Source: Emticicia aquatica (GTDB lineage: Bacteria; Bacteroidota; Bacteroidia; Cytophagales; Spirosomataceae). From it: a stretch of DNA of 64,000 nt. The DNA is taken from NCBI RefSeq assembly GCF_923079645.1, contig NZ_CAKLPY010000008.1, forward strand, positions 1-64,000, written 5' to 3'. The position numbers were made by a program, and so were the translations under genes. The notes under the pieces are model-generated. The model was not told the DNA's origin. It searched no databases and saw only the letters and a list, made by a program, of their open reading frames with translations. Shown here in pieces: positions 1 to 64,000 of this stretch (its first letter is position 1; each line of letters begins with the position of its first letter).

Positions 1-301
1 TGTTATCAAACAAATGATTGTTTTTTAGTAAATTCATCAATTCGACTTTGGCGTTGGTTGGTCCAAATAGTAGCACTTCATCAAAATGACGAATTTCCTC
101 ACCAAGTTTTTTATAATAAGCGGCCTGTTGATGTTGTTCTTTATTGTGCATCAGGTTTTCGCTTTTATTCAAACTATGCTCTTTTTCTTCGTGCGTAAAT
201 TTGGAGGTAATGATTTTTGTTTCAGTTGGATTATTTGAAAATCCCATCAAATAGGCAATAGAATGGTCCATCCAAACACCTAAATATTTTGCTTTGGTCA
301 T
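1..301 (-). CDS. baeRF/eRF1-like stress protein, partial (N-terminal 100 aa)
   Basis: The gene runs off the left edge; only the N-terminal part is visible, starting MTKAKYLGVWMDHSIAYLMG and continuing to a segment reading EVLLFGPTNAKVELMNLL. The opening strand-turn (VWMDHSIAYL) and the later LLFGPTNAK segment resemble the small eRF1-domain-3-like (baeRF) proteins that Bacteroidota keep next to stress genes; this family call is from memory of the pattern and is tentative. It lies 4 nt after the stop of the 74-aa gene upstream, so the two are probably co-transcribed. The start is the ATG complementary to 299-301. The C-terminal end and any catalytic or ribosome-binding residues cannot be judged. 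Confidence 0.6.
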   Translation of the reverse strand, partial: MTKAKYLGVWMDHSIAYLMGFSNNPTETKIITSKFTHEEKEHSLNKSENLMHNKEQHQQAAYYKKLGEEIRHFDEVLLFGPTNAKVELMNLLKNNHLFDN

Positions 302-305
302 TTTT

Positions 306-530
306 TTAAGGTTTTTTTGTTGTGTTTCCATGATTTACCGCATAATCTTTCAGTAAAGTTGCCAGTGAATCGTGATACTCTTCAAGGATTTTTATATTGA
401 TTTGTGGTGTAGCAATGTCTGGAGCCGAAATGGGCATTTCTACGATATATTTTGATAATTCAGGAAAATTTTCTTGAATTGTCATCGTAATTTTTAAAAT
501 ATCAGCATTAAGCTTTTTTTCGGTTTTCAT
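306..530 (-). CDS. Hypothetical 74-aa acidic/amphipathic protein
   Basis: A short soluble protein without a signal peptide or membrane segment. It begins MKTEKKLNADILKITMTIQ and ends in a basic tail (GNTTKKP). The first 45 residues look helical and the middle carries a proline-rich MPISAPDIATPQ linker. It is followed after 4 nt by the eRF1-like gene and preceded by a strong hairpin (562-596) that ends the 103-aa gene upstream, so it may be transcribed by read-through from the regulated promoter at 1046-1111. I recognise no family; the tight pairing with the next gene suggests a shared, stress-related job. Confidence 0.65.
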   Translation of the reverse strand: MKTEKKLNADILKITMTIQENFPELSKYIVEMPISAPDIATPQINIKILEEYHDSLATLLKDYAVNHGNTTKKP

Positions 531-555
531 ACATTCTATTAGAAGTTTTTAAATA

Positions 556-596
556 GAAAAAAAATCGCTTTTACATAAAACTTATAAAAGCGATTT
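556..596 (-). terminator. Rho-independent terminator of the 676-987 gene
   Basis: A 12-bp perfect stem (AAATCGCTTTTA at 562-573 pairing with 585-596, 11-nt loop) is followed on the minus strand by a run of eight T. It lies about 80 nt after the stop of the 103-aa protein and just ahead of the 74-aa gene, so partial read-through could couple the two. Confidence 0.8.
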
Positions 597-675
597 GAAC
601 TTACCACTAAAATTAAACCACTTACCAACTACTTTATTCACTATTTACATTCACTTTTTGGATACAATATACAAT

Positions 676-987
676 TTACAACAAAAGTATCAAGAGCAGT
701 AATATCACAATGATTGCTCCGACTGAAAGATAAACACCACCACCAATTTGGGCGATATTTGTTTTCAACGTACGAACCTCTTTGCGTAATTGTTTCTTTT
801 CTTGGAATGTCATTTTTGACTTATCCATTGCTTTTATTTCGTTCAATCGACTAATCAAAACGTTGGCTTCTGCCGATTCGGCTTTCTTGGTTTTATCAGC
901 GAATGTTGCGTTTGATTCGGCTTTCAAGAGGGTTGGCATCAATGACAACAATACGATTGTTAATATATAAAGGCTATATTTTTTCAT
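676..987 (-). CDS. Small secreted/membrane protein with C-terminal transmembrane helix
   Basis: A 103-aa protein: N-terminal signal sequence (KKYSLYILTIVLLSLMPTLLKA), a charged, lysine-rich helical region with a likely coiled coil around residues 35-80, then a very hydrophobic C-terminal helix (VGAIIVILLLLILLL). It is probably an envelope-anchored stress protein; no named family is recognised. An earlier in-frame start at 1041 exists, but it lies only 5 nt past the -7 box of promoter 1046-1111, whereas the ATG at 985-987 leaves a leader of about 58 nt like the other genes of this regulon, so I chose 987. It is followed by a strong terminator. Confidence 0.7.
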   Translation of the reverse strand: MKKYSLYILTIVLLSLMPTLLKAESNATFADKTKKAESAEANVLISRLNEIKAMDKSKMTFQEKKQLRKEVRTLKTNIAQIGGGVYLSVGAIIVILLLLILLL

Positions 988-1045
988 CAAGTTGTTATTA
1001 GTTTTCCGATATTGACGGAGCAAGTGTGAAATAATTTTCACTTAA

Positions 1046-1111
1046 CAAAGGTGCGTCTCTTTTGGTAAAGAAGTGTTACATAATTGTTAGAAAGTATTAC
1101 ATAATTCACAC
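1046..1111 (-). promoter_or_regulatory. Stress-regulon composite promoter, copy e
   Basis: Read on the minus strand: GTGTGAATTATGTAAT, 9 bp, CAATTATGTAACA, 21 bp, ACCTTTG. The same blocks with the same spacing recur at 53618, 55896, 59290 and 61979. The upstream end overlaps the last codons of the AraC-type gene at 1106-1666. It should drive the 103-aa membrane protein (start 987). Confidence 0.75.
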
Positions 1112-1666
1112 ATTATCAAGCGGATTACGTTTTTTGTCCTTCAGCGACTTGAAAAAAGAAGGTGTTAAACCAGTTACTTTTTTGAATTGGGTGGAAAGGT
1201 GAGCCACACTACTATAATGTAGTTTGGCAGCAATTTCGGTCAGATTCATTTCATCATAAATAATCAATTCTTTTACTCGCTCAATTTTATGCCGAAGTAT
1301 ATAATGTTCGATGGTTGTCCCTTCTGTTTCTGAAAAAAGGTTGGCCAAATAAGTATAATCATAATGCAATTTATCGGTTAAATAATTAGAGAAATTAACT
1401 TTTGGTAATTCGTCTTTATAATGAACCATTTCAACAATTACATTTTTTATTTTTTCAATCAACATTGATTTTCTATCGTCCATTAGCTCAAGTCCAGATT
1501 TTGATAAAGATTCTTTTAATTGGTCGTGCTGTTGGGGGCTAATATTTTCCATGACTTCGACTTCACCTAGCGAAACATTAACAAAATGAAGTCCGAGTTT
1601 TACTAATTCCTCTTTGACCCGCATTTTGCACCTCAAGCTAACCATGTATTTGATATAGATTTTCAT
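1106..1666 (-). CDS. AraC-family regulator with HMA-like N-terminal domain (copy 1)
   Basis: A 186-aa protein. Residues 1-70 begin MKIYIKYMVSLRCKMRVKEE, resembling a ferredoxin-fold heavy-metal-associated (HMA) domain in which the metal CxxC has become S-x-x-C-x-M, so metal binding is doubtful. A helical linker follows. Residues about 100-180 form an AraC-type double helix-turn-helix, with the signature block YSSVAHLSTQFKKVTGLTPS. It is a clear paralog of the protein at 4510-5091. It lies 114 bp after the response regulator and is probably the last regulator of the same minus-strand operon. It is the best candidate, with its paralog, to bind the direct repeats of the composite promoters; the promoter at 1046-1111 overlaps its 3' end. 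Confidence 0.9.
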   Translation of the reverse strand: MKIYIKYMVSLRCKMRVKEELVKLGLHFVNVSLGEVEVMENISPQQHDQLKESLSKSGLELMDDRKSMLIEKIKNVIVEMVHYKDELPKVNFSNYLTDKLHYDYTYLANLFSETEGTTIEHYILRHKIERVKELIIYDEMNLTEIAAKLHYSSVAHLSTQFKKVTGLTPSFFKSLKDKKRNPLDNV

Positions 1667-1780
1667 GTTTTATCCATCAATTTAATTTACGATGCAGCAA
1701 CTCAACGTAAATGGTGGAAGCTGTTTTTAACCTAAAAACAATCTTTTTTAAGTAGTTAATACTTATATTTTTTACAAATA

Positions 1781-2215
1781 CTACATTCTTTCCATGTACC
1801 AATTTAGTTCTTTTTCCATTTTTTGGTAACGAAAAATAGCGTTAATAATCTTTTGTAAACGCATAAAAGCGGTTTCGCTTTTCATGACATAATCGAAAGC
1901 TTTGTGGTGCATACAATTAACCGCCACATCTATTTTGTCTTGTGAAGAAAGGATAATTACAGGTATTTTGGCGTTATATTCTTGGATTTTATCCAATGTT
2001 TCGAGTCCATTCATGGCATTTTTATCAATACCATCAAGATGATAATCTAAAATTATTATATCGGGATTGTTTGATAAATGCTCAACGCAGTGTTCGCCAG
2101 TTGCGTATGCTTCAACGTCAAAATCGGCGTGTTGTAAGAATTCTATTTCTAGTGATTTCAAAAATACAGCGTCATCATCAACTAAAAATAGTTTTACTTT
2201 TGTTCCGTTTTTCAT
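1781..2215 (-). CDS. Single-domain response regulator (CheY-like)
   Basis: A 144-aa receiver domain with no output domain. It has the acidic pocket VDDD near residues 12-15, phosphoacceptor Asp57 in IIILDYHLDG, Ser90 in ILSSQD and the conserved Lys112 in YVMKSE. The C-terminal 25 residues form a helix (YQKMEKELNWYMERM) that could mediate docking or dimerisation. Its ATG overlaps the stop codon of the hybrid kinase by one base (TAATG), so it is translationally coupled and very probably receives phosphate from that kinase or its HPt domain. With no DNA-binding domain it must act through protein partners, possibly the neighbouring AraC proteins. Confidence 0.92.
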   Translation of the reverse strand: MKNGTKVKLFLVDDDAVFLKSLEIEFLQHADFDVEAYATGEHCVEHLSNNPDIIILDYHLDGIDKNAMNGLETLDKIQEYNAKIPVIILSSQDKIDVAVNCMHHKAFDYVMKSETAFMRLQKIINAIFRYQKMEKELNWYMERM

Positions 2216-4470
2216 TATTTAGGATTTTTAATTTTAAATAATTCTTCTTCTAGTTCTTCACAAGCTTGTACACAAACATTTTCGAGTTTAAAAACCAACT
2301 CTTGAATTTCGTTAGCTTGTTGTTGCGTGTTGGCATATTCTTGTATTTTTTTTGCCATATTTTCAAAATCTGGACTGATGCCCATAATTGAAAATGAAGG
2401 AATCATTTTATGAACAGCCGAGAGCAATAAAGTCCAATCATTATTTTGAAGACTTTTTTTCATCGCATCAATTAATGGCGGTGTTTGTTCTAAATAAAGC
2501 GAAATCATCTCTGACATTAACCTCGGATTAGACTTTGTGCGATGGCTTAAATACCTCAAATCCGTACATTTTATCTTTGTATTTGCATCACTTTCGAGAT
2601 GTTCGTTCGTTGTTTTTTTCATGTTAAAAGAGTTTTTCAAAAGACTCACTATTTTGGTGTACAACAACCGTTCATCCAAAGGTTTGGCTATGTAATCATT
2701 CATTCCAACGGCTTTACATTTGGCCAAATCAACGGTTGTTACATCGGCGGTTAGAGCAATAATCGGAATGCTTGAATTCATTTTTTTGCGGATATATTCG
2801 GTTGCTTCAAAGCCATTCATTTCGGGCATTTGTAAATCCATCAAAATAATATCATACGATTTGGTTGCTAACTTTTCGACGGCTATTTTTCCATTGGCGG
2901 TAATGTCACATTCAAAACCAAAGTCATCTAAAAGCGTTTTCATCAACAACTGATTAAGAGCAATGTCTTCAACAACTAATACCTTTATGTTTTTAATTTC
3001 GGTATCTAATTCTATAATTTCGTTAACAAATGTGGCATCGGCTTTGGTTTTACGGAATTGTAAGCAAAAGCTAAAGGTAGAGCCTTCGTCTGTTTTGCTT
3101 TGTACGCTGGTTTTACCGCCTTGCTGTTCTACCAATTGCTTGACAATAGCCAAACCTAATCCAGTTCCGCCATACAAACGAGCCGTTCCACTGGTGGCTT
3201 GCTGAAAATTATCAAAAATATTACTGATTTTGTTTTGAGGAATTCCGATACCCGTATCTGTAACCGAAAATTGAATAATTACATTTTCTGAATCTTCATT
3301 GATTAGGTCAACGCTAACAGTTATTAGTCCTTTTGTAGTAAATTTTACGGCATTACTTACCAAATTAAGTATTATTTGGTGTAAACGAACGGGGTCACCG
3401 AGCAAAACAACAGGAATGTTTTTGTCGTATTTTGAGATTAATTTTAGGTTTTTTTCTTGAATTTTTGTTTCAAATAAATGCAACATCGCCGAGATTGAAG
3501 AAGCCAAACGGAAAGGGATTTCTTCAAATGTCATTTTTCCTGCATCAACTTTTGCTAAGTCGAGAATATCATTGATTAATACAATTAAAGCATCGCCACT
3601 CATTTTAATGGCGGTCAAGTATTCCTTTTGTTTGGCCGACAAATCTGTTTTTAGTACTACTTTTGTAAAACCAATAATCGCATTCATCGGAGTTCTGATT
3701 TCATGGCTCATGTTTGACAAAAATTGCTGTTTGGCTTTTACGGCATCTTCTGCAATTTTTCTGGTTATTTCAGATTTACTTTGAGCTTCTTCGGCAATTG
3801 CCGTGGCTAGTTCGGCAAAAACTTTGGCTTCAATCAATTCTTTTTCAATTCTTTTTTGCTCTGTAATATCCCTTGCAACCACCACAACACCCAAAACTTT
3901 CCCTTGTTCGTCTTTATAAACTGAGCCATTAAATAGTACATCGGTCAATTTATGGTCTCGAATAGTGAGCGGATAATCAGCCACAAATCCTTTGGCAAAT
4001 ACTTCTTGGTAGCCCTTTCTGGCTTTATTTGGTTCAGTAAAATAGTTGAAAAAATCAGTCCCGATTAATTTTTCACGAGAAACTCCTGTAATATTGACCG
4101 AGGCGTTATTCATATCGGTTATTTTACCTTTGATGCTAATCGTAAAAAGTGGGTCTAAACTCGCTTCTATGAGACTCCGAGCATAATTTGCGATGATTAA
4201 TTCTGCTGCACGTTTTTCTTTTTCTTGATTCTGAAATGCTAATTCATTATTTGCTATGATTAGCTCATTGGCACGTTTTTCTTTCTCTATATTCTGAAAC
4301 GCCAATTCTTTTTTCGCAATTATTAATTCATTAGCACGTTTTTTCTTTTCTACGTTCAAAAAGGCCAATTCTTTATTGGCAATGATTAACTCATTAGCAC
4401 GTTTTTCCTTTTCTTTATTCTGAAAAGCAAGTGCTTTATTGGCAATGATTAACTCGTCCGATTTTATCAT
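2215..4470 (-). CDS. Hybrid sensor histidine kinase (coiled coil-PAS-HisKA-HATPase-REC-HPt)
   Basis: A 751-aa cytosolic kinase with no membrane segment. Residues 1-100 are about five tandem 21-residue coiled-coil repeats of the type RANELIIANKELAFQN-EKEK. A PAS domain follows (about 105-215, EASLDPLFTISIKGKITDMN), then HisKA with the phospho-His in FLSNMSHEIRTPMNAIIG, HATPase_c with GLGLAIVKQLVEQQGG, a receiver with acceptor Asp in DIILMDLQMPEMNG, and a C-terminal HPt-like domain (AVHKMIPSFSIMG). It is a full phosphorelay in one chain. It is 39 bp downstream of the AraC gene at 4510-5091 and overlaps the response regulator at 1781-2215. Its kinase and receiver segments are very close to those of the CheB-CheR hybrid at 49052-53392. 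Confidence 0.95.
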   Translation of the reverse strand: MIKSDELIIANKALAFQNKEKEKRANELIIANKELAFLNVEKKKRANELIIAKKELAFQNIEKEKRANELIIANNELAFQNQEKEKRAAELIIANYARSLIEASLDPLFTISIKGKITDMNNASVNITGVSREKLIGTDFFNYFTEPNKARKGYQEVFAKGFVADYPLTIRDHKLTDVLFNGSVYKDEQGKVLGVVVVARDITEQKRIEKELIEAKVFAELATAIAEEAQSKSEITRKIAEDAVKAKQQFLSNMSHEIRTPMNAIIGFTKVVLKTDLSAKQKEYLTAIKMSGDALIVLINDILDLAKVDAGKMTFEEIPFRLASSISAMLHLFETKIQEKNLKLISKYDKNIPVVLLGDPVRLHQIILNLVSNAVKFTTKGLITVSVDLINEDSENVIIQFSVTDTGIGIPQNKISNIFDNFQQATSGTARLYGGTGLGLAIVKQLVEQQGGKTSVQSKTDEGSTFSFCLQFRKTKADATFVNEIIELDTEIKNIKVLVVEDIALNQLLMKTLLDDFGFECDITANGKIAVEKLATKSYDIILMDLQMPEMNGFEATEYIRKKMNSSIPIIALTADVTTVDLAKCKAVGMNDYIAKPLDERLLYTKIVSLLKNSFNMKKTTNEHLESDANTKIKCTDLRYLSHRTKSNPRLMSEMISLYLEQTPPLIDAMKKSLQNNDWTLLLSAVHKMIPSFSIMGISPDFENMAKKIQEYANTQQQANEIQELVFKLENVCVQACEELEEELFKIKNPK
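4190..4470 (-). repeat. Tandem 63-bp repeats encoding kinase coiled coil
   Basis: About five in-frame copies of a 63-bp unit encode the 21-aa heptad-like repeats at the N-terminus of the hybrid kinase. The copies differ by a few substitutions. In-frame gain or loss of a unit would change coiled-coil length without breaking the gene. Confidence 0.8.
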
Positions 4471-4509
4471 TTTTATGATTATATTTTAGTGGTAATAGGT
4501 TTTCATAAT

Positions 4510-5091
4510 TTAGTTGCTTTCATTAAAATCACCAATATTTTCGATTGGAATGCGTCGTTTTTCCTTCAATTGTTTGAAATGTGAGGGAGAAAGTCCCGTA
4601 ACTTTTTTAAACTGGCTTGACAAATGAGCAACACTGCTATAATTCATTTTATTGGCAATTTCAGTAATATTCATCTCTCCGTAAATAATCAATTCTTTGA
4701 TGCGTTCGGTTTTATGCGAAATAATAAACTGTTCGATTGTCATTCCTTGAACTTCCGAAAAAAGGTTTGCCAAGTAAGTATAATCGTGATCTAGCTTTGT
4801 GCTTATAAAATCAGAAAAATTTGTTTTAGGCAATTCATCAGCGTAATGAACCATTTCTATGATGACTTTTTTGACTTTTTCAATCAACATTGCTTTTTTA
4901 TCGTCCATCAATTCAAGGCCAGCAGCTAACAATTCTTTTTTTAGTCGTTCTCGCTGTATATCTGAGATATCTTCCATAATTTCTACAACACCCAAATCAA
5001 CCACGATAAAGTGGAGTTTAAGCTTTTTCAATACCTCTTTCACCATCATTTTGCAACGAGTACTGACCATGTATTTGATATATAGTTTCAT
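4510..5091 (-). CDS. AraC-family regulator with HMA-like N-terminal domain (copy 2)
   Basis: A 193-aa paralog of the regulator at 1106-1666 with the same layout. The N-terminus starts MKLYIKYMVSTRCKMMVKEV (HMA-like, with S-x-x-C-x-M in place of CxxC). A helical linker follows, then an AraC double helix-turn-helix with NYSSVAHLSSQFKKVTGLSP. It lies 46 bp after the broken cupin gene and 39 bp before the hybrid kinase, so an original operon order cupin, AraC, kinase, receiver, AraC is likely, driven by the now-decayed composite promoter at 5403-5467. Known AraC proteins bind two adjacent major grooves, which suits the 21-bp-spaced direct repeats of the composite promoters. Confidence 0.9.
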   Translation of the reverse strand: MKLYIKYMVSTRCKMMVKEVLKKLKLHFIVVDLGVVEIMEDISDIQRERLKKELLAAGLELMDDKKAMLIEKVKKVIIEMVHYADELPKTNFSDFISTKLDHDYTYLANLFSEVQGMTIEQFIISHKTERIKELIIYGEMNITEIANKMNYSSVAHLSSQFKKVTGLSPSHFKQLKEKRRIPIENIGDFNESN

Positions 5092-5137
5092 GCTTTAACC
5101 ATCAAATTTAAAAATCATTAATTCTTCCGAAGTTTGA

Positions 5138-5360
5138 TTAATCCTCACACCCACTTTTGATAACCGTTGAAATCTTTTTGAACTGTTCGTTTGCATTGAA
5201 AATGTGATATGCGTGAGTTGGAATAATCATTCCTTTTCGTTTTGGAAGCGGATACAGTTGTTTTTCTAATAATTGTTTTGCTAACAACCATTTTTGGTAA
5301 ATTTTCAATTATTTCGACAATAATATGGGCTTTTGATTTTTCCGATTCTGGGGTCTCCAT
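5138..5360 (-). pseudogene. Cupin-domain protein, internally deleted and frameshifted
   Basis: The reading frame opens with METPESEKSKAHIIVEIIEN and continues to about residue 35, matching the start of the small Bacteroidota cupins (normally about 110 aa). The first frame then goes off-family, while another frame downstream reads GMIIPTHAYHIFNANEQFKK and ends at a stop at 5138-5140, which is the typical C-terminal cupin strand. The central barrel strands, which should carry the core metal-site residues, are missing. I conclude that the gene lost an internal segment and is dead. The promoter in front of it (5403-5467) is also degraded. Confidence 0.75.
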
Positions 5361-5402
5361 GCTGTTTTATTTTTATAGGCAGCTTTACTTGTATAGATGG
5401 CG

Positions 5403-5467
5403 TAAAGGTGAGGATATTAATAGCTTAAATTTTATATAATTCTTAAAATTGTTTACATAATTCACAC
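5403..5467 (-). promoter_or_regulatory. Decayed copy f of the stress-regulon composite promoter
   Basis: On the minus strand the first half-site is intact (GTGTGAATTATGTAAA) and the 9-bp gap is kept. The second half-site is GAATTATATAAAA instead of the TTATGTAACA type, the next spacer is 20 instead of 21 bp, and the -7 box reads ACCTTTA instead of ACCTTTG. It lies 43 nt before the cupin pseudogene start. Confidence 0.6.
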
Positions 5468-5630
5468 ATTTGGGTATTTGGGTGGTTTTTAGAAATAAAA
5501 GCGGAAGAAGTTTTTGTACGAACAAAATGAGAAGAAAGTAGGCTTTAAACTTGCGAAATGGAGTAGTCCAAACGAAATATTGAAAAAAGATCAAACAAAA
5601 TATTGAATTTAGTATTTAAAAAACAGTTCT

Positions 5631-5880
5631 TTTGTTGATGGAAATGGACGAACGTCACGACTTCTGATAAACTACATACCTTCTTATCATAGAATGCCCA
5701 TGACAATCGCATTTGAAGAAGATAGGCAAGAATATATTGAAAGTTAAATAGAAACACGAAAATAGGAAAACATTCAAATATTTTTAGGTTTAATGGAGAG
5801 TCAGCATCTACAGTTTTTGAATAAAGAGATAAAGAAATCGCAACAAATACCACAACCTAAAAAAGGGAACAATATAAATA
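5631..5880 (+). pseudogene. Fic/DOC-family protein remnant (C-terminal part)
   Basis: One frame reads FVDGNGRTSRLLINYI and then MPMTIAFEEDRQEYIES before a TAA stop. After a frame change, family-like sequence continues as ENIQIF, MESQHLQFLNKEIKK. This is the C-terminal half of a Fic domain (HPFxxGNGRxxR motif), but the catalytic His position reads NSS before FVDGNGR. Both the stop and the frame change show that the gene is dead. No convincing N-terminal half is visible between 5470 and 5630. Fic enzymes transfer AMP or similar groups to target proteins and often act as toxins; this copy is a fossil. Confidence 0.7.
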
Positions 5881-6555
5881 TTAGATTTATTTTTTAATAA
5901 TAACCTTACAAAACAACAGATTTTTCAGGTTCAATAAGGAGAATTATGTTAAATAGTTAAAGTATGAATCTAAAACTTCAAATAAATTTTAAAGGAAGTT
6001 CATTGTTTTAAAGCAGAGTATCGTTTTTTTATAAAAATAGACACATATTTTCATCATAAACATAAGGGTACTTATATTACATAACATATGCTACTAATTT
6101 AGCTTGACATATATGATATAAATATATGATAATCAAGGTGTTTATGAAATTTAATTAATCTGATAACAGATTTGTAAAGAAAAAAAGTGTAGTCGATAAT
6201 TGCAAATTTTTCTGTGGATAGCAGTTTATTTTCGTTTCATAAAGATTAAATATACAAATAATATTTTCTATGGTGTGATTTTCTATGAATAGTTATATTA
6301 TCATTGGGTTCAAAAAGTCGTAACTTTTTAAACCATTGGATTCTGAAAATGTACATATATAAATCCTATATATTTAATGTTGAATGTATCGCCCAAAAAG
6401 TAGGTTTAGCTAAATATGGAGTTCATGAGGTTTCATAGAAGTTGTAATAGTTGTATTGTGAAACCTAAACGTTGAAAACTCACATGAGTTAATCCCTATA
6501 TTTTGCATATCCCATTTAGCCACAAAGCTTTGTTGCAAGAATATATACAAATTCC
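5881..6555. other. AT-rich gene-free stretch
   Basis: No open frame of convincing composition is seen. The stretch is AT-rich, with a few short inverted repeats (for example GGTTTCA and TGAAACC arms around 6429-6465) and no recognisable RNA gene. Together with the Fic fossil before it, this looks like decayed accessory DNA. Confidence 0.5.
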
Positions 6556-6903
6556 CTATTTGATGTAATCAATAAGCCATTTTTCTTGATTTTCACCATA
6601 ACAATTTAAGACACTATCTAAGGAAGACAGCAATAAACCATTTTTACAACTTGTGGTCGTACCACTCCAATAAGGTAAAATATACCTTGGCTGTATCGTA
6701 TAAATGGTCCCAGATGAAAAAGAAACCCTACAATTGGGTAAATCCATTTTTTTTGAGTGTCGAATATCGTGAAGAATATAACTTTCACCAAGGCCTGAAA
6801 GCATTTTAACGCTGTTTGATACGGCCGAATAACTCTTATGTACCAACTCTAAGTTATAAGTTTTTTTGCCTTTTGCTTTCCAATCCTTCCATGAACAGAC
6901 CAC
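6556..6903 (-). CDS. Doubtful 115-aa hypothetical protein
   Basis: An open frame starts with GTG immediately after a stop codon (VCSWKDWKAKGKKTYNLELV) and ends IDYIK. Composition is protein-like, with several cysteines and a hydrophilic N-terminus, but there is no signal peptide, clear start, ribosome site or recognised domain. It may be the surviving 3' part of a longer gene in this decayed region. Treat as uncertain. Confidence 0.35.
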   Translation of the reverse strand: MVCSWKDWKAKGKKTYNLELVHKSYSAVSNSVKMLSGLGESYILHDIRHSKKMDLPNCRVSFSSGTIYTIQPRYILPYWSGTTTSCKNGLLLSSLDSVLNCYGENQEKWLIDYIK

Positions 6904-7082
6904 TTAAACTAAAAAAATCAAGACCAGTTTTATAACGTTCCAGTCTAAATTTAACTCGACCTTCTATTCATTTGATTATGACATTACGAAACCTTTTGAT
7001 TTTAATATCTCTTTTTTTAAAAGATAACTGACTTTTGAGCAATAAATCTGCTTACAAGTCGGGCTGAGAGAGTAATTATAAT

Positions 7083-7113
7083 TTTGAGACTTGCCATGAT
7101 TTTTGTAGGTTTG
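7083..7113 (+). promoter_or_regulatory. Bacteroidota-type promoter of the giant surface protein
   Basis: TTTG at 7083-7086, a 19-bp spacer and TAGGTTTG at 7106-7113 match the known Bacteroidetes -33/-7 consensus (TTTG, TAnnTTTG) with ideal spacing. It lies about 120 nt upstream of the ATG at 7234. Confidence 0.65.
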
Positions 7114-7233
7114 TTTAATACCTTGCTAATAACTCATTTTTGATTTACCCATGAAAAAATACGGTAACAAATATTTTATATTTTCTTTTATCAATATAAA
7201 TATTAGTTGAAGCTAGGTATTTATAAAATTTCA

Positions 7234-10200
7234 ATGACAACTTCCAATGAATATTGTAATATGATGAAGATGCTACTTCTGATGCTTGCCATTATGGTAA
7301 GTTTTATTACGTTTTCGCAAAACGTTACTGTTAATCCCGGGGCTGGTTCTTACGCAGATTTATCGTCTGCATTTGCCGCCATTAATTTAGGCACACATAC
7401 TGGTGTGGTTACGGTAAGTATTGTTGGCAATACTGCTGAGCCAGCTGGTGGTGCAATTCTTAATGCCAGTGGGACGGGTGGTGCTTCTTACACATCTATT
7501 ACCATTTCTCCAAATGGTGGGGCTGCAAGAACAATTACTGGTGCTGCAACTGCGGGGTTGCCAATGATTGATTTAAATGGTGCCGATAATGTAACTTTTG
7601 ATGGATTAAATACTGGAGGGAATTCGCTTACTATTGAAAACACTACCGTGTCAGTTACATCGGGAACTTGTACATTACGTTTTGTTGGCGGTGCCACTTC
7701 TAACACCATTACAAGATGTTCTATTAAAGGTGCCAGCAATGCTTCTGTATCCACCAATGGTGCTACAATCATTTTCTCAATTGATGCCGTTACAGCAAAC
7801 GGTAACGACAACAATACCATTTCCAATTGTGATATCGGCCCTTCTGGTGCCAACCTGCCTACTAAAGCCATATTGGGCAATGGTTCTACTACCACTACGG
7901 CCATCGGTAACAGTGGTATCACCATCAATAACAATGACATTCACGACTATTTTGGAGCAGCAGTAACCAGTGCCGGAATTTCCACTAATGGTGGTTGTAA
8001 TACATGGAGTATTACCAATAACCGCTTTTATCAATCGGAAACCAGAACATGGACTACAGGTGCTCAACATAATGCAATAAATATTAGTAACACAACTGCC
8101 AATAGCGGTGCACAGGGATTTACCATTACGGGGAATATTGTTGGCTATGCTTCAAATACACAAACTGGAATATACACATTGACAGGTTCCAACGGTACTT
8201 TCCGTGGCATAGTCTTCAATGGTATTACCGCAGGTACAGTTTCCAACATTAATAATAATACGGTTGCTGCCGTTAGTGTAACCGGTGTTACATCAAGTGG
8301 TGTAAGCTCCGCTTCTCCTTTCATAGCCATTTACATAAACAATGGTGTGGCAAATACAAACAGCAATACTATCGGAAGCCAGTCAGCAACAGGTTCATTG
8401 GTTTATGCAACAAACTCTGCAGGTGCCGCTGATATGATGGGTTTCTTCAATTTCAGTAGTGATACTTGGACTGCAAACAACAATTTAATTGGAGGGATGA
8501 CGACTTCCAATGCGGGTACAGGAGCAGCCAATGCTTATGGTTTGCGTGTAAATACTACGTCAACGGTAACTACTACCCTGAATGGAAACACGATTGGGGG
8601 TACCGTAGCCAATTCCATTCAAAGTACGTCAACGGCAGCGAGTGCACAGGTGGCTGGTATTTTTATTTCAACGTCTTTTGCAACAGTCTCTAATAATACA
8701 ATCAGAAATCTTACGAATGCAGGCGGAACCGGAACAACAACAGCCGCATCGGTTGTGGGTATTGATTTTATCGGTGCAACGCCGGTTAACAACGCAGTAC
8801 AGAATACGATTTTTAACCTGAGCAACACCAATACTACATTAGCTACGGTTGTAACAGGTATTCAATTTACAGGTGCAACTGGAAATGTCGTGGAAAGTAA
8901 CCTGATTCACAGCCTGACGTCTGCAACAAACAGCACAACTGCAGAAGTAAATGGAATCAGGGTTGGGAGTGGTACTACCACCTTTCTTAACAATATGATT
9001 GCCATTGGTGCGAGCATTACCAATGCCATTGGTACGGCTGCCAGCAACTCGAACGTGAGCGGTGTTAATGGTATTAACGAAGTCCTGGGAACAAATAGTT
9101 TCTTTCATAACAGTGTTTATATAGGCGGGGCCCCAACAGCAGGTGTGGGGGCATCTTATGCCTTTAACGGAACCCAAACTACCATTACCCGCAGTTTCCA
9201 AGATAATATTTTCTTTAATGCAAGAAGTAACAGCGGGGCAACAGGTAAAAACTATGCAGTGAAAATAAATGGTACCACTCCCAATCCAACCGGCCTAACC
9301 ATTAACAACAACATTTATTTTGCCAACGGAACCGGTGGAGTATTTGGATTTTTCAATTCTTTAGATGTAGCCAATCTTGCGGCCTGGAAAACGGCTGTTG
9401 GGCAGGATGCTGTAAGCTTTGAAAGCAACCCTCTATACATTGACCCCACCAATGCAACACCTGACCTGCATCTCCATCCAACCTCTGCTACAGTAGCAGA
9501 GGGCAATGGGGTTGATGTGGGTGTAGTGAATGATTATGACGGGCAAACAAGGGCTGGTTTAACACCAGTTGATATTGGTGCTGATGCTGGTAATTTTATT
9601 GGGGTTGATTTAGCCCCCCCCGTAATCACTTATACCCCTTTAGGGTTTAGTTGCAATACAGCCAACAGGACACTTAACGGCGTTACCATAACAGACGTTT
9701 CTGGTGTACCTACAGCGGGTGCATTGCAGCCCAGGATTTACTATCGCAAAAATGCGGGTGCCTGGTTCTCATCGCAAGGTGTATTGGCCAGTGGAACTGC
9801 CACCAACGGTACCTGGAACTTTACCATTGTTGCAGCCGATATGGGCGGTTTGGTCATTAGCAACAACGTACAGTATTATGTCATTGCACAGGATATTGTG
9901 CCAACACCAAATATTGGTTCAAACTCAGGTGCAGGCCTGGTAGCTACAAATGTTAATACAGTTACCACAGCCCCAACAACACCAAATAATTACAATGTGG
10001 TGAGCACTATCAGCGGTACATATACAGTGGGTGCTACAGGAGATTACCCCACAATTACAGCGGCGTTTAATGCATACAACAACAGTTGTCTGGGTGGTCC
10101 GGTTGTATTCAGCTTGATTGATGCAGCATATACAAACACTTCCGATACCCTGCGAGCCAATCCGTTTGCCAGTAACTTCAATACACTTACCATAAGGCCT

Positions 10201-12876
10201 GCTGCTGCGGGAACCACCATTACAGGTAACATGAATGGCCCTGCCATTGTATTGCTGGATGCCGATTTTATTACCATTGATGGTTCATCTGCCAGCTCAA
10301 TTGCCAGTCCCTGTGCTGTGGGCGGAAATGCAACTATCAGGGATTTGACCATTACCAATACTAACGTGGGTACATCGGCTGGTGTAATATCTATAGCAAC
10401 CGGTGTAAATGGTGCACAGAACAATACCGTTAAAAATGTGAATATCCTTGGGCAGGACCCCACAACCACATTGATTGGTATTGCTGTGGGTGGTAATACA
10501 ATGGGTACTACCGGGGCAGATAATGACAATATTACCATAGACAACTGCAGTGTAAGAAGGACTATTTTTGGTATTTATAATGCCGGTAGCAGTGCCGCCA
10601 ACCGCAACACGGGCAGTAAAATAATCCGTAACGAACTTTCAGCCACTACCACCAACCGCATCAGGCGGGTAGGCATCATATTATTCAACAATGATGGTAT
10701 TGAAGTTTCCTATAACAGCATTGGTGGTATCGAAACCGACGAAAGTGCAGATGCAATAGGTATAGCTCTTGGTACTCAGGCCATTGACCTTACAAATGTC
10801 ACTTCGGGAGAAGTGGTGAATGCAGTGGTTGCCAACAACAAAATTAATGGTGTTGCCAGCCTAAATACCACTGGTTTTTCAGCGGCAGGTATTACTGTTG
10901 CAGGAGGTAATTCGGGTGCAAACACCATCTATAATAATATGATAACAGGTGTAATAGCTCCTTCAACAGCACCAGATATACTTGCAGGTATTTACGTAAT
11001 TGGAGCTGCAGGGGCAAATACCCGTTTGTACTTTAATTCAATTTCTATGACAGGTGACAGGGGTGCCGTAACAGTGCAATCGCCATCTTATGGTATTGCC
11101 ATTACCGGTACTGACCCTACAGTTGATTTACGAAACAATATTTTATATACAACTCAAATTGCCTCAGGTGGTGGTGCAGATGCCAAAAGCTATGCAATAG
11201 GTATGGTAAGCACTACGTTTGCCAACCTCAATTCCAATTACAATGCCTTCTGGAGCACAGGCACCAACGATGGTGGATTTCGTTCGGGATCTTTAGGTAT
11301 AGCTGCTGGTACCAGTTATGCTACATTGGCTGGATGGGCTGCTGCAGTTGCCAATGATGCCAATTCAATAGAGACAGATCCGTTATTTAATAACCCGCTT
11401 AGTAATCTTCATTTAACTACATTTGAGCCGCTGGCTACACCTTTAGAAGGTATTACAAATGATTGTGATTGTGAAACGCGTAGTGCAACAACTCCAGATA
11501 TCGGAGCGGATGAGCTTATAAATTGCTCTGTTACCCTTAGTTCCCCTACGGGTACCAATAACCAAACGGTATGTATCAATACGGCAATAACCGCTATTAT
11601 TTATAACACCACCGGTGCCACGGGCATTGGCGTTGTCACCGGCTTACCAGGAGGTGTAAGTGCAAATTGGGCAACCAATGTGCTCACTATCAGCGGTACG
11701 CCAACTGCATCGGGTACGTTTAATTACATTATCCCCTTGACTGGCGGCCCTTGCACAACAGGAACGATAACCGGTACAATAACGGTAAATGCCATTCCCA
11801 CCGCTCCAACCATTACAGCCAGCGGACCAACCACGTTTTGTAATGGTGGCTCTGTTACCTTAAATTCAAATGTAGGTAATAATAATGCGTTAAATTTTGT
11901 AAAAACGAGTAGTCAATACGTTAGCGTTCCGCATAGTGCCAGTATCAATTTGGGAGCAACATTTACGATGGAAGCTTGGGTAAAGTACTCAGGGCAAAAT
12001 GTAACAATTGTAGATAAAGGCGATTACGACTTTTTATGGATGCTGAATCCTGACCCTTTAAGTTCGGGGTTGAATACCTTGAAAATGGGTTTTTACACAA
12101 AAAATACAGGAGTATGGTCTTATTCAACGGGTACCGTTTCAGAAAATACGTGGACGCATGTGGCTATTACCCTCGACGCAGGTATACTTACTTTTTATGT
12201 CAATGGAGTAGCTGCAGGGACTGCCTCAGTTACTTTTTCACAAGATGCACTGGAAATGAATATTGGCAGACAACAACCCACTTATTGTATCTGTAATCAT
12301 TTTAATGGTAGCATGGATGAGTTACGACTTTGGAATATTGTAAGAACTCCGGCCCAAATGCTGACCAATATGAACAGCACGATTCCGACCAATAGTACAG
12401 GATTGGTAGCCTATTATAAGTTTGATGAAGGCTCGGGCACAACCACTGCTGATGCTACTGGGAATGGCAATAATGGAACATTGGTAAACAGCCCTACTTG
12501 GGAAGCACCTGCTACATCGCCTGTCAATGCCGTTGTTTGGTTGCCTGGTGGAGCAACAACACCAAGTATTGTTGTTAATAATGCTGGTACCTATACAGCT
12601 ACAGTTACTAATGGTTATGGTTGCAGCACTTCATCAAGCACCATTGTAAATGTCAACTCAAATGCAGCTTTAGTAACCCTCACAAGCCCAACTGATGATT
12701 ATTCAACGGGGATAATTCTGAAAACAGCATCGAGTGTAAATGGTAACATAACGGCTACCAATAAAGTAACTGGCACGGCCAAAGTTGATTATAAAGCCAC
12801 GTCAATTCAACTAAATGCAGGTTTTAAGGCTGATAACGGAACAGTATTTAATGCAGTCGTGGGGGGGTGTAATTGA
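7234..12876 (+). CDS. Giant secreted surface protein: parallel beta-helix, Ig-like and LamG domains
   Basis: About 1,880 aa. A signal sequence ([20 protein letters not shown]) is followed by two long blocks rich in N, T, G and A with right-handed beta-helix rungs (repeats such as NNTI, ITNN, VSNN). Each block is closed by a similar motif ([16 protein letters not shown] and [15 protein letters not shown]). Next come an Ig-like region ([20 protein letters not shown]), a concanavalin A/LamG-type domain (about residues 1560-1740, [24 protein letters not shown]) and a conserved Cytophagales-type C-terminus ([17 protein letters not shown]). It is probably a cell-surface adhesin or polysaccharide-binding protein; the C-terminal motif may serve sorting, which is inference. 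The TTG at 7207 is a possible earlier start. GC is clearly higher than in the flanks, suggesting transfer. It contains C8 and G7 tracts. Confidence 0.9.
9614..9621 (+). repeat. C8 homopolymer tract inside the surface-protein gene
   Basis: Eight consecutive C within the coding frame near codon 794, at the join between the first beta-helix block and the next domain. A slip of one base would truncate the protein, so it is a candidate contingency tract. A G7 run at 12861-12867 lies at the last codons and would only alter the C-terminus. Confidence 0.6.
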
Positions 12877-13288
12877 AATGATACTTCAGAACTAATATTT
12901 TTCAAATCCTCTAATAAATAAACCTCTTCCATCGGACATTTATGAGTGTGGTTCGTCCCTGACGCTTTTTTAATTAAATAAAATCAATCGAAATTCAAAC
13001 TAAGAAAGTCCTAAATATATTTTTTATAAAAGTCATGAAAACCTATAACCTCATTTATTTCGGCATTAGAAAAAATATGAACAATTAGAAAAACTATTTT
13101 TATCTGTAACTATTTACTCAGACAACCCCTAATAAAAAAGGTCAGTAGCCAGTGAAAACTTGGCAACGCTAATACCTCCCTCTAAAGTTTGACACTCAGG
13201 GTGTTTTCCTAAGTTTCCAATAAGTGATACCTTGTTGAGACTTCTCATTATTTCTATTTTACAATTTTGATATTTCTTTCTCAAAGAC
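12877..13288. other. Intergenic stretch without recognised gene
   Basis: About 410 bp between the convergent surface-protein and resolvase genes. No coding frame, RNA gene or strong terminator was seen. One outer end of the transposon could lie here, but no terminal repeat was identified. Confidence 0.5.
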
Positions 13289-13888
13289 TTATTTTAGTTG
13301 GTTTTTCTGCAACCAGTTAAAAAGATTCGACTCAGAAGAGCTATATCTTTTAGCTATGAATTTTTTAGTTGAACCATTACTGAGAAGAGCTTCAATCTCA
13401 ATTTTATATTTATCCAATTTACTTTTCCCAGCTCCAACAGGTCTTCCAAGTTTTACCCCATTGGCTTTTTTAGTTTGCAGTGCCTCTTTTGTTCTTTTAG
13501 AAATCAAGTCTCTTTCTATTTCTGCAACCATTGAAAATACCATTGCCATCACTTTACTCTGAATGGTATCGTCCAATTGCCAGTTTCCTTTAACGGTATA
13601 AATCTTGATTCCTTTCTGAGTGGCTATCGAAATTATTTCCATGCACTCAAGCATACTTCTACCCAATCGAGAAAATTCACTTAATAGAATGGTATCTCCC
13701 GAAGTAAGCGTTTCAACAATATCTCCAATTTTTCTTTCTCTCCAATGAATTCTGCCCGAAGCCTTTTCTTCAACGAATTCAACTTTACCTAAATTTTTAT
13801 CATTGGCAAGGTGTAGTAGTTGAGATTTGTTTTTTTCAAGGTCTTGGTCAATGGTTGAAACCCTTAAATAAGCGACATTTCTTGGCAT
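13289..13888 (-). CDS. Serine recombinase, resolvase/invertase family
   Basis: A 199-aa protein of the usual length for small serine recombinases. The N-terminal catalytic domain has nucleophile Ser11 in YLRVSTIDQD, the conserved arginines in LSEFSRLGRS, and the long E-helix region (AEIERDLISKRTKEAL). The C-terminus holds a helix-turn-helix (TKKFIAKRYSSSESNLFNWL). It cuts and rejoins DNA at short dyad sites. It is divergent from the transposase at 14005, with a palindrome between them, so it is most simply the cointegrate resolvase of the decayed transposon. An invertase acting on nearby DNA is the alternative. Confidence 0.9.
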   Translation of the reverse strand: MPRNVAYLRVSTIDQDLEKNKSQLLHLANDKNLGKVEFVEEKASGRIHWRERKIGDIVETLTSGDTILLSEFSRLGRSMLECMEIISIATQKGIKIYTVKGNWQLDDTIQSKVMAMVFSMVAEIERDLISKRTKEALQTKKANGVKLGRPVGAGKSKLDKYKIEIEALLSNGSTKKFIAKRYSSSESNLFNWLQKNQLK

Positions 13889-13951
13889 AATTTTAGTTAT
13901 TCGATAAATAGGTAATGATTTGAATTATAATGGATTAAAACATTCTGTAAT

Positions 13952-13971
13952 ATTAGATATTTTTATCTAAT
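13952..13971. promoter_or_regulatory. Palindrome between resolvase and transposase (possible res site/operator)
   Basis: ATTAGATA (13952-13959) and TATCTAAT (13964-13971) form an 8-bp inverted repeat with a TTTT centre. It sits in the 116-bp gap between the divergent recombinase and transposase, where a serine-resolvase binding site would be expected. Function is inferred from place only. Confidence 0.4.
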
Positions 13972-14004
13972 TATTCAAGTGGTATATATGAACGTTTAAA
14001 CTAT

Positions 14005-16073
14005 ATGAAAATTTCTGAATTTTTGAACGAAGATTTCATTCAGTATCAAGATTTATTGTATGTCTGAAATACATACCTGCTTGATGTTTGTAAAATTCCC
14101 TCTCAGAAGATAGCAGGAATTATAGCTGCTTTTCAAACTAAAAAGACAATCTATGGAAAGCATATCAAGTCAGGCGAAAGTATTTGGCTTGAATATGACC
14201 ACTTGCCATCAAAAATTAGGGAATCTAAATTACTACCATCAAAACCTGCTTTGATTGAAAACTTGAAAAGTAATAAGTTTGACTATGACAAAGAAAATAA
14301 CTCTTTGTATCAGCGTGAAATGGTTTTACTGAATATTGCTGTTGATAATTCAGAAATGTTTATCGTTGAATTTAGAGAGTATAAAATTCCTAAAAATAAA
14401 ATTAGTCCTTATTGCAAAACATATGCAACGCTAAAATTATTGATACAATTTGAACACCTTAAAATTCATGAAAAATATAATTTGTACAATGCTATTTCGG
14501 ATTCAGAGTTTTCATTTCAATCAAATAATATCGACTATTTTTATGCAAAATATGCCGATATAGTGGCATTTGGATTAGTAAGGAGCATTACTCACAAAGG
14601 AGTATCGAATAAAAATGCTAATAAAATTACAAAAACACATGAAGACCTCGTTGGGCATTTTTATCGGCATGGAAATAAACTTTCCAGAACAGATATTCTA
14701 CAAAAAGTCGATACAGCCCTAAAATTAAAAAATCTTCAACCGATTAGTCTTTCTACTGTAAAAAGGATTCTTTTGAATAACGATAATAAAAATCTTGACG
14801 ATATGGTTAGGAATGGAGAAACTTGGATGAAAAACACGATTTTACCATTTCTAATTCGTTCAGAACCAGAAAATTCAGGAGACCATTACCAAATTGATGC
14901 AACCAAATTACAAATTTATTGCAAAGAAGGAAGCAGAGAGGGAGCATTTTTATGGATTGCTGTTGTAATTGATGGATACTCTCGACAAATTATGGGCTTT
15001 GCTATTGCCGATAAAGAGACGCCTGATTTATATGCAAAAGCCCTTAAATCAGCCTTTTTAAGAGCAAATTGGTTACCTGCTGAAATATTAAGAGATAATT
15101 ATTTGGGTTATACTCGGGATAACGAACTATGTGATTTGATTCAACAAACAGAAAATTTAGGAGTCATTTGGCGAGCTCATAAAGTAGGAAACCCTCGGGA
15201 CAAAGGTATCGTTGAAAGTTTTAATCATATTTTTAATACGGTGTTTTGTAAACAGATTTCTGGTTATATAGGAGAAGGAATTAAAAGCAAAAATATAAAT
15301 GCAAGACCTAATCCAGAAATGCTGACCTTTATGAAAAAGAATAAGCTCTTACTAAACATCGATGAAGTTATTTTAAGAGTGACTGCAAGTATTCATAAAT
15401 ATAATAGGGATGGAACGCAAAATGAAAAAATCCCCCTTTAGAAAAGTTCCAACTAAAACCGCCTAAAAACACAATTGTCCTCAATAGTGAATCAGATGCT
15501 CTGATTTACTTTAAAAAGAAAATAGTAAAAGTATCTCGTTCAACTATCTGTATAAATGTGAATGGTTGTTCTCATTTCTATCGCCTTTCAAAAACAGACT
15601 TAATTTTAGCATTACACGATACGATGGTTCAGGTTAGATATGACCCCAACTATATGTTGTCAATATATCTTTTTACAGAATTAGAAAGTAAATTTATTAC
15701 TCGCTTACATGAAGTACCCATTATTCCACTTGCTCAGGTAAATCAAACAATTGATGACCAATCAAATTTACACGCTTATTTTCAGCAAAATAAACAGCTT
15801 TTAAAAGACTTACAGCAAAAGATTGAAGAGCGTCAATCAGCGATTGATGCTTTGGACTTACCGCCTCATGTGTTAGAGTCTGGCTTTTCAGGTGATTTAG
15901 AAATTTATAAATCAGAAAAAGAAGAAAAAATAGATATAGATTATGGTAATAGTATTCAACTGCCTAAAGATAAAAAACTAAAAACAGATAAAACTTTCAT
16001 CAAATACAGAACTGTTTACAATGAAATACAGGATTTACTATATAAGCAAAAAGGAACAGCCAAAAGATTATAG
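14005..16073 (+). pseudogene. Mu/TnsB-like DDE transposase, broken by a stop and a frameshift
   Basis: The frame opens at an ATG at 14005 (MKISEFLNEDFIQYQDLLYV), meets an in-frame TGA at 14065-14067, then continues openly to 15441. The middle holds the integrase (rve) core: first Asp in HYQIDATKLQIY, second in EILRDNYLG, and a Glu in KGIVESFNHIF. At 15431-15435 a C5 run has lost one base (C6 would restore the frame); the next frame reads PLEKFQLKPPKNTIVLN and continues through the Mu-transposase C-terminal barrel and a lysine-rich tail to 16073. Repairing both lesions gives about 690 aa, normal for this family. It probably once worked with the ATPase that follows after 2 nt. Confidence 0.85.
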
Positions 16074-16075
16074 TT

Positions 16076-16789
16076 ATGGAACTAAACAACTTCAACATAG
16101 ATTTAATTAAAAAACCACCTGTTGGTCTGACTCTTGAAACCAACACTTTAAAAATCATCAATGAAAATTGCTATGATGCTTTAGAGTGGTTGCCTTTATC
16201 GGCGACTCGGGTTTTGGTAAGACCAAATCTTTGGCGTACTTTTTGAATAAAAATCGTAATGTTTATTATGTTGTTGTTGAAAAAAGTATGACTTCCAGAA
16301 AGTTTTACATAGAACTTCTGAATATTTTAGGGTTTACTAATACCTTTGGTGGTAGCGACCTGAACAATTTAATCAAAAGCATTAGCTTTCATCTTAATCA
16401 ATCTAAACAACCAAACCTTTTAATTATTGACGAAGCTGGTAAGTTTAGTGCTAATCAACTCCTATATTTACACGAAATAAGAGATAATACAAAAATAACA
16501 CAGGTATAATTCTTTGTGGTCCGCCATATTTCAAAAAAAATATGGAAAATTGGAAGCTTTCTGAAAAACAAGGAATTTCTGAACTTTATCGAAGGATTCA
16601 GTCTTGGATAACTTTAGAACAACCAACCATGAAAGAAAAAAAGCTTTTTGTGCAGAACACGGTATTTTATCAGAATTGGCAGATGAAATATGTCAAGAGA
16701 GCAAGGATTTTGGAACGTTGGAGAACAAAATTTTGGAAAGTCGAATATTGCCACTAAAAACACTTTTGACAGATACAAATATTGTGTAA
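16076..16789 (+). pseudogene. TnsC/MuB-like AAA ATPase of the transposon, multiply frameshifted
   Basis: It starts 2 nt after the transposase stop with MELNNFNIDLIKKPPVG. A frame change near 16186 leads to the Walker A motif (FIGDSGFGKTKS); Walker B is LLIIDEAGKF. A second change near 16505 leads to GIILCGPPYFKKNMENWK, and a third near 16605 leads to HERKKAFCAEHGILSELADE and the end at 16789. The reassembled protein is about 237 aa, right for a transposition-helper ATPase that chooses target DNA. Three frame changes show real decay rather than a single sequencing error. Confidence 0.85.
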
Positions 16790-17289
16790 AATGGCAAAAC
16801 GAGTGAAGTAAAATTATATCTTTGAAATAGTAAAAAGGTCAATGGGCAATTGTTATAATATTTTAGCATTTAAAAAGAAAACATTGAATAAAACAGAAAG
16901 AAAAATATTTATTTCAATGAGCAAAATATGATTGAAAATTGGCTTTAGTAATACAAAAAGAAGTTTTTCCAAATAAAATTATATCTAATATTTCAGGAAA
17001 CGAGGATAAATTTGGGTAATAGCTAAACCCAAAATAATAGAAATAAGTATCGAAACATACTCAAAATGGCTTATTTGATTCATGTTCATGGAAGATTTTT
17101 CAATTTAAATTTTCTATCTTTGATAATTGTGGTAAGATTTCCGTGCAATAAAAATAACGTTCTAAATCGCAATAAGTCATCGTTATTTCATTGTGTTCAA
17201 GGAAAAATATATGATGTCAAATGCAAATAATATTTGGCTTACTATTTTTATCTAGCTAAAATGAGGGTCATTTAATTTTTTATCGAAAT
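16790..17289. other. Intergenic stretch, AT-rich
   Basis: About 500 bp with no supported frame, RNA or hairpin. It probably contains the right end of the dead transposon and the promoter of the secreted gene at 17290, but neither could be fixed by eye. Confidence 0.5.
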
Positions 17290-17928
17290 ATGAAAAAATT
17301 ATTTTTAACATTCTTAATATTTAATCTTTCCATACAAATTACATTAGCTCAGAAAAGGCAAGAAATCATGATAAATGATTTTGATGACAAACCACAAACT
17401 GTAAACTGGTGGCGGGATAATGAGCATGTGAAATTTTCTTATGATGAAATCAAAAAGAATCAAGCAAATAAACGGTCGAAAGCGTGCCTTTATGTAAAAT
17501 GGGATTCAATAACGACCACTAAACCATTTACATGGTTTACGGACCTTAAAGCTGATTCACTTGCTGCTGACGGAATGGAGTCAAAATGGAAATCTTTTCA
17601 ACAGAATACCTGGCTATCTTTTTGGTGTAAAGGCGGTGAGGGAGACACTTTAATGCTTCATTATCTTGTATTAAGTAAAGGACATAGTAGCAAGTGGGGG
17701 GCTACAACCATGATACCTGTTATTGCTAAAAAATGGACTTTTTATAAGGTTCGGTTTGTAGATTTACAGTATGAAAACTGGGGCAAAATTACAGCTGATT
17801 TTGATTTAAACACAGATATTGGCCGATGTTTTGAAGTGGGTTTGAGGTCAGGATTAGTCACTCCCAAAGGCTATATTGAAGCATGGTTTGACAATATAAA
17901 ACTTACCAATTACGAACCTTTTAAATAA
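17290..17928 (+). CDS. Secreted galactose-binding-like (CBM-type) protein
   Basis: A 212-aa protein with a signal peptide (MKKLFLTFLIFNLSIQITLAQ) and a single beta-sandwich-like domain opening with IMINDFDDKPQTVNWW and ending EAWFDNIKLTNYEPF. This opening and closing pattern is typical of CBM11/CIA30-like carbohydrate-binding modules, with many exposed tryptophans. No catalytic domain is attached. Five nucleotides separate it from the next secreted protein, so both are one operon and probably bind the same glycan, perhaps with an enzyme encoded elsewhere. Confidence 0.7.
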   Translation: MKKLFLTFLIFNLSIQITLAQKRQEIMINDFDDKPQTVNWWRDNEHVKFSYDEIKKNQANKRSKACLYVKWDSITTTKPFTWFTDLKADSLAADGMESKWKSFQQNTWLSFWCKGGEGDTLMLHYLVLSKGHSSKWGATTMIPVIAKKWTFYKVRFVDLQYENWGKITADFDLNTDIGRCFEVGLRSGLVTPKGYIEAWFDNIKLTNYEPFK

Positions 17929-17933
17929 TTATT

Positions 17934-18626
17934 ATGAGATTCTGGAGGATTATTTTATTAAATCTTTTTTTACATCTTGGTACTTTTACTTTTTTGATAG
18001 CCCAAGTTCCAAAGGATTATAAGGGAAAACCATTCAAAGATAAATATTACAAATTAGGTGCTCAGCCAATTCCCGGCAGAGTGGAACTGGCATACTATGA
18101 TTTAGGAGGAGAAGGCGTTGCCTACCATGATAATACACCTGAAAATGAAGGTGCTAAATTAAATCATGAGGTGCATGATTATGGCAGTCATTGGCGTCCA
18201 GGAATACCAGCTTACATTGCATTCTTTCGTGAAAATGAAGCGGTAGATATATCTTATACTAAAGATTGGGCAGATTTTAACCATCCCAATAAAGTTGATC
18301 CTAAAGTAAATCAACTTTACATAGGCTGGGAGGAAGATGGTGAATGGACGAATTATACAGTTAACATATTAAAACCCGGAAGATACCGCATCATTACAGT
18401 TTATGGTTATAAGGATAATAAATCGGAAATGTGGTTGAATAACAAAAAAGCCACCACATTGGTATTACCCGAAAATACTGGCGACTGGCACAAATGGACA
18501 CAGGCCACCATTGGTGAGATATTTTTTCCCAATGCTGGATTGAACCTACTTACATTAAAATATAATAAAGGAGCCAACTTGGCTTACCTTGATTTTTTAC
18601 TTGTGGAAGAATTCAAAGGAAAATAA
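17934..18626 (+). CDS. Secreted CBM6-like carbohydrate-binding protein
   Basis: A 230-aa protein: signal peptide (ILLNLFLHLGTFTFLIAQ), then a CBM6-like lectin fold. Typical landmarks are IPGRVELAYYDLGGEGVAYHD near the start, YIGWEEDGEWTNYTVNI in the middle and the closing LAYLDFLLVEE. In CBM6 the opening is usually IPGxIEAEDYD; here AYYD replaces it. It follows the other binding protein after 5 nt. It has no catalytic residues of its own, so a role in capturing or sensing a polysaccharide at the cell surface is the best guess. Confidence 0.75.
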   Translation: MRFWRIILLNLFLHLGTFTFLIAQVPKDYKGKPFKDKYYKLGAQPIPGRVELAYYDLGGEGVAYHDNTPENEGAKLNHEVHDYGSHWRPGIPAYIAFFRENEAVDISYTKDWADFNHPNKVDPKVNQLYIGWEEDGEWTNYTVNILKPGRYRIITVYGYKDNKSEMWLNNKKATTLVLPENTGDWHKWTQATIGEIFFPNAGLNLLTLKYNKGANLAYLDFLLVEEFKGK

Positions 18627-18975
18627 AAAGATACACTGTTATATAAAATAGTCATTTCCTGCAAGCCAACTTCTTTTATCTTTACGTAAGTAGCGTATGA
18701 CGTCACTTTTTTTCTTTGTAATGTCTTGATTATCATTTATATACATCATTTAAGCCAAGTTAAATCAGCAGCAAATGTTTTGCTGCATAATTTATCCCAA
18801 AACACAAACTATTATTTAAAATTACTCATTCAAACATCTCTTTGTTGCCGAATAAGAATAAAGCAAATAGTATCTACACGAAATTCCAAAATTGTATTAA
18901 TTAATAAAGGATTTTTCAAAAGTCTTCAGTTTATTGACGTATTATTTGAGTGTGTTCTGGCAAAATTTCTCCGCT
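18627..18975. other. Intergenic stretch between convergent genes
   Basis: About 350 bp between the CBM6-like gene and the LytTR gene. An open frame at 18726-19019 on the plus strand overlaps the LytTR gene and has no protein-like features. No clear terminator hairpin is visible. Confidence 0.5.
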
Positions 18976-19311
18976 TCAATTTTGGTTCAGCGAATGTGTA
19001 TTTATTTCATCAAAAATAGTCGGTACTCTCCGACGAGAGATTTGAATCACTCGTTTGTTATTCAAAACAAGGTATTTTAACTGATAATTGATACTTTTTA
19101 TATACTCTTTGCAAATTATAAATGACTTACTCGGACGACAAAAATTGGTTTTTGGTAAAATATTTTCAAAACTTTTGAGCGATGCGGCTGCCATTACCTG
19201 TTTTCCAGATGAAAGATATAGAAGTGTATAGTTGCCATGAGCTTCTAAAAATAAAATAGCATTGGTTTCAATACTTTGGTTGCGGGTAATCTTGATGATA
19301 GTTGTGGACAT
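18976..19311 (-). CDS. LytTR-family DNA-binding protein
   Basis: A 111-aa protein made only of a LytTR domain: IKITRNQSIETNAILFLEAH near the start, GNYTLLYLSSGKQVMAAASL, then FCRPSKSFIICKEYIKSI and the closing VIQISRRRVPTIFDEI. These are the standard strand and turn blocks of the family. There is no receiver or membrane part, so any signal must come from elsewhere. It is divergent from the gene cluster that starts at 19566 and could regulate it, but no direct-repeat LytTR site was identified. Confidence 0.85.
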   Translation of the reverse strand: MSTTIIKITRNQSIETNAILFLEAHGNYTLLYLSSGKQVMAAASLKSFENILPKTNFCRPSKSFIICKEYIKSINYQLKYLVLNNKRVIQISRRRVPTIFDEINTHSLNQN

Positions 19312-19565
19312 ATTTATTATAATATTTTATTGTGTTGGACGGAGTCATTCTTGAAATAAAATTACAAAAGAAACTGATAAAAGCATATTTCTAAGTTAAA
19401 AATTTAGTTTTTTACTTAAAAAATAGCCAGATTTATGACAGACTTTTAAAATGCGACATCAAAGTAGTTTAGCAAACAAACCTGTTTTTGTCGATGTGTG
19501 GCTTGGCAAATTTATTTTGGTAGATTTGTGCTTTATTTCAAAATCACTTATCAATTATTAAATTT

Positions 19566-20588
19566 ATGCTTACAAGAGAGTTTTTAGAGAATTTGGTGAA
19601 TAAATATAAAACAATCAATTTGTTCACTAAAAAACTTTATAAAATTGGCCCAACTAGCGTTGAGATTATCTTTTTCGGACTCAAAGATACTGACAATTTT
19701 ACTAAAGCTATTACTCATCTTGAAGTTGAGTTGCTACAAAATATTGACCTTACTATATTTGTTTCGGACGAAATACATGGAAATCTCAAACTTCCTTTAC
19801 CAACTTGGGAGTGGTCAAGTGTTGATGAATATGGCAATATTCCAACCTATGATTTGAGCCTTTTAATGGCAAATTTTATCGAAATGCAAAGTACTTTTTG
19901 TACACTCAATTTTGAAAATAAAATTGCGACCTATTGGACATATGACACGCTTCAACTTCCAGAATGGGAACGGAGTTTTCCTTTTCGTAGTATTTTTCAC
20001 AATTATTGGCAAAAAGACCCTAATTTATTGACGATTCATGCGGGTGCAGTGGGGTTTGGTAATGGAGGGGTTTTGTTGACAGGTAAGGGTGGTTCTGGTA
20101 AATCTACTGCGGCGTTATCTTGTTTAGATAGTAATTTGCTATATGCTGGCGATGATTTGATGTTGATTGATACAAACACTTGCATGATTTATAGCCTTTA
20201 TAATGTTGCTAAATTGGAAGCTCATCAGCTGAAATTATTCCCTCATTTTGAACCGCTTATTTACAACCACAAAGCACTACCTGTTGAAAAAGCTCAATTG
20301 TTTTTGCATGAATATTTTCCTGAAAAAGTGATTTCTATGATGCCACTAAAGGCGATTGTTTTACCAAAATTTTCAGGAGAAACAAATACTACTTGGACCA
20401 GAGCAAGTTCGGCTGAAGCATTAATCGCATTAGCTCCATCGTCAATCGGTGTTTTCCAAGAAAAGGCGAAATATTTAAACAAAATTGCGAAATTATGTAG
20501 ATTGGTGCCTATTTATAAATTAGGAACGGGTACGAATTTGAATCAAATTTCGCTTAGTATTGTAGAAATATTAAACGATATTAATTAA
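19566..20588 (+). CDS. HPr kinase-like P-loop protein
   Basis: A 340-aa protein. The C-terminal half has an HPr kinase/PEP-carboxykinase-type P-loop (LLTGKGGSGKST, about residues 170-182) followed by LLYAGDDLMLID, the usual HprK-like block. The N-terminal half is unassigned. Such stand-alone HprK-like kinases occur beside PqqD-like proteins in peptide-modification and sugar clusters, and a PqqD-like gene lies at 24884. Canonical HPr is not seen nearby, so the substrate is unknown. A TAGATTTG box at 19521-19528 may be its -7 element, but no well-spaced -33 is visible. Confidence 0.8.
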   Translation: MLTREFLENLVNKYKTINLFTKKLYKIGPTSVEIIFFGLKDTDNFTKAITHLEVELLQNIDLTIFVSDEIHGNLKLPLPTWEWSSVDEYGNIPTYDLSLLMANFIEMQSTFCTLNFENKIATYWTYDTLQLPEWERSFPFRSIFHNYWQKDPNLLTIHAGAVGFGNGGVLLTGKGGSGKSTAALSCLDSNLLYAGDDLMLIDTNTCMIYSLYNVAKLEAHQLKLFPHFEPLIYNHKALPVEKAQLFLHEYFPEKVISMMPLKAIVLPKFSGETNTTWTRASSAEALIALAPSSIGVFQEKAKYLNKIAKLCRLVPIYKLGTGTNLNQISLSIVEILNDIN

Positions 20589-21463
20589 TTTTGATTGTGT
20601 GGCATACTCAAAACCTGAGATTTGAAATAATGCGTATATTTTATTGATTCTTCCAGATTCAAATGAATACCATCGTTTGTTTGGTAGCTTGATGTATCAG
20701 ATTGTATAAAATTAATTTTTTCTTTTTTTATAAAATCAGTCATAGCCATTCTAATTGATTTTGCTTTATTCAAGTGAACTAACTTTGGATTCACGGGCAT
20801 TTCAAAAAAATAAACATTAACCCCTTTTGATTTTAAAAATCTGACATAAAATGATAATTCTTCCAACCTTTTGAGTAATGCTAATGAATCAATTTTTTCT
20901 GAATAAACTGCTTCTTCAATTTTAAATTTTTTATCGAATAATAAATCATTTTTATGCTGCTTGCTATATGCTATCATTTGTTGAATTGACATTTTTTTTG
21001 CCTTTCTATCGTTACCAAACAAAAGTTGCATCTCTTTAATGATAATTGGAATTGGATGTTTTTCTATTCTTAATGATGGAATGTTTTTGCTAACAAAAGC
21101 CGCAAAAGGTGAAAATAGTGTATGCTGAAAATCTTTTTTTTCAGGTCTATCAATGTAATTTGTTTCAATAAATACATTCTGCGGAAAATTGTTTTTATAT
21201 TTAATAACCTTTAAACCATCATAAACACCTTGCCCAATTAAAGCAAGATTAAAAAAATGGGATAAACTATCGGTCAAAATTTTGGTAGAAAGCGACGAGC
21301 CAACGATAATATTTTGAAGTGAATCATTATCTAAATACTTCTGAGCCGTCGTTAAGTTTAGTTGCCAATAACTTTGCGTTCCCTCAATGTTTGGAAAAAA
21401 ACTCAAAAATACCGTATAAGAAAAAAATACAACCACAAATACAATTATTATTTTCTTTATCAT
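20585..21463 (-). CDS. SGNH/DltD-like membrane-anchored partner of the acyltransferase
   Basis: A 292-aa protein with one N-terminal membrane helix (IIIVFVVVFFSYTVFLSFFP) and an extracytoplasmic SGNH-hydrolase-like domain. The probable nucleophile Ser lies in IIVGSSLS (about residue 56) and a DxxH-type pair in NDGIHLN near residue 268. Such proteins (AlgX/AlgJ, PatB, DltD) work with an MBOAT protein to move acyl groups onto extracellular polymers. The MBOAT gene lies immediately upstream (4-nt gap, same strand), which makes the pairing firm. The end overlaps the 3' end of the HprK-like gene by 4 bp, so they are convergent. Confidence 0.8.
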   Translation of the reverse strand: MIKKIIIVFVVVFFSYTVFLSFFPNIEGTQSYWQLNLTTAQKYLDNDSLQNIIVGSSLSTKILTDSLSHFFNLALIGQGVYDGLKVIKYKNNFPQNVFIETNYIDRPEKKDFQHTLFSPFAAFVSKNIPSLRIEKHPIPIIIKEMQLLFGNDRKAKKMSIQQMIAYSKQHKNDLLFDKKFKIEEAVYSEKIDSLALLKRLEELSFYVRFLKSKGVNVYFFEMPVNPKLVHLNKAKSIRMAMTDFIKKEKINFIQSDTSSYQTNDGIHLNLEESIKYTHYFKSQVLSMPHNQN

Positions 21464-21467
21464 GGTG

Positions 21468-22874
21468 CTAAAATTGAAAATAAATAAATTCTGCTATTGA
21501 ACCAGCATTGGTTATTATTAAAAATAGCATAAGACCGTAAACATAATAGTCGAATTTTTTAATGTTTATTAACCATTTTTTATCCTTTAATAAATAGACT
21601 TGATGATACAGAAAAACGGGTAATGAATAGAGTAAAATATAGACTATTAAGAGCTTAGTTGCAGGAAACGGCCTATTTTCGGCTAATGTTTTGAAAAAGT
21701 CAATTACGTGAGAAAAATCTGTCAATTTGAATAAAATCCAGGCAAAAGTAACCCATGTAAAAACAAACATTCTTTTGATAATAATCGTGAAAAAATGAGA
21801 ATTTAATTGAATTCTTTCACCCAAAAATCGTTCAATTACCAAAGCTAATCCATGAAAAACTCCCCAAATTGCGTAATTCCACGAAGCACCATGCCACAAA
21901 CCTCCAATAAACATTGTTAGCATTAAGAATAAGTACATTTTCAATTTACCTTTCTTGTTACCTCCCATTGGAATATATAAATATTCCATCAAAAAAGTTG
22001 ACAATGAAATATGCCACCGTTTCCAAAACTCTCTAAAAGAACTTGAAATATATGGGAAGTTGAAGTTTTGCATAAGCTCGTAGCCAAACAGTTTTGCTAA
22101 GCCAATAGCAATTAGTGAGTAACCCGCAAAATCTGCAAATATTTGACAGGAATATCCCAAAACCGTAACTAACAAATCAATTGTTGACCTCGTATAAAAA
22201 AAAGGATAACCCATTCCAAAAGTAAAATCTTTCAGATTATCAGCAACAAACATTTTTAGAAAATAACCAAGTATAAGTTTTTTAAAAGCAGATTGCCAAT
22301 CTATGGTTTGAATTGTTTTCCTTTGAATTTGTGGCAAAAAATCATGGGCTTTTACGATTGGACCAGCTATTAAATGTGGAAAAAAAGAGATAAAGCAATA
22401 AATGTTTTTGGCGTGTGTCCAAAATGAATATGAAATGTATTTTTTTCTATCAAAATACTTTTCTGTGTAAACATCTATTACTAAACTTATTCCCTCGAAA
22501 GTAAAAAATGAAATACCGATTGGTAATGGAATGGTTAGTAAAAATAAACCAATAGAATCGGTCTCATTCAGAAAAGTCTTTGAAATAAGTGGGCTATATT
22601 TAAAAAAAACAAGTACGCCCAGTTCGGCGAGAACTCCAGCGATTGCGATACTTTTTTTATTAAATTTTGAACCATAAGTTATATAATAACTTGTAATGAT
22701 ATTTATTGCTGGAGAGAAAATTAAAAGTAGAATAAGAATAGGTTCGCTGAAAGCATAAAAAATAAAGCTTGCTAAAACCAATATATAGACCTGATAATTA
22801 GCTAAAATAGGCGTATAGTATAAGCCAAACGTAATAATAAGTAAAATGAAAAAAGGAAAACTAGTAAAAAGCAT
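21468..22874 (-). CDS. MBOAT-family O-acyltransferase (AlgI/DltB type)
   Basis: A 468-aa polytopic membrane protein with about ten or more hydrophobic segments. It carries the MBOAT active-site region: conserved FREFWKRWHISLSTF, then GGLWHGASWNYAIWGVFHG, with the histidine thought to be catalytic. Length is usual for AlgI. It passes acyl groups (usually acetyl) across the inner membrane to the SGNH partner encoded next, for O-acylation of an exported polysaccharide. It is divergent from the FkbM/glycosyltransferase run, so the cluster likely makes and decorates one glycan. Confidence 0.92.
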   Translation of the reverse strand: MLFTSFPFFILLIITFGLYYTPILANYQVYILVLASFIFYAFSEPILILLLIFSPAINIITSYYITYGSKFNKKSIAIAGVLAELGVLVFFKYSPLISKTFLNETDSIGLFLLTIPLPIGISFFTFEGISLVIDVYTEKYFDRKKYISYSFWTHAKNIYCFISFFPHLIAGPIVKAHDFLPQIQRKTIQTIDWQSAFKKLILGYFLKMFVADNLKDFTFGMGYPFFYTRSTIDLLVTVLGYSCQIFADFAGYSLIAIGLAKLFGYELMQNFNFPYISSSFREFWKRWHISLSTFLMEYLYIPMGGNKKGKLKMYLFLMLTMFIGGLWHGASWNYAIWGVFHGLALVIERFLGERIQLNSHFFTIIIKRMFVFTWVTFAWILFKLTDFSHVIDFFKTLAENRPFPATKLLIVYILLYSLPVFLYHQVYLLKDKKWLINIKKFDYYVYGLMLFLIITNAGSIAEFIYFQF

Positions 22875-22956
22875 CGTTTTGCTACAAATTAATGTTTAAA
22901 CTGCTCGAAGTTATTGAGAAATTATATAAATATTTGTTTTTAATTTATTTAAAGTT

Positions 22957-23700
22957 ATGATTAAACATTTAGAAGTAGAAGAATTAGCTTTTTTAAAACC
23001 AGAAATATACTACAATCTTACTCGATTTGGCTCTGTTTTGGACGGAGGATACGTTTTGCCATACAACAGTGTGGTTGAAGCTGACTTTCTTTTATCAGGA
23101 GGAGTTTCATTAAATAGCGATTTTGAAAATGCTCTTACAATTATCAATTCCAATTTACAAGTAATTTTGGTTGATGGCCGAATAAGTATTATAAAATTTT
23201 TTATTCTGCGTCCATTTTATAAATTATTGAAAAACATGGACTTTTTTCCGTTTGTACAATCCTATTATTTTTTCAAGATTTACAAAAAATCTACCTTTAT
23301 TAAGAAATATATTGGTTCGTCATTTTCGATAAAAGAGATGCTTGCGTCATTGAATAATGTTGAAGCAGCAAAAACTGGGATTTTAAAATTAGATATTGAA
23401 GGCAGTGAATATGATATTTTGGATGATATTGTTGCCCACAAAGAGAAATTTAATGCAATTATAATGGAGTTTCATTACATTAAAGACAAACTGATTCTTT
23501 TAAAAGAGTTTACCTCAAATCTAAATTTTAAGATTGTAAATGTATCGGTCAATGAGGTTGGTGTTGACGAAAACAGTTTTCCTCATATTTTAGAAATAAC
23601 ATTCTTAAATCCTACCTATAATTTTAATTCTGCTGACTTTGTTGGTCAAAATCGTAATAATATTCAAGGACGAGATTTGTTTTTACTTGATTTTGCTTAA
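22957..23700 (+). CDS. FkbM-like methyltransferase
   Basis: A 247-aa protein. The acidic motif KLDIEGSEYDILDDI (about residues 140-155) followed by FNAIIMEFHYI is the signature of FkbM-family SAM-dependent O-methyltransferases. The normal N-terminal glycine-rich SAM loop is not obvious (LLSGGVSLNSDFE may correspond), so activity is not certain. It starts 82 bp from the divergent MBOAT gene and is followed 21 bp later by the fucosyltransferase-like gene. It probably methylates a sugar of the same glycan. Confidence 0.8.
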   Translation: MIKHLEVEELAFLKPEIYYNLTRFGSVLDGGYVLPYNSVVEADFLLSGGVSLNSDFENALTIINSNLQVILVDGRISIIKFFILRPFYKLLKNMDFFPFVQSYYFFKIYKKSTFIKKYIGSSFSIKEMLASLNNVEAAKTGILKLDIEGSEYDILDDIVAHKEKFNAIIMEFHYIKDKLILLKEFTSNLNFKIVNVSVNEVGVDENSFPHILEITFLNPTYNFNSADFVGQNRNNIQGRDLFLLDFA

Positions 23701-23721
23701 ACGCTAATTTATTTAGAAGTA

Positions 23722-24744
23722 ATGAAAAAAATTGTTCTGTGTATTCCTCGAGGCTGTGGTTTAAATGATATTTTATGCCGAGTTGGATTTTCGCTGGAAT
23801 ATTGCCAAAAATATAACCGAACGCTGATAATTGATACTAGAATTGCTGGATTATGGGATGATTTTTCAAATTATTTTATTAAAAACAATGATGATTTGGA
23901 CATTATTGAACGTGCTGATAACCAAACATTAAAGCAACTCAATTTGCTTAGTTGCTATCCTAACGAAAGGCAAGGGAAAATCGAATTTATCTATTATGAT
24001 TTTTATTGCAATCAAAAAACCAATCACATAAAAAATAGTTTTATCAGGAAAACTACTTTATTTCTTGAATTATTTCGATTATATATTTCAGTACCAAATA
24101 CTTCTATATATCAAAAGCTATTGTTGATTTTCGATTCAATAAAATTTAAAAAAAGTAAAAATATATTAGCTAATAATGACTCTTGTGACGCAGATGTTAT
24201 CCTTCATCACCAAAGTGGTGGCGGAGTAACGTCATTAAATACACTCAAATTTTTCAAATTTACAAAAGATTTAAAAGAGCATCTTCTTGAAAAAATGCAA
24301 GAATGCGGAGATGATTATTTTGCAATTCACGTTCGGAATACAGATTATAAGTCTAATTATAAAGCATATTTTGATACAATTAAGGACATTGTTGCTGGAA
24401 AAAAATTATTGATTTGCAGCGATGATGTTGAAGCCATTAACTACGCAAAATTTTTTTTTGATACAGCTGATGTGTTCTCATTTTCTCATATTGAAAAAAG
24501 AGATGGAAAACCCTTACATAAATCAAGTTGGAATAAAACTCCCGATGAAAAAAAACGTATAAATTATGATATGTTTGTAGATTTAGTGTGTTTAGCGAAT
24601 GCCCAAAAACTTTTTATAATTCCTTTATTAGAAGGTAATTATCTTAGTTTTGAAGTGCCGAAAGGTAGTTTTTCTGGGTTTTCATTATTAGCCAAAGGGC
24701 TTCATGAAAACAAGGATATTTTATCAGCATTACTCAGCGAATGA
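23722..24744 (+). CDS. Fucosyltransferase-like glycosyltransferase (NodZ/GT-B type)
   Basis: A 340-aa soluble protein. The opening IPRGCGLNDILCRVGFSLEY resembles the sugar-nucleotide-binding start of O-FucT/NodZ-like enzymes (GxGNxLxR type). The central FAIHVRNTDYKSNY matches the HxRxxD motif of that superfamily, and LLICSDD near residue 230 is also typical. Exact donor and acceptor cannot be told. It sits between the FkbM-like and PqqD-like genes. A 29-codon frame starts in an ATGA overlap with its stop, but looks like chance. Confidence 0.65.
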   Translation: MKKIVLCIPRGCGLNDILCRVGFSLEYCQKYNRTLIIDTRIAGLWDDFSNYFIKNNDDLDIIERADNQTLKQLNLLSCYPNERQGKIEFIYYDFYCNQKTNHIKNSFIRKTTLFLELFRLYISVPNTSIYQKLLLIFDSIKFKKSKNILANNDSCDADVILHHQSGGGVTSLNTLKFFKFTKDLKEHLLEKMQECGDDYFAIHVRNTDYKSNYKAYFDTIKDIVAGKKLLICSDDVEAINYAKFFFDTADVFSFSHIEKRDGKPLHKSSWNKTPDEKKRINYDMFVDLVCLANAQKLFIIPLLEGNYLSFEVPKGSFSGFSLLAKGLHENKDILSALLSE

Positions 24745-24883
24745 AAATAAATGTTTTTTTTTATAATGCTAATAATACGTTAATGGTAATATTATTTTCA
24801 AGAAAAGTAAAAAAAACAATCGCAATGTAGTTAATTTGTGTTTATAGCATCAATTAAAGAAATACTGAAAAAAGCCAACCATT

Positions 24884-25300
24884 ATGAAAAACTATTCTGT
24901 TGCAACTCTTGGAATTGCATACGAACATTTTGATGACGAAACGGTCATTGTAAATCTACCCAAAGGGCATTATTATAGCTTAGGAAATACAGCACATTTT
25001 ATTTTCCAATTATTTGCAAATGGGTCAAATGCTACACAAATAGCAAATGCTCTTTCTTCAACTTTTGACATTTCAACAGCAGCAGCATTAGAGGTAGCTA
25101 ACGATTTTATTAATCAATTAATTCAGGAAGAATTACTCGTCGAAACAAATACCTTTGTTGAATTTCAAGCTCCTGAAATTGCTGTCAAAAAAACTTTTGA
25201 AGAACCTTTTCTAGAAGTTTTTTCAGATATGAAAGAAATGTTGACGTTAGACCCCGTTCACGATGTAGACCCTAAAAAAGGATGGCCACTAAAGAAATAA
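24884..25300 (+). CDS. PqqD-like (RRE) protein
   Basis: A 138-aa protein whose first 90 residues are PqqD-like: VNLPKGHYYSLGNTAHFIFQ followed by a helical ANDFINQLIQEELLVE. The last 45 residues are an added tail. PqqD folds bind leader peptides of ribosomally made, modified peptides, but PqqD-like proteins are also frequent beside glycosyltransferases and HprK-like kinases in glycan clusters. No radical SAM, PqqA or PqqC gene is present. The 3' end overlaps the first GT2 gene by 19 bp, so they are translationally linked and probably work together. Confidence 0.85.
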   Translation: MKNYSVATLGIAYEHFDDETVIVNLPKGHYYSLGNTAHFIFQLFANGSNATQIANALSSTFDISTAAALEVANDFINQLIQEELLVETNTFVEFQAPEIAVKKTFEEPFLEVFSDMKEMLTLDPVHDVDPKKGWPLKK

Positions 25301-25971
25301 CAACCCCATTGGTTAGCGTCATTATTCCTGTACTAAATGGCGAAAAATTTATTAAAAGAGCCATCGAAAGTGTTTATGCTCAAAACATTACCCCCATTCA
25401 AATAATAGTTATTGATGGTGGCTCAACCGACAATACTTTAAATATCGTATCAAATCTCGGAGATTCGATTGTGGTTGTACATCAACAAGGTAAAGGTTTG
25501 GCAAAAGCCCGAAATCAATCAATGGATTTTGCTGAAGGACAATATTTGGTGTATCTGGATAGTGATGATATTATACCACCACAGAGTTTTGAGCGTATTT
25601 TGAGTACATTTGATGAATTCCCAGAAACGGAGTTTGTTTTTGGAAAAATGCAACATTTTTTTGAACAAGGTGCTTACAAGGCAAGTCTTGATGAAGAATC
25701 ATATCTTACGCCAGTTATGGGGGCAGGTCTTTTTAAAATGTCTGCTGTTAAAAAATTGGGTTATTTTATCGAAGAACTCAACCCTTGTGAAGATATGGAA
25801 TGGCTTCATCGGGCAAAAACTACACTTCATGTAAAAACTCTTGAAGATATTACGCTCTATAAAGGTAGGCACGAAAATAATTTGAGCAGTGCAGGCTCAT
25901 TTGTTTATGAAAGTATGGTTAGAAGTATGAAAACAATTATTGATAGAAAACGTGCATCCAACGCCAATTAG
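25282..25971 (+). CDS. Family 2 glycosyltransferase (1 of 3)
   Basis: A 229-aa GT-A enzyme: SVIIPVLNGEKFIKRAIESV at the start, IVIDGGSTDNT, then the DxD-type YLDSDDIIPP and an NPCEDMEWLHRAK acceptor-side block. There is no membrane segment. It is the first of three consecutive, overlapping GT2 genes that share this layout and probably arose by duplication. It overlaps the PqqD-like gene (19 bp) and the next GT2 gene (32 bp). Confidence 0.92.
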   Translation: MATKEITTPLVSVIIPVLNGEKFIKRAIESVYAQNITPIQIIVIDGGSTDNTLNIVSNLGDSIVVVHQQGKGLAKARNQSMDFAEGQYLVYLDSDDIIPPQSFERILSTFDEFPETEFVFGKMQHFFEQGAYKASLDEESYLTPVMGAGLFKMSAVKKLGYFIEELNPCEDMEWLHRAKTTLHVKTLEDITLYKGRHENNLSSAGSFVYESMVRSMKTIIDRKRASNAN

Positions 25972-26644
25972 TGTGATTATTCCTGCTTTTAATGCAAGTA
26001 ATTATATCAAACGAGCTTTAGATAGTGTTTTTAGCCAATCGGTTCTACCAAAAGAAGTGATTGTAATTGATGATGGATCAACGGATAATACTGCGACAAT
26101 AGTAAAGGCTTATGGAAATGTAGTGTCTTATATTTATCAAACAAATCTAGGTCCATCATCAGCTAGAAATGCAGGAATTAAAGCGGCTAATGAAAATATT
26201 ATTGCTTTTTTAGATGCGGATGATTATTGGCCCAAAAACAAACTTGAAACTCAATTAGCAATATTAGAAAAGGATACTTCTTTGGATGTGGTTTGGGGTC
26301 GAGTAAAAATTGATTATAAACACGAAGGTATAGAAAAATTCACTCGGGAGGGCGTTTCTGATGACTCAGTTTTTATTACTTGCTTAGGAGCCGCATTATT
26401 TCGAAAAAATGTTTTTAATGAAGTTGGTTTATTCAATGAAAATCTAAAAACATGTGAAGATTGGGATTGGTATATTCGAGCAATGGATAAAAAAGTTAGT
26501 ATAAATAAAATTCCAGAAATTGGCCTTTTTTATTGTCGGCATGATGATAATTTGACCAAAGATCTTCAAGATTTAACCAAACAAAGCATTCAATTATTAA
26601 AACTAACTATTAACAGACGACGCCAAAATACTAATCATGAGTAA
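25940..26644 (+). CDS. Family 2 glycosyltransferase (2 of 3)
   Basis: A 234-aa GT-A enzyme with SVIIPAFNASNYIKRALDSV, VIDDGSTDNTATIV, DADDYWPKNK and the late motif CEDWDWYIRA. It starts inside the end of the first GT2 gene and overlaps the third by 8 bp, which indicates one transcript and coupled translation. It probably adds the next sugar in the same chain. Confidence 0.92.
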   Translation: MIENVHPTPISVIIPAFNASNYIKRALDSVFSQSVLPKEVIVIDDGSTDNTATIVKAYGNVVSYIYQTNLGPSSARNAGIKAANENIIAFLDADDYWPKNKLETQLAILEKDTSLDVVWGRVKIDYKHEGIEKFTREGVSDDSVFITCLGAALFRKNVFNEVGLFNENLKTCEDWDWYIRAMDKKVSINKIPEIGLFYCRHDDNLTKDLQDLTKQSIQLLKLTINRRRQNTNHE

Positions 26645-27323
26645 ACTTAATATTTCAGTTATTATACCTGTTTACAATGCTGAACTTTATATTAAAGAAT
26701 GTATTGACTCTGTTTTAAATCAAACGTTACCGCCACAAGAGATAATCGTCATTAATGATGGCTCATCAGATAATAGTTTTTCAATTTTACAAAGTTATGG
26801 CCATAAAATTAATTTGTTTAATCAAGAAAATAAAGGACTCGCCGCCACTCTAAACGCAGGTATCAAATATGCAAAAAATGAATGGATTACTTTTTTAGAT
26901 GCCGATGATTATTGGCATCCGCAAAACTTAGCATGGAAAAACGAATTTTATCAAGCAAACCCCGACACGCTTATTTGTTTTGCATGGCTAAAACAATTTA
27001 TTAGCCCCGAACAATCTGATGAAGTTAAAGCAGGCATTTTTTGTCCAACAGAAGCCGAAAAAGGATGGGTTAAGCCAACGATGATTGTACACCGCTCAAT
27101 TTTTGAAAAAGTTTGTTACTTTAATGAAAGCCTTCGCCTTGGTGATTTTATAGAATGGTTTTCTAAAGTACAAGAACACGGGATTAAGTATGATATCATT
27201 AATAAAGTGGTACTTTATCGTAGATTACACCGCAAAAGTTTATCTAATGATGTCCGTTCTCAAACAGATTTTGTTAAATTATTAAAAGCAAAAATTGACA
27301 GACAACGACTGCAAAATAAATAA
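26637..27323 (+). CDS. Family 2 glycosyltransferase (3 of 3)
   Basis: A 228-aa GT-A enzyme with SVIIPVYNAELYIKECIDSV, VINDGSSDNS, DADDYWHPQN and the late LGDFIEWFSKVQEHG block, in which ED of the other two copies is replaced by GD; this may reflect another acceptor. It overlaps the second GT2 gene by 8 bp and precedes the sugar dehydrogenase-like gene by 33 bp. Confidence 0.92.
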   Translation: MSKLNISVIIPVYNAELYIKECIDSVLNQTLPPQEIIVINDGSSDNSFSILQSYGHKINLFNQENKGLAATLNAGIKYAKNEWITFLDADDYWHPQNLAWKNEFYQANPDTLICFAWLKQFISPEQSDEVKAGIFCPTEAEKGWVKPTMIVHRSIFEKVCYFNESLRLGDFIEWFSKVQEHGIKYDIINKVVLYRRLHRKSLSNDVRSQTDFVKLLKAKIDRQRLQNK

Positions 27324-27356
27324 TCCTACTTAAAATGTTTATTTTTGAACATAAAT

Positions 27357-28589
27357 ATGCTTCGCCGCCCAAAGACAATACTGATTTTATTTTTAATTTG
27401 CTGCTCCATTTTAGCATATAAATACCGTACAAAACTAGCAAGAAAAAAACTTGAATGGAGTTGGCAACTTGGTCGAGAAATCAGTCAAGAAATACAAAGT
27501 CCTACGTCTGATATAAAAATCATTGAGGCTTTTCCAAACTTAGTTTTTAATGAACCGATGAGTATTAAGTTTTTGGACGATAGTTCAAATACTGTTTTGG
27601 TGGCTGAAAGAAGTGGCAAAATCAAATGTTTTCCAAAAAAATCGACACAAAATACATCAAAAACAATTTTAGACATTTCAAATAAAGTAGCCACGAAGTT
27701 TGAGAAAGGATTGCTGGATTTTGTGGTTCAACCGACCAAAGATTCATCACAGTTTATCTATCTTTTGTATACTTTCACAGAAAAAAAAGAACCATTTGTT
27801 CGTGTTTCTCGATTTAATTTTTCAAAAAATACCTTAAAAATCAATAAAAATTCAGAAGTAGAATTATTAAGATACAAAGGTCGTGAACATTTGGGTGGGG
27901 CATTAGTTTTCGGGAATGATGGTTTTTTGTATATTTCTTTAGGTGATGGACTAGAAACTGATCCAAATAATGCTGCTCAGAATTTAAGGGTATTCAACGG
28001 AAAGCTTTTAAGAATAAATGTTGATAATCCTCATAAAAGTCTTTACACAATTCCGAAAGACAATCCTTTCTACGAAAACAAACAGGGCTATAAAACTGAA
28101 ATTTATGCCTATGGATTCCGAAACCCTTTTCGATTTAGTATAGATTCTTTAACCAATCAAATTTGGTTGGCGGATGTTGGTCAGTATGATTTTGAAGAAA
28201 TAAACATTGTCCATAAAGGTGGTAATTATGGTTGGCGGTTAATGGAAGCTGATATTTGTTTTAACCCACAAACAAATTGTTTCAAAGCTGGTTTGAGTAG
28301 CCCTATTTTTAGTTATAAACACGGAGTTGAAGGTTTTTCAATCACAGGCGGATTTGTTTATCGTGGTCGTCTTAACCCCCAACTTTATGGAAAATATATT
28401 TACGGCGATTATATTAGAGGTGCTATTTGGGCTTTAAGTTTTGAAAACAAAAAGGTAATTAAAAATGAACTTATTGCTCATGAAGCCGGGAATATAACGG
28501 ATTTTGGTATTGATGCGGAAAAAGAAATTTATTTTTGCGATTTCAGTGGTGGAAGAATAAAAAAAATTGTTCCATTTCAATCTAAATAA
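27357..28589 (+). CDS. PQQ-dependent sugar dehydrogenase-like (GSDH/sorbosone) beta-propeller
   Basis: A 410-aa protein: one N-terminal membrane anchor (TILILFLICCSILAYKY), then a six-bladed propeller with the family blocks EHLGGALVFGNDGFLYISLGD, YAYGFRNPFRFSID, LADVGQYDFEEINIV and GGNYGWRLMEA. Relatives oxidise sugars with PQQ, though many, including HHIP-like ones, have no proven activity. The start is taken at ATG 27357; a TTG at 27345 is possible. It ends the glycosyltransferase operon. The pairing with a PqqD-like gene is notable, but no PQQ biosynthesis genes are present. Confidence 0.85.
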   Translation: MLRRPKTILILFLICCSILAYKYRTKLARKKLEWSWQLGREISQEIQSPTSDIKIIEAFPNLVFNEPMSIKFLDDSSNTVLVAERSGKIKCFPKKSTQNTSKTILDISNKVATKFEKGLLDFVVQPTKDSSQFIYLLYTFTEKKEPFVRVSRFNFSKNTLKINKNSEVELLRYKGREHLGGALVFGNDGFLYISLGDGLETDPNNAAQNLRVFNGKLLRINVDNPHKSLYTIPKDNPFYENKQGYKTEIYAYGFRNPFRFSIDSLTNQIWLADVGQYDFEEINIVHKGGNYGWRLMEADICFNPQTNCFKAGLSSPIFSYKHGVEGFSITGGFVYRGRLNPQLYGKYIYGDYIRGAIWALSFENKKVIKNELIAHEAGNITDFGIDAEKEIYFCDFSGGRIKKIVPFQSK

Positions 28590-28732
28590 ATGTGTAACTT
28601 AATCAATAAAAATTAATTGTTTTTTTTCTAAAAGTGTAAAATTCAACCAATTGTTTATCACAAAAACACACAAAAGATGTTTAGATTTATCGTTTTTGGT
28701 AAAAGAATCGATATTTTGAACTTTTAGGCAAT

Positions 28733-28761
28733 AAAAAGACCCGACTAGATCGGGTCTTTTT
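28733..28761. terminator. Bidirectional terminator between GSDH-like gene and katG
   Basis: An 11-bp stem (AAAAAGACCCG paired with CGGGTCTTTTT, 7-nt loop) with A and T runs on the two sides works in both directions. It lies between the convergent sugar dehydrogenase-like gene and katG. Confidence 0.9.
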
Positions 28762-28813
28762 GGTAAAATTGAATGTTTATTTACAACAAAAATTTCGGTT
28801 TGATATTGGTTAA

Positions 28814-31033
<2,220 letters not shown>

Positions 31034-31088
31034 TTAATAAATTATAATGTTAAAATTTAAAATCACTATTCGTATTATTTTCGATTCT

Positions 31089-31120
31089 CAAAATTACGAC
31101 AGCAATACCAATAAATCAAA
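31089..31120 (-). promoter_or_regulatory. Bacteroidota-type promoter of katG
   Basis: On the minus strand TTTG (31117-31120), a 20-bp spacer and TAATTTTG (31089-31096) match the -33/-7 consensus. The -7 box is about 65 nt upstream of the katG start. Confidence 0.7.
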
Positions 31121-31408
31121 TTGATATTTTTTATAATCATATAGTTTTTGTCTATGTTGTTTTCAGTTTTACACCTGATAAATAGGGTAATCATATTCCT
31201 AAAAATGGGTTTGCCAATCTTTTCTTTCACGATTGTGAATAGATTTTTAATTATTTAACTAAAAAGGAGTCGGTCAATTCAACCATTTTTATTTTTAATA
31301 AATAAGATTGATGTAGAAAGTCCAAAAAGTATTATATTTTAGCATTATATCAACAGAATATAGGATTTATATTATATATTTTTGCTCAAATAATTAACCC
31401 TTTCCATC

Positions 31409-32854
31409 ATGTCAGACCCGATACTAATTTTACTTGTTGGCGTTGTTATTGTAGTAGGTGGCATCATTGGCTTCAAATTACATCCATTCTTAGCACTTCT
31501 TTTGGCGGCTTTGGCAGTTGCTTTGCTCACTCCGACCGAATTAGTTGAACAATATTTTCTTTCAAAAGGAACAGCACCAATCGAAGCGTACAAACTGGCA
31601 CATAAAAGTATTGGTGAACGAATCGGAACAGAGTTTGGTAATACTTGTGCCAAAATTGGTATTTTGATAGCTATGGCGGCCATTATCGGAAAAGCGATGC
31701 TTGATAGTGGTGCTGCCGAAAAAATCATTAGAGCTATGGTCAAAATAACTGGCGAAAAAAATGCTCCTGTTGGTTTCATTTTGAGCAGCTTTTTTCTAAC
31801 AATTCCAGTTTTTGTCGATACTGTTATTTTCTTGATGATGCCCTTGGCAAAAGCTATGGGTATGCGATTGGGTAAAAACTATCTTTTATTGGCTTTATCG
31901 GTTATTGCAGGAGCGGTGATGGCGAACTCTTATGTGCCGCCTTCGCCTGGCCCTTTGTTTTTGGTAAGTGCCTTGAATGTTCCGATAGGTTTGATGATGC
32001 TTTGTGGTTCTTTGCTTGGACTTTGCACCATTACAGTTGGATATTTGATAGCTATTTTCTTGAATAAAAAAATGCCTATTCCACTTCGAGATTCTTCTGA
32101 TGCTCGATTAGAAGATATTAAAGCCATTGCTGAGAAAGATGATAGCGAACTTCCATCTTTGGGTTGGTCATTGTTGCCTGCTGTTTTTCCTTTGGTAACG
32201 ATTTGTATTCGGTCGGCATTTGATGCTTTTCATAAATCTGATAAACCATTAACTGATTTTTCTATTCTTAATAAAACATTAGACGCTATTTTATTCTTTG
32301 GCGATAAAAACATTGCTTTGTTGATGGGAGCTATATTCGCACTTTTAGTACTTTCTAATCAGAAAAAAACAACAAAAGATAAGCTTACAGCATTTGTTCA
32401 AACGGCTTTGATGAGTGGCGGTGGAATTATCTTGATTACTGCGGCTGGCGGTGCTTTTGGCGGAATGTTGCAGCAGTCGGGCATCAGTACCAGAATAGCC
32501 GACCTTACTAAAGATTATCAGATGGCATTGATTCCGTTGGCTTTTTTCATAACAGCTGTTGTACGCACAGCTCAAGGTTCAGCAACAGTTGCCTTGATTA
32601 CTGCTTCTGGCATATTGGCTGGGATGGCACAAAATGCTAATCTTGGATTTCATCCTGTTTATTTATGCTTGGCCATTGGAAGTGGTGCAAAATTGATTCC
32701 TTGGATGAATGACGCTGGATTTTGGATTATGTGCAAAACCAGTAATTTAACCGAAAAAGAAGCCCTCAAAACTATTGCACCAATGCAGAGTTTAATGGGT
32801 TTGGCAGGAGTAATCTTGACAATGATAGCCGCGTGGCTTTTTCCAATGATATAA
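31409..32854 (+). CDS. GntP-family gluconate/aldarate:H+ symporter
   Basis: A 481-aa integral membrane protein with about 12 hydrophobic segments. It opens with DPILILLVGVVIVVGGIIGF and has the GntP-type blocks FGNTCAKIGILIAMAAIIGKAM, VFVDTVIFLMMPLAKAM and the late AQGSATVALITASG. The family imports gluconate and related sugar acids with protons. It is the first gene of a run with three aldarate-breakdown enzymes, so glucarate or galactarate is the likely substrate. The start ATG at 31409 is well placed. Confidence 0.93.
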   Translation: MSDPILILLVGVVIVVGGIIGFKLHPFLALLLAALAVALLTPTELVEQYFLSKGTAPIEAYKLAHKSIGERIGTEFGNTCAKIGILIAMAAIIGKAMLDSGAAEKIIRAMVKITGEKNAPVGFILSSFFLTIPVFVDTVIFLMMPLAKAMGMRLGKNYLLLALSVIAGAVMANSYVPPSPGPLFLVSALNVPIGLMMLCGSLLGLCTITVGYLIAIFLNKKMPIPLRDSSDARLEDIKAIAEKDDSELPSLGWSLLPAVFPLVTICIRSAFDAFHKSDKPLTDFSILNKTLDAILFFGDKNIALLMGAIFALLVLSNQKKTTKDKLTAFVQTALMSGGGIILITAAGGAFGGMLQQSGISTRIADLTKDYQMALIPLAFFITAVVRTAQGSATVALITASGILAGMAQNANLGFHPVYLCLAIGSGAKLIPWMNDAGFWIMCKTSNLTEKEALKTIAPMQSLMGLAGVILTMIAAWLFPMI

Positions 32855-32908
32855 TTTACATTCGGATTTAAGTGCTTAAATCCAAATAATTCTTTCTAAA
32901 AATCCATC

Positions 32909-34435
32909 ATGGAAAACATAGTTATAAAAACAAATTCTAACGATAATGTAGCAATCGTGGCCAACCCAACAGGTTTGAAGCGTGGTGCGATTATTTTAAA
33001 TGGAATTGTGTTGGAAGAAAATATTCCGATGGGGCATAAAGTTGCATTACAGACTTTAAACGAAGGTGATGCTGTAATACGATACGGGCAAGTTATTGGT
33101 TTTGCTAATCAAAACATCGAAAAAGGTTGTTGGATAAATGAAATGAATATCAGCCTACCACAACCGCCAAAATTAGAAGATATTCAGTATGTAAAAAAAG
33201 ATATTTTGTCGGTAGAGCCATTAGAAGGTTATACTTTTGAAGGTTACAAAAATGCTGATGGAAGTGTAGGTACAAAAAATGTTTTAGGAATCACAACGAG
33301 CGTCCAATGTGTTGCAGGAATCACAGATTTTATTTGTCAGAAAATAAAACGAGAATTGCTCCCACTTTATCCAAATGTTGATGATGTAGTAGCTTTTAAC
33401 CATAGTTATGGTTGTGGAATTGCCATTGATGCTCCAGCAGCGATTATTCCTATTCGTACTATTCGCCACATTGCTCAGAACCCGAATTTTGGCGGAGAAA
33501 TTATGATTATTGGGTTGGGTTGTGAAAAACTTCGTCCTGAAAGATTACTGCCCGATGCTCAATATTCATCTGAGAATTCGATACTTTATTTACAAGACGA
33601 ATCATTCGAGGGTTTTGGGGAAATGGTTGATGGAATTATGCTAATGGCCGAAAAGCATTTACAAAAACTTAATCAACGTAAACGTACAACTTGCTCGGCT
33701 GCTGATTTGGTCGTAGGAATGCAATGTGGTGGAAGCGATGCTTTTTCTGGTCTGACGGGAAATCCAGTTGCTGGTTTTGCAGCCGATTTGATTGTGAGAG
33801 CTGGAGGAACGGTATTTTTTTCGGAAGTTACCGAAGTGCGAGATGCCATTCATCTACTTGTGCCGAGAGCCATCAATGAAAAAGTTGCCCAAGCCTTAAA
33901 AGATGAAATGGCTTGGTACGATAATTATCTACAACAAGGCAGAGCCGACCGTAGTGCCAACACAACCCCAGGCAATAAAGGTGGTGGTTTAAGTAATATT
34001 GTTGAAAAAGCTTTGGGTTCGGTCGTAAAATCGGGCGTAAGTCCGATTGTAGATGTGATTTCTCCAGGGGATAAAATTCGACAAAAAGGCTTAAATTTTG
34101 TGGCTACTCCTGCTAGTGATTTTGTTTGTGGAACACTCCAACTTGCCGCAGGAATGAATATGCACCTGTTTATCACAGGTCGGGGTACACCTTATGGGCT
34201 AAATATGGTTCCTGTCATAAAAGTGAGTTCAAACACAAAACTCAGTAATCGTTGGTACGATTTGATTGATTTTGATGCTGGGCCTGTGGCTTTTGGCATG
34301 AAAACCATCGAAGAAATGGGTTGGGAATTATTTCTTTTGATTCTTGAAGTAGCAAGTGGAAACAAAAAAGTAGCAACTGATAAATTAGGACTATACAATG
34401 ATTTGGTGCTGTTCAATCCGGGGCCATTAACTTAA
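32909..34435 (+). CDS. garD: Galactarate dehydratase, UxaA/GarD family
   Basis: A 508-aa protein with an N-terminal SAF-like domain (residues 1-95, [20 protein letters not shown]) and the UxaA-type catalytic part: [55 protein letters not shown] and [16 protein letters not shown]. It removes water from galactarate to give 5-dehydro-4-deoxyglucarate. Altronate dehydratase (UxaA) is the main alternative, but its partners (KdgD, glucarate dehydratase) favour aldarate use. It lies 54 bp after the symporter and 13 bp before gudD, in one operon. Confidence 0.85.
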
Positions 34436-34448
34436 ATAAATTAAATCG

Positions 34449-35762
34449 ATGTCTTTAAACCTAAATAGCAAAGGGCCTAAAATAAAAGAATTTCATATTA
34501 CGCCCATTGCGGTAGTTGACCCCCCTTTGCTCAATGCAGCAGGGCTTCATGCACCTTATGCCCTCCGAACAGTGGTTGAACTGGTTACTGATGATAATAT
34601 CAGCGGTATTAGCGAAATACCGGGCAATATTGCCATAGATATAGCCCTAGAAAAAAGCAAATCGCTCATCATCGGTCAAGATCCTTTTCAACTCAATCAA
34701 ATTAGAGATATTTTATCTGCTAATTTTGATACAGAAGATACAATAAAAAGAGGTGATACTCCATGGGACCAACGTACCATTGTTCATATTTTTAGTGCAA
34801 TTGAAGTAGCTTGTTTGGATATTATCGGCAAAATAATCAACCGACCTGTAGTAGATTTATTGGGTGGCCGCCGCCGAGAGTCCGTTCCTTTTTCAGCATA
34901 TCTTTTTTATAAATATGAAGGTGCTGGTGGAGCATTAGGTTTTGATACAAACCCGAATGCCATTGGCTGGGATGCCGCTCGACAAGCAAGTGCTTTGAAT
35001 CCAAATGAAATCGTTACTCAAGCAAAAGCTATGTGCCAAGAGTTTGGTTTTCAGTCTATTAAGCTGAAAGGTGGTGTTTTTGAACCTCGCCAAGAAGTTG
35101 ATGCTGTTTTGGCACTTCGAGAGGCATTTGGAGCAGAAACGCCTATAAGAATTGACCCTAATGCTCTGTGGACAGTCGAAACATCCATCAAATATGGCAA
35201 AGAAATGGAAGGGGTCATTGAATATTTAGAAGACCCTTGCCGTGGACAAGAAAACATGGCTACTGTAAGAAAAGCCTTGAAAACGCCATTGGCAACGAAT
35301 ATGTGTACAACTTCTTTTGAGGATATTCCAAGAAGTATTGAGCTAGGAGCTGAAGATATTATTTTGAGCGACCACCATTTTTGGGGCGGTTTACAAGCGT
35401 CTATGACTTTAGCTGGTGTTTGCCAGACATTCGGGCGTGATTTGTCTATGCACTCAAACTCTCATTTGGGTATTTCGTTGGCGGCAATGGTGCATTTGGG
35501 AGCAGCCATTCCTAATCTCCGTTATGCTTTAGATACGCATTATCCATGGCAATCTGATGAAATTATTACTTGTGGACGTCTAAAATTTGAAGATGGACAA
35601 GTGGCTGTTCCAAAAGGTGCAGGATTAGGGGTTGAACTCGACCGACAAGCATTAGAAAAACTACATCAAAACTATTTGAAATGTGGTCTAACCAAACGCA
35701 ACGATGAAATAGAAATGCAGAAAGTCCAACCCGATTGGAAGTTTATGCCCACAAGATGGTAA
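34449..35762 (+). CDS. gudD: Glucarate dehydratase (enolase superfamily)
   Basis: A 437-aa enolase-superfamily enzyme turning D-glucarate into 5-dehydro-4-deoxyglucarate. Visible family residues are the basic KxK pair in FQSIKLKGGVF, the Mg ligands Asp, Glu and Asn in RIDPNALW, EYLEDPC and LATNMCTT, and the catalytic His in SMHSNSHLGIS. The N-terminus (ITPIAVVDPPLLNAAGLHAPYA) is typical of GudD. It runs parallel to garD, so the organism can process both glucarate and galactarate to the same product. It precedes kdgD by 54 bp. Confidence 0.93.
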   Translation: MSLNLNSKGPKIKEFHITPIAVVDPPLLNAAGLHAPYALRTVVELVTDDNISGISEIPGNIAIDIALEKSKSLIIGQDPFQLNQIRDILSANFDTEDTIKRGDTPWDQRTIVHIFSAIEVACLDIIGKIINRPVVDLLGGRRRESVPFSAYLFYKYEGAGGALGFDTNPNAIGWDAARQASALNPNEIVTQAKAMCQEFGFQSIKLKGGVFEPRQEVDAVLALREAFGAETPIRIDPNALWTVETSIKYGKEMEGVIEYLEDPCRGQENMATVRKALKTPLATNMCTTSFEDIPRSIELGAEDIILSDHHFWGGLQASMTLAGVCQTFGRDLSMHSNSHLGISLAAMVHLGAAIPNLRYALDTHYPWQSDEIITCGRLKFEDGQVAVPKGAGLGVELDRQALEKLHQNYLKCGLTKRNDEIEMQKVQPDWKFMPTRW

Positions 35763-35816
35763 AAATTTACTAGTTAGATTTGTAAGAAAATAAAGTATCA
35801 ATACAAATACAAAACA

Positions 35817-36722
35817 ATGGAATTATCAAAAATAAAATCATCACTTGAAGATGGACTTCTTTCTTTTCCAATTACAGATTTCAATCATAAAGGTGAATTT
35901 AATACTGAAACTTACGCTCAACGCCTCGAATGGTTTATAAGTCATGATGTTTCATCTGTATTTGTGGCAGGTGGAACAGGAGAGTTTTTTTCACTTTCTG
36001 CCACCGAATACGAGCAAATTGTCAATATTTCTGCCAAAACAGTAGCCGAAAGAGTGCCAGTCATTTCAAGCGTAGGTCGAAGCACCTCTGAAGCAATTGC
36101 TTTTGCGAAAATAGCCGAAAAAGCAGGCATCAATGCCCTTTTGCTTTTTCCACCTTATTTAACAGAATGCCCTCAAGATGGGGTTTTTGAATATGCAAAA
36201 ACCATCATTCAAAATACGTCTTTACCTGTAATTTATTATAACCGAGGCAATGGTGTTTTATCGGCTGAATATATAAAAAAATTAGCTGATGTTTGCCCAA
36301 ATTTTATTGGGTTGAAAGACGGCACAGGCAATATGCAAGATTTGAATGATACCATTAAAACGGTTGGTAAACGTCTTTCTTATATCGGTGGAGTGCCTAC
36401 GGCCGAGATTATTGCCGAAGCATACTTATCTATTGGTGTCAATACTTATTCATCGGCAGCGTTCAATTTTGTGCCAGAATTAGCTAATAAATTTTATAAA
36501 AGTTTACGAGCGGGCGATAAAGCAACGGTTGAAGAAATTACCAAAAGTTTTTATATTCCATTAGTTAGATTACGTGGTAAAAAGAATGGTTATGCCGTAA
36601 GCTTAATAAAAGCGGGGGCAAAAATCATTGGTAAAAGTGCAGGAGACGTTCGTCCACCGCTCACTATGCCAACTGATGGCGAAGTTGAAGAACTTCGCCA
36701 ACTTATCGAACAAAATAAGTGA
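35817..36722 (+). CDS. kdgD: 5-dehydro-4-deoxyglucarate dehydratase (DapA superfamily)
   Basis: A 301-aa (beta/alpha)8 lyase. It opens SFPITDFNHKGEFNTETYAQ and has VFVAGGTGEFFSL. The Schiff-base Lys is in FIGLKDGTGNMQDL, and Tyr is in LPVIYYNRGNG. It removes water and CO2 from the dehydratase product, giving 2-oxoglutarate semialdehyde. The final dehydrogenase to 2-oxoglutarate is not in this window, so it must lie elsewhere. It is the last gene of the operon; a hairpin follows at 36772. Confidence 0.93.
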   Translation: MELSKIKSSLEDGLLSFPITDFNHKGEFNTETYAQRLEWFISHDVSSVFVAGGTGEFFSLSATEYEQIVNISAKTVAERVPVISSVGRSTSEAIAFAKIAEKAGINALLLFPPYLTECPQDGVFEYAKTIIQNTSLPVIYYNRGNGVLSAEYIKKLADVCPNFIGLKDGTGNMQDLNDTIKTVGKRLSYIGGVPTAEIIAEAYLSIGVNTYSSAAFNFVPELANKFYKSLRAGDKATVEEITKSFYIPLVRLRGKKNGYAVSLIKAGAKIIGKSAGDVRPPLTMPTDGEVEELRQLIEQNK

Positions 36723-36771
36723 AGTTTCGCTGGTGAAACGACTTAAATTTCTATAAAATTCAAAAATGTTA

Positions 36772-36805
36772 CGACAACCGTTTGGCTATATGAAAACGGT
36801 TGTCG
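36772..36805. terminator. Hairpin between kdgD and the CE15 esterase gene
   Basis: A 12-bp perfect stem (CGACAACCGTTT pairing with AAACGGTTGTCG, 10-nt loop) lies between two convergent genes and probably ends both transcripts. T runs are weak. Confidence 0.7.
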
Positions 36806-36847
36806 CAATACTAGATAAGTACTTTATTTCCAAAATAGTATTAAGTT

Positions 36848-38389
36848 TTATTGTTTTTTATAATCTAACATACGATTCGCCCAAGGAATAAAATACTTAA
36901 AGTTTGGAGCATCCGTATGCCCTCCATCATGTTGTCGCCAGGCCAAATGACCATCAAGCATATCTGTATTTACAGGTGGCATTTTTTCGGTCAAATAATC
37001 ATTACTCACGCCAATATCTTTTACTCCTAAAAGTTTAAAAACACTTCCTGCGGCAACCGTTGCCATATAACTACCTTGTTGGTCGAGCCATTTAGCATCG
37101 CCTTTTTCGGGGATTCCATAACTAATAAATGTAGGTCTTGGTGCTGACAAAGCAATAAGTTCGTGTGAGTCAACTGGTAAATCGCAGCCTGTCTTTTTTC
37201 CAAAAGTTGCCTCAGAAGCACCATATTTCATGTAATTTCCCGCCATCCAGTAATATTCTCCACCAGTTAGACTTTCCACGGCCTCGCCAAATACCCTACG
37301 ATGAAGAGTTGTGCCGCCTTTTCCTGAAGAACCTATTAAACCTATAGCAAAACGAGGCTCAAAAGCCAGTGTTACCAAAGCCGCTTTTCCGTAGCGAGAA
37401 ACCCCTTCGATACCTATTTTTTTGGCATCAATTTCAGGGCAAGTTTCTAAGTAATCAAGTCCACGAGCAGCACCCCAAGCCCAGGCACGCAACGCTCCCC
37501 AATCGTCAGGTTTACGGGGTTGTCCTTTATTGACCAAACCGATGATTCCTCTTGTAATTCCTGCTCCATTGTCGGCTTGAATACTTGCAGGGTCGATCGT
37601 TGCATAACCCCAACCTGCAGCCAATAACTGCTCAGTTGGAGGTAGGTCTCCAACGGGTGGCGGAGCAAAAAAATTGGTGCCAGGCAAACGAGTGATTGGT
37701 TGATAAGCAGGGTATTGGTCGAATATTGCTTTCAATGATGGGTCATTTTTTATCATCATCTCTTTGAATGCATTGTTTATTTTTTCCATGTTTTCAAGTG
37801 ATGGTTGTGCTGGAGAAGGAAACGATGGTCGCCCAAACATCATTAGCACAGGTACAGGCCCTTTAACATTGCTTGGAATGACCACCATCATATTTATATC
37901 GACATTTATGAGTGGATATTCATTGTTATCAACATGACCGATTACTTGTTTGGCAATTACTGGAATACGTCCCACAAATTCTTTATCGGTAATTTTGACT
38001 GTCCATTGTACGCTTGGAATATTTTTGGGTAAACGCCCATAAACTTCTCTTTCAATATCTTCTACCAATTCAGGGCGGCGTTTATTCCACCAAATGTCGG
38101 CGGTTGTAACTTTTGAGCCATTTTTCAACGTCAATGCATCGGGTAATTGCGGGCACGGATTGGCCAGAGATTCATCGTAGTTTGCATGATTGGGAGCAGA
38201 TTCATTCCCACTTGGGCCTGGTCTTAAAGTTTTTATGCCTAAAACCTGCATCATTCGGTCGTGGTCTTGTTGGTCAGTTAATGTGACCATTCGAGGATAT
38301 TTCGTACTATCAATTTTTATAGTTTGTGCTGATATTGAGCCAATAATCATAAGAAAAAAGCACAAAGAGAATGTATTTTTAATGTTCAT
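36848..38389 (-). CDS. CE15-type glucuronoyl methylesterase, secreted
   Basis: A 513-aa alpha/beta hydrolase with a signal peptide (SLCFFLMIIGSISAQ). It has the CE15 nucleophile motif GVSRYGKAA (Ser about 331, with the adjacent Arg), and a probable catalytic His in WRQHDGGHTDAPN near the end. CE15 enzymes cut the ester between lignin and 4-O-methylglucuronic acid of xylan. Neighbouring aldarate genes suggest that plant cell-wall uronic acids are used. It is convergent with kdgD. Bacterial CE15 members vary, so pectin-related esters are also possible. Confidence 0.9.
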   Translation of the reverse strand: MNIKNTFSLCFFLMIIGSISAQTIKIDSTKYPRMVTLTDQQDHDRMMQVLGIKTLRPGPSGNESAPNHANYDESLANPCPQLPDALTLKNGSKVTTADIWWNKRRPELVEDIEREVYGRLPKNIPSVQWTVKITDKEFVGRIPVIAKQVIGHVDNNEYPLINVDINMMVVIPSNVKGPVPVLMMFGRPSFPSPAQPSLENMEKINNAFKEMMIKNDPSLKAIFDQYPAYQPITRLPGTNFFAPPPVGDLPPTEQLLAAGWGYATIDPASIQADNGAGITRGIIGLVNKGQPRKPDDWGALRAWAWGAARGLDYLETCPEIDAKKIGIEGVSRYGKAALVTLAFEPRFAIGLIGSSGKGGTTLHRRVFGEAVESLTGGEYYWMAGNYMKYGASEATFGKKTGCDLPVDSHELIALSAPRPTFISYGIPEKGDAKWLDQQGSYMATVAAGSVFKLLGVKDIGVSNDYLTEKMPPVNTDMLDGHLAWRQHDGGHTDAPNFKYFIPWANRMLDYKKQ

Positions 38390-38726
38390 TTTAATGGTTA
38401 AATAGCATTTAAAGATGAATTTTTGCCTGAAAATATTTTATAAAGAATAAGCAAGTTACATTTTTTTCATAACAAAACGTGTATTAAATAATTGCTTTTT
38501 GGCTGGGGAAAAAGGCTACCGTTTGACCGAAGATTTTCTTAAATAAAGCAATTGCCATATCATAAAATATCACTTCTTTCTCAATTTATGCCGAGTTGTC
38601 GAGTGCTAAAGCCTACTGGTCTATTTAAAAGCCAAATATCAAAAAATAATCTTTTGTTTATATAATTATTCAAATAAAAAAAAGTATTATTTTGCTGATA
38701 TTGTTTTTATTCAACTCCCTTAATCA
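38390..38726. other. Divergent intergenic region (337 bp)
   Basis: This lies between the divergent CE15 esterase and the haem/HEAT protein and must hold both promoters. It is AT-rich; no consensus pair with correct spacing, no operator and no RNA were identified. Confidence 0.5.
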
Positions 38727-41534
38727 ATGAAAAAAAAAATTAAAAATTTAAAGATTCATCTATCTGCAAAAATTGCTTTGATAGTCATTTTTTTTGCTTT
38801 TGTATTAAGTTCATTTATGTTTTCTTCGCCAATAAAAAAATTAAGTTTTGGGGAAAATTTGACTTATACTAAATCTGATACGCTGCCAAAATTGAAAATT
38901 CCTGATGGCGTTGACCCCAATGACGAAAATTGGAAAGGGATAGATTTGGAACCTAAACCGCCTGTATTGCCACTCCGAGTTGAAGATGAAAAAAAACAAT
39001 TTCTCTTACCTCCAGGCTATCATATTGAAGCTGTTTTGACAGAGCCAGCCATCCAACAACCAGGAGCAATTACCTTTGACGGTAACGGAAGAATGTATGT
39101 TTTGGAACTTCGTTCGTATATGCTCAATGCCGACTCGAAAGATGAGTTAGAGCCAACGAGCAGGATTTCTCGTTGGGAAGATAAAAACAACGATGGTGTT
39201 TATGAAACTGGCACAACTTTCGTCGATAAATTGATTTTCCCTCGTTTTGTTTTGCCTTATGGCAAAGACTGTATCCTGACAATGGAGTCGGATGCTGACA
39301 ATGTTTATAAATACACAGATACCAATGGCGATGGGAAAGCCGACAAAAAAGAGCTTTTTACTACAAAATATGGCCGTTCGGGCAATGTAGAACACCAACA
39401 AGCATTTATGTATTATGGCATGGATAATTGGCTTTATAGCACTGTCAACGCTTTTAGAGTACGAGAAACGCCCAATGGTGTGATTCGTGAAAAAACAGGT
39501 TTTAATAGAGCTCAATGGGGTGTAACGCACGATGATGACGGCAAACTTTGGTTTCAAGGTGGTGCAAGTGGTTTGCCTTCTTATTTTCAGTTTCCGATTC
39601 ATTATGGCAATTTTGAAGTACCTAATGAATTTGCTAAAGGCTTCGATGTTCCTTGGGGAGCGGCCGTAAAAATAGCTGATATGCAAGGTGGTATGGATGA
39701 AATCAGACAACCTGATGGTTCTTTGAATCGGGTTACTGGTTCGGCAGGAAATGACGTTTATCGTGGCGACCGATTACCAGAAAATATCAAAGGACAATAC
39801 TTTTATGGCGAACCTGTCGCTCGAATTGTTCGACAAATAAATCCTGTTGTAAACGAAGGCCTTACCACGCTTCACAATGTTTATCAAGACCAAAAATCTG
39901 AATTTTTACGTTCAACAGACCCACTTTTCAGGCCCGTTGATATGACAACCGCTCCTGATGGCACTTTGTATATAACAGATATGTATCATGGTATTATTCA
40001 AGAAGGACAATGGACGCAAAAAGGCACTTATTTACGCACAAAAATTGAGCAATATCAATTAGATAAAATAGTTGGCTTAGGTAGAATTTGGCGAATTACT
40101 TATGATGGGAAAGAACGTGATAAAAATCAACCAAAAATGCTTAACGAAACTTCTGCTACTTTGGTTAAGCATTTGACACATCCTAATGGTTGGAGAAGAG
40201 ATGCAGCTCAACAATTAATTGTCTTGAAAAAAGACCTTTCCGTTGTTCCTGCATTAAAAACAATGGCATTGACAAATAAAAATGTTTTAGCCAGAATTCA
40301 TGCTATTTGGTCTTTAGAAGGGCTTAATGCCTTGAAAACTGACGTGGTTCGACAATTATTAAAAGACCCAAATCCTCGTATACGTATTCAGGCATTGCGT
40401 GCGAGCGAAACTTTATATAAAGCTGGAGCAAAAGAATTAGAAGCAGATTACAAAACCACTATGAACGACCCAAATACTGACGTAGTGATTCAAACGATGC
40501 TTACTTCCAAAATTTTAAAGTTACCAGATTTAGAAAATGGAATAAAAACGGCGATGGCAAATAATAAAGCGGCAGGTATAAAATTGGTTGGTGAACAAAT
40601 AATTACACCACCAAAACCACGAAATATGGGGCCATTCGGTGGCGTTGAACTTAGCAAAGAACAGAAAGAAATTGTTGACAGAGGTGCGGTTATTTATAAT
40701 GAATTGTGTTCGCAATGTCATGGCAATAATGGCATGGGAACGCCTGCAGGAAATGGTAAGTTGATTGCACCGGCATTGGCGGGTTCTCAACGTGTGCAAG
40801 CTCATCCTGAATATGCAATCAAAGTGGTTCTGCACGGAATGGAAGGAGCAATAGATGGGAAAACGTATGCTGGTGGCATGATGGCGAGCATGAAAGACCA
40901 TGATGATGTTTGGGTTTCTGATGTAATTTCGTATATACGTAATGGTTTGTCAAATGACGCTTCTTTGATTACACCCAAACAAGTGGCTAAAATTCGAGCA
41001 AATACGGCCAATCAAGTAGGTATTTTTCAATATGAAAAACTTATCAAATCAACGCCTAAAGAATTTCAAATAGCCGATGGTTTGAAGATAACAGCCAGCC
41101 ATACAGCGTCAACCCGCATTGGAGGGAATGTTTCGCCTCAAAGTGCTTTCACTTATGAAGGTTGGTCAACTGGAAAAAAACAAGAAAAAGGGATGTGGTA
41201 TCAAGTAGAATTCCCTAAAAGTGTGAGTCTTTCTGAACTTCAGTTTAATGTTGCTCCCATAAGAAGATTTACACCGCCAAAACCAAATACACCACCTGCA
41301 CCACCACAAACAATGCAAACTTTTCCACGAAAATATAGTATTGAAACCTCTATCGATGGAAATGTTTGGGAAGAAAATATCAAACAACTCGTTGGAAATG
41401 AGGGCGATAATACTGTTCTTTTGAGTACGCCAAAGGTAAAGTTTTTAAGAATAAAATTAGATGAAGGATTAGAGAAAGAAACCGAAGAAATTCCTTGGAC
41501 AATGCGTCAAGTTAAAATATTTGGACAAAATTAA
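38727..41534 (+). CDS. Membrane-bound dehydrogenase-like haem protein with HEAT repeats and cytochrome c domain
   Basis: A 935-aa exported protein. It has an N-terminal membrane/signal segment (KIALIVIFFAFVLSSFMF), then a beta-propeller of the PVC-type membrane-bound dehydrogenase family (LPPGYHIEAVLTEPAIQQPG, GNGRMYVLELRSYM, VDMTTAPDGTLYITDMYHG). HEAT-like repeats follow (about 490-620), then a cytochrome c domain with haem motif CSQCH in NELCSQCHGNNGMGTP, and a C-terminal discoidin-like region ending WTMRQVKIFGQ. Such proteins are thought to oxidise sugars or alcohols in the periplasm and pass electrons to the haem; the substrate is unknown. It is a single-gene unit with a strong terminator. 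Confidence 0.88.
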   Translation: MKKKIKNLKIHLSAKIALIVIFFAFVLSSFMFSSPIKKLSFGENLTYTKSDTLPKLKIPDGVDPNDENWKGIDLEPKPPVLPLRVEDEKKQFLLPPGYHIEAVLTEPAIQQPGAITFDGNGRMYVLELRSYMLNADSKDELEPTSRISRWEDKNNDGVYETGTTFVDKLIFPRFVLPYGKDCILTMESDADNVYKYTDTNGDGKADKKELFTTKYGRSGNVEHQQAFMYYGMDNWLYSTVNAFRVRETPNGVIREKTGFNRAQWGVTHDDDGKLWFQGGASGLPSYFQFPIHYGNFEVPNEFAKGFDVPWGAAVKIADMQGGMDEIRQPDGSLNRVTGSAGNDVYRGDRLPENIKGQYFYGEPVARIVRQINPVVNEGLTTLHNVYQDQKSEFLRSTDPLFRPVDMTTAPDGTLYITDMYHGIIQEGQWTQKGTYLRTKIEQYQLDKIVGLGRIWRITYDGKERDKNQPKMLNETSATLVKHLTHPNGWRRDAAQQLIVLKKDLSVVPALKTMALTNKNVLARIHAIWSLEGLNALKTDVVRQLLKDPNPRIRIQALRASETLYKAGAKELEADYKTTMNDPNTDVVIQTMLTSKILKLPDLENGIKTAMANNKAAGIKLVGEQIITPPKPRNMGPFGGVELSKEQKEIVDRGAVIYNELCSQCHGNNGMGTPAGNGKLIAPALAGSQRVQAHPEYAIKVVLHGMEGAIDGKTYAGGMMASMKDHDDVWVSDVISYIRNGLSNDASLITPKQVAKIRANTANQVGIFQYEKLIKSTPKEFQIADGLKITASHTASTRIGGNVSPQSAFTYEGWSTGKKQEKGMWYQVEFPKSVSLSELQFNVAPIRRFTPPKPNTPPAPPQTMQTFPRKYSIETSIDGNVWEENIKQLVGNEGDNTVLLSTPKVKFLRIKLDEGLEKETEEIPWTMRQVKIFGQN

Positions 41535-41570
41535 TTTTACTAAGAAACATCATTTTTCAAAAGTAGGCAG

Positions 41571-41614
41571 AAAGCAATCATTATTTTCATAAAAAAATAA
41601 TGATTGCTTTTGTT
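41571..41614 (+). terminator. Rho-independent terminator of the haem/HEAT gene
   Basis: A 17-bp stem (AAAGCAATCATTATTTT at 41571-41587 pairing with 41594-41610) is followed by TGTTTTG. It lies 37 nt after the stop. Confidence 0.85.
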
Positions 41615-41734
41615 TTGTATCCGAAATTGTTACTTTTTTATTGACAACTTGAAAATGGGTTGTTGGATGGCGGTTAATAGCTGTTTCGAGTTTTTTGATT
41701 ATTTTTGCAAAAAAAACTAAAAAATTAATTTAAA

Positions 41735-42079
41735 ATGGCTGAATTTCCTCCTTGCCCCAAATGTAATAGCGAATACACTTATCCGAGCGATGCTCTTTTG
41801 GTGTGTCCTGAGTGTTTTTATGAATGGAATCCTGAAGAAGTCGAAACAGAAGATACAAGCTCAGGTTTAAAAGTATTAGATTCTAATGGCAATGAATTAA
41901 AAGACGGCGATACAGTAGTTGTAATTAAAGACCTGCCCGTAAAAGGAGCTCCAAAACCAGTTAAAGCAGGCACTAAAGTAAAAAATATTCGCCTTACTGA
42001 TGGCGACCACAATATTGACTGCAAAATTGATGGATTTGGTTCGATGGGACTAAAATCTGAATTTGTTAGAAAAGCCTAA
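41735..42079 (+). CDS. yjdM: YjdM/PhnA-type zinc-ribbon protein
   Basis: A 114-aa protein with an N-terminal zinc ribbon ([21 protein letters not shown], two CxxC pairs) and the PhnA C-terminal domain ([20 protein letters not shown], then [20 protein letters not shown]). Length and motifs are standard. Despite the old name (alkylphosphonate uptake) its real role is unknown. It stands alone with its own terminator. Confidence 0.93.
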
Positions 42080-42089
42080 AAAAATGTTT

Positions 42090-42130
42090 AGCATATTTCA
42101 GATAATCAACTATTTGGAATATGCTTTTTC
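42090..42130 (+). terminator. Terminator after yjdM
   Basis: An imperfect 11-bp stem (AGCATATTTCA at 42090-42100 with TGGAATATGCT at 42115-42125) is followed by TTTTTC, about 10 nt after the yjdM stop. Confidence 0.75.
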
Positions 42131-42572
42131 TTTCATTTAACGGTGTTAATTTAAGCCTTTTTTTTGTTAAATTTCTCCTTTTAAATTCTATTTTCCCTTA
42201 AAATTGATGTTGTTTTATCATAAAATAAATTGTTGTAAAAGTTAATCAAACACTTTTTTCAAACTCCTTTTTTTGAAAATATGGCCGAATTTATTTCGCT
42301 TAAAAACTGCCCTCCTACCCTGTCCAAATCAAAATGTAGTTAATATCCTTTTATGATTTTTTTTGGAGTGGAGAAGAATAATTTTTGCTTTGAAATGAAA
42401 ACAGAATAATGGGAAAACTCCAATCTCACTTTTAAGAAATTAATATTTTTGAGTGCTTCAAGATTCTAACCAATCAGTTGAAAATCAAATATCACATCTT
42501 TGGGTTATTTGTTCAATTTATGCGATATTTGATTCTAAAATCACGCTATTCCATCAGAATCGACTAGTTCCT
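42131..42572. other. Intergenic stretch before the apiosidase-like gene
   Basis: About 440 bp, AT-rich with T runs. The frame of the next gene extends upstream to 42453, but that part is not protein-like and lacks a signal peptide, so I treat it as a leader. No other feature was seen. Confidence 0.5.
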
Positions 42573-43967
42573 ATGAGAAAATATACCTTTTTCGTGCTAT
42601 TGTTTTTTATTTTTGCTCATCATGTTTTCTCGCAAAATTTTACCAACACGCTGTCAAACGGTTCGTTAAAGGTCGCAGAAAACAAACATTTTTTGGTGCA
42701 TGAAAATGGAAAGCCATTCTTTTGGCTTGGTGATACAGCGTGGGAGCTTTTCCATCGGTTGAATAGAGAACAAGCCGATTATTATTTAAAAAGACGTGCC
42801 GAGCAAGGTTATACCGTTATTCAGGCTGTTGCGTTAGCCGAATTTGATGGACTTCATACCCCGAACGCTAATGGTGATTTACCGCTCAATTATGACGATC
42901 CAACGCAACCCAACGAACGTTATTTTCAACACGTTGATTACATCATAGATAAGGCTGCAGAAAATGGTTTATTTATTGCTTTTTTACCTACTTGGGGCGA
43001 TAAAATATTTAAAAATATGTGGGGAAAAGGACCAGAAGTTTTTACTCCTGAAAATGCCAAAACTTATGGAAAATGGTTGGCAAACCGTTATAAAAACAAG
43101 AAAAATTTGATTTGGGTTTTAGGTGGCGACCGTAATCCAAGAGAAGGTACTAATGATGTTCAAATTTGGCGTGCTTTGGCATCAGGAATTATTGAAGGAA
43201 TCGGTAACGCCGACCAAGCCTTGATAAGTTATCACCCACAACCAAATCAACTTGGTTCGGGAGAATGGTTTCATAACGACAACTGGCTAGATTTTAATAT
43301 GTTTCAAAACGGGCATTGTCGTGACCAACCTATTTATGATAAAATTTCAGCTTCTTATAATCGAATACCAGCCAAACCTGTTTTAGATGCTGAACCGATT
43401 TATGAAGACCATCCTGTTTGTTTTAATGCGAAAGAGTTTGGTACTTCAAGCCCTTACGATGTACGAAAATACGCATATCTTGATGTTTTTGCTGGTGCTT
43501 TTGGTCATACTTACGGTTGTCATGATATTTGGCAAATGTACTCGCCTTACCGCGAAGCTGTTAATGGACCACATATTTATTGGCAGGAAGCTCTCGAATT
43601 GCCTGGTGCAAATCAGATGAAATTTGTAAGAAAGTTGATAGAGTCTCGTCCAATTTTAGATAGAATTCCTGACCAATCTTTGATTGTCGAAAATAATTTA
43701 CACGCTGCCGAGCGGATTCAAGCTACTCGTGGTAATGATTACGCATTTATTTATCTTGCTGAAGGAAGACCATTTACAGTTAATTTAGGAAAAATAACTG
43801 GTTCAAAAATATCGGCTCTTTGGTATAATCCTCGAAATGGTGAAAGCAAAGAAGCAGGAGCTTTTGATAATCGTGGGCAACAAAAGTTTACTCCTCCTTC
43901 AACAGGATATGGGCAAGATTGGATTTTAATCTTGGATGATGAAAGCAGAAAATATGCTAAGCCTTAG
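42573..43967 (+). CDS. Secreted apiosidase-like glycoside hydrolase (DUF4038, GH140-like)
   Basis: A 464-aa protein starting at the ATG at 42573, which opens a clear signal peptide (MRKYTFFVLLFFIFAHHVFS). The (beta/alpha)8 domain begins FLVHENGKPFFWLGDTAWEL, followed by WVLGGDRNPREG, SYHPQPNQLGSGEWFH and KPVLDAEPIYED, the DUF4038/GH140 blocks. A C-terminal beta-sandwich (collagen-binding-2-like) ends WILILDDES. Known GH140 members release apiose from the pectin rhamnogalacturonan-II side chain; other DUF4038 proteins may act on other glycans. It matches the plant-wall theme of the CE15 esterase and aldarate genes. Confidence 0.88.
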   Translation: MRKYTFFVLLFFIFAHHVFSQNFTNTLSNGSLKVAENKHFLVHENGKPFFWLGDTAWELFHRLNREQADYYLKRRAEQGYTVIQAVALAEFDGLHTPNANGDLPLNYDDPTQPNERYFQHVDYIIDKAAENGLFIAFLPTWGDKIFKNMWGKGPEVFTPENAKTYGKWLANRYKNKKNLIWVLGGDRNPREGTNDVQIWRALASGIIEGIGNADQALISYHPQPNQLGSGEWFHNDNWLDFNMFQNGHCRDQPIYDKISASYNRIPAKPVLDAEPIYEDHPVCFNAKEFGTSSPYDVRKYAYLDVFAGAFGHTYGCHDIWQMYSPYREAVNGPHIYWQEALELPGANQMKFVRKLIESRPILDRIPDQSLIVENNLHAAERIQATRGNDYAFIYLAEGRPFTVNLGKITGSKISALWYNPRNGESKEAGAFDNRGQQKFTPPSTGYGQDWILILDDESRKYAKP

Positions 43968-43970
43968 CTA

Positions 43971-44282
43971 TCATTCGGCAAGCTTTGATGTTTGTTCGAC
44001 CTTTGATAAATGGGTTTTCAATGCCTCATTTTCATTAATGTAGTGCTGCAATTGGCCTTTTAAATAGGCAACTTGAGAAAGCAACGCATCGACTGTTCTG
44101 TCAGTCTCATCCCATGGAGCTGCTTCGTTTAAGTGTTTGGCTTGGTTTGCATATCCTCTGCAAGTTGAACTGCAATATTTTGCTGTCGAACGATTAGCAA
44201 AATAAACGGTCCCACAGTACAAACAGGTTTTTTCAAATACTTTTGCGTTATACTTAAATTTACTTCGGTCTAATGTAGGCAT
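43971..44282 (-). CDS. Small zinc-finger/coiled-coil protein
   Basis: A 103-aa protein with a Cys4 cluster (CLYCG then CSSTCRG, CxxC-x15-CxxxC) in the N-terminal half and a coiled coil at the C-terminus (LLSQVAYLKGQLQHYINENE). It may bind DNA or partner proteins. It lies 123 bp downstream of parB on the same strand, so it may belong to the plasmid maintenance module. No family name is recognised. Confidence 0.75.
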   Translation of the reverse strand: MPTLDRSKFKYNAKVFEKTCLYCGTVYFANRSTAKYCSSTCRGYANQAKHLNEAAPWDETDRTVDALLSQVAYLKGQLQHYINENEALKTHLSKVEQTSKLAE

Positions 44283-44405
44283 ATCTTATTTAAAATAATA
44301 GAGTAAATATAATTAGGTAAAATTTAATATCAAAATAAAAACGCAATAATAACATTATAAAAATGTTTAATATTATTCCAAAACCCTATTAACTTATAAT
44401 TTTTC

Positions 44406-45299
44406 TCATTTCTCCAACAATAACTTCAAAATATTGACTTTATTAATCAATATTTCACAATTTTTTCGAGACTTCAAATTATCCGAAAGTTTTTTAATTT
44501 CTTCTAAAAGAGCCAGCTTTTCTGTTTTTTCATCATCTCTCAATTTATTTTTTTCAGCACTCTTTATATCTGTCAATGACGTTATTGAATCCTTCTCGAA
44601 AGCTGTTCCTGCCAAATCTTGAATTTCTTTCTTACTTAATTTGCTTACTCCTTGTAAAACCTCGTTCCGCAAATCCTTTGAAAGTTTTGTCATTCCTTCA
44701 GCAAATTTTCCGTCATTTTTTATGGTTCGTGACGTAACATTAAATGTTTTGGCTAAACTTTCAGCAACATTGACAGCTGGCTCAACTCCACCTTTCTGAA
44801 CAGTCTGAAGAGCAATACCTCGATTACCTTTTTGTGAGTTATATTTCAAACCTCGGTAATATGATTCTTCTTCGAGCGTCAAATTTCGACGACCAATTTG
44901 CAAATCAATCATATACTCCTTTACATCCTCAATCGATTCAAAAACTTTCAACGCTATTTTGAAATCAATTTTATTCTTTTTACAAATATTATAGCGATTA
45001 TGCCCATCGACTAAAACGTAAACCGAAAGTTCGGAGTCTCCCCTACCCAAATCATACTCCGATGTTTCCCACAAAACAAGAGCATCTTGACAGCCATGAA
45101 TCACAATATTTTGTTCTAATTGTGTAAATTGTTCGAGCGTGAGTGGTCGTATAAATTCCTGTAATTCAGGTAAAATTTCAATACTGCTCTTTACTCTTTC
45201 AACATCATTAAAAGCCCCCAAAGCGGTCGGTTTTGGTGTATTATGAATTACGGTAAGTTCTTGTGCTTTCTTTTTAAATAACTCTTTTTTAGATGCCAT
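44406..45299 (-). CDS. parB: ParB-like partition protein
   Basis: A 297-aa protein. The ParB/Srx N-terminal domain is visible in IRPLTLEQFTQLEQNIVIHG and VDGHNRYNICKKNKIDF, with VDGHNR in place of the usual GERR-type box. A central helix-turn-helix region follows (NVAESLAKTFNVTSRTIKND), then a charged C-terminal dimerisation part. It follows parA after 18 bp. It should bind a centromere; the 90-bp repeats at 46353-46890 upstream of parA are the obvious candidate. Confidence 0.9.
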   Translation of the reverse strand: MASKKELFKKKAQELTVIHNTPKPTALGAFNDVERVKSSIEILPELQEFIRPLTLEQFTQLEQNIVIHGCQDALVLWETSEYDLGRGDSELSVYVLVDGHNRYNICKKNKIDFKIALKVFESIEDVKEYMIDLQIGRRNLTLEEESYYRGLKYNSQKGNRGIALQTVQKGGVEPAVNVAESLAKTFNVTSRTIKNDGKFAEGMTKLSKDLRNEVLQGVSKLSKKEIQDLAGTAFEKDSITSLTDIKSAEKNKLRDDEKTEKLALLEEIKKLSDNLKSRKNCEILINKVNILKLLLEK

Positions 45300-45317
45300 T
45301 GTATTGATGATTAGGAT

Positions 45318-46268
45318 TTAATATTCACTTGATGCTACTTCATGAGCTAAGTCCATGTATTGTTTTGCCGCCTTAGATTTACTATCAAATTGAAAAATAT
45401 CTTCATTCAAATATTGACTTTGCTTAATGACTGTCAAATTTTCTAAAATACTTTTAAATACAGGAATCGTTGGATAAGTATCTGATACATTTTCCATAAT
45501 GGCTTGATGAATCGTTTGATTGAGATGCACCATCGTAAACAAAAACCCTCTTACTTTTAAGGTCAGATTAGTATATTCTTTTACATTATCAATTTTTTCA
45601 ATCAAATTACGAACCCCATTAAAGGCCGAACTTTCTGGTTGAATTGGTATCAAGCATTCGGTCGAAGCATTCAATGCTGAAATTGTCATAATTCCCAACG
45701 AAGGCGGGCAATCAAAAAGAATAAAGTCATATTGGTCAGTTAATGAATGTATTTTTCTGGCTAAACGCATTTCAGAACCCACCTCTGTAATAAGTTTAAT
45801 CTCATAAGTGGCCATCTTGATATCAGACGGAGAAAGATGAAGATTTTCTTCTATTTCGATAATGGGCAACGGCTCTCTCGTAATGAGCGATTCTATTACT
45901 TGCTTTTCAGGATTATGCACACCAAAACACTGTGACAAGTTTCCTTGCGAATCCATATCTACTAATAAAACTTTGTATCCTAAAATAGATAATGCTTTCC
46001 CTAAATTAATGGTTGTGGTGGTCTTCCCTACTCCACCTTTATGGTTAATCAAAGAAATACAACGAGCTTTTGCAAACATCTGCTCTGAGTACCCATAATT
46101 TCTGATTGCAACTTCTAATTTTTCAAGATGTTTACTTGAAAAAGCTTGAACGCCTTCGAGTGCTTTATATATAGTTGTAGATGGAATTCCTGCTTCTTTT
46201 TCTAACTGAGTTCTATTAATAGACGGTTTCGATAAAAGAAATTTACGTAATATTTCGGTGGTAATCAT
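45318..46268 (-). CDS. parA: ParA-family partition ATPase with N-terminal helix-turn-helix
   Basis: A 316-aa protein: a small DNA-binding region (residues 1-60, NRTQLEKEAGIPSTTIYKAL), then a deviant Walker A ATPase domain (HKGGVGKTTTTINLG, about 76-90) with VLLVDMDSQGNLSQ and FILFDCPPSLGIMT. The N-terminal HTH resembles type Ia plasmid ParA proteins that also repress their own operon. A GTG at 46292 would add eight residues; the ATG at 46268 is preferred. It is 18 bp upstream of parB and directly downstream of the repeat array. Confidence 0.95.
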   Translation of the reverse strand: MITTEILRKFLLSKPSINRTQLEKEAGIPSTTIYKALEGVQAFSSKHLEKLEVAIRNYGYSEQMFAKARCISLINHKGGVGKTTTTINLGKALSILGYKVLLVDMDSQGNLSQCFGVHNPEKQVIESLITREPLPIIEIEENLHLSPSDIKMATYEIKLITEVGSEMRLARKIHSLTDQYDFILFDCPPSLGIMTISALNASTECLIPIQPESSAFNGVRNLIEKIDNVKEYTNLTLKVRGFLFTMVHLNQTIHQAIMENVSDTYPTIPVFKSILENLTVIKQSQYLNEDIFQFDSKSKAAKQYMDLAHEVASSEY

Positions 46269-46352
46269 AGTTAATGAATGTTTTTGAAACACAAATATAT
46301 ATAAAATAATATTTATACACTTTATATATATGTTTTTTTATATTTTTCATTT

Positions 46353-46890
46353 CCCATAAGTGAACGGTTTTCACTTATAGCATTTTTAGCACTTTTTTGA
46401 GTGAAAGTACAAATAAAATAATCGTAATTTTCAACCGATTTTCCCATAAGTGAACGGTTTTCACTTATGGCATTTTTAGCACTTTTTTGAGTAAACAGAC
46501 GGCTAAAATAATCCTAATTTTCAACCGCTTTTCTCATAAGTGAACGGTTTTCACTTATGGAGTTTTTAGAACTTTTTTGAGTGAAAGTACAAATAAAGTA
46601 ATCGTAATTTTCAACCGATTTTCCCATAAGTGAACGGTTTTCACTTATGGAGTTTTTAGCACTTTTTTTGAGTGAAAGTATAAATAAAATAATCGTAATT
46701 TTCAACTGCCTTCTCTATAAGTGAACGGTTTTCACTTATGGCATTTTTAGCACTTTTTTGAGTGAAAGTACAAATAAAGTAATCGTAATTTTCAACCGAT
46801 TTTCCCATAAGTGAACGGTTTTCACTTATGGAGTTTTTAGCACTTTTTTGAGTGAAAGAACCAATAAAGTAATCGAAAAATCCAACCAAT
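46353..46890. repeat. Six tandem 90-bp repeats with palindromic core (likely centromere/operator)
   Basis: Six units start near 46353, 46443, 46533, 46623, 46714 and 46804. Each opens with a perfect inverted repeat, CCATAAGTGA, a 7-base ACGGTTT centre and TCACTTATGG (the outer bases vary in units 1, 3 and 5), followed by a conserved tail with ACTTTTTTGAGTG. The period is 90 bp, with 91 bp once because of an extra T. The array lies between parA and the iteron origin, as expected for a partition site bound by ParB or ParA. Open frames seen here on the minus strand are only repeats of 30 codons. Confidence 0.92.
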
Positions 46891-46906
46891 TACTTTTATG
46901 TATTTA

Positions 46907-47219
46907 TATAACATTTTTGGGGGAGTAAAATTGACTTAAAAATAACCAAATTGATTAAGATACCCCAAAAATGTTATATTTAAGTTTGTGTCATTTATAA
47001 AACATAACTATTTGATAATAAACACTTTATGCAAATTTCAAAAAAAATTTAATTTTACATATATTCTAACAAACCACGTAACTACTTGATTATAAGGCAA
47101 TTGAGACTAAATACTTATTACCAACTAAGTATAACAAAATTGGGAGTTAAGTCATATTACATACTTTTATAAACAATTCCCCATTTTTGTTATATTTCTT
47201 ATTTATAACAAAAATGGGG
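46907..47219. repeat. Dispersed iterons, both orientations
   Basis: Five copies of the iteron core TATAACA-(A/T)n-TGGGG occur: forward at 46907-46922, 47130-47145 and 47204-47219, inverted at 46963-46978 and 47179-47194. Inverted pairs are typical of Rep autoregulation or handcuffing sites of iteron plasmids. Confidence 0.85.
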
Positions 47220-47403
47220 CGGCGGAGATGTTATTTTAAATAAATCCTGCTTTTTCATCTATTATTTTTTGTTTTAATTTCAATATTATTTAAAAAAACA
47301 TCAACAAAAAATTGTGTTTGTTGTCTTTTAATCTTTTTAATTATCTTTTTAATCTTTTTCGCTACCCATAAATGCTTGATTATCAGTTTATTATGAGCTT
47401 TAT

Positions 47404-47543
47404 TATAACAAAAATGGGGAATACTATAACATTTTTGGGGATTGTTATAACAAAAATGGGGAATACTATAACAAAATTGGGGAATATTATATCAATTTTG
47501 GGGATTGTATAACAAAATTGGGGCAAATATAACATTTTAAAAT
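47404..47543 (+). repeat. Iteron array of the replication origin (oriV)
   Basis: Six direct iterons TATAACAAAAATGGGG (variants with ATTTTT, AAAATT or TATATC) start at 47404, 47425, 47446, 47467, 47488 and 47508; a seventh, degraded one is at 47528. The period is 21 bp, two helical turns. The array lies about 45-180 bp upstream of the initiator gene, which is the classic layout of a Rep_3-type origin; AT-rich DNA lies on its left (47220-47400). Confidence 0.95.
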
Positions 47544-47585
47544 AAAGTGTTATATTTGTTTTGTTAATAGCTGAATAAAAACCCT

Positions 47586-48992
47586 ATGAAACAGAAACAG
47601 GAGGTAAGCAGAACCGTAAAATTAATAAAGAAATCAAACGATTTGGTTGAAGGTCGTTACAGATTTGATATTTGGGAAACCAGAGTGTTTACCAAAATGC
47701 TTACATTGATAAGAATGGACGATGAAGATTTTAAAGAATATCGAATTTTTTTAAAAGATGTTGTGCATGATTTTGGCTTGTCGCACAAAAATGCTTACAA
47801 GTTGCTAAAAGATGGAGCGAAAGGTTTGACAAAGAAAGAAATCAGAATAATAAGAGACACGCCCGAAGGATTGAAGGAATTTCAAACACACATAGCGGTG
47901 GGTGTAGATAGTTTTGTGAAAGATGGAAACTATTTGGATATATCGTTTCATCCGAAGATGAAGCCTTTTTTATTGCAACTTCAGACGCAATTTTTAATGT
48001 ATGATATTCGGAATGTATTGAGCATCCAAAGTTCATTTTCGGTAAGGATTTATGAATTATTAAAGCAATACGAAACGATTGGTAAAAGGCGGTTTAGTAT
48101 TCAAGACTTAAAAGAAATGCTCGATGTTCAAGATAAATATCCGCTTTATGCGAATTTTAAACAGAGAGTAATATTGAAAGCCCAAGAAGATTTGGAGAAA
48201 AGTACGGATATTAGATTTACGTTTGAGGAAATTAAGTCAGGAAAACAGGTTACAGAATTAGTATTTCATATTATTAGAAATAAAGAAATCTTAGAATTAA
48301 GGCAAAACAATATTTTACCAACAAAAAAAACAAAGGAAGAGCTTATTGTAATTAATGAAATAGAGCAAGAACTATTTAATTTGGTAAAAGATTTTAAAGG
48401 AGCTAATTTGAAAAGTATCCAAAATTGGCTAAAAACCTATCCAGCGGATTACGTAAAATCGAGAATAACTTTGGTTAAAAATCTGCTTCAAGTAGGGCAA
48501 AAAGTTGATAATCCGATGGGATTTATTCAATCTTTAATGATACAACCAAATATTTTTGACCCAATTCAAGAAGAAAAAGAAGCACTAGAGGCCAATAAAC
48601 AGAAAGCCAAACAACAAGAACTTGCCAAACAACAGGAACAGAATAAAGAGCAGCTTCTGCAAGCGTTGAAAGACGAATATGAAGAAAGTAGAATAGCATT
48701 GATGAATACTATTTTTACAAAATATCCAGATTTATCGAAAGAATTTTTGACAGATTTAAGAAATAAACGCAATAAAGAAAATGCCCCCTTTATTGTACAA
48801 TTGGCCTATGACCATTACATCACAGATATTGATGGATTAGCACCAGCAAGCAAAGAAGAAATTATCTATAATCACAGACTTGGCGGCAGCTTTAGTGCAT
48901 TGCTTATTGAGTGGTTTGACGTTAATTTTATGAATGAAATGAATGAAATGAATGAACAGTTTAAAGAAAAAGTACAATCAATAAATTTATAA
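47586..48992 (+). CDS. rep: Plasmid replication initiator, Rep_3/RepB family
   Basis: A 468-aa initiator. Residues 1-240 form the two winged-helix domains of the Rep_3 family: VKKSNDL-like VKLIKKSNDLVEGRYRFDIW at the start, VLSIQSSFSVRIYELLKQYE in the middle, and RRFSIQDLKEMLDVQDKYPLY. The C-terminal half is a charged, largely helical tail (residues 340-380, rich in K, Q and E) ending MNEMNEMNEQ. It should bind the iterons just upstream to open the origin and to regulate itself. It is convergent with the CheB-CheR gene. This gene and its iterons are the main proof that the window belongs to a plasmid-type replicon. Confidence 0.95.
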   Translation: MKQKQEVSRTVKLIKKSNDLVEGRYRFDIWETRVFTKMLTLIRMDDEDFKEYRIFLKDVVHDFGLSHKNAYKLLKDGAKGLTKKEIRIIRDTPEGLKEFQTHIAVGVDSFVKDGNYLDISFHPKMKPFLLQLQTQFLMYDIRNVLSIQSSFSVRIYELLKQYETIGKRRFSIQDLKEMLDVQDKYPLYANFKQRVILKAQEDLEKSTDIRFTFEEIKSGKQVTELVFHIIRNKEILELRQNNILPTKKTKEELIVINEIEQELFNLVKDFKGANLKSIQNWLKTYPADYVKSRITLVKNLLQVGQKVDNPMGFIQSLMIQPNIFDPIQEEKEALEANKQKAKQQELAKQQEQNKEQLLQALKDEYEESRIALMNTIFTKYPDLSKEFLTDLRNKRNKENAPFIVQLAYDHYITDIDGLAPASKEEIIYNHRLGGSFSALLIEWFDVNFMNEMNEMNEQFKEKVQSINL

Positions 48993-49051
48993 AAATGCAC
49001 ATTATTTTCATCGGTTTATTGATTATTTTAAGTCGATTCGTTATAAATAGC

Positions 49052-52000
49052 TTATTTTTTTAAGCATTTTATCATTTTAGAATATAATAGTTTTTCGTCG
49101 ATTGGTTTTGAAATGTAATCATTCATGCCGACGGCCAAACATTTGTCCACGTCAACAGTTGTAACATCAGCAGTGAGAGCAATAATTGGAATGTTAGATT
49201 TTAACTCTTGGCGAATATACGTTGTGGCTTCAAAACCATTCATTTCGGGCATTTGCAAATCCATCAAAATTATATCATACGGTACTTGATTGGCAAGCGA
49301 ATTTGCTACAAGCATATCTACGGCAATTTTTCCATTCTCGGCAATATCAACCACAAAATCCAAGTCGGCTAATATTATTTTTATCAATAATTGATTGAGT
49401 GCCATATCTTCAGCCACCAAAACTTTTATGTTTTGAAGCTCATCTTTTGCAGAAATAGTATTGGTGAGATTCGATTTTTCCTCAATTTGGGTATTTGGTT
49501 GAGTTGTTTCAAAATCCAATACAAAACCGAAAGTCGAGCCTTTTCCCAGTTCACTACTAACGATGATGATGCCACCTTGTAACTCTACTAATTGTTTCAC
49601 GATGGCAAGCCCTAAGCCAGTTCCGCCATAAGAGCTGCTAGTTTCTTTGTGAGCTTGTTCAAAATTGTTGAAAATATGTTCGAGTTTATTTTTTCTTATG
49701 CCAATGCCAGTATCGGTTAATTTAAACTCGATGCTTACTTTTTTTGTATTTTTACTTAGCATCCGAATACTCATCGTAATTTTTCCTTCTGTTGTAAATT
49801 TCACCGCATTACTTACAAGATTTAAGATTATTTGACGTAAACGCATTTGGTCACCGAGTAATATTTGAGGAATTCGCTCATCATATTCTTTATTAAACTC
49901 TAGGTTTTTTTCATTGATTTTAGCTTCAAATAACTGAATCATGGTATCAATTGAAACGGATAAATTAAACGGCGATTGCTCAAAAGTCATTTTTCCTGCA
50001 TCTACTTTGGCAAGGTCCAGAATATCGTTAATTAAAATAACCAGTGCATCGCCCGATACTTTAATAGCATTTATGTATTCTTTTTGAGTTACATCCAACT
50101 CAGTTTTTAAGACAATATTCGTAAAGCCAATAATGGCATTCATTGGCGTACGGATTTCGTGACTCATGTTTGACAAAAATTGCTGTTTAGCCTTTACTGC
50201 ATCTTCGGCTATTTGGGTTTTTAAATCTGCATTATTTTTGGCTTCTATCAATTCTCTTTTTGTAGCAACCTGAGGCGTAACTTCATCAGCAATAATAACG
50301 ACGCCCGAAATAGTTGCGTCTGATTCGTGGTAAGGTTGGTAAACAAAGTTAAAATAGACATCCTCTATTTTTCCGTTGCGTAGTAAGGATGTTTGCGATT
50401 CATAGCCTTGAAAAGGAACACCAGTTGAATAAACATTATCAATTATATGTGGAAATGGTGTGTTTTTTATTTCGGGTAATATCTGGAGCAATGGTTTTCC
50501 TTCAATTTCTTGTCCTTTTCCCCACATTTCCTTCAAACTATCATTGGCAAGTGTCACCACCATGTCTTTGCCTTGCATGATTGCAAAAGCAAATGGCGAT
50601 TGCATAAGTAGCATATTGTAGCGTTTATTACTATCTTCGATAACTTTTAGGGCTTTTTTCTCGGCTTCTAATTGTATTTCTAAAACCTTTTTTTGTTTTA
50701 CTTCCAATTCGATCGCTAATCGTTTTACTTCCGTAATATCGGCAATTGTTAATACAATCAATTCTTCATTTTGACTTTCTTGAACAATTCGGTGGGCATT
50801 GAGTAACATTGTTTTCTGGCCAATTACAGGAAAAGTTTGTTCCACTTCAAAATCATGAAAACGAATATTTTTTGGAACAATATCTTCGAGCAATTCTCTT
50901 AATGGAGGAATATTCCATAGATTGTTACCTAATTTATACAACGAGATGCCTGTAATGTCATCTTCGTTGGTATTAAACATTTTGCAGAAAGATTTATTAG
51001 CCGATTTAATTCTAATATTTTTGTCAAGAATAAGCACAGGCTCATGTACTGTAGAAATGATGCCTTCGTAGTAAGTATATAATTCTTCAATTTGTTGAAT
51101 TCTTGCATGAAGTTCCTGATTACTGGTTGTAAGCTCCTCGTTGGTTGACTCAATTTCTTCTTTTGATGTTTCAAGCTCTTCGTTTAGGCTCTGTAATTCT
51201 TCATTGCTCGAAATTATTTCTTCATTGGCACTTTGCAATTCTTCATTGGCGGCTTCTTGGTCGTGTGTAATTGAACCCATATCTGCTCTTGCTGCGGCCA
51301 ATTCTTCTTCTAATTTTTTTATTCTTCGGTCTTTGGCAATAGAATTATTCTTTGAACCCGACAATGGATATTCGGGTAATTCCATTTGTTGACCAGTAAA
51401 AACTACAATTAATAATGGTTCTTCGCCTTCAACTTTAAGTGGAGCAACTTCAATATTGACAATTTGTACGGTGTTTTTTTCAACATCACGATTCATTTCG
51501 ATACCTGTTTTCCTAACAATTTGTTTGGTTTTTATGGCATGATGAATGGCATTTCGTAACTCAAAAGTGATTTCGAGATGAGCCATTTTTAGAATATTGA
51601 AGCTAGCTTTACCCGATGAATTTTGGAGATAGGAAGCAGTTAAACCTTTAAACTGCAGAATTTCTAAATCATAATTGATAATCACGCTTGCTGGCACATA
51701 TTGAGAAAGTAGCACCGAATCAAAGGCATTGCCAAGATTACCATTTGCCGAAATTGGTGTTTTTTTCGGAATAATATTCGCTAGAATACTTGAATCAGGC
51801 AAAATTATCTTAGAAATATGGGTTTTAATATCTGGATTCCTGTATAATCCCGAATTTTTTTTGCGGGAATAGAACTTGAATTTTTTATTCAGGACATTGA
51901 AAAGCTGGGCAGAAGTTCCGATTGTTTCCGATTTTCCGAGCATCAAATATCCTTCTTCATTCAATGCATAATGAAAAGTACTTATCGCTTTTTTTTGGGC

Positions 52001-53392
52001 TGACGTATCTAAGTAAATAAGAAAATTACGGCAACTGATAAAATCCATGCGTGAAAAAGGCGGGTCGTTCAAAATATTGTGTTGAGCAAACACACATACA
52101 TCCCGCAGAGATTTGGTAATACGATATTTATCTTTTGATTTTACAAAAAAATGTTGGAGACGTTTTGCCGATACATTTTTAAGTTGATTGATAGAATATT
52201 CGCCATTGCGGGCGATACTTATTGCTTCGGCACTTAGGTCGGAAGCAAAAATCTGAAAAGGAATATTGATAGCTCTATTTTGCTGTATTTCGAGTAGAAT
52301 CATGGCAATTGAATATACTTCTTCGCCAGTTGCACAGGCCGCTACCCAAATTCTGAGTGTGTCGTCTGGCGTTTTACTTTTGAGTAAACGAGGTAAAATT
52401 ATCTTTTTCAACAATAAAAATGCTTCAGTATCTCTAAAAAACTCGGTTACATTTATTAATAAGTCTTGATAAAGAATATCAACTTCATTGTTTATTTGAA
52501 GGAGCAAATCGGCATATTGGTCGATTGATTTTATTTTATGAATCAACATTCGGCGGAGCATTCGCCGCTTGATTGTATTCATTTTGTAATGGCTAAAATC
52601 AACGTTTTTTCTCTTGTGTAGCAGGTCAAGAATTATTTTTAAATCAGGGTTATTGTTATCAATGGCATCTTCTGGAGTTGGTTTTATGGAATGTCGTTTG
52701 ATTAATGGATGTTTGCTCATCCATGTCAATTCAATTCCAATCTCTTTTGGTGATAAAACAAAGTCAACAACTCCTTCTGCAATGGCAGAATGGGGCATAC
52801 TTGTAAATTTAGCAGAATCATCCTGAGCGAAGGTTATTCCACCTGCCTGTTTAATCTCTTTTAGCCCACGAGTACCATCGCTTGCACTACCCGAAAGCAC
52901 AATACCGATAACATTTTCTTTATGGGTTTCAGCTAATGAAGAAAATAATATATCAATCGAAATAGGGGAGCCTCCTTTGGTTCGTGGCGTTAGCTTAATA
53001 TGCCCGTCAATTACTTCAACCCCTTTATTGTATGGAATCACATAGACATTGTCGGGCTGCATTTTTTCCATATTATCAATGTCTTGTACTTTCATAGCTG
53101 TTACTTTCGATAAAAGTGGCGTTAGCATACTTTTATGGTCTGGACTGAGATGTTGAACAAAAATATAAGCCATGCCAGTGTTAGGCGAGAGGTTTTGCAG
53201 GAGCTGGGTGATTGCGTCCAAACCGCCTGCGGAAGCTCCAATTGCGACCACCGTAAACGGATTGTTTATTTCATTATCTAAAATAGGCGTTTCTTCCTTG
53301 ATTATTTCAATGCTTGGTTCGGGTTCTGATTTTGCATTTTTGATAATAAGTTTTTTTTGTGTAGAAAGAGTTTTTTTAGAAGTCGTTTTCAT
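49052..53392 (-). CDS. CheB-CheR-PAS-histidine kinase-receiver fusion
   Basis: A 1446-aa cytosolic signalling protein. Domains in order: CheB methylesterase (about 45-225; Ser in GASAGG, His in QHLSPDH, Asp in GSASDGTRG), CheR methyltransferase (about 255-500; SAM loop VAACATGEEVYS, SCRNFLIYLD), a long coiled coil (NEELQSANEEIISSNEEL), two PAS domains (about 790-1030), HisKA with FLSNMSHEIRTPMN, HATPase with GGTGLGLAIVKQLVE, and a receiver with DIILMDLQMPEMNG. Catalytic CheB and CheR residues look intact. No chemoreceptor or CheA is nearby, so its substrate is unlikely to be a classic chemotaxis receptor. Kinase and receiver closely match the hybrid kinase at 2215-4470, suggesting the same stress pathway. 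Confidence 0.95.
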   Translation of the reverse strand: MKTTSKKTLSTQKKLIIKNAKSEPEPSIEIIKEETPILDNEINNPFTVVAIGASAGGLDAITQLLQNLSPNTGMAYIFVQHLSPDHKSMLTPLLSKVTAMKVQDIDNMEKMQPDNVYVIPYNKGVEVIDGHIKLTPRTKGGSPISIDILFSSLAETHKENVIGIVLSGSASDGTRGLKEIKQAGGITFAQDDSAKFTSMPHSAIAEGVVDFVLSPKEIGIELTWMSKHPLIKRHSIKPTPEDAIDNNNPDLKIILDLLHKRKNVDFSHYKMNTIKRRMLRRMLIHKIKSIDQYADLLLQINNEVDILYQDLLINVTEFFRDTEAFLLLKKIILPRLLKSKTPDDTLRIWVAACATGEEVYSIAMILLEIQQNRAINIPFQIFASDLSAEAISIARNGEYSINQLKNVSAKRLQHFFVKSKDKYRITKSLRDVCVFAQHNILNDPPFSRMDFISCRNFLIYLDTSAQKKAISTFHYALNEEGYLMLGKSETIGTSAQLFNVLNKKFKFYSRKKNSGLYRNPDIKTHISKIILPDSSILANIIPKKTPISANGNLGNAFDSVLLSQYVPASVIINYDLEILQFKGLTASYLQNSSGKASFNILKMAHLEITFELRNAIHHAIKTKQIVRKTGIEMNRDVEKNTVQIVNIEVAPLKVEGEEPLLIVVFTGQQMELPEYPLSGSKNNSIAKDRRIKKLEEELAAARADMGSITHDQEAANEELQSANEEIISSNEELQSLNEELETSKEEIESTNEELTTSNQELHARIQQIEELYTYYEGIISTVHEPVLILDKNIRIKSANKSFCKMFNTNEDDITGISLYKLGNNLWNIPPLRELLEDIVPKNIRFHDFEVEQTFPVIGQKTMLLNAHRIVQESQNEELIVLTIADITEVKRLAIELEVKQKKVLEIQLEAEKKALKVIEDSNKRYNMLLMQSPFAFAIMQGKDMVVTLANDSLKEMWGKGQEIEGKPLLQILPEIKNTPFPHIIDNVYSTGVPFQGYESQTSLLRNGKIEDVYFNFVYQPYHESDATISGVVIIADEVTPQVATKRELIEAKNNADLKTQIAEDAVKAKQQFLSNMSHEIRTPMNAIIGFTNIVLKTELDVTQKEYINAIKVSGDALVILINDILDLAKVDAGKMTFEQSPFNLSVSIDTMIQLFEAKINEKNLEFNKEYDERIPQILLGDQMRLRQIILNLVSNAVKFTTEGKITMSIRMLSKNTKKVSIEFKLTDTGIGIRKNKLEHIFNNFEQAHKETSSSYGGTGLGLAIVKQLVELQGGIIIVSSELGKGSTFGFVLDFETTQPNTQIEEKSNLTNTISAKDELQNIKVLVAEDMALNQLLIKIILADLDFVVDIAENGKIAVDMLVANSLANQVPYDIILMDLQMPEMNGFEATTYIRQELKSNIPIIALTADVTTVDVDKCLAVGMNDYISKPIDEKLLYSKMIKCLKK

Positions 53393-53617
53393 GTGTACCT
53401 GCGGTTATAAGCGAAGGTAACGTTAAATACTTGTCTATTTGGGTTTTTGGATTAAAGTTTAGAATTAAATCCAAATAATGAAGATAATATTAAAATAAAT
53501 CGCCAAAATGCTAATAATGAATGATTTACAAAAATTTTATGCACAAAATAAATATAAAGTTTAATTGCACTTTTTGATTGAACTATGTTATTTCAATACT
53601 AAAAGAAAACGTACAAT

Positions 53618-53683
53618 GTGTGAATGTTGTAAGTCTTTTATGAAATTTTGTAACACTTAGGCTAGCCATGTAAATTACCTTTG
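53618..53683 (+). promoter_or_regulatory. Stress-regulon composite promoter, copy a
   Basis: GTGTGAATGTTGTAAG (53618-53633), 9 bp, AAATTTTGTAACA (53643-53655), 21 bp, then ACCTTTG (53677-53683, part of TACCTTTG, a TAnnTTTG -7 box). The two TTGTAA cores are 21 bp apart. It lies 50 nt upstream of the ATG at 53734. No -33 TTTG is present at the normal place; the second half-site occupies it. Confidence 0.8.
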
Positions 53684-53733
53684 AAGACTATTTTATAGCG
53701 AAAATTTTTGGTAATAAACAAAATCATCAAAAT

Positions 53734-54021
53734 ATGAAAAATACTTTTTTCTTAATCAGTATGATAGGTATCGTGCTAATGTTCAATGCTTGCACACCTT
53801 ATGTTAGTACGCGTCCACCAGATGTTGTTACTACTCGCCCGATGAGTCCGAGCAATTCTCATGTTTGGGTTGAAGGAAATTGGGTCTATAATCGTGGAAC
53901 TCACTCTTATACAAGAAATAATGGCTATTGGTCAAAACCCAATCGTGGACGTTCGTATAAAGAAGGACAATGGAGAACAACTCGACGTGGAAATCATTGG
54001 GTTCAAGGCCGATGGAGATAA
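53734..54021 (+). CDS. YXWGXW-repeat-like lipoprotein
   Basis: A 95-aa protein with a lipoprotein signal (IGIVLMFNAC, Cys about residue 20). The mature part is short and rich in W, R and N with repeated blocks such as HVWVEGNWVYN, NNGYWSKP, KEGQWRTT and HWVQGRWR, in the style of YXWGXW-repeat proteins found in the envelope of many bacteria. It is preceded by composite promoter a and followed by a hairpin, so it is a single-gene member of the stress regulon. The molecular role is unknown. Confidence 0.85.
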   Translation: MKNTFFLISMIGIVLMFNACTPYVSTRPPDVVTTRPMSPSNSHVWVEGNWVYNRGTHSYTRNNGYWSKPNRGRSYKEGQWRTTRRGNHWVQGRWR

Positions 54022-54031
54022 AATTTTGTGG

Positions 54032-54053
54032 TAACGTTTATTTATAAACGTTA
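54032..54053 (+). terminator. Hairpin after the YXWGXW gene
   Basis: A 10-bp perfect inverted repeat (TAACGTTTAT paired with ATAAACGTTA, TT loop) lies 10 nt after the stop. No strong T run follows, so termination is probable but not certain. Confidence 0.55.
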
Positions 54054-54099
54054 TAAATGTTTAGGAAATTTTTAAATCTACCTAACAATCGGATTATTA

Positions 54100-54134
54100 C
54101 AATATTTCAAGAAATTAAATTTCTTGAAATATTG
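54100..54134 (-). terminator. Perfect 16-bp stem downstream of the cold-shock gene
   Basis: CAATATTTCAAGAAAT and its exact complement flank a 3-nt loop. It lies 11 nt after the cold-shock gene stop (minus strand). It may be its terminator or an mRNA-stabilising structure. Confidence 0.7.
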
Positions 54135-54145
54135 TCTCAAACAAA

Positions 54146-54353
54146 TTACGCTAATTTTACATTTACAGCGTTAAGACCTTTTCTGCCATTTTCGAGATTA
54201 AAAACAACTTTGTCTCCTTCTCTAACATCATCAACAAGGCCTGAAATATGTACAAATACTTCTTCATTACTAGCATCAACCGTTATAAAACCAAACCCTT
54301 TAGAGTTATTGAAAAACTTTACAATTCCTGAATCTATTTTATTAAAAAAACAT
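54146..54353 (-). pseudogene. Cold-shock (Csp) protein gene with broken start frame
   Basis: On the minus strand an open frame encodes a cold-shock domain: IDSGIVKFFNNSKGFGFIT with RNP1 (KGFGFI), then VFVHISGLVDDVREGDKVVF with RNP2 (VFVHI), ending GLNAVNVKLA. The ATG at 54351-54353 is followed by seven T and then reads a stop (TTTTTTTAA); with six T it would continue as MFFNKIDSGIV in frame. No other usual start codon is in frame. Either a 1-nt insertion silenced the gene, the tract is phase-variable, or the sequence has an error; a rare ATA or ATT start is also possible. The domain itself is intact, which argues against old decay. Confidence 0.8.
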
Positions 54354-54615
54354 TAGTGAATTGCAATGTAATTAATTACAAGCAATTTTTTATCAATTAC
54401 GAATTATAAATTGATATGTCGAGTAGGGGAGAAGCGTTATATTTTGAGTATTTTATTGAAATATTTATGATTTTGGCTTTCATTTCGGTAAGCTGCTTAT
54501 CATGAAATAGAATTGAAAAAAAACAAACGCATTTGAAGAAATAATTGAAGTTTTTTCGAAAAAATATATATTGTATAATCATTGGGGTTATCTTTAATGA
54601 ATAAAAAAACAGAAT
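54354..54615. other. Divergent region with nested palindromes
   Basis: An imperfect palindrome (TTGCAATGTAATT mirrored by AATTACAAGCAA, 54361-54385) and an inverted repeat TATCAATT/AATTGATA (about 54392-54416) lie in the leader side of the cold-shock gene, upstream of the AI-2E-family gene. They may act as 5'-UTR structure or operators; no composite promoter of the regulon type is present. Confidence 0.45.
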
Positions 54616-55707
54616 ATGACGATAACAATTACATCAACTATAAAAAAACTACTTTTACTATTTTTAGTAATTGCAGGACTATATTATGCCCGAGTTTTTT
54701 TGATACCATTATGTTTTGGCGGAATTTTAGCGACGCTTTTTTTGCCTTTTTGTAATTGGTTACAACGAAAAAAAACACCCAAATTCTTTGCAGTACTTAT
54801 CTGTTTATTTACAATTATTGTTGTTATTGGTGGCTTACTTTCGCTTTTTGGCTGGAAAATATCAGGTTTAATGAAGGACGTTGAGTTATTGAAACAGCGA
54901 GCCATTGATTCGGGAATACAGTTGCAAACCTTTATTTTTAATCGTTTTGGACTCTCTGCCGAAGAACAATTGAGTATTTTAAAAAAAGAACAACCCTCTT
55001 ATGCTAATATCATGCAAACGATGGTTGGTTCGCTTTCAAACTTATTTGGTAATTTGGTTTTAGTGTATATTTATTTTATTTTTTTGTTGTATTATCGAGG
55101 GCATATTAAACAATTTCTGCTTAAACTTTCGCTCGAAAAAAACAAATCAGAAATGGAAAATATTATCCAAACAACAGCCAAAGTATCTCAGCAATATTTG
55201 TTGGGTTTATTCAAAATGATTGCTTGTTTATGGATTATGTATGGAATTGGTTTTAGCCTTTTAGGCGTAGAAGATGCGTTTTTCTTTGCAATTTTATGTG
55301 GTTTTCTAGAAATAGTGCCGTACATCGGGAATATTGTGGGTACAACTTTGACAGTTTTTGTGGCAGCCCTACACGGCATGGAAATATCAATGCTCGGAGG
55401 AATTGTACTTGTTTATGCCACCGTTCAGACGATTCAAGGCTGGTTACTTGAACCACTTATATTGGGAGCTCAAGTGAAAATCAATCCATTATTTACAATT
55501 ATTGCTTTAGTATTGGGCGACCTCATTTGGGGTATTCCAGGAATCATTTTGGCTATTCCTTTAACCGCCATTTTAAAAATCATTTGTGACCACGTAGAGC
55601 CACTCAAGCCGTATGGTTTTCTGATTGGTGAAATTGAAACTGACCAAATCGAATCGGGTTTTATTAAAAATATCAAACGAGGATTATCAAAAATGCAAAA
55701 AAAATAA
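54616..55707 (+). CDS. AI-2E family transporter (PF01594-type permease)
   Basis: A 363-aa membrane protein with about eight hydrophobic segments: an N-terminal pair (LLLLFLVIAGLYYARVFLIP), a soluble helical part (about 80-150), then further segments with VEDAFFFAILCGFLEIVPYIG, GWLLEPLILGAQVKINPLFT and GDLIWGIPGIILAIPLTAIL, which is the family signature. The family was named for autoinducer-2 export, but members also act as sodium/proton antiporters or have unknown cargo. Bacteroidota often keep one among stress genes, as here. It has no composite promoter of its own. Confidence 0.9.
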   Translation: MTITITSTIKKLLLLFLVIAGLYYARVFLIPLCFGGILATLFLPFCNWLQRKKTPKFFAVLICLFTIIVVIGGLLSLFGWKISGLMKDVELLKQRAIDSGIQLQTFIFNRFGLSAEEQLSILKKEQPSYANIMQTMVGSLSNLFGNLVLVYIYFIFLLYYRGHIKQFLLKLSLEKNKSEMENIIQTTAKVSQQYLLGLFKMIACLWIMYGIGFSLLGVEDAFFFAILCGFLEIVPYIGNIVGTTLTVFVAALHGMEISMLGGIVLVYATVQTIQGWLLEPLILGAQVKINPLFTIIALVLGDLIWGIPGIILAIPLTAILKIICDHVEPLKPYGFLIGEIETDQIESGFIKNIKRGLSKMQKK

Positions 55708-55818
55708 TAGCTACCAAAAGAGAATCTAATGTTATTTTTTATCTAAATATAGCATAGTTTTCTAGAGTAATATTGCTTCAACTAAACAAATCTAAGTATT
55801 TAATAAATGATAATTTTT

Positions 55819-55848
55819 AGCAACGAGAAGAAATTTCTTCTCGTTGCT
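55819..55848. terminator. Perfect 30-bp palindrome
   Basis: Arms of 15 bp (AGCAACGAGAAGAAA and its exact complement) join with no loop, 112 nt after the AI-2E-family gene and 48 nt before composite promoter b. There is no T run after it on the plus strand. It may be a terminator or a protein-binding site. Confidence 0.55.
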
Positions 55849-55895
55849 CCGTTTATGTGCTTTGGGCTATTTTAATAACGCATTGTTTTAAGAAA

Positions 55896-55961
55896 GTGTG
55901 AATGTTGTAAGGATTCTGCTAAATTATGTAACAGATTTAGTCCCAAAAATGCTAACCTTTG
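55896..55961 (+). promoter_or_regulatory. Stress-regulon composite promoter, copy b
   Basis: GTGTGAATGTTGTAAG (55896-55911), 9 bp, AAATTATGTAACA (55921-55933), 21 bp, ACCTTTG (55955-55961). Identical spacing to copy a. It lies 106 nt upstream of the GH130 gene. Confidence 0.8.
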
Positions 55962-56067
55962 ATTCTATAAATTTATTTTTTTAAACCCCATCCAACGTTA
56001 AATATAGCGTAAAAAATCTACGTATTATTTAAGAAATAGTAGTTCAATCAGAACTATAACTAAAGCT

Positions 56068-57108
56068 ATGATAAAAGTTAATAAAGAAGGGGTACTGCTC
56101 GAAAAAACTTCACTTGCCTTTGAAGATGAAGGCGTATTAAACCCAGCAGCCATTCGAGAAGGGGAGTATGTTCATATTTTTTATCGGGCGGTAAGCAAAG
56201 GCAATTATTCGAGTATTGGTTATTGCAAACTCAAAGGGCCGTTTACAATAATTGAACGGTCTGAAACGCCCGTTTTATTACCTCAATTTGAATACGAATC
56301 GCATGGTATTGAAGACCCACGCATAGTAAAAATTGATGATTTATACTATCTCAGTTATACGGCTTATGATGGTGTAAATGCTCTTGGGGCTTTGGCAGTT
56401 TCAAAAGACTTAAAAAATTGGGAAAAGCAAGGAATATTAGTACCACAACTGACTTATGATGAATTTAATTATTTGATTGAATTTAATAATAAGCCAAACG
56501 AAAAGTATAATCGTTATAACGCTCATGACTATATTTTTGAAAATAGGGGCAAAAAAGTACTTCTTTGGGATAAAAATTTGATATTCTTCCCCAAACGCAT
56601 TCACAACAAATTATACTTTTTACACCGAATAAAACCAGATATTCAAATCATTGTTGGCGTGGAAAACTTACAAGAACTCACCCCTGAATTTTGGCAAAAT
56701 TATTTTCTAAAATTCAATGAAAACATTGTTCTTTCACCAAAATACGACCACGAAGTAAGCTACATTGGTGGTGGTTGTCCGCCTATTGAAACGGCTGAAG
56801 GCTGGTTATTGATTTATCATGGTGTGAAAGATAGTATTAAAGGCTATGTTTACTCTGCTTGTGCGGCATTACTTGATTTGGAAGACCCAAGAATAGAACT
56901 TGCTCGACTGCCATATCCACTCTTTGAACCCGAAAAAATATGGGAACTCAAAGGTGAAGTAAATAATGTGTGTTTTCCTACTGGAACAGCTCTGTTCGAC
57001 GATACCCTTTATATATATTATGGAGCTGCTGATGAACGTATTGCCTTTGTTACAGTGAGTATTTCAGCATTATTGACTGAATTATTGTTGAATCCTAAAG
57101 AAAAGTAA
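56068..57108 (+). CDS. GH130-family glycoside phosphorylase/hydrolase
   Basis: A 346-aa five-bladed propeller. Family blocks are LNPAAIREGEYVHIFYRAVS near the start, SHGIEDPRIVKIDDLYYLSYTAYDG with the catalytic Asp of GIEDPR, IGGGCPPIETAEGWLLIYHGV, and FPTGTALFDDTLYIYYGAAD at the end. GH130 enzymes phosphorolyse or hydrolyse beta-mannosides (for example mannose-beta-1,4-glucose or mannan oligomers). There is no signal peptide, so it is cytosolic. Control by composite promoter b places it in the stress regulon, suggesting use of a storage or envelope mannoside; a glycosyltransferase lies at 62046. Confidence 0.9.
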   Translation: MIKVNKEGVLLEKTSLAFEDEGVLNPAAIREGEYVHIFYRAVSKGNYSSIGYCKLKGPFTIIERSETPVLLPQFEYESHGIEDPRIVKIDDLYYLSYTAYDGVNALGALAVSKDLKNWEKQGILVPQLTYDEFNYLIEFNNKPNEKYNRYNAHDYIFENRGKKVLLWDKNLIFFPKRIHNKLYFLHRIKPDIQIIVGVENLQELTPEFWQNYFLKFNENIVLSPKYDHEVSYIGGGCPPIETAEGWLLIYHGVKDSIKGYVYSACAALLDLEDPRIELARLPYPLFEPEKIWELKGEVNNVCFPTGTALFDDTLYIYYGAADERIAFVTVSISALLTELLLNPKEK

Positions 57109-57138
57109 ATAGCTTTTTGCTCCTGCTTAATTATCAAA

Positions 57139-57167
57139 AAAACGTTTTCTTTTTAAGAAAACGTTTT
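57139..57167 (+). terminator. Hairpin after the GH130 gene
   Basis: A 13-bp perfect stem (AAAACGTTTTCTT with AAGAAAACGTTTT, TTT loop) lies 31 nt after the stop. Confidence 0.75.
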
Positions 57168-57272
57168 CAATATTTCATCTTTCAAGAGAAACGTATTTGA
57201 GTAACTAACCTTTGGCTTTGTTTGAGCAAATGTAGAAAACCTATATTTATATTGAAATGGATAAAAACAAAG

Positions 57273-57299
57273 AAGCCATCTTAAATAAGATGGCTTTTT
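57273..57299. terminator. Bidirectional terminator between GH130 and the minus-strand stress operon
   Basis: An 11-bp stem (AAGCCATCTTA with TAAGATGGCTT, AA loop) is followed by a T run on the plus strand and a T-rich run on the minus strand. It closes two convergent units. Confidence 0.8.
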
Positions 57300-57345
57300 G
57301 AGACAACCCTAACCACTAAAAATTTGTAAAACTGATATTAACTAT

Positions 57346-57528
57346 TTAGTATTTATAATTAAAAATATTCTTCCTATATTTCTTTATTTGCATCAAATTT
57401 TGCAACTTTTTTGCGTTTAAATTAATGAAATCCATCATCGTTTTACCTAATTTGGTTAGCTGCAAAACTTCGTATATTCCAAGCGTCAATAATGAGGCAA
57501 TTAGGAAAATTTGTAATTGGAAAAACAT
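57346..57528 (-). CDS. Small 60-aa membrane protein
   Basis: One N-terminal membrane helix (QLQIFLIASLLTLGIYEVLQL) is followed by a basic, helical tail (LNAKKLQNLMQIKKYRK). It is the last gene of the minus-strand run that starts at 59254. No family is recognised; codon use and position support a real gene. Confidence 0.6.
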   Translation of the reverse strand: MFFQLQIFLIASLLTLGIYEVLQLTKLGKTMMDFINLNAKKLQNLMQIKKYRKNIFNYKY

Positions 57529-57561
57529 GATTTCATTTATTTAATTGGCTAGTTTGAAAAT

Positions 57562-57855
57562 TTAAACATCCGTTGATTTTGGCATTGATACAGCCTTTTT
57601 TGTGCTGTTTTTCAAAATTGATGATTTTACTATTTTGGGCTTTGTAACCCTTGGCACAGCTATTTTTGGTGATTTTTGCAATAATTTTTGGGTAGCCTTT
57701 TCTTCTTTTTTTCTAGATTTTGCCACTTTTTTTGCAATTTTTTTGGACGATTTCTTTATCGTTTTTCCAAGTTTCTTGCTGACTTTTTCGATTGCGATAA
57801 CATCTAATAATGCCTCAGAAATGTCTTCGCTGATTTGCTTAATAGTTGATTTCAT
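57562..57855 (-). CDS. Lysine-rich 97-aa protein
   Basis: After an acidic helical start (TIKQISEDISEALLDVIAIE) the chain becomes strongly basic, with KTIKKSSKKIAKKVAKSRKK and a proline/lysine tail. This composition resembles histone H1-like nucleoid proteins, but also simple membrane-binding proteins; no fold is evident. It sits between the porin-like and the small membrane gene in the stress operon. Confidence 0.7.
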   Translation of the reverse strand: MKSTIKQISEDISEALLDVIAIEKVSKKLGKTIKKSSKKIAKKVAKSRKKEEKATQKLLQKSPKIAVPRVTKPKIVKSSILKNSTKKAVSMPKSTDV

Positions 57856-57884
57856 TTCTTTTTTTATAGAAAAATATTAGAGAA

Positions 57885-58517
57885 TTATAAAATTCTAAAC
57901 CCTAACGTTGCCTGAACCCATGCATTTTTATATTGTGGGTTGGTTGATGTGCCATCGCCATTGTTGTTTTGTACATCCCAACCTGCTCTTGCTCCCAAAA
58001 CTACTCGTCGGATGTTTATATCAACACCGCCAACAAGGCACAAAGTGTTTTTTCGGATGTTGGTATTTTTAAACTCCTGTTGTTGTTCAACGGTTGCAAG
58101 CGAATTCGTAAATACATCTTTTTGCTTCATCAAAAACGAATACTGTGGGCCAACCTGAATTGTCAAAAATTCGATTGGTTTGATGGAAATCAACAACGGA
58201 ATATCAATGTAGTCAGTTGTACGAGTTAGTTCATAAGTTCCACCCAGAAACGAGCCTGTTTGCTTGTATCCTTTTTGGGAAAATAAAACTTCGGGCTGAA
58301 TTCCGAGAAACTTACCAATCGGGATTGCCAAAAATAAACCGCCCGCCAAACCGTATTTTCCATCAGCACTAAATGCTTCTCCTTTTGAATCATAGATGTT
58401 TGAATAATTTGCACCTGCTTTCAAACCAACTTGAAATTTTTTACGATTACTTTCTTGTCCAAATACAACAGTGCTTGTCAAAGCCAATGCAGCTACTACT
58501 AATAATATTTTTTTCAT
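57885..58517 (-). CDS. Outer-membrane beta-barrel (PorT/porin-family) protein
   Basis: A 210-aa protein with a signal peptide (KKILLVVAALALTSTVVFG) and an eight-stranded-barrel pattern: FQVGLKAGANYSNIYDSKG, GLAGGLFLAIPIGKFLGIQPE, LLISIKPIEFLTIQVGPQYS and a final aromatic strand AWVQATLGFRIL. This matches Bacteroidota outer-membrane protein beta-barrel domain proteins. The function is probably structural or in envelope stress. It lies 58 nt downstream of the coiled-coil lipoprotein gene. Confidence 0.88.
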   Translation of the reverse strand: MKKILLVVAALALTSTVVFGQESNRKKFQVGLKAGANYSNIYDSKGEAFSADGKYGLAGGLFLAIPIGKFLGIQPEVLFSQKGYKQTGSFLGGTYELTRTTDYIDIPLLISIKPIEFLTIQVGPQYSFLMKQKDVFTNSLATVEQQQEFKNTNIRKNTLCLVGGVDINIRRVVLGARAGWDVQNNNGDGTSTNPQYKNAWVQATLGFRIL

Positions 58518-58575
58518 GATTTAAACTTAAAATTGTGTGAATTTATGACTCATTTCTTTCAAACTTGATGAAAGA

Positions 58576-59022
58576 TTACTTTACGTTCTTAACGGTTAAA
58601 TCTTTAAACGCTTTTCCTAACTCGTCCATGTCATGGTTAAATTCGGTTTTGAATTTTGCCCAATTTTCTTTTCCATTTTCTTTGTAATCATCTAATTTCT
58701 TTTTCAAATCAGTGTTTTTTTCTTCTAATTCATTGATTTTCTTTTGATATTCGGCTTTAGCTGTTTTCTTTTCTGTAGATATTCTTTCGTTAAAATCTTT
58801 GATGCTAGCTTCATTTGTAGCAATTTTATCGGCCGATTCCTTTTTATAAGAAGCCATATCAGCCATGTATTCTTCATTGGCTTTTTCTAAATCTTTATTG
58901 GCATCAGCCACTTCAGTTTGGGCGTTTTCTACCTTCTCGGCTGGCGTGTTACTATTGCAACTTAAAATAATTGTACTCGTAATAAACGTAAATATTCCTA
59001 GTGCTAAAATTGATTTTTTCAT
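58576..59022 (-). CDS. Coiled-coil lipoprotein
   Basis: A 148-aa protein. A lipoprotein signal (FTFITSTIILSCNS, Cys about 22) is followed by a long charged coiled coil (VADANKDLEKANEEYMADMA, KKINELEEKNTDLKKKLDDY). It is probably an outer- or inner-membrane-anchored periplasmic stress protein. It follows the 63-aa gene and precedes the porin-like gene in the operon under composite promoter d. Confidence 0.85.
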   Translation of the reverse strand: MKKSILALGIFTFITSTIILSCNSNTPAEKVENAQTEVADANKDLEKANEEYMADMASYKKESADKIATNEASIKDFNERISTEKKTAKAEYQKKINELEEKNTDLKKKLDDYKENGKENWAKFKTEFNHDMDELGKAFKDLTVKNVK

Positions 59023-59062
59023 GATATTTTGTAAAATTAAACGATGTTATTATTGATATATT

Positions 59063-59254
59063 TTACCCTTGATTTAATCTTTTTAATTCGTTTTTTGTTT
59101 TTTCAAGTTGGGTTTCGAGGGTTTCCAACAAGGAATTTTTATCGCAATCGACCAACATGATATTGTCATTGCTGAGTATCAGAATAGATTGCTCTTTATT
59201 TAATTTTCTGATACGGTCATTTTGTTTGCCTGTTAAATCAATAAAATTCACCAT
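59063..59254 (-). CDS. Hypothetical 63-aa protein, first gene of promoter d operon
   Basis: A small soluble protein with a strand-rich first part (QSILILSNDNIMLVDC) and a C-terminal coiled coil (LETLETQLEKTKNELKRLN). No family is recognised. Its start is 36 nt downstream of the ACCTTTG box of composite promoter d, which supports it as a real gene and the head of the run 59254 to 57346. Confidence 0.7.
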   Translation of the reverse strand: MVNFIDLTGKQNDRIRKLNKEQSILILSNDNIMLVDCDKNSLLETLETQLEKTKNELKRLNQG

Positions 59255-59289
59255 GATTTTATTTTTTAATGTGATGGTTAATGGTGAAA

Positions 59290-59355
59290 CAAAGGTGAAT
59301 ATTCCTCAAATAATATGTGTTACACAATATTTTTAAAATGTTACATCATTCACAC
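59290..59355 (-). promoter_or_regulatory. Stress-regulon composite promoter, copy d
   Basis: On the minus strand GTGTGAATGATGTAAC, 9 bp, ATATTGTGTAACA, 21 bp, ACCTTTG (complement of 59290-59296). Same geometry as copies a, b, c and e. It drives the operon 59254-57346. Confidence 0.8.
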
Positions 59356-59505
59356 ATTAAGCATCAAATCAAGCAATTTTATCTAACGGATTCCAAAAAA
59401 TAGAGTTGTATGAATCTGAGGTTTAAAAAATTAAATGCCTCTTATGTATATACGTTGTATGGGTTTTGTATAAAATCTACTTTGACCTAAAAATATATTC
59501 AATGA

Positions 59506-59925
59506 TTAATTGGTAGGTTTGACAGTTATATCTGTTTTCAAAATTTTTGATTTGCCTCGGTTAACAAAAATTTTTCTTAGAAAAACTTCTCCTATGGCTT
59601 TAATTGTTTCCGAATGATTGGACACAACATTGGCGACACCAAATTGCAACAAAGTGCCGAACATACTTTTTATTGGATTATGCGACGAACCTAGTAAAAC
59701 TTTTTTGGACAAATAACCTGTGGTTAAACCAATTACATTATTGACAACAGTATCTTGCAAATCAGGCGATGATGTGACATCAGTAAATGTATTTTTTAGA
59801 AGGTTAATAGGCCTCAGGCTTTCATAAGTAAGATGCAATTGTTCTTTGAGTATGATTAACTCTTTGGTTTGTTGGTTTTCTAATAACCGAATTGTTTCTC
59901 GTAAAGCTTCCGATTCGTTTTTCAT
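59506..59925 (-). CDS. Hypothetical 139-aa protein
   Basis: It starts with a helical, charged segment (ESEALRETIRLLENQQTKEL), has a weakly hydrophobic middle (VNNVIGLTTGYLSKKVLLG, LLQFGVANVVSNHSE) and a basic end (VNRGKSKILKTDITVK). The ATG overlaps the stop of the upstream membrane-protein gene by 4 bp (ATGA), so the two are translationally coupled and probably form a complex. No family name is certain. Confidence 0.75.
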   Translation of the reverse strand: MKNESEALRETIRLLENQQTKELIILKEQLHLTYESLRPINLLKNTFTDVTSSPDLQDTVVNNVIGLTTGYLSKKVLLGSSHNPIKSMFGTLLQFGVANVVSNHSETIKAIGEVFLRKIFVNRGKSKILKTDITVKPTN

Positions 59926-60275
59926 ATCGACTTAGATTTTAGCATTTGCGTGATGATAAAATTACTCACGGGAACTTTCACCCATTGATGTAAAAACGAA
60001 CGAAGTGTAATCGCTAAGACGCCATAAATAGCCGCAATTATAAAAAATCCATAATATGATTTACCGAGCAAATCGCCAATCCACAAAGCCAGTCCAATAT
60101 TGCTGATAATGATAAACAATGCAACAACAATAAAAAAAGCTAGTCGCATAGCAAAAGAAGAAACAATATCAGCAGATTTATCGATAGCTTTCAGCTTCAA
60201 CAGCTCTAATGTCGTTTTGGTGCAATCTTCTGCTTTTCCAAAAAGTGTTTCTATTGATGTTTCATTGTTGCTCAT
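59922..60275 (-). CDS. Holin-X/phage-holin-superfamily-like membrane protein
   Basis: A 117-aa protein with two central membrane helices (MRLAFFIVVALFIIISNIGL, and a second after LLGKSYYGFF reading IIAAIYGVLAITL) between soluble ends. This resembles the small Holin-X-like (PF07332-type) proteins that accompany YtxH in stress operons; a lytic role is not implied. It overlaps the 139-aa gene and follows the YtxH gene after 43 bp. Confidence 0.8.
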   Translation of the reverse strand: MSNNETSIETLFGKAEDCTKTTLELLKLKAIDKSADIVSSFAMRLAFFIVVALFIIISNIGLALWIGDLLGKSYYGFFIIAAIYGVLAITLRSFLHQWVKVPVSNFIITQMLKSKSI

Positions 60276-60318
60276 AATTTCATTTTTTAAGAAACTTGAT
60301 TACTGTTTAAATAAAAAT

Positions 60319-60651
60319 TCAAGCGATTTCGTTATTCGCTTCTCTTTTTGAATCATCAAATTTAGATTTTCCTTTGGCAACAATGCTGTCCACTTCGTGC
60401 ATAGCATTATCGTATTTAGATTTTCCTTTAGTAACCATTCCTTCTACTTCGTGCATCGTATTTTGATATTTTTGATTAAGAGAGTCAACAAAATCATCAA
60501 ATTTGTCTTTTAAACCATCAGCATAATCTTCGCTTTTGTTGAGTATTTGTTTTCTAGTTCTTGAGCCTTTTTCTGGAGCAAACAAAATACCTACTACTGC
60601 ACCTGCGGCAACACCTGCCAATACACCTAATAATACTTTACCTGAGTTCAT
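60319..60651 (-). CDS. YtxH-domain protein
   Basis: A 110-aa protein with the YtxH start: a glycine/alanine-rich membrane helix (LLGVLAGVAAGAVVGILFAP) followed by EKGSRTRKQI. The C-terminal part is a charged coiled coil containing two near-copies of MHEVEGMVTKGKSKYDNA and MHEVDSIVAKGKSKFDD. YtxH proteins are general-stress proteins of unknown mechanism. It lies between the 52-aa membrane protein gene and the holin-like gene. Confidence 0.9.
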   Translation of the reverse strand: MNSGKVLLGVLAGVAAGAVVGILFAPEKGSRTRKQILNKSEDYADGLKDKFDDFVDSLNQKYQNTMHEVEGMVTKGKSKYDNAMHEVDSIVAKGKSKFDDSKREANNEIA

Positions 60652-60681
60652 GGTCGTTGTTTTTAATGTTAAAAAAGATAT

Positions 60682-60840
60682 TTACTTGTTAATTCTATTT
60701 CCCTGAATGACTCTTAATAAAATTGAAATCACTGCAATGACCAATAGTACATGGATGATTCCGCCAGCACTATAAGCAAAAAAACCGATTGCCCAAAAGA
60801 GGATTAAAATCACGGCGATAATATAAAGTAGATTTCCCAT
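60682..60840 (-). CDS. lmo0937-family small membrane protein
   Basis: A 52-aa protein with two membrane helices: MGNLLYIIAVILILFWAIGF, then a short AYSAGGIIH turn and a second helix VLLVIAVISILLRVI. This is the pattern of the lmo0937 family of tiny membrane proteins, frequent beside YtxH in Bacteroidota stress operons. Start is the ATG complementary to 60838-60840 and stop at 60682. It is 11 nt after the secreted basic protein gene. Confidence 0.85.
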   Translation of the reverse strand: MGNLLYIIAVILILFWAIGFFAYSAGGIIHVLLVIAVISILLRVIQGNRINK

Positions 60841-60851
60841 GGTGGTTATGT

Positions 60852-61355
60852 TTAAGATTTACGTACTCGATTACGTTTACCTTGTTTTTTATTAGTCTTT
60901 TTGTTGTTGTTACGTTCCTTTCGGTCGTTTTGCCATTTACCATGTTCTGGATGGTCTTTGTTTTCAAAATACCTTGAATCTTGGCTATTACGAATAGATT
61001 TTTGGTCGGAACGCCCTTTGTAGCTCGCATATTTTGTTCGGTAAGATTGGGCATTTCGATAAGGCTTATAAGTATTTACCACAACTTTATGACCACTATA
61101 TAAGTCGAAATTACGGTATTGTGATGGCAAATCTCTTGTAAAAACCCAATGACCTCGATTCAAATATATATATTGTCGATTGGGTACATTGTAAAAAACA
61201 TCAATGTCGGGCATATAATAATACTCAACATGGTCGTATCCTTCTGGTCCCCAAATTGGTTGTGAACCATGATTAACGTTTGTTCCAACGCGGACCTGAG
61301 CGAAAGTTATAAAAAAGCTCGAAAACAAAATGGCTGTAAAAATTACTTTTTTCAT
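60852..61355 (-). CDS. Secreted basic protein of unknown function
   Basis: A 167-aa protein with a signal peptide (KKVIFTAILFSSFFITFAQ). A tyrosine-rich first half (HVEYYYMPDIDVFYNVPNRQ, IYLNRGHWVFTRDLPSQYR) looks folded; the second half is a very basic, low-complexity tail (RNNNKKTNKKQGKRNRVRKS). The combination suggests binding to an anionic polymer such as LPS or DNA, which is inference. It is in the operon under composite promoter c. Confidence 0.8.
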   Translation of the reverse strand: MKKVIFTAILFSSFFITFAQVRVGTNVNHGSQPIWGPEGYDHVEYYYMPDIDVFYNVPNRQYIYLNRGHWVFTRDLPSQYRNFDLYSGHKVVVNTYKPYRNAQSYRTKYASYKGRSDQKSIRNSQDSRYFENKDHPEHGKWQNDRKERNNNKKTNKKQGKRNRVRKS

Positions 61356-61384
61356 GGGAGTAAACCTTTGTTTTTGAGGCTTTA

Positions 61385-61828
61385 TTATCTATAAAACTGG
61401 TCTGTTGATAATATTATTTGAGTGCCAGGATATTGTGTATTAGCTTCATCTTCTGCAGTAATAAATATTTTGGTTGGCTTGAATGCAGAAACGTTTTCAA
61501 ACGCAGCTTTTAATTGCTTTGACATCATGTTTGTTGAACTCTGAATTTGTCCAATATTTTTTGTAATATTTTCATCTGTAACCATCCAAATGACATACGT
61601 TTGTTTTGGTGGTTGTAAGCGTTGTACTTCAGCCAAATTTGAAATATGTATTTTGATTGAGTAATTTTTGTTATTGTCTTTTTTTACTTCCACATAACCT
61701 CTTGCTGCTGGAACGGTAGGAGAGATTAAAAAATTAATCTTTTTAGCACAAGAAGCAAAAGAAAAAATAGTCAAAGTTACTAAAACACCTAAAAAGGCAT
61801 TTCTAAATAGGGTGGATTTACGATTCAT
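61385..61828 (-). CDS. Lipoprotein, hypothetical
   Basis: A 147-aa protein with a lipoprotein signal (LGVLVTLTIFSFASC, Cys about 27) and one predicted beta-sandwich domain (RGYVEVKKDNNKNYSIKIHI, TYVIWMVTDENITKNIG, FKPTKIFITAEDEANTQYPG). The pattern resembles anti-sigma-factor-like or DUF-type domains of Bacteroidota envelope proteins, but I cannot name it. It is the first full-size gene under composite promoter c. Confidence 0.8.
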   Translation of the reverse strand: MNRKSTLFRNAFLGVLVTLTIFSFASCAKKINFLISPTVPAARGYVEVKKDNNKNYSIKIHISNLAEVQRLQPPKQTYVIWMVTDENITKNIGQIQSSTNMMSKQLKAAFENVSAFKPTKIFITAEDEANTQYPGTQIILSTDQFYR

Positions 61829-61852
61829 TTTATTATTAATTAAAGGTATAAA

Positions 61853-61942
61853 TTAACATTTACAAGCATTGAATATGATAATTGCCAAAAACATACATAG
61901 AAATATGATGTTTTCAAGTTGCTCCCTGATTAAGTTTTTCAT
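61853..61942 (-). CDS. 29-aa hydrophobic peptide, first frame of promoter c transcript
   Basis: ATG at 61940-61942 opens a short frame, MKNLIREQLENIIFLCMFLA then IIIFNACKC and stop. It has a charged N-terminus, one membrane-length hydrophobic stretch and a lipobox-like FNAC end. Its start is 36 nt downstream of the ACCTTTG box, the same leader length as the first genes under copies d and f. It may be a tiny membrane or lipo-peptide; chance is still possible. Confidence 0.45.
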   Translation of the reverse strand: MKNLIREQLENIIFLCMFLAIIIFNACKC

Positions 61943-61978
61943 GCGGAAGGAGTATTATTTTGCTTAATTATAACTTAA

Positions 61979-62044
61979 CAAAGGTGCAGCTAATAGCCGT
62001 TATTTGTGTTACATAATATTGGCTATTAGTTGCAACATTCACAC
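61979..62044 (-). promoter_or_regulatory. Stress-regulon composite promoter, copy c
   Basis: On the minus strand GTGTGAATGTTGCAAC, 9 bp, ATATTATGTAACA, 21 bp, ACCTTTG (complement of 61979-61985). It lies just after the stop of the glycosyltransferase at 62046 and drives the operon 61942-59506. Confidence 0.8.
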
Positions 62045-62045
62045 A

Positions 62046-64000
62046 TCAGACAAGTTGGTTTTGTCTATTAAATTTTAAATAATATTCTTTAGAGGAGTCA
62101 TATTCGATGGATTTTTGGCCATTAAATAATCTCTCAACGGTCAATCTTGCCATCAAATAACTTACTGTTGACTCTGCTCCTTGATTAAGATTTATATATT
62201 TTTCCTCTAAACCATCGTAGCATCCACCAGTACAAGGATTATAAATTATTTGGTGTAGATGATTACTCCCCAAAAACCAATTAAAGGCAACTTTTATTTT
62301 GTTTTTGTATTCCGAATCATTATAAACTGCATAAAATTTGCTCAAAGCCATAATAGTGTAAGCAATATCAATGGGTTGTTCACCTCCAACAATTGTACGG
62401 TTTGATTCTTCGCCTTTATGCAACCAACCTTGGTTTGAAATTACTTGAATTTTGGTGGCACTAAAAATTTTAGATAATAGAAAATCGAACGATAATTTGG
62501 CAATTTCCTTATAAATAGGCTCACCAGTGGCCAACCAAGCACAAAGCATTGATTCGGGCAAAATACTATTGCCATAGGTAAGATAACTTTCAAACCATGT
62601 CCATTCGCTGTTGGCTTCATGTTTGTACATTTGCGTCAAACGGTTAGCCAATCGAGTAATCAAGAGCATATCTTGGCACAATTTATTTTTTAGGTTTCGA
62701 TAATACAAACCCTTGATTATAAATGCCATAGCTCGAGTAGAATAAATTTCTTGTGCATTTACCAAGGCACATTCCATGATAGATTCTGCATCAAAAATTA
62801 ATTCCTCGGGCAGAATATTTCCGATTGAAATCAAGTATCCTAAAGCCCAAATTGCTCGACCGTTTGAGTCGGCTAGATTGGTTTGATAATTTTGTTCGGT
62901 GAAATTCTTCTGTTCATCAACATAGTTCAAAAATTTACCATCCGCTTGTAAGCAAAACTTGATAAAATTAAGGTAAATTACTAAGTATTTGATGTCAGTT
63001 TTATCTTTTGTCAGTTCATAATGTTGGCACATTGCAACCATTGCTCGAGCGTTATCATCCAAAGTATAGCCCGAATCAATATCAGGAATATTGATGATTG
63101 AAAACTGAATCATACCAAATTCGGTGGTTAACCTTTTTATATGTTCGAGGTTAATATTTGGAATTTTGTAATGCAGTTTTACCTGATTTTCAGACGTTTT
63201 TTCAAACAACATTGCATGAGCAATGGCGGCGTTTTCCCATGAAGTAGGGGCCATTTTATGCAAACCATTTGAACGAATGTTTTTTCTCAAAACTTCATCA
63301 TTAAGCAAATGTATCACGGCATCTGATAATTGCTTCGGATTTTCAAAGTCAATAATTATTCCTGCATCGTTTTTCAATACTTCAAGAGCGTGCGGAATCG
63401 GTGTCGAAATAATAGGACAACCACAACTAATAGCATAGGAAAAAGTTCCGCTCACAGCTTGATTGGGGTCTTTGGATGTAAAAAGATAAATATCCGTTAA
63501 TTGCAAATATTCTAATAAATCGGACAATGGTAAAAAATAATTGACAAATCGAACGTGGTCTTGCAAATGCAAAGTTTCAACTTTTGCTTCAAGTATTTGT
63601 CTGTATTTTTCGCCTTCGTGTTTAACAATAGTTGGATGTGTTTTTCCGATAATTAAAAACAAAACATCGGCATTTTTTTTAATAATTGAAGGTAAGGCTT
63701 CTAACGTGGTTTCGATACTTTTACCCGAACCCAATAAACCAAAGGTTGAAAGCACTTTTCGGCCTGAAACATTGTATTTTTTCTTTAAGAAATCTTTATC
63801 CAAATGTGGTACTAAGTGCGTTCCGTGTGGGATTACCGTGATTTTTTTTTTGTTTACGGAATAATCATTCGATAATATTTTGGCCGACGATTGAGTCATT
63901 ACGATAATTGATTCGCATAAATCGGCAATATTCTGCACTTTTATTCTTAAAATTTCGTCAGGATTTGGCAAAACTGTATGAAAAACTAAAATAATTGGTT
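62046..64000 (-). CDS. GT4-family glycosyltransferase with C-terminal alpha/alpha barrel, partial
   Basis: At least 650 aa; the N-terminus lies beyond the right edge (the frame is still open as IILVFHTVLPNPDE at the edge). The first part is a GT-B/GT4 donor domain: VIPHGTHLVPHLDKDFLKKK, STFGLLGSGKSIETTLEALP, VSGTFSYAISCGCPIISTPI with the usual E/G-rich donor loop. The C-terminal 370 residues are a helical toroid-like domain (YTLDDNARAMVAMCQHYE, SNRTIVGGEQPIDIAYTIMA) similar to glycan-processing barrels. It may build a glycan that the GH130 enzyme recycles. It is separated from the next operon by composite promoter c. Confidence 0.85.
   Translation of the reverse strand, partial: PIILVFHTVLPNPDEILRIKVQNIADLCESIIVMTQSSAKILSNDYSVNKKKITVIPHGTHLVPHLDKDFLKKKYNVSGRKVLSTFGLLGSGKSIETTLEALPSIIKKNADVLFLIIGKTHPTIVKHEGEKYRQILEAKVETLHLQDHVRFVNYFLPLSDLLEYLQLTDIYLFTSKDPNQAVSGTFSYAISCGCPIISTPIPHALEVLKNDAGIIIDFENPKQLSDAVIHLLNDEVLRKNIRSNGLHKMAPTSWENAAIAHAMLFEKTSENQVKLHYKIPNINLEHIKRLTTEFGMIQFSIINIPDIDSGYTLDDNARAMVAMCQHYELTKDKTDIKYLVIYLNFIKFCLQADGKFLNYVDEQKNFTEQNYQTNLADSNGRAIWALGYLISIGNILPEELIFDAESIMECALVNAQEIYSTRAMAFIIKGLYYRNLKNKLCQDMLLITRLANRLTQMYKHEANSEWTWFESYLTYGNSILPESMLCAWLATGEPIYKEIAKLSFDFLLSKIFSATKIQVISNQGWLHKGEESNRTIVGGEQPIDIAYTIMALSKFYAVYNDSEYKNKIKVAFNWFLGSNHLHQIIYNPCTGGCYDGLEEKYINLNQGAESTVSYLMARLTVERLFNGQKSIEYDSSKEYYLKFNRQNQLV

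Follow-up and report, generated by a model that had tools for sequence, protein, structure and literature searches.

A 66-bp composite promoter element clustered on a Bacteroidota plasmid and its probable HMA-AraC readers

A 66-bp element recurs upstream of genes of envelope and stress type in the window analysed here, which spans bases 1-64000 of the 76,901-bp contig C8. It is very probably a promoter that depends on an activator, with the small HMA-AraC proteins of neighbouring genes as its readers, a view built on the sites, their spacing, their linkage to araC, their co-occurrence with AraC genes, the target genes and the predicted fold of the proteins. As judged from the genomes compared, the regulon is real, phylum-wide and mobile, and its proposed regulator is well supported.

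Anatomy of the element

The initial annotation had placed five intact sites at 53618-53683 (+), 55896-55961 (+), 59290-59355 (−), 61979-62044 (−) and 1046-1111 (−), and all five were found there letter for letter. Their blocks stand in a fixed register, namely GTGTGAAT, a TGTAA-type core, TGTAACA, a gap of 21 bp and ACCTTTG. In order, the sites precede a YXWGXW-type lipoprotein gene (53734-54021, +, 95 aa); a GH130 gene of the mannoside phosphorylase family (56068-57108, +, 346 aa); a 63-aa gene (59063-59254), followed in the same target operon by a lipoprotein gene of the sll1863 stress-response family (58576-59022, −; 46.8 bits, cut-off 35); the gene 61385-61828 and the next genes down to YtxH (60319-60651), a target operon (60319-61828, −) coding for a lipoprotein, a 167-aa protein, an lmo0937-family membrane protein and YtxH; and a gene for a small membrane protein (676-1041, −). 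Of these targets, described earlier as small envelope or stress genes, the GH130 gene is not small. A sixth copy, counted in the window but given no coordinates, is best placed as a degenerate variant at 5403-5467 (−), upstream of a 71-aa ORF and the araC-A operon; its second half-site reads TATAAAA and lies 20 bp from ACCTTTA. With leave-one-out matrices, the five sites scored 38-43 bits each while the highest-scoring other position of the window reached 15-18, a separation of at least 20 bits for each, and Markov-shuffled windows reached a maximum of 10 with the full matrix.

For comparison, 80 loci (1.295 Mb) were gathered through alignment of the AraC proteins, i.e. they were found via AraC, from Flavobacterium, Lutibacter, Aquimarina, Empedobacter, Pontibacter, Dyadobacter, Prolixibacteraceae, Paludibacter and MAGs, some of the latter labelled Ignavibacteria or Melioribacteraceae. 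The pattern derived from the five window sites matched 195 times in these loci with up to 6 mismatches; the reversed pattern matched once and five permutations never, ruling out a chance origin. The consensus of 157 sites reads AAATGTGTGAATkATGTAACTTwTT, then AAAGTTrTGTAACACTT, then CACCTTTGT, and both half-sites share AATnnTGTAA, making them a direct repeat. As first proposed from the window, the two TGTAA cores are rigidly spaced: across the 80 loci the core-to-core distance is 21 bp, with almost no other value. The gap from the half-sites to the −7 box is less strict. Invariant in the five intact sites, as had been claimed, it is 20 bp instead of 21 in a natural minority of sites elsewhere, frequently at the promoter of araC itself. 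A half-site repeat of about 21 bp adjoining the RNA polymerase site is a trait of AraC-type class II promoters, and the element has it.

The ACCTTTG block had been read as the Bacteroidota −7 box TAnnTTTG. In the 157 sites the A (99%) and the conserved TTTG agree with that reading; the first T does not, being present in only 15% and replaced by C in 62%, which might be a sign of a weak, activator-needing promoter. A TTG starting at positions 32-38 was found in none of the 157 sites, so the sigma-A −33 TTG/TTTG box is absent there, as expected if the second half-site takes its place. The earlier view of a composite promoter of activator type is supported. The TAnnTTTG box of F. psychrophilum spans −12 to −5 (PMC9723704), from which element position 71 would be expected as +1; G occupies this position in 43% of sites versus 15% downstream (p = 5e-17). 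The prevalence of C in place of the first T, along with an unusually fixed ACC, could also point to recognition of ACCTTTG and the blocks before it by an alternative sigma factor. This is very unlikely, given that the A and TTTG fit the sigma-A box, that direct repeats 21 bp apart are an activator feature, and that no Sigma70_r2 gene lies on the plasmid, compared to 25 on other contigs.

Distribution and target genes

Contig C8 ends in an exact repeat of its first 127 bp and therefore most probably represents a circular replicon of 76,774 bp. It codes for a Rep3 replication initiator, a plasmid marker (47586-48992, +), just upstream of which the region 46514-47535 (−) contains short repeated frames (KSAKNSISENRSLMGKSVENYDYF...) resembling replication iterons. 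A resolvase/invertase-like gene (13289-13888, −; by eye) adjoins the gene for a 1889-aa protein (7207-12876), and a catalase-peroxidase-like gene (28814-31024, −; by eye) lies elsewhere on the plasmid, away from the element cluster.

Scanning of the whole 4.94-Mb genome with the half-site pattern (up to 3 mismatches) returned 14 matches, 11 of which are credible promoters; the other three (L009, L013 and L014), which are without a −7 box, were set aside. Nine of the 11 credible copies lie on C8 and two on the chromosome (contig C1). Those on C8 comprise the six in the window and three beyond it (64765-64830, 68057-68122 and 69561-69626), and all nine fall within the 34-kb arc 49052-76774-5853; that 9 of 11 elements occupy 0.7% of the genome is not chance. 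The scope of the regulon had to be corrected to that of a plasmid cluster: across the chromosome, a spread of sites at many stress genes was not seen. With most of its copies on the plasmid, the regulon is mobile and not genome-wide.

Clustering on a plasmid would also be expected of a mobile or recently duplicated repeat devoid of any regulatory role. We give that explanation practically no weight: the blocks are conserved while spacers and flanks are unrelated among copies, the loci come from many genera, and start codons lie at a median of 37 nt 3′ of the −7 box. In wider scans, the 66-bp pattern (up to 3 mismatches) occurs in 31 of the 150 family genomes and in 10 of the 247 genomes of the phylum sample, with zero control matches in both scans, and matches tend to cluster on a few contigs. 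A plasmid of Runella rosea, identified by way of AraC, encodes one AraC of the family and has no large stress island in its annotated 40 kb.

Across the loci, the targets (with names given partly by eye) include AraC, an Ig-like lipoprotein, the 63-aa protein, OmpA-type proteins, lmo0937-family and other small membrane proteins, GH130, beta-barrels, an MlaE transporter, YtxH, BON and prohibitin-like proteins. Small membrane proteins of the 676-1041 type also follow elements elsewhere, including in one genome without a close AraC. Further targets on the plasmid are Mla ABC systems, a universal stress protein, L,D-transpeptidases and OmpA. These gene families are what the label of a putative stress regulon refers to. 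To our knowledge, little is known of stress regulation in Bacteroidota. In the largely open-access papers searched, nothing on this system was found under the HMA-AraC family, Bacteroidetes YtxH/CsbD stress genes or the motif, in agreement with the earlier claim of an apparently undescribed regulon.

HMA-AraC proteins as candidate readers

The initial annotation had named the two AraC-type proteins encoded in the window for a test of DNA binding, and the analysis supports them as likely readers of the element. araC-A (4510-5091, −, 193 aa) and its paralogue araC-B (1106-1666, −, 186 aa) code for a predicted HMA-like domain joined to a C-terminal AraC double helix-turn-helix domain (PF12833, 58-61 bits, cut-off 33.6), which aligns with solved AraC-type domains at Z 11-14. 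Linkage, autoregulation and co-occurrence all point to these proteins. The element at 1046-1111 starts on the last codon and stop of araC-B (GTG TGA), and an element starts likewise on the end of araC in over a dozen other genomes. An element lies upstream of araC in 47 of the 80 loci, mostly about 90 bp before the start, according to a matrix trained partly on sites of those loci; the count of 195 matches is free of such training. araC is also targeted more often than any other gene (52 sites in 44 loci), so that the araC genes would belong to their own regulon and form an autoregulated switch.

Co-occurrence was assessed in 74 family genomes chosen to include all positives, a close AraC being one of at least 60% identity. 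Elements were present in 25 of 26 genomes with a close AraC versus 6 of 48 others (p = 5e-13), and in the phylum sample 7 of the 10 genomes with elements have a close AraC (p = 2e-7); since the genomes are related and the 74 were picked to hold all positives, these p values are only guides. A few genomes depart from the rule. In G340, G117 and G122 elements are present and an HMA-AraC was not found, and G160 and G165 share the same target genes with only a 36% paralogue that has a weak element nearby. Such cases would suit a scheme in which AraC is a mere member of the regulon and another, unlinked regulator binds the element. We consider this scheme unlikely, as it leaves aside the element on the araC stop codon, the autoregulation and the co-occurrence, as well as the paralogous operators that paralogues carry at the same place (see below); moreover, most of these exceptional genomes are drafts.

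LytTR-domain proteins were another candidate, since they too recognise direct repeats with a period of about two turns. LytTR-only genes adjoin both chromosomal sites (L016:371-691 and L017:1763-2104; by eye), and the plasmid codes for a LytTR-domain-only protein at 18976-19311 (−). That copy lies far outside the element cluster, and no relative of it occurs in the 80 element loci, making binding by a LytTR protein extremely improbable.

Between the two araC genes lies a gene for a hybrid histidine kinase (2215-4470, −), and a receiver-only response regulator is encoded at 1781-2215 (−); both are candidate signal inputs. Loose relatives of the two occur in 57-61 of the 80 loci, those of the hybrid kinase in 61. 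The receiver was rejected as a binder of the element, no DNA-binding domain having been found in it.

For the favoured reading, with the HMA-AraC proteins as readers, we infer binding, activation, the sigma factor and the start site as follows. Two AraC-type units would bind the direct repeat formed by GTGTGAATnATGTAA and, 21 bp on, AATTrTGTAACA, thereby covering about −70 to −33. Occupying the place of the −33 box, they would bring RNA polymerase, carrying the primary sigma factor, to a weak CACCTTTG −7 box, and the transcripts would have a short leader. With the araC genes inside their own regulon, the resulting autoregulated switch would drive envelope and stress-type genes carried as a set on a plasmid or island. 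The signal perhaps comes from the co-oriented kinase and receiver genes, or from a ligand of the HMA-like domain.

Distant paralogues, the N-terminal domain and known systems

AlphaFold2 predicted a beta-alpha-beta-beta-alpha arrangement for the AraC N-terminal domain (pLDDT 85). The nearest solved relatives of residues 1-65 are the copper and gold chaperones GolB, Atx1, CopZ and MerP at Z 7-8, a range in which values below 8 can reflect a common arrangement, the fold sought being beta-alpha-beta-beta-alpha-beta. No Pfam HMA match was obtained for the AraC proteins. Forty distant AraC paralogues (41-54% identity) were fetched regardless of motif. Their loci gave best motif scores of up to 27 versus a reversed-control maximum of −7, and 12 of the 40 contain the TGTAA repeat with its spacing and −7 box, nine of them within 35 bp of the araC stop; two distant operators lie 240-295 bp from araC. 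Distant operators have AAAAT where GTGTGAAT stands in the stress clade. The recognition helix of HTH2 is the least diverged part between the clades (0.07 versus 0.2-0.3 elsewhere), in keeping with the shared TGTAA half. HTH1, which faces the upstream box in MarA and AraC, differs, though its divergence does not exceed that of the remaining protein. The genome studied here encodes a third HMA-AraC paralogue (L238, G000:C1:1668099-1668683), of MVCDRC type; a variant operator lies at the stop codon of its gene.

The two clades are split by one branch (SH-aLRT 98, in a tree whose alignment included the Cys/Ser trait column) and differ in a loop, MVSxRC (stress clade) versus MVCxRC (distant clade): its third residue is Ser in 78 of 78 stress-clade proteins and Cys in 44 of 44 distant ones. 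A CxxC metal site is thus absent from the stress clade, where all 78 proteins have Ser-x-x-Cys. Among the genes behind distant araC operators are some for HMA proteins and one for a copper-type P-ATPase (L200, L209, L218 and L234; by eye). The loop, the tree and these neighbours suggest that the stress clade is an offshoot of a family of metal-type regulators and has lost one ligand. We tentatively entertain, without leaning towards it, a broader picture: a phylum-wide family of copper-chaperone-like/AraC fusions whose operator often lies at their own stop codon, and of which one clade, of single origin, lost the first Cys (Cys to Ser) and runs a mobile, autoregulated envelope-stress programme on Bacteroidota plasmids and islands.

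Operator, probable regulator and targets are here defined together from sequence, with spacing and expected start given to the base. The programme sits on a plasmid in this genome and is patchy elsewhere in the family, and could therefore amount to a tolerance trait that can be transferred. A predicted metal-chaperone-like fold is tied to AraC regulators, and one residue separates two clades with different operators.

The closest parallel is AraC at araBAD (araI1-I2) of Escherichia coli, and AraC/XylS class II promoters generally, where a half-site direct repeat of about 21 bp, which we take to be comparable to that of the element, likewise sets its downstream half at the place of the −35/−33 box for an AraC-type DNA-binding domain. 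Unlike araBAD, the element has another half-site sequence and a Bacteroidota −7 box, its proposed readers have an HMA-like domain in place of the sugar-binding one, and the regulon is one of several envelope and stress operons. With Bacteroidota sigma-A promoters (PMC9723704) the element shares the A and TTTG of the −7 box and the enrichment of G at the expected start, but its first T is mostly C, it has no −33 TTG and its upstream blocks lie at a fixed distance. The N-terminal domain may resemble the HMA metallochaperones GolB, Atx1, CopZ and MerP in the predicted fold of residues 1-65, and the paralogues keep an MxCxxC-type loop; it differs from them in being fused to an AraC domain and, in the stress clade, in having Ser for the first Cys. 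The proposed mechanism follows a known scheme, AraC class II-like activation, with regulator and regulon in a new form.
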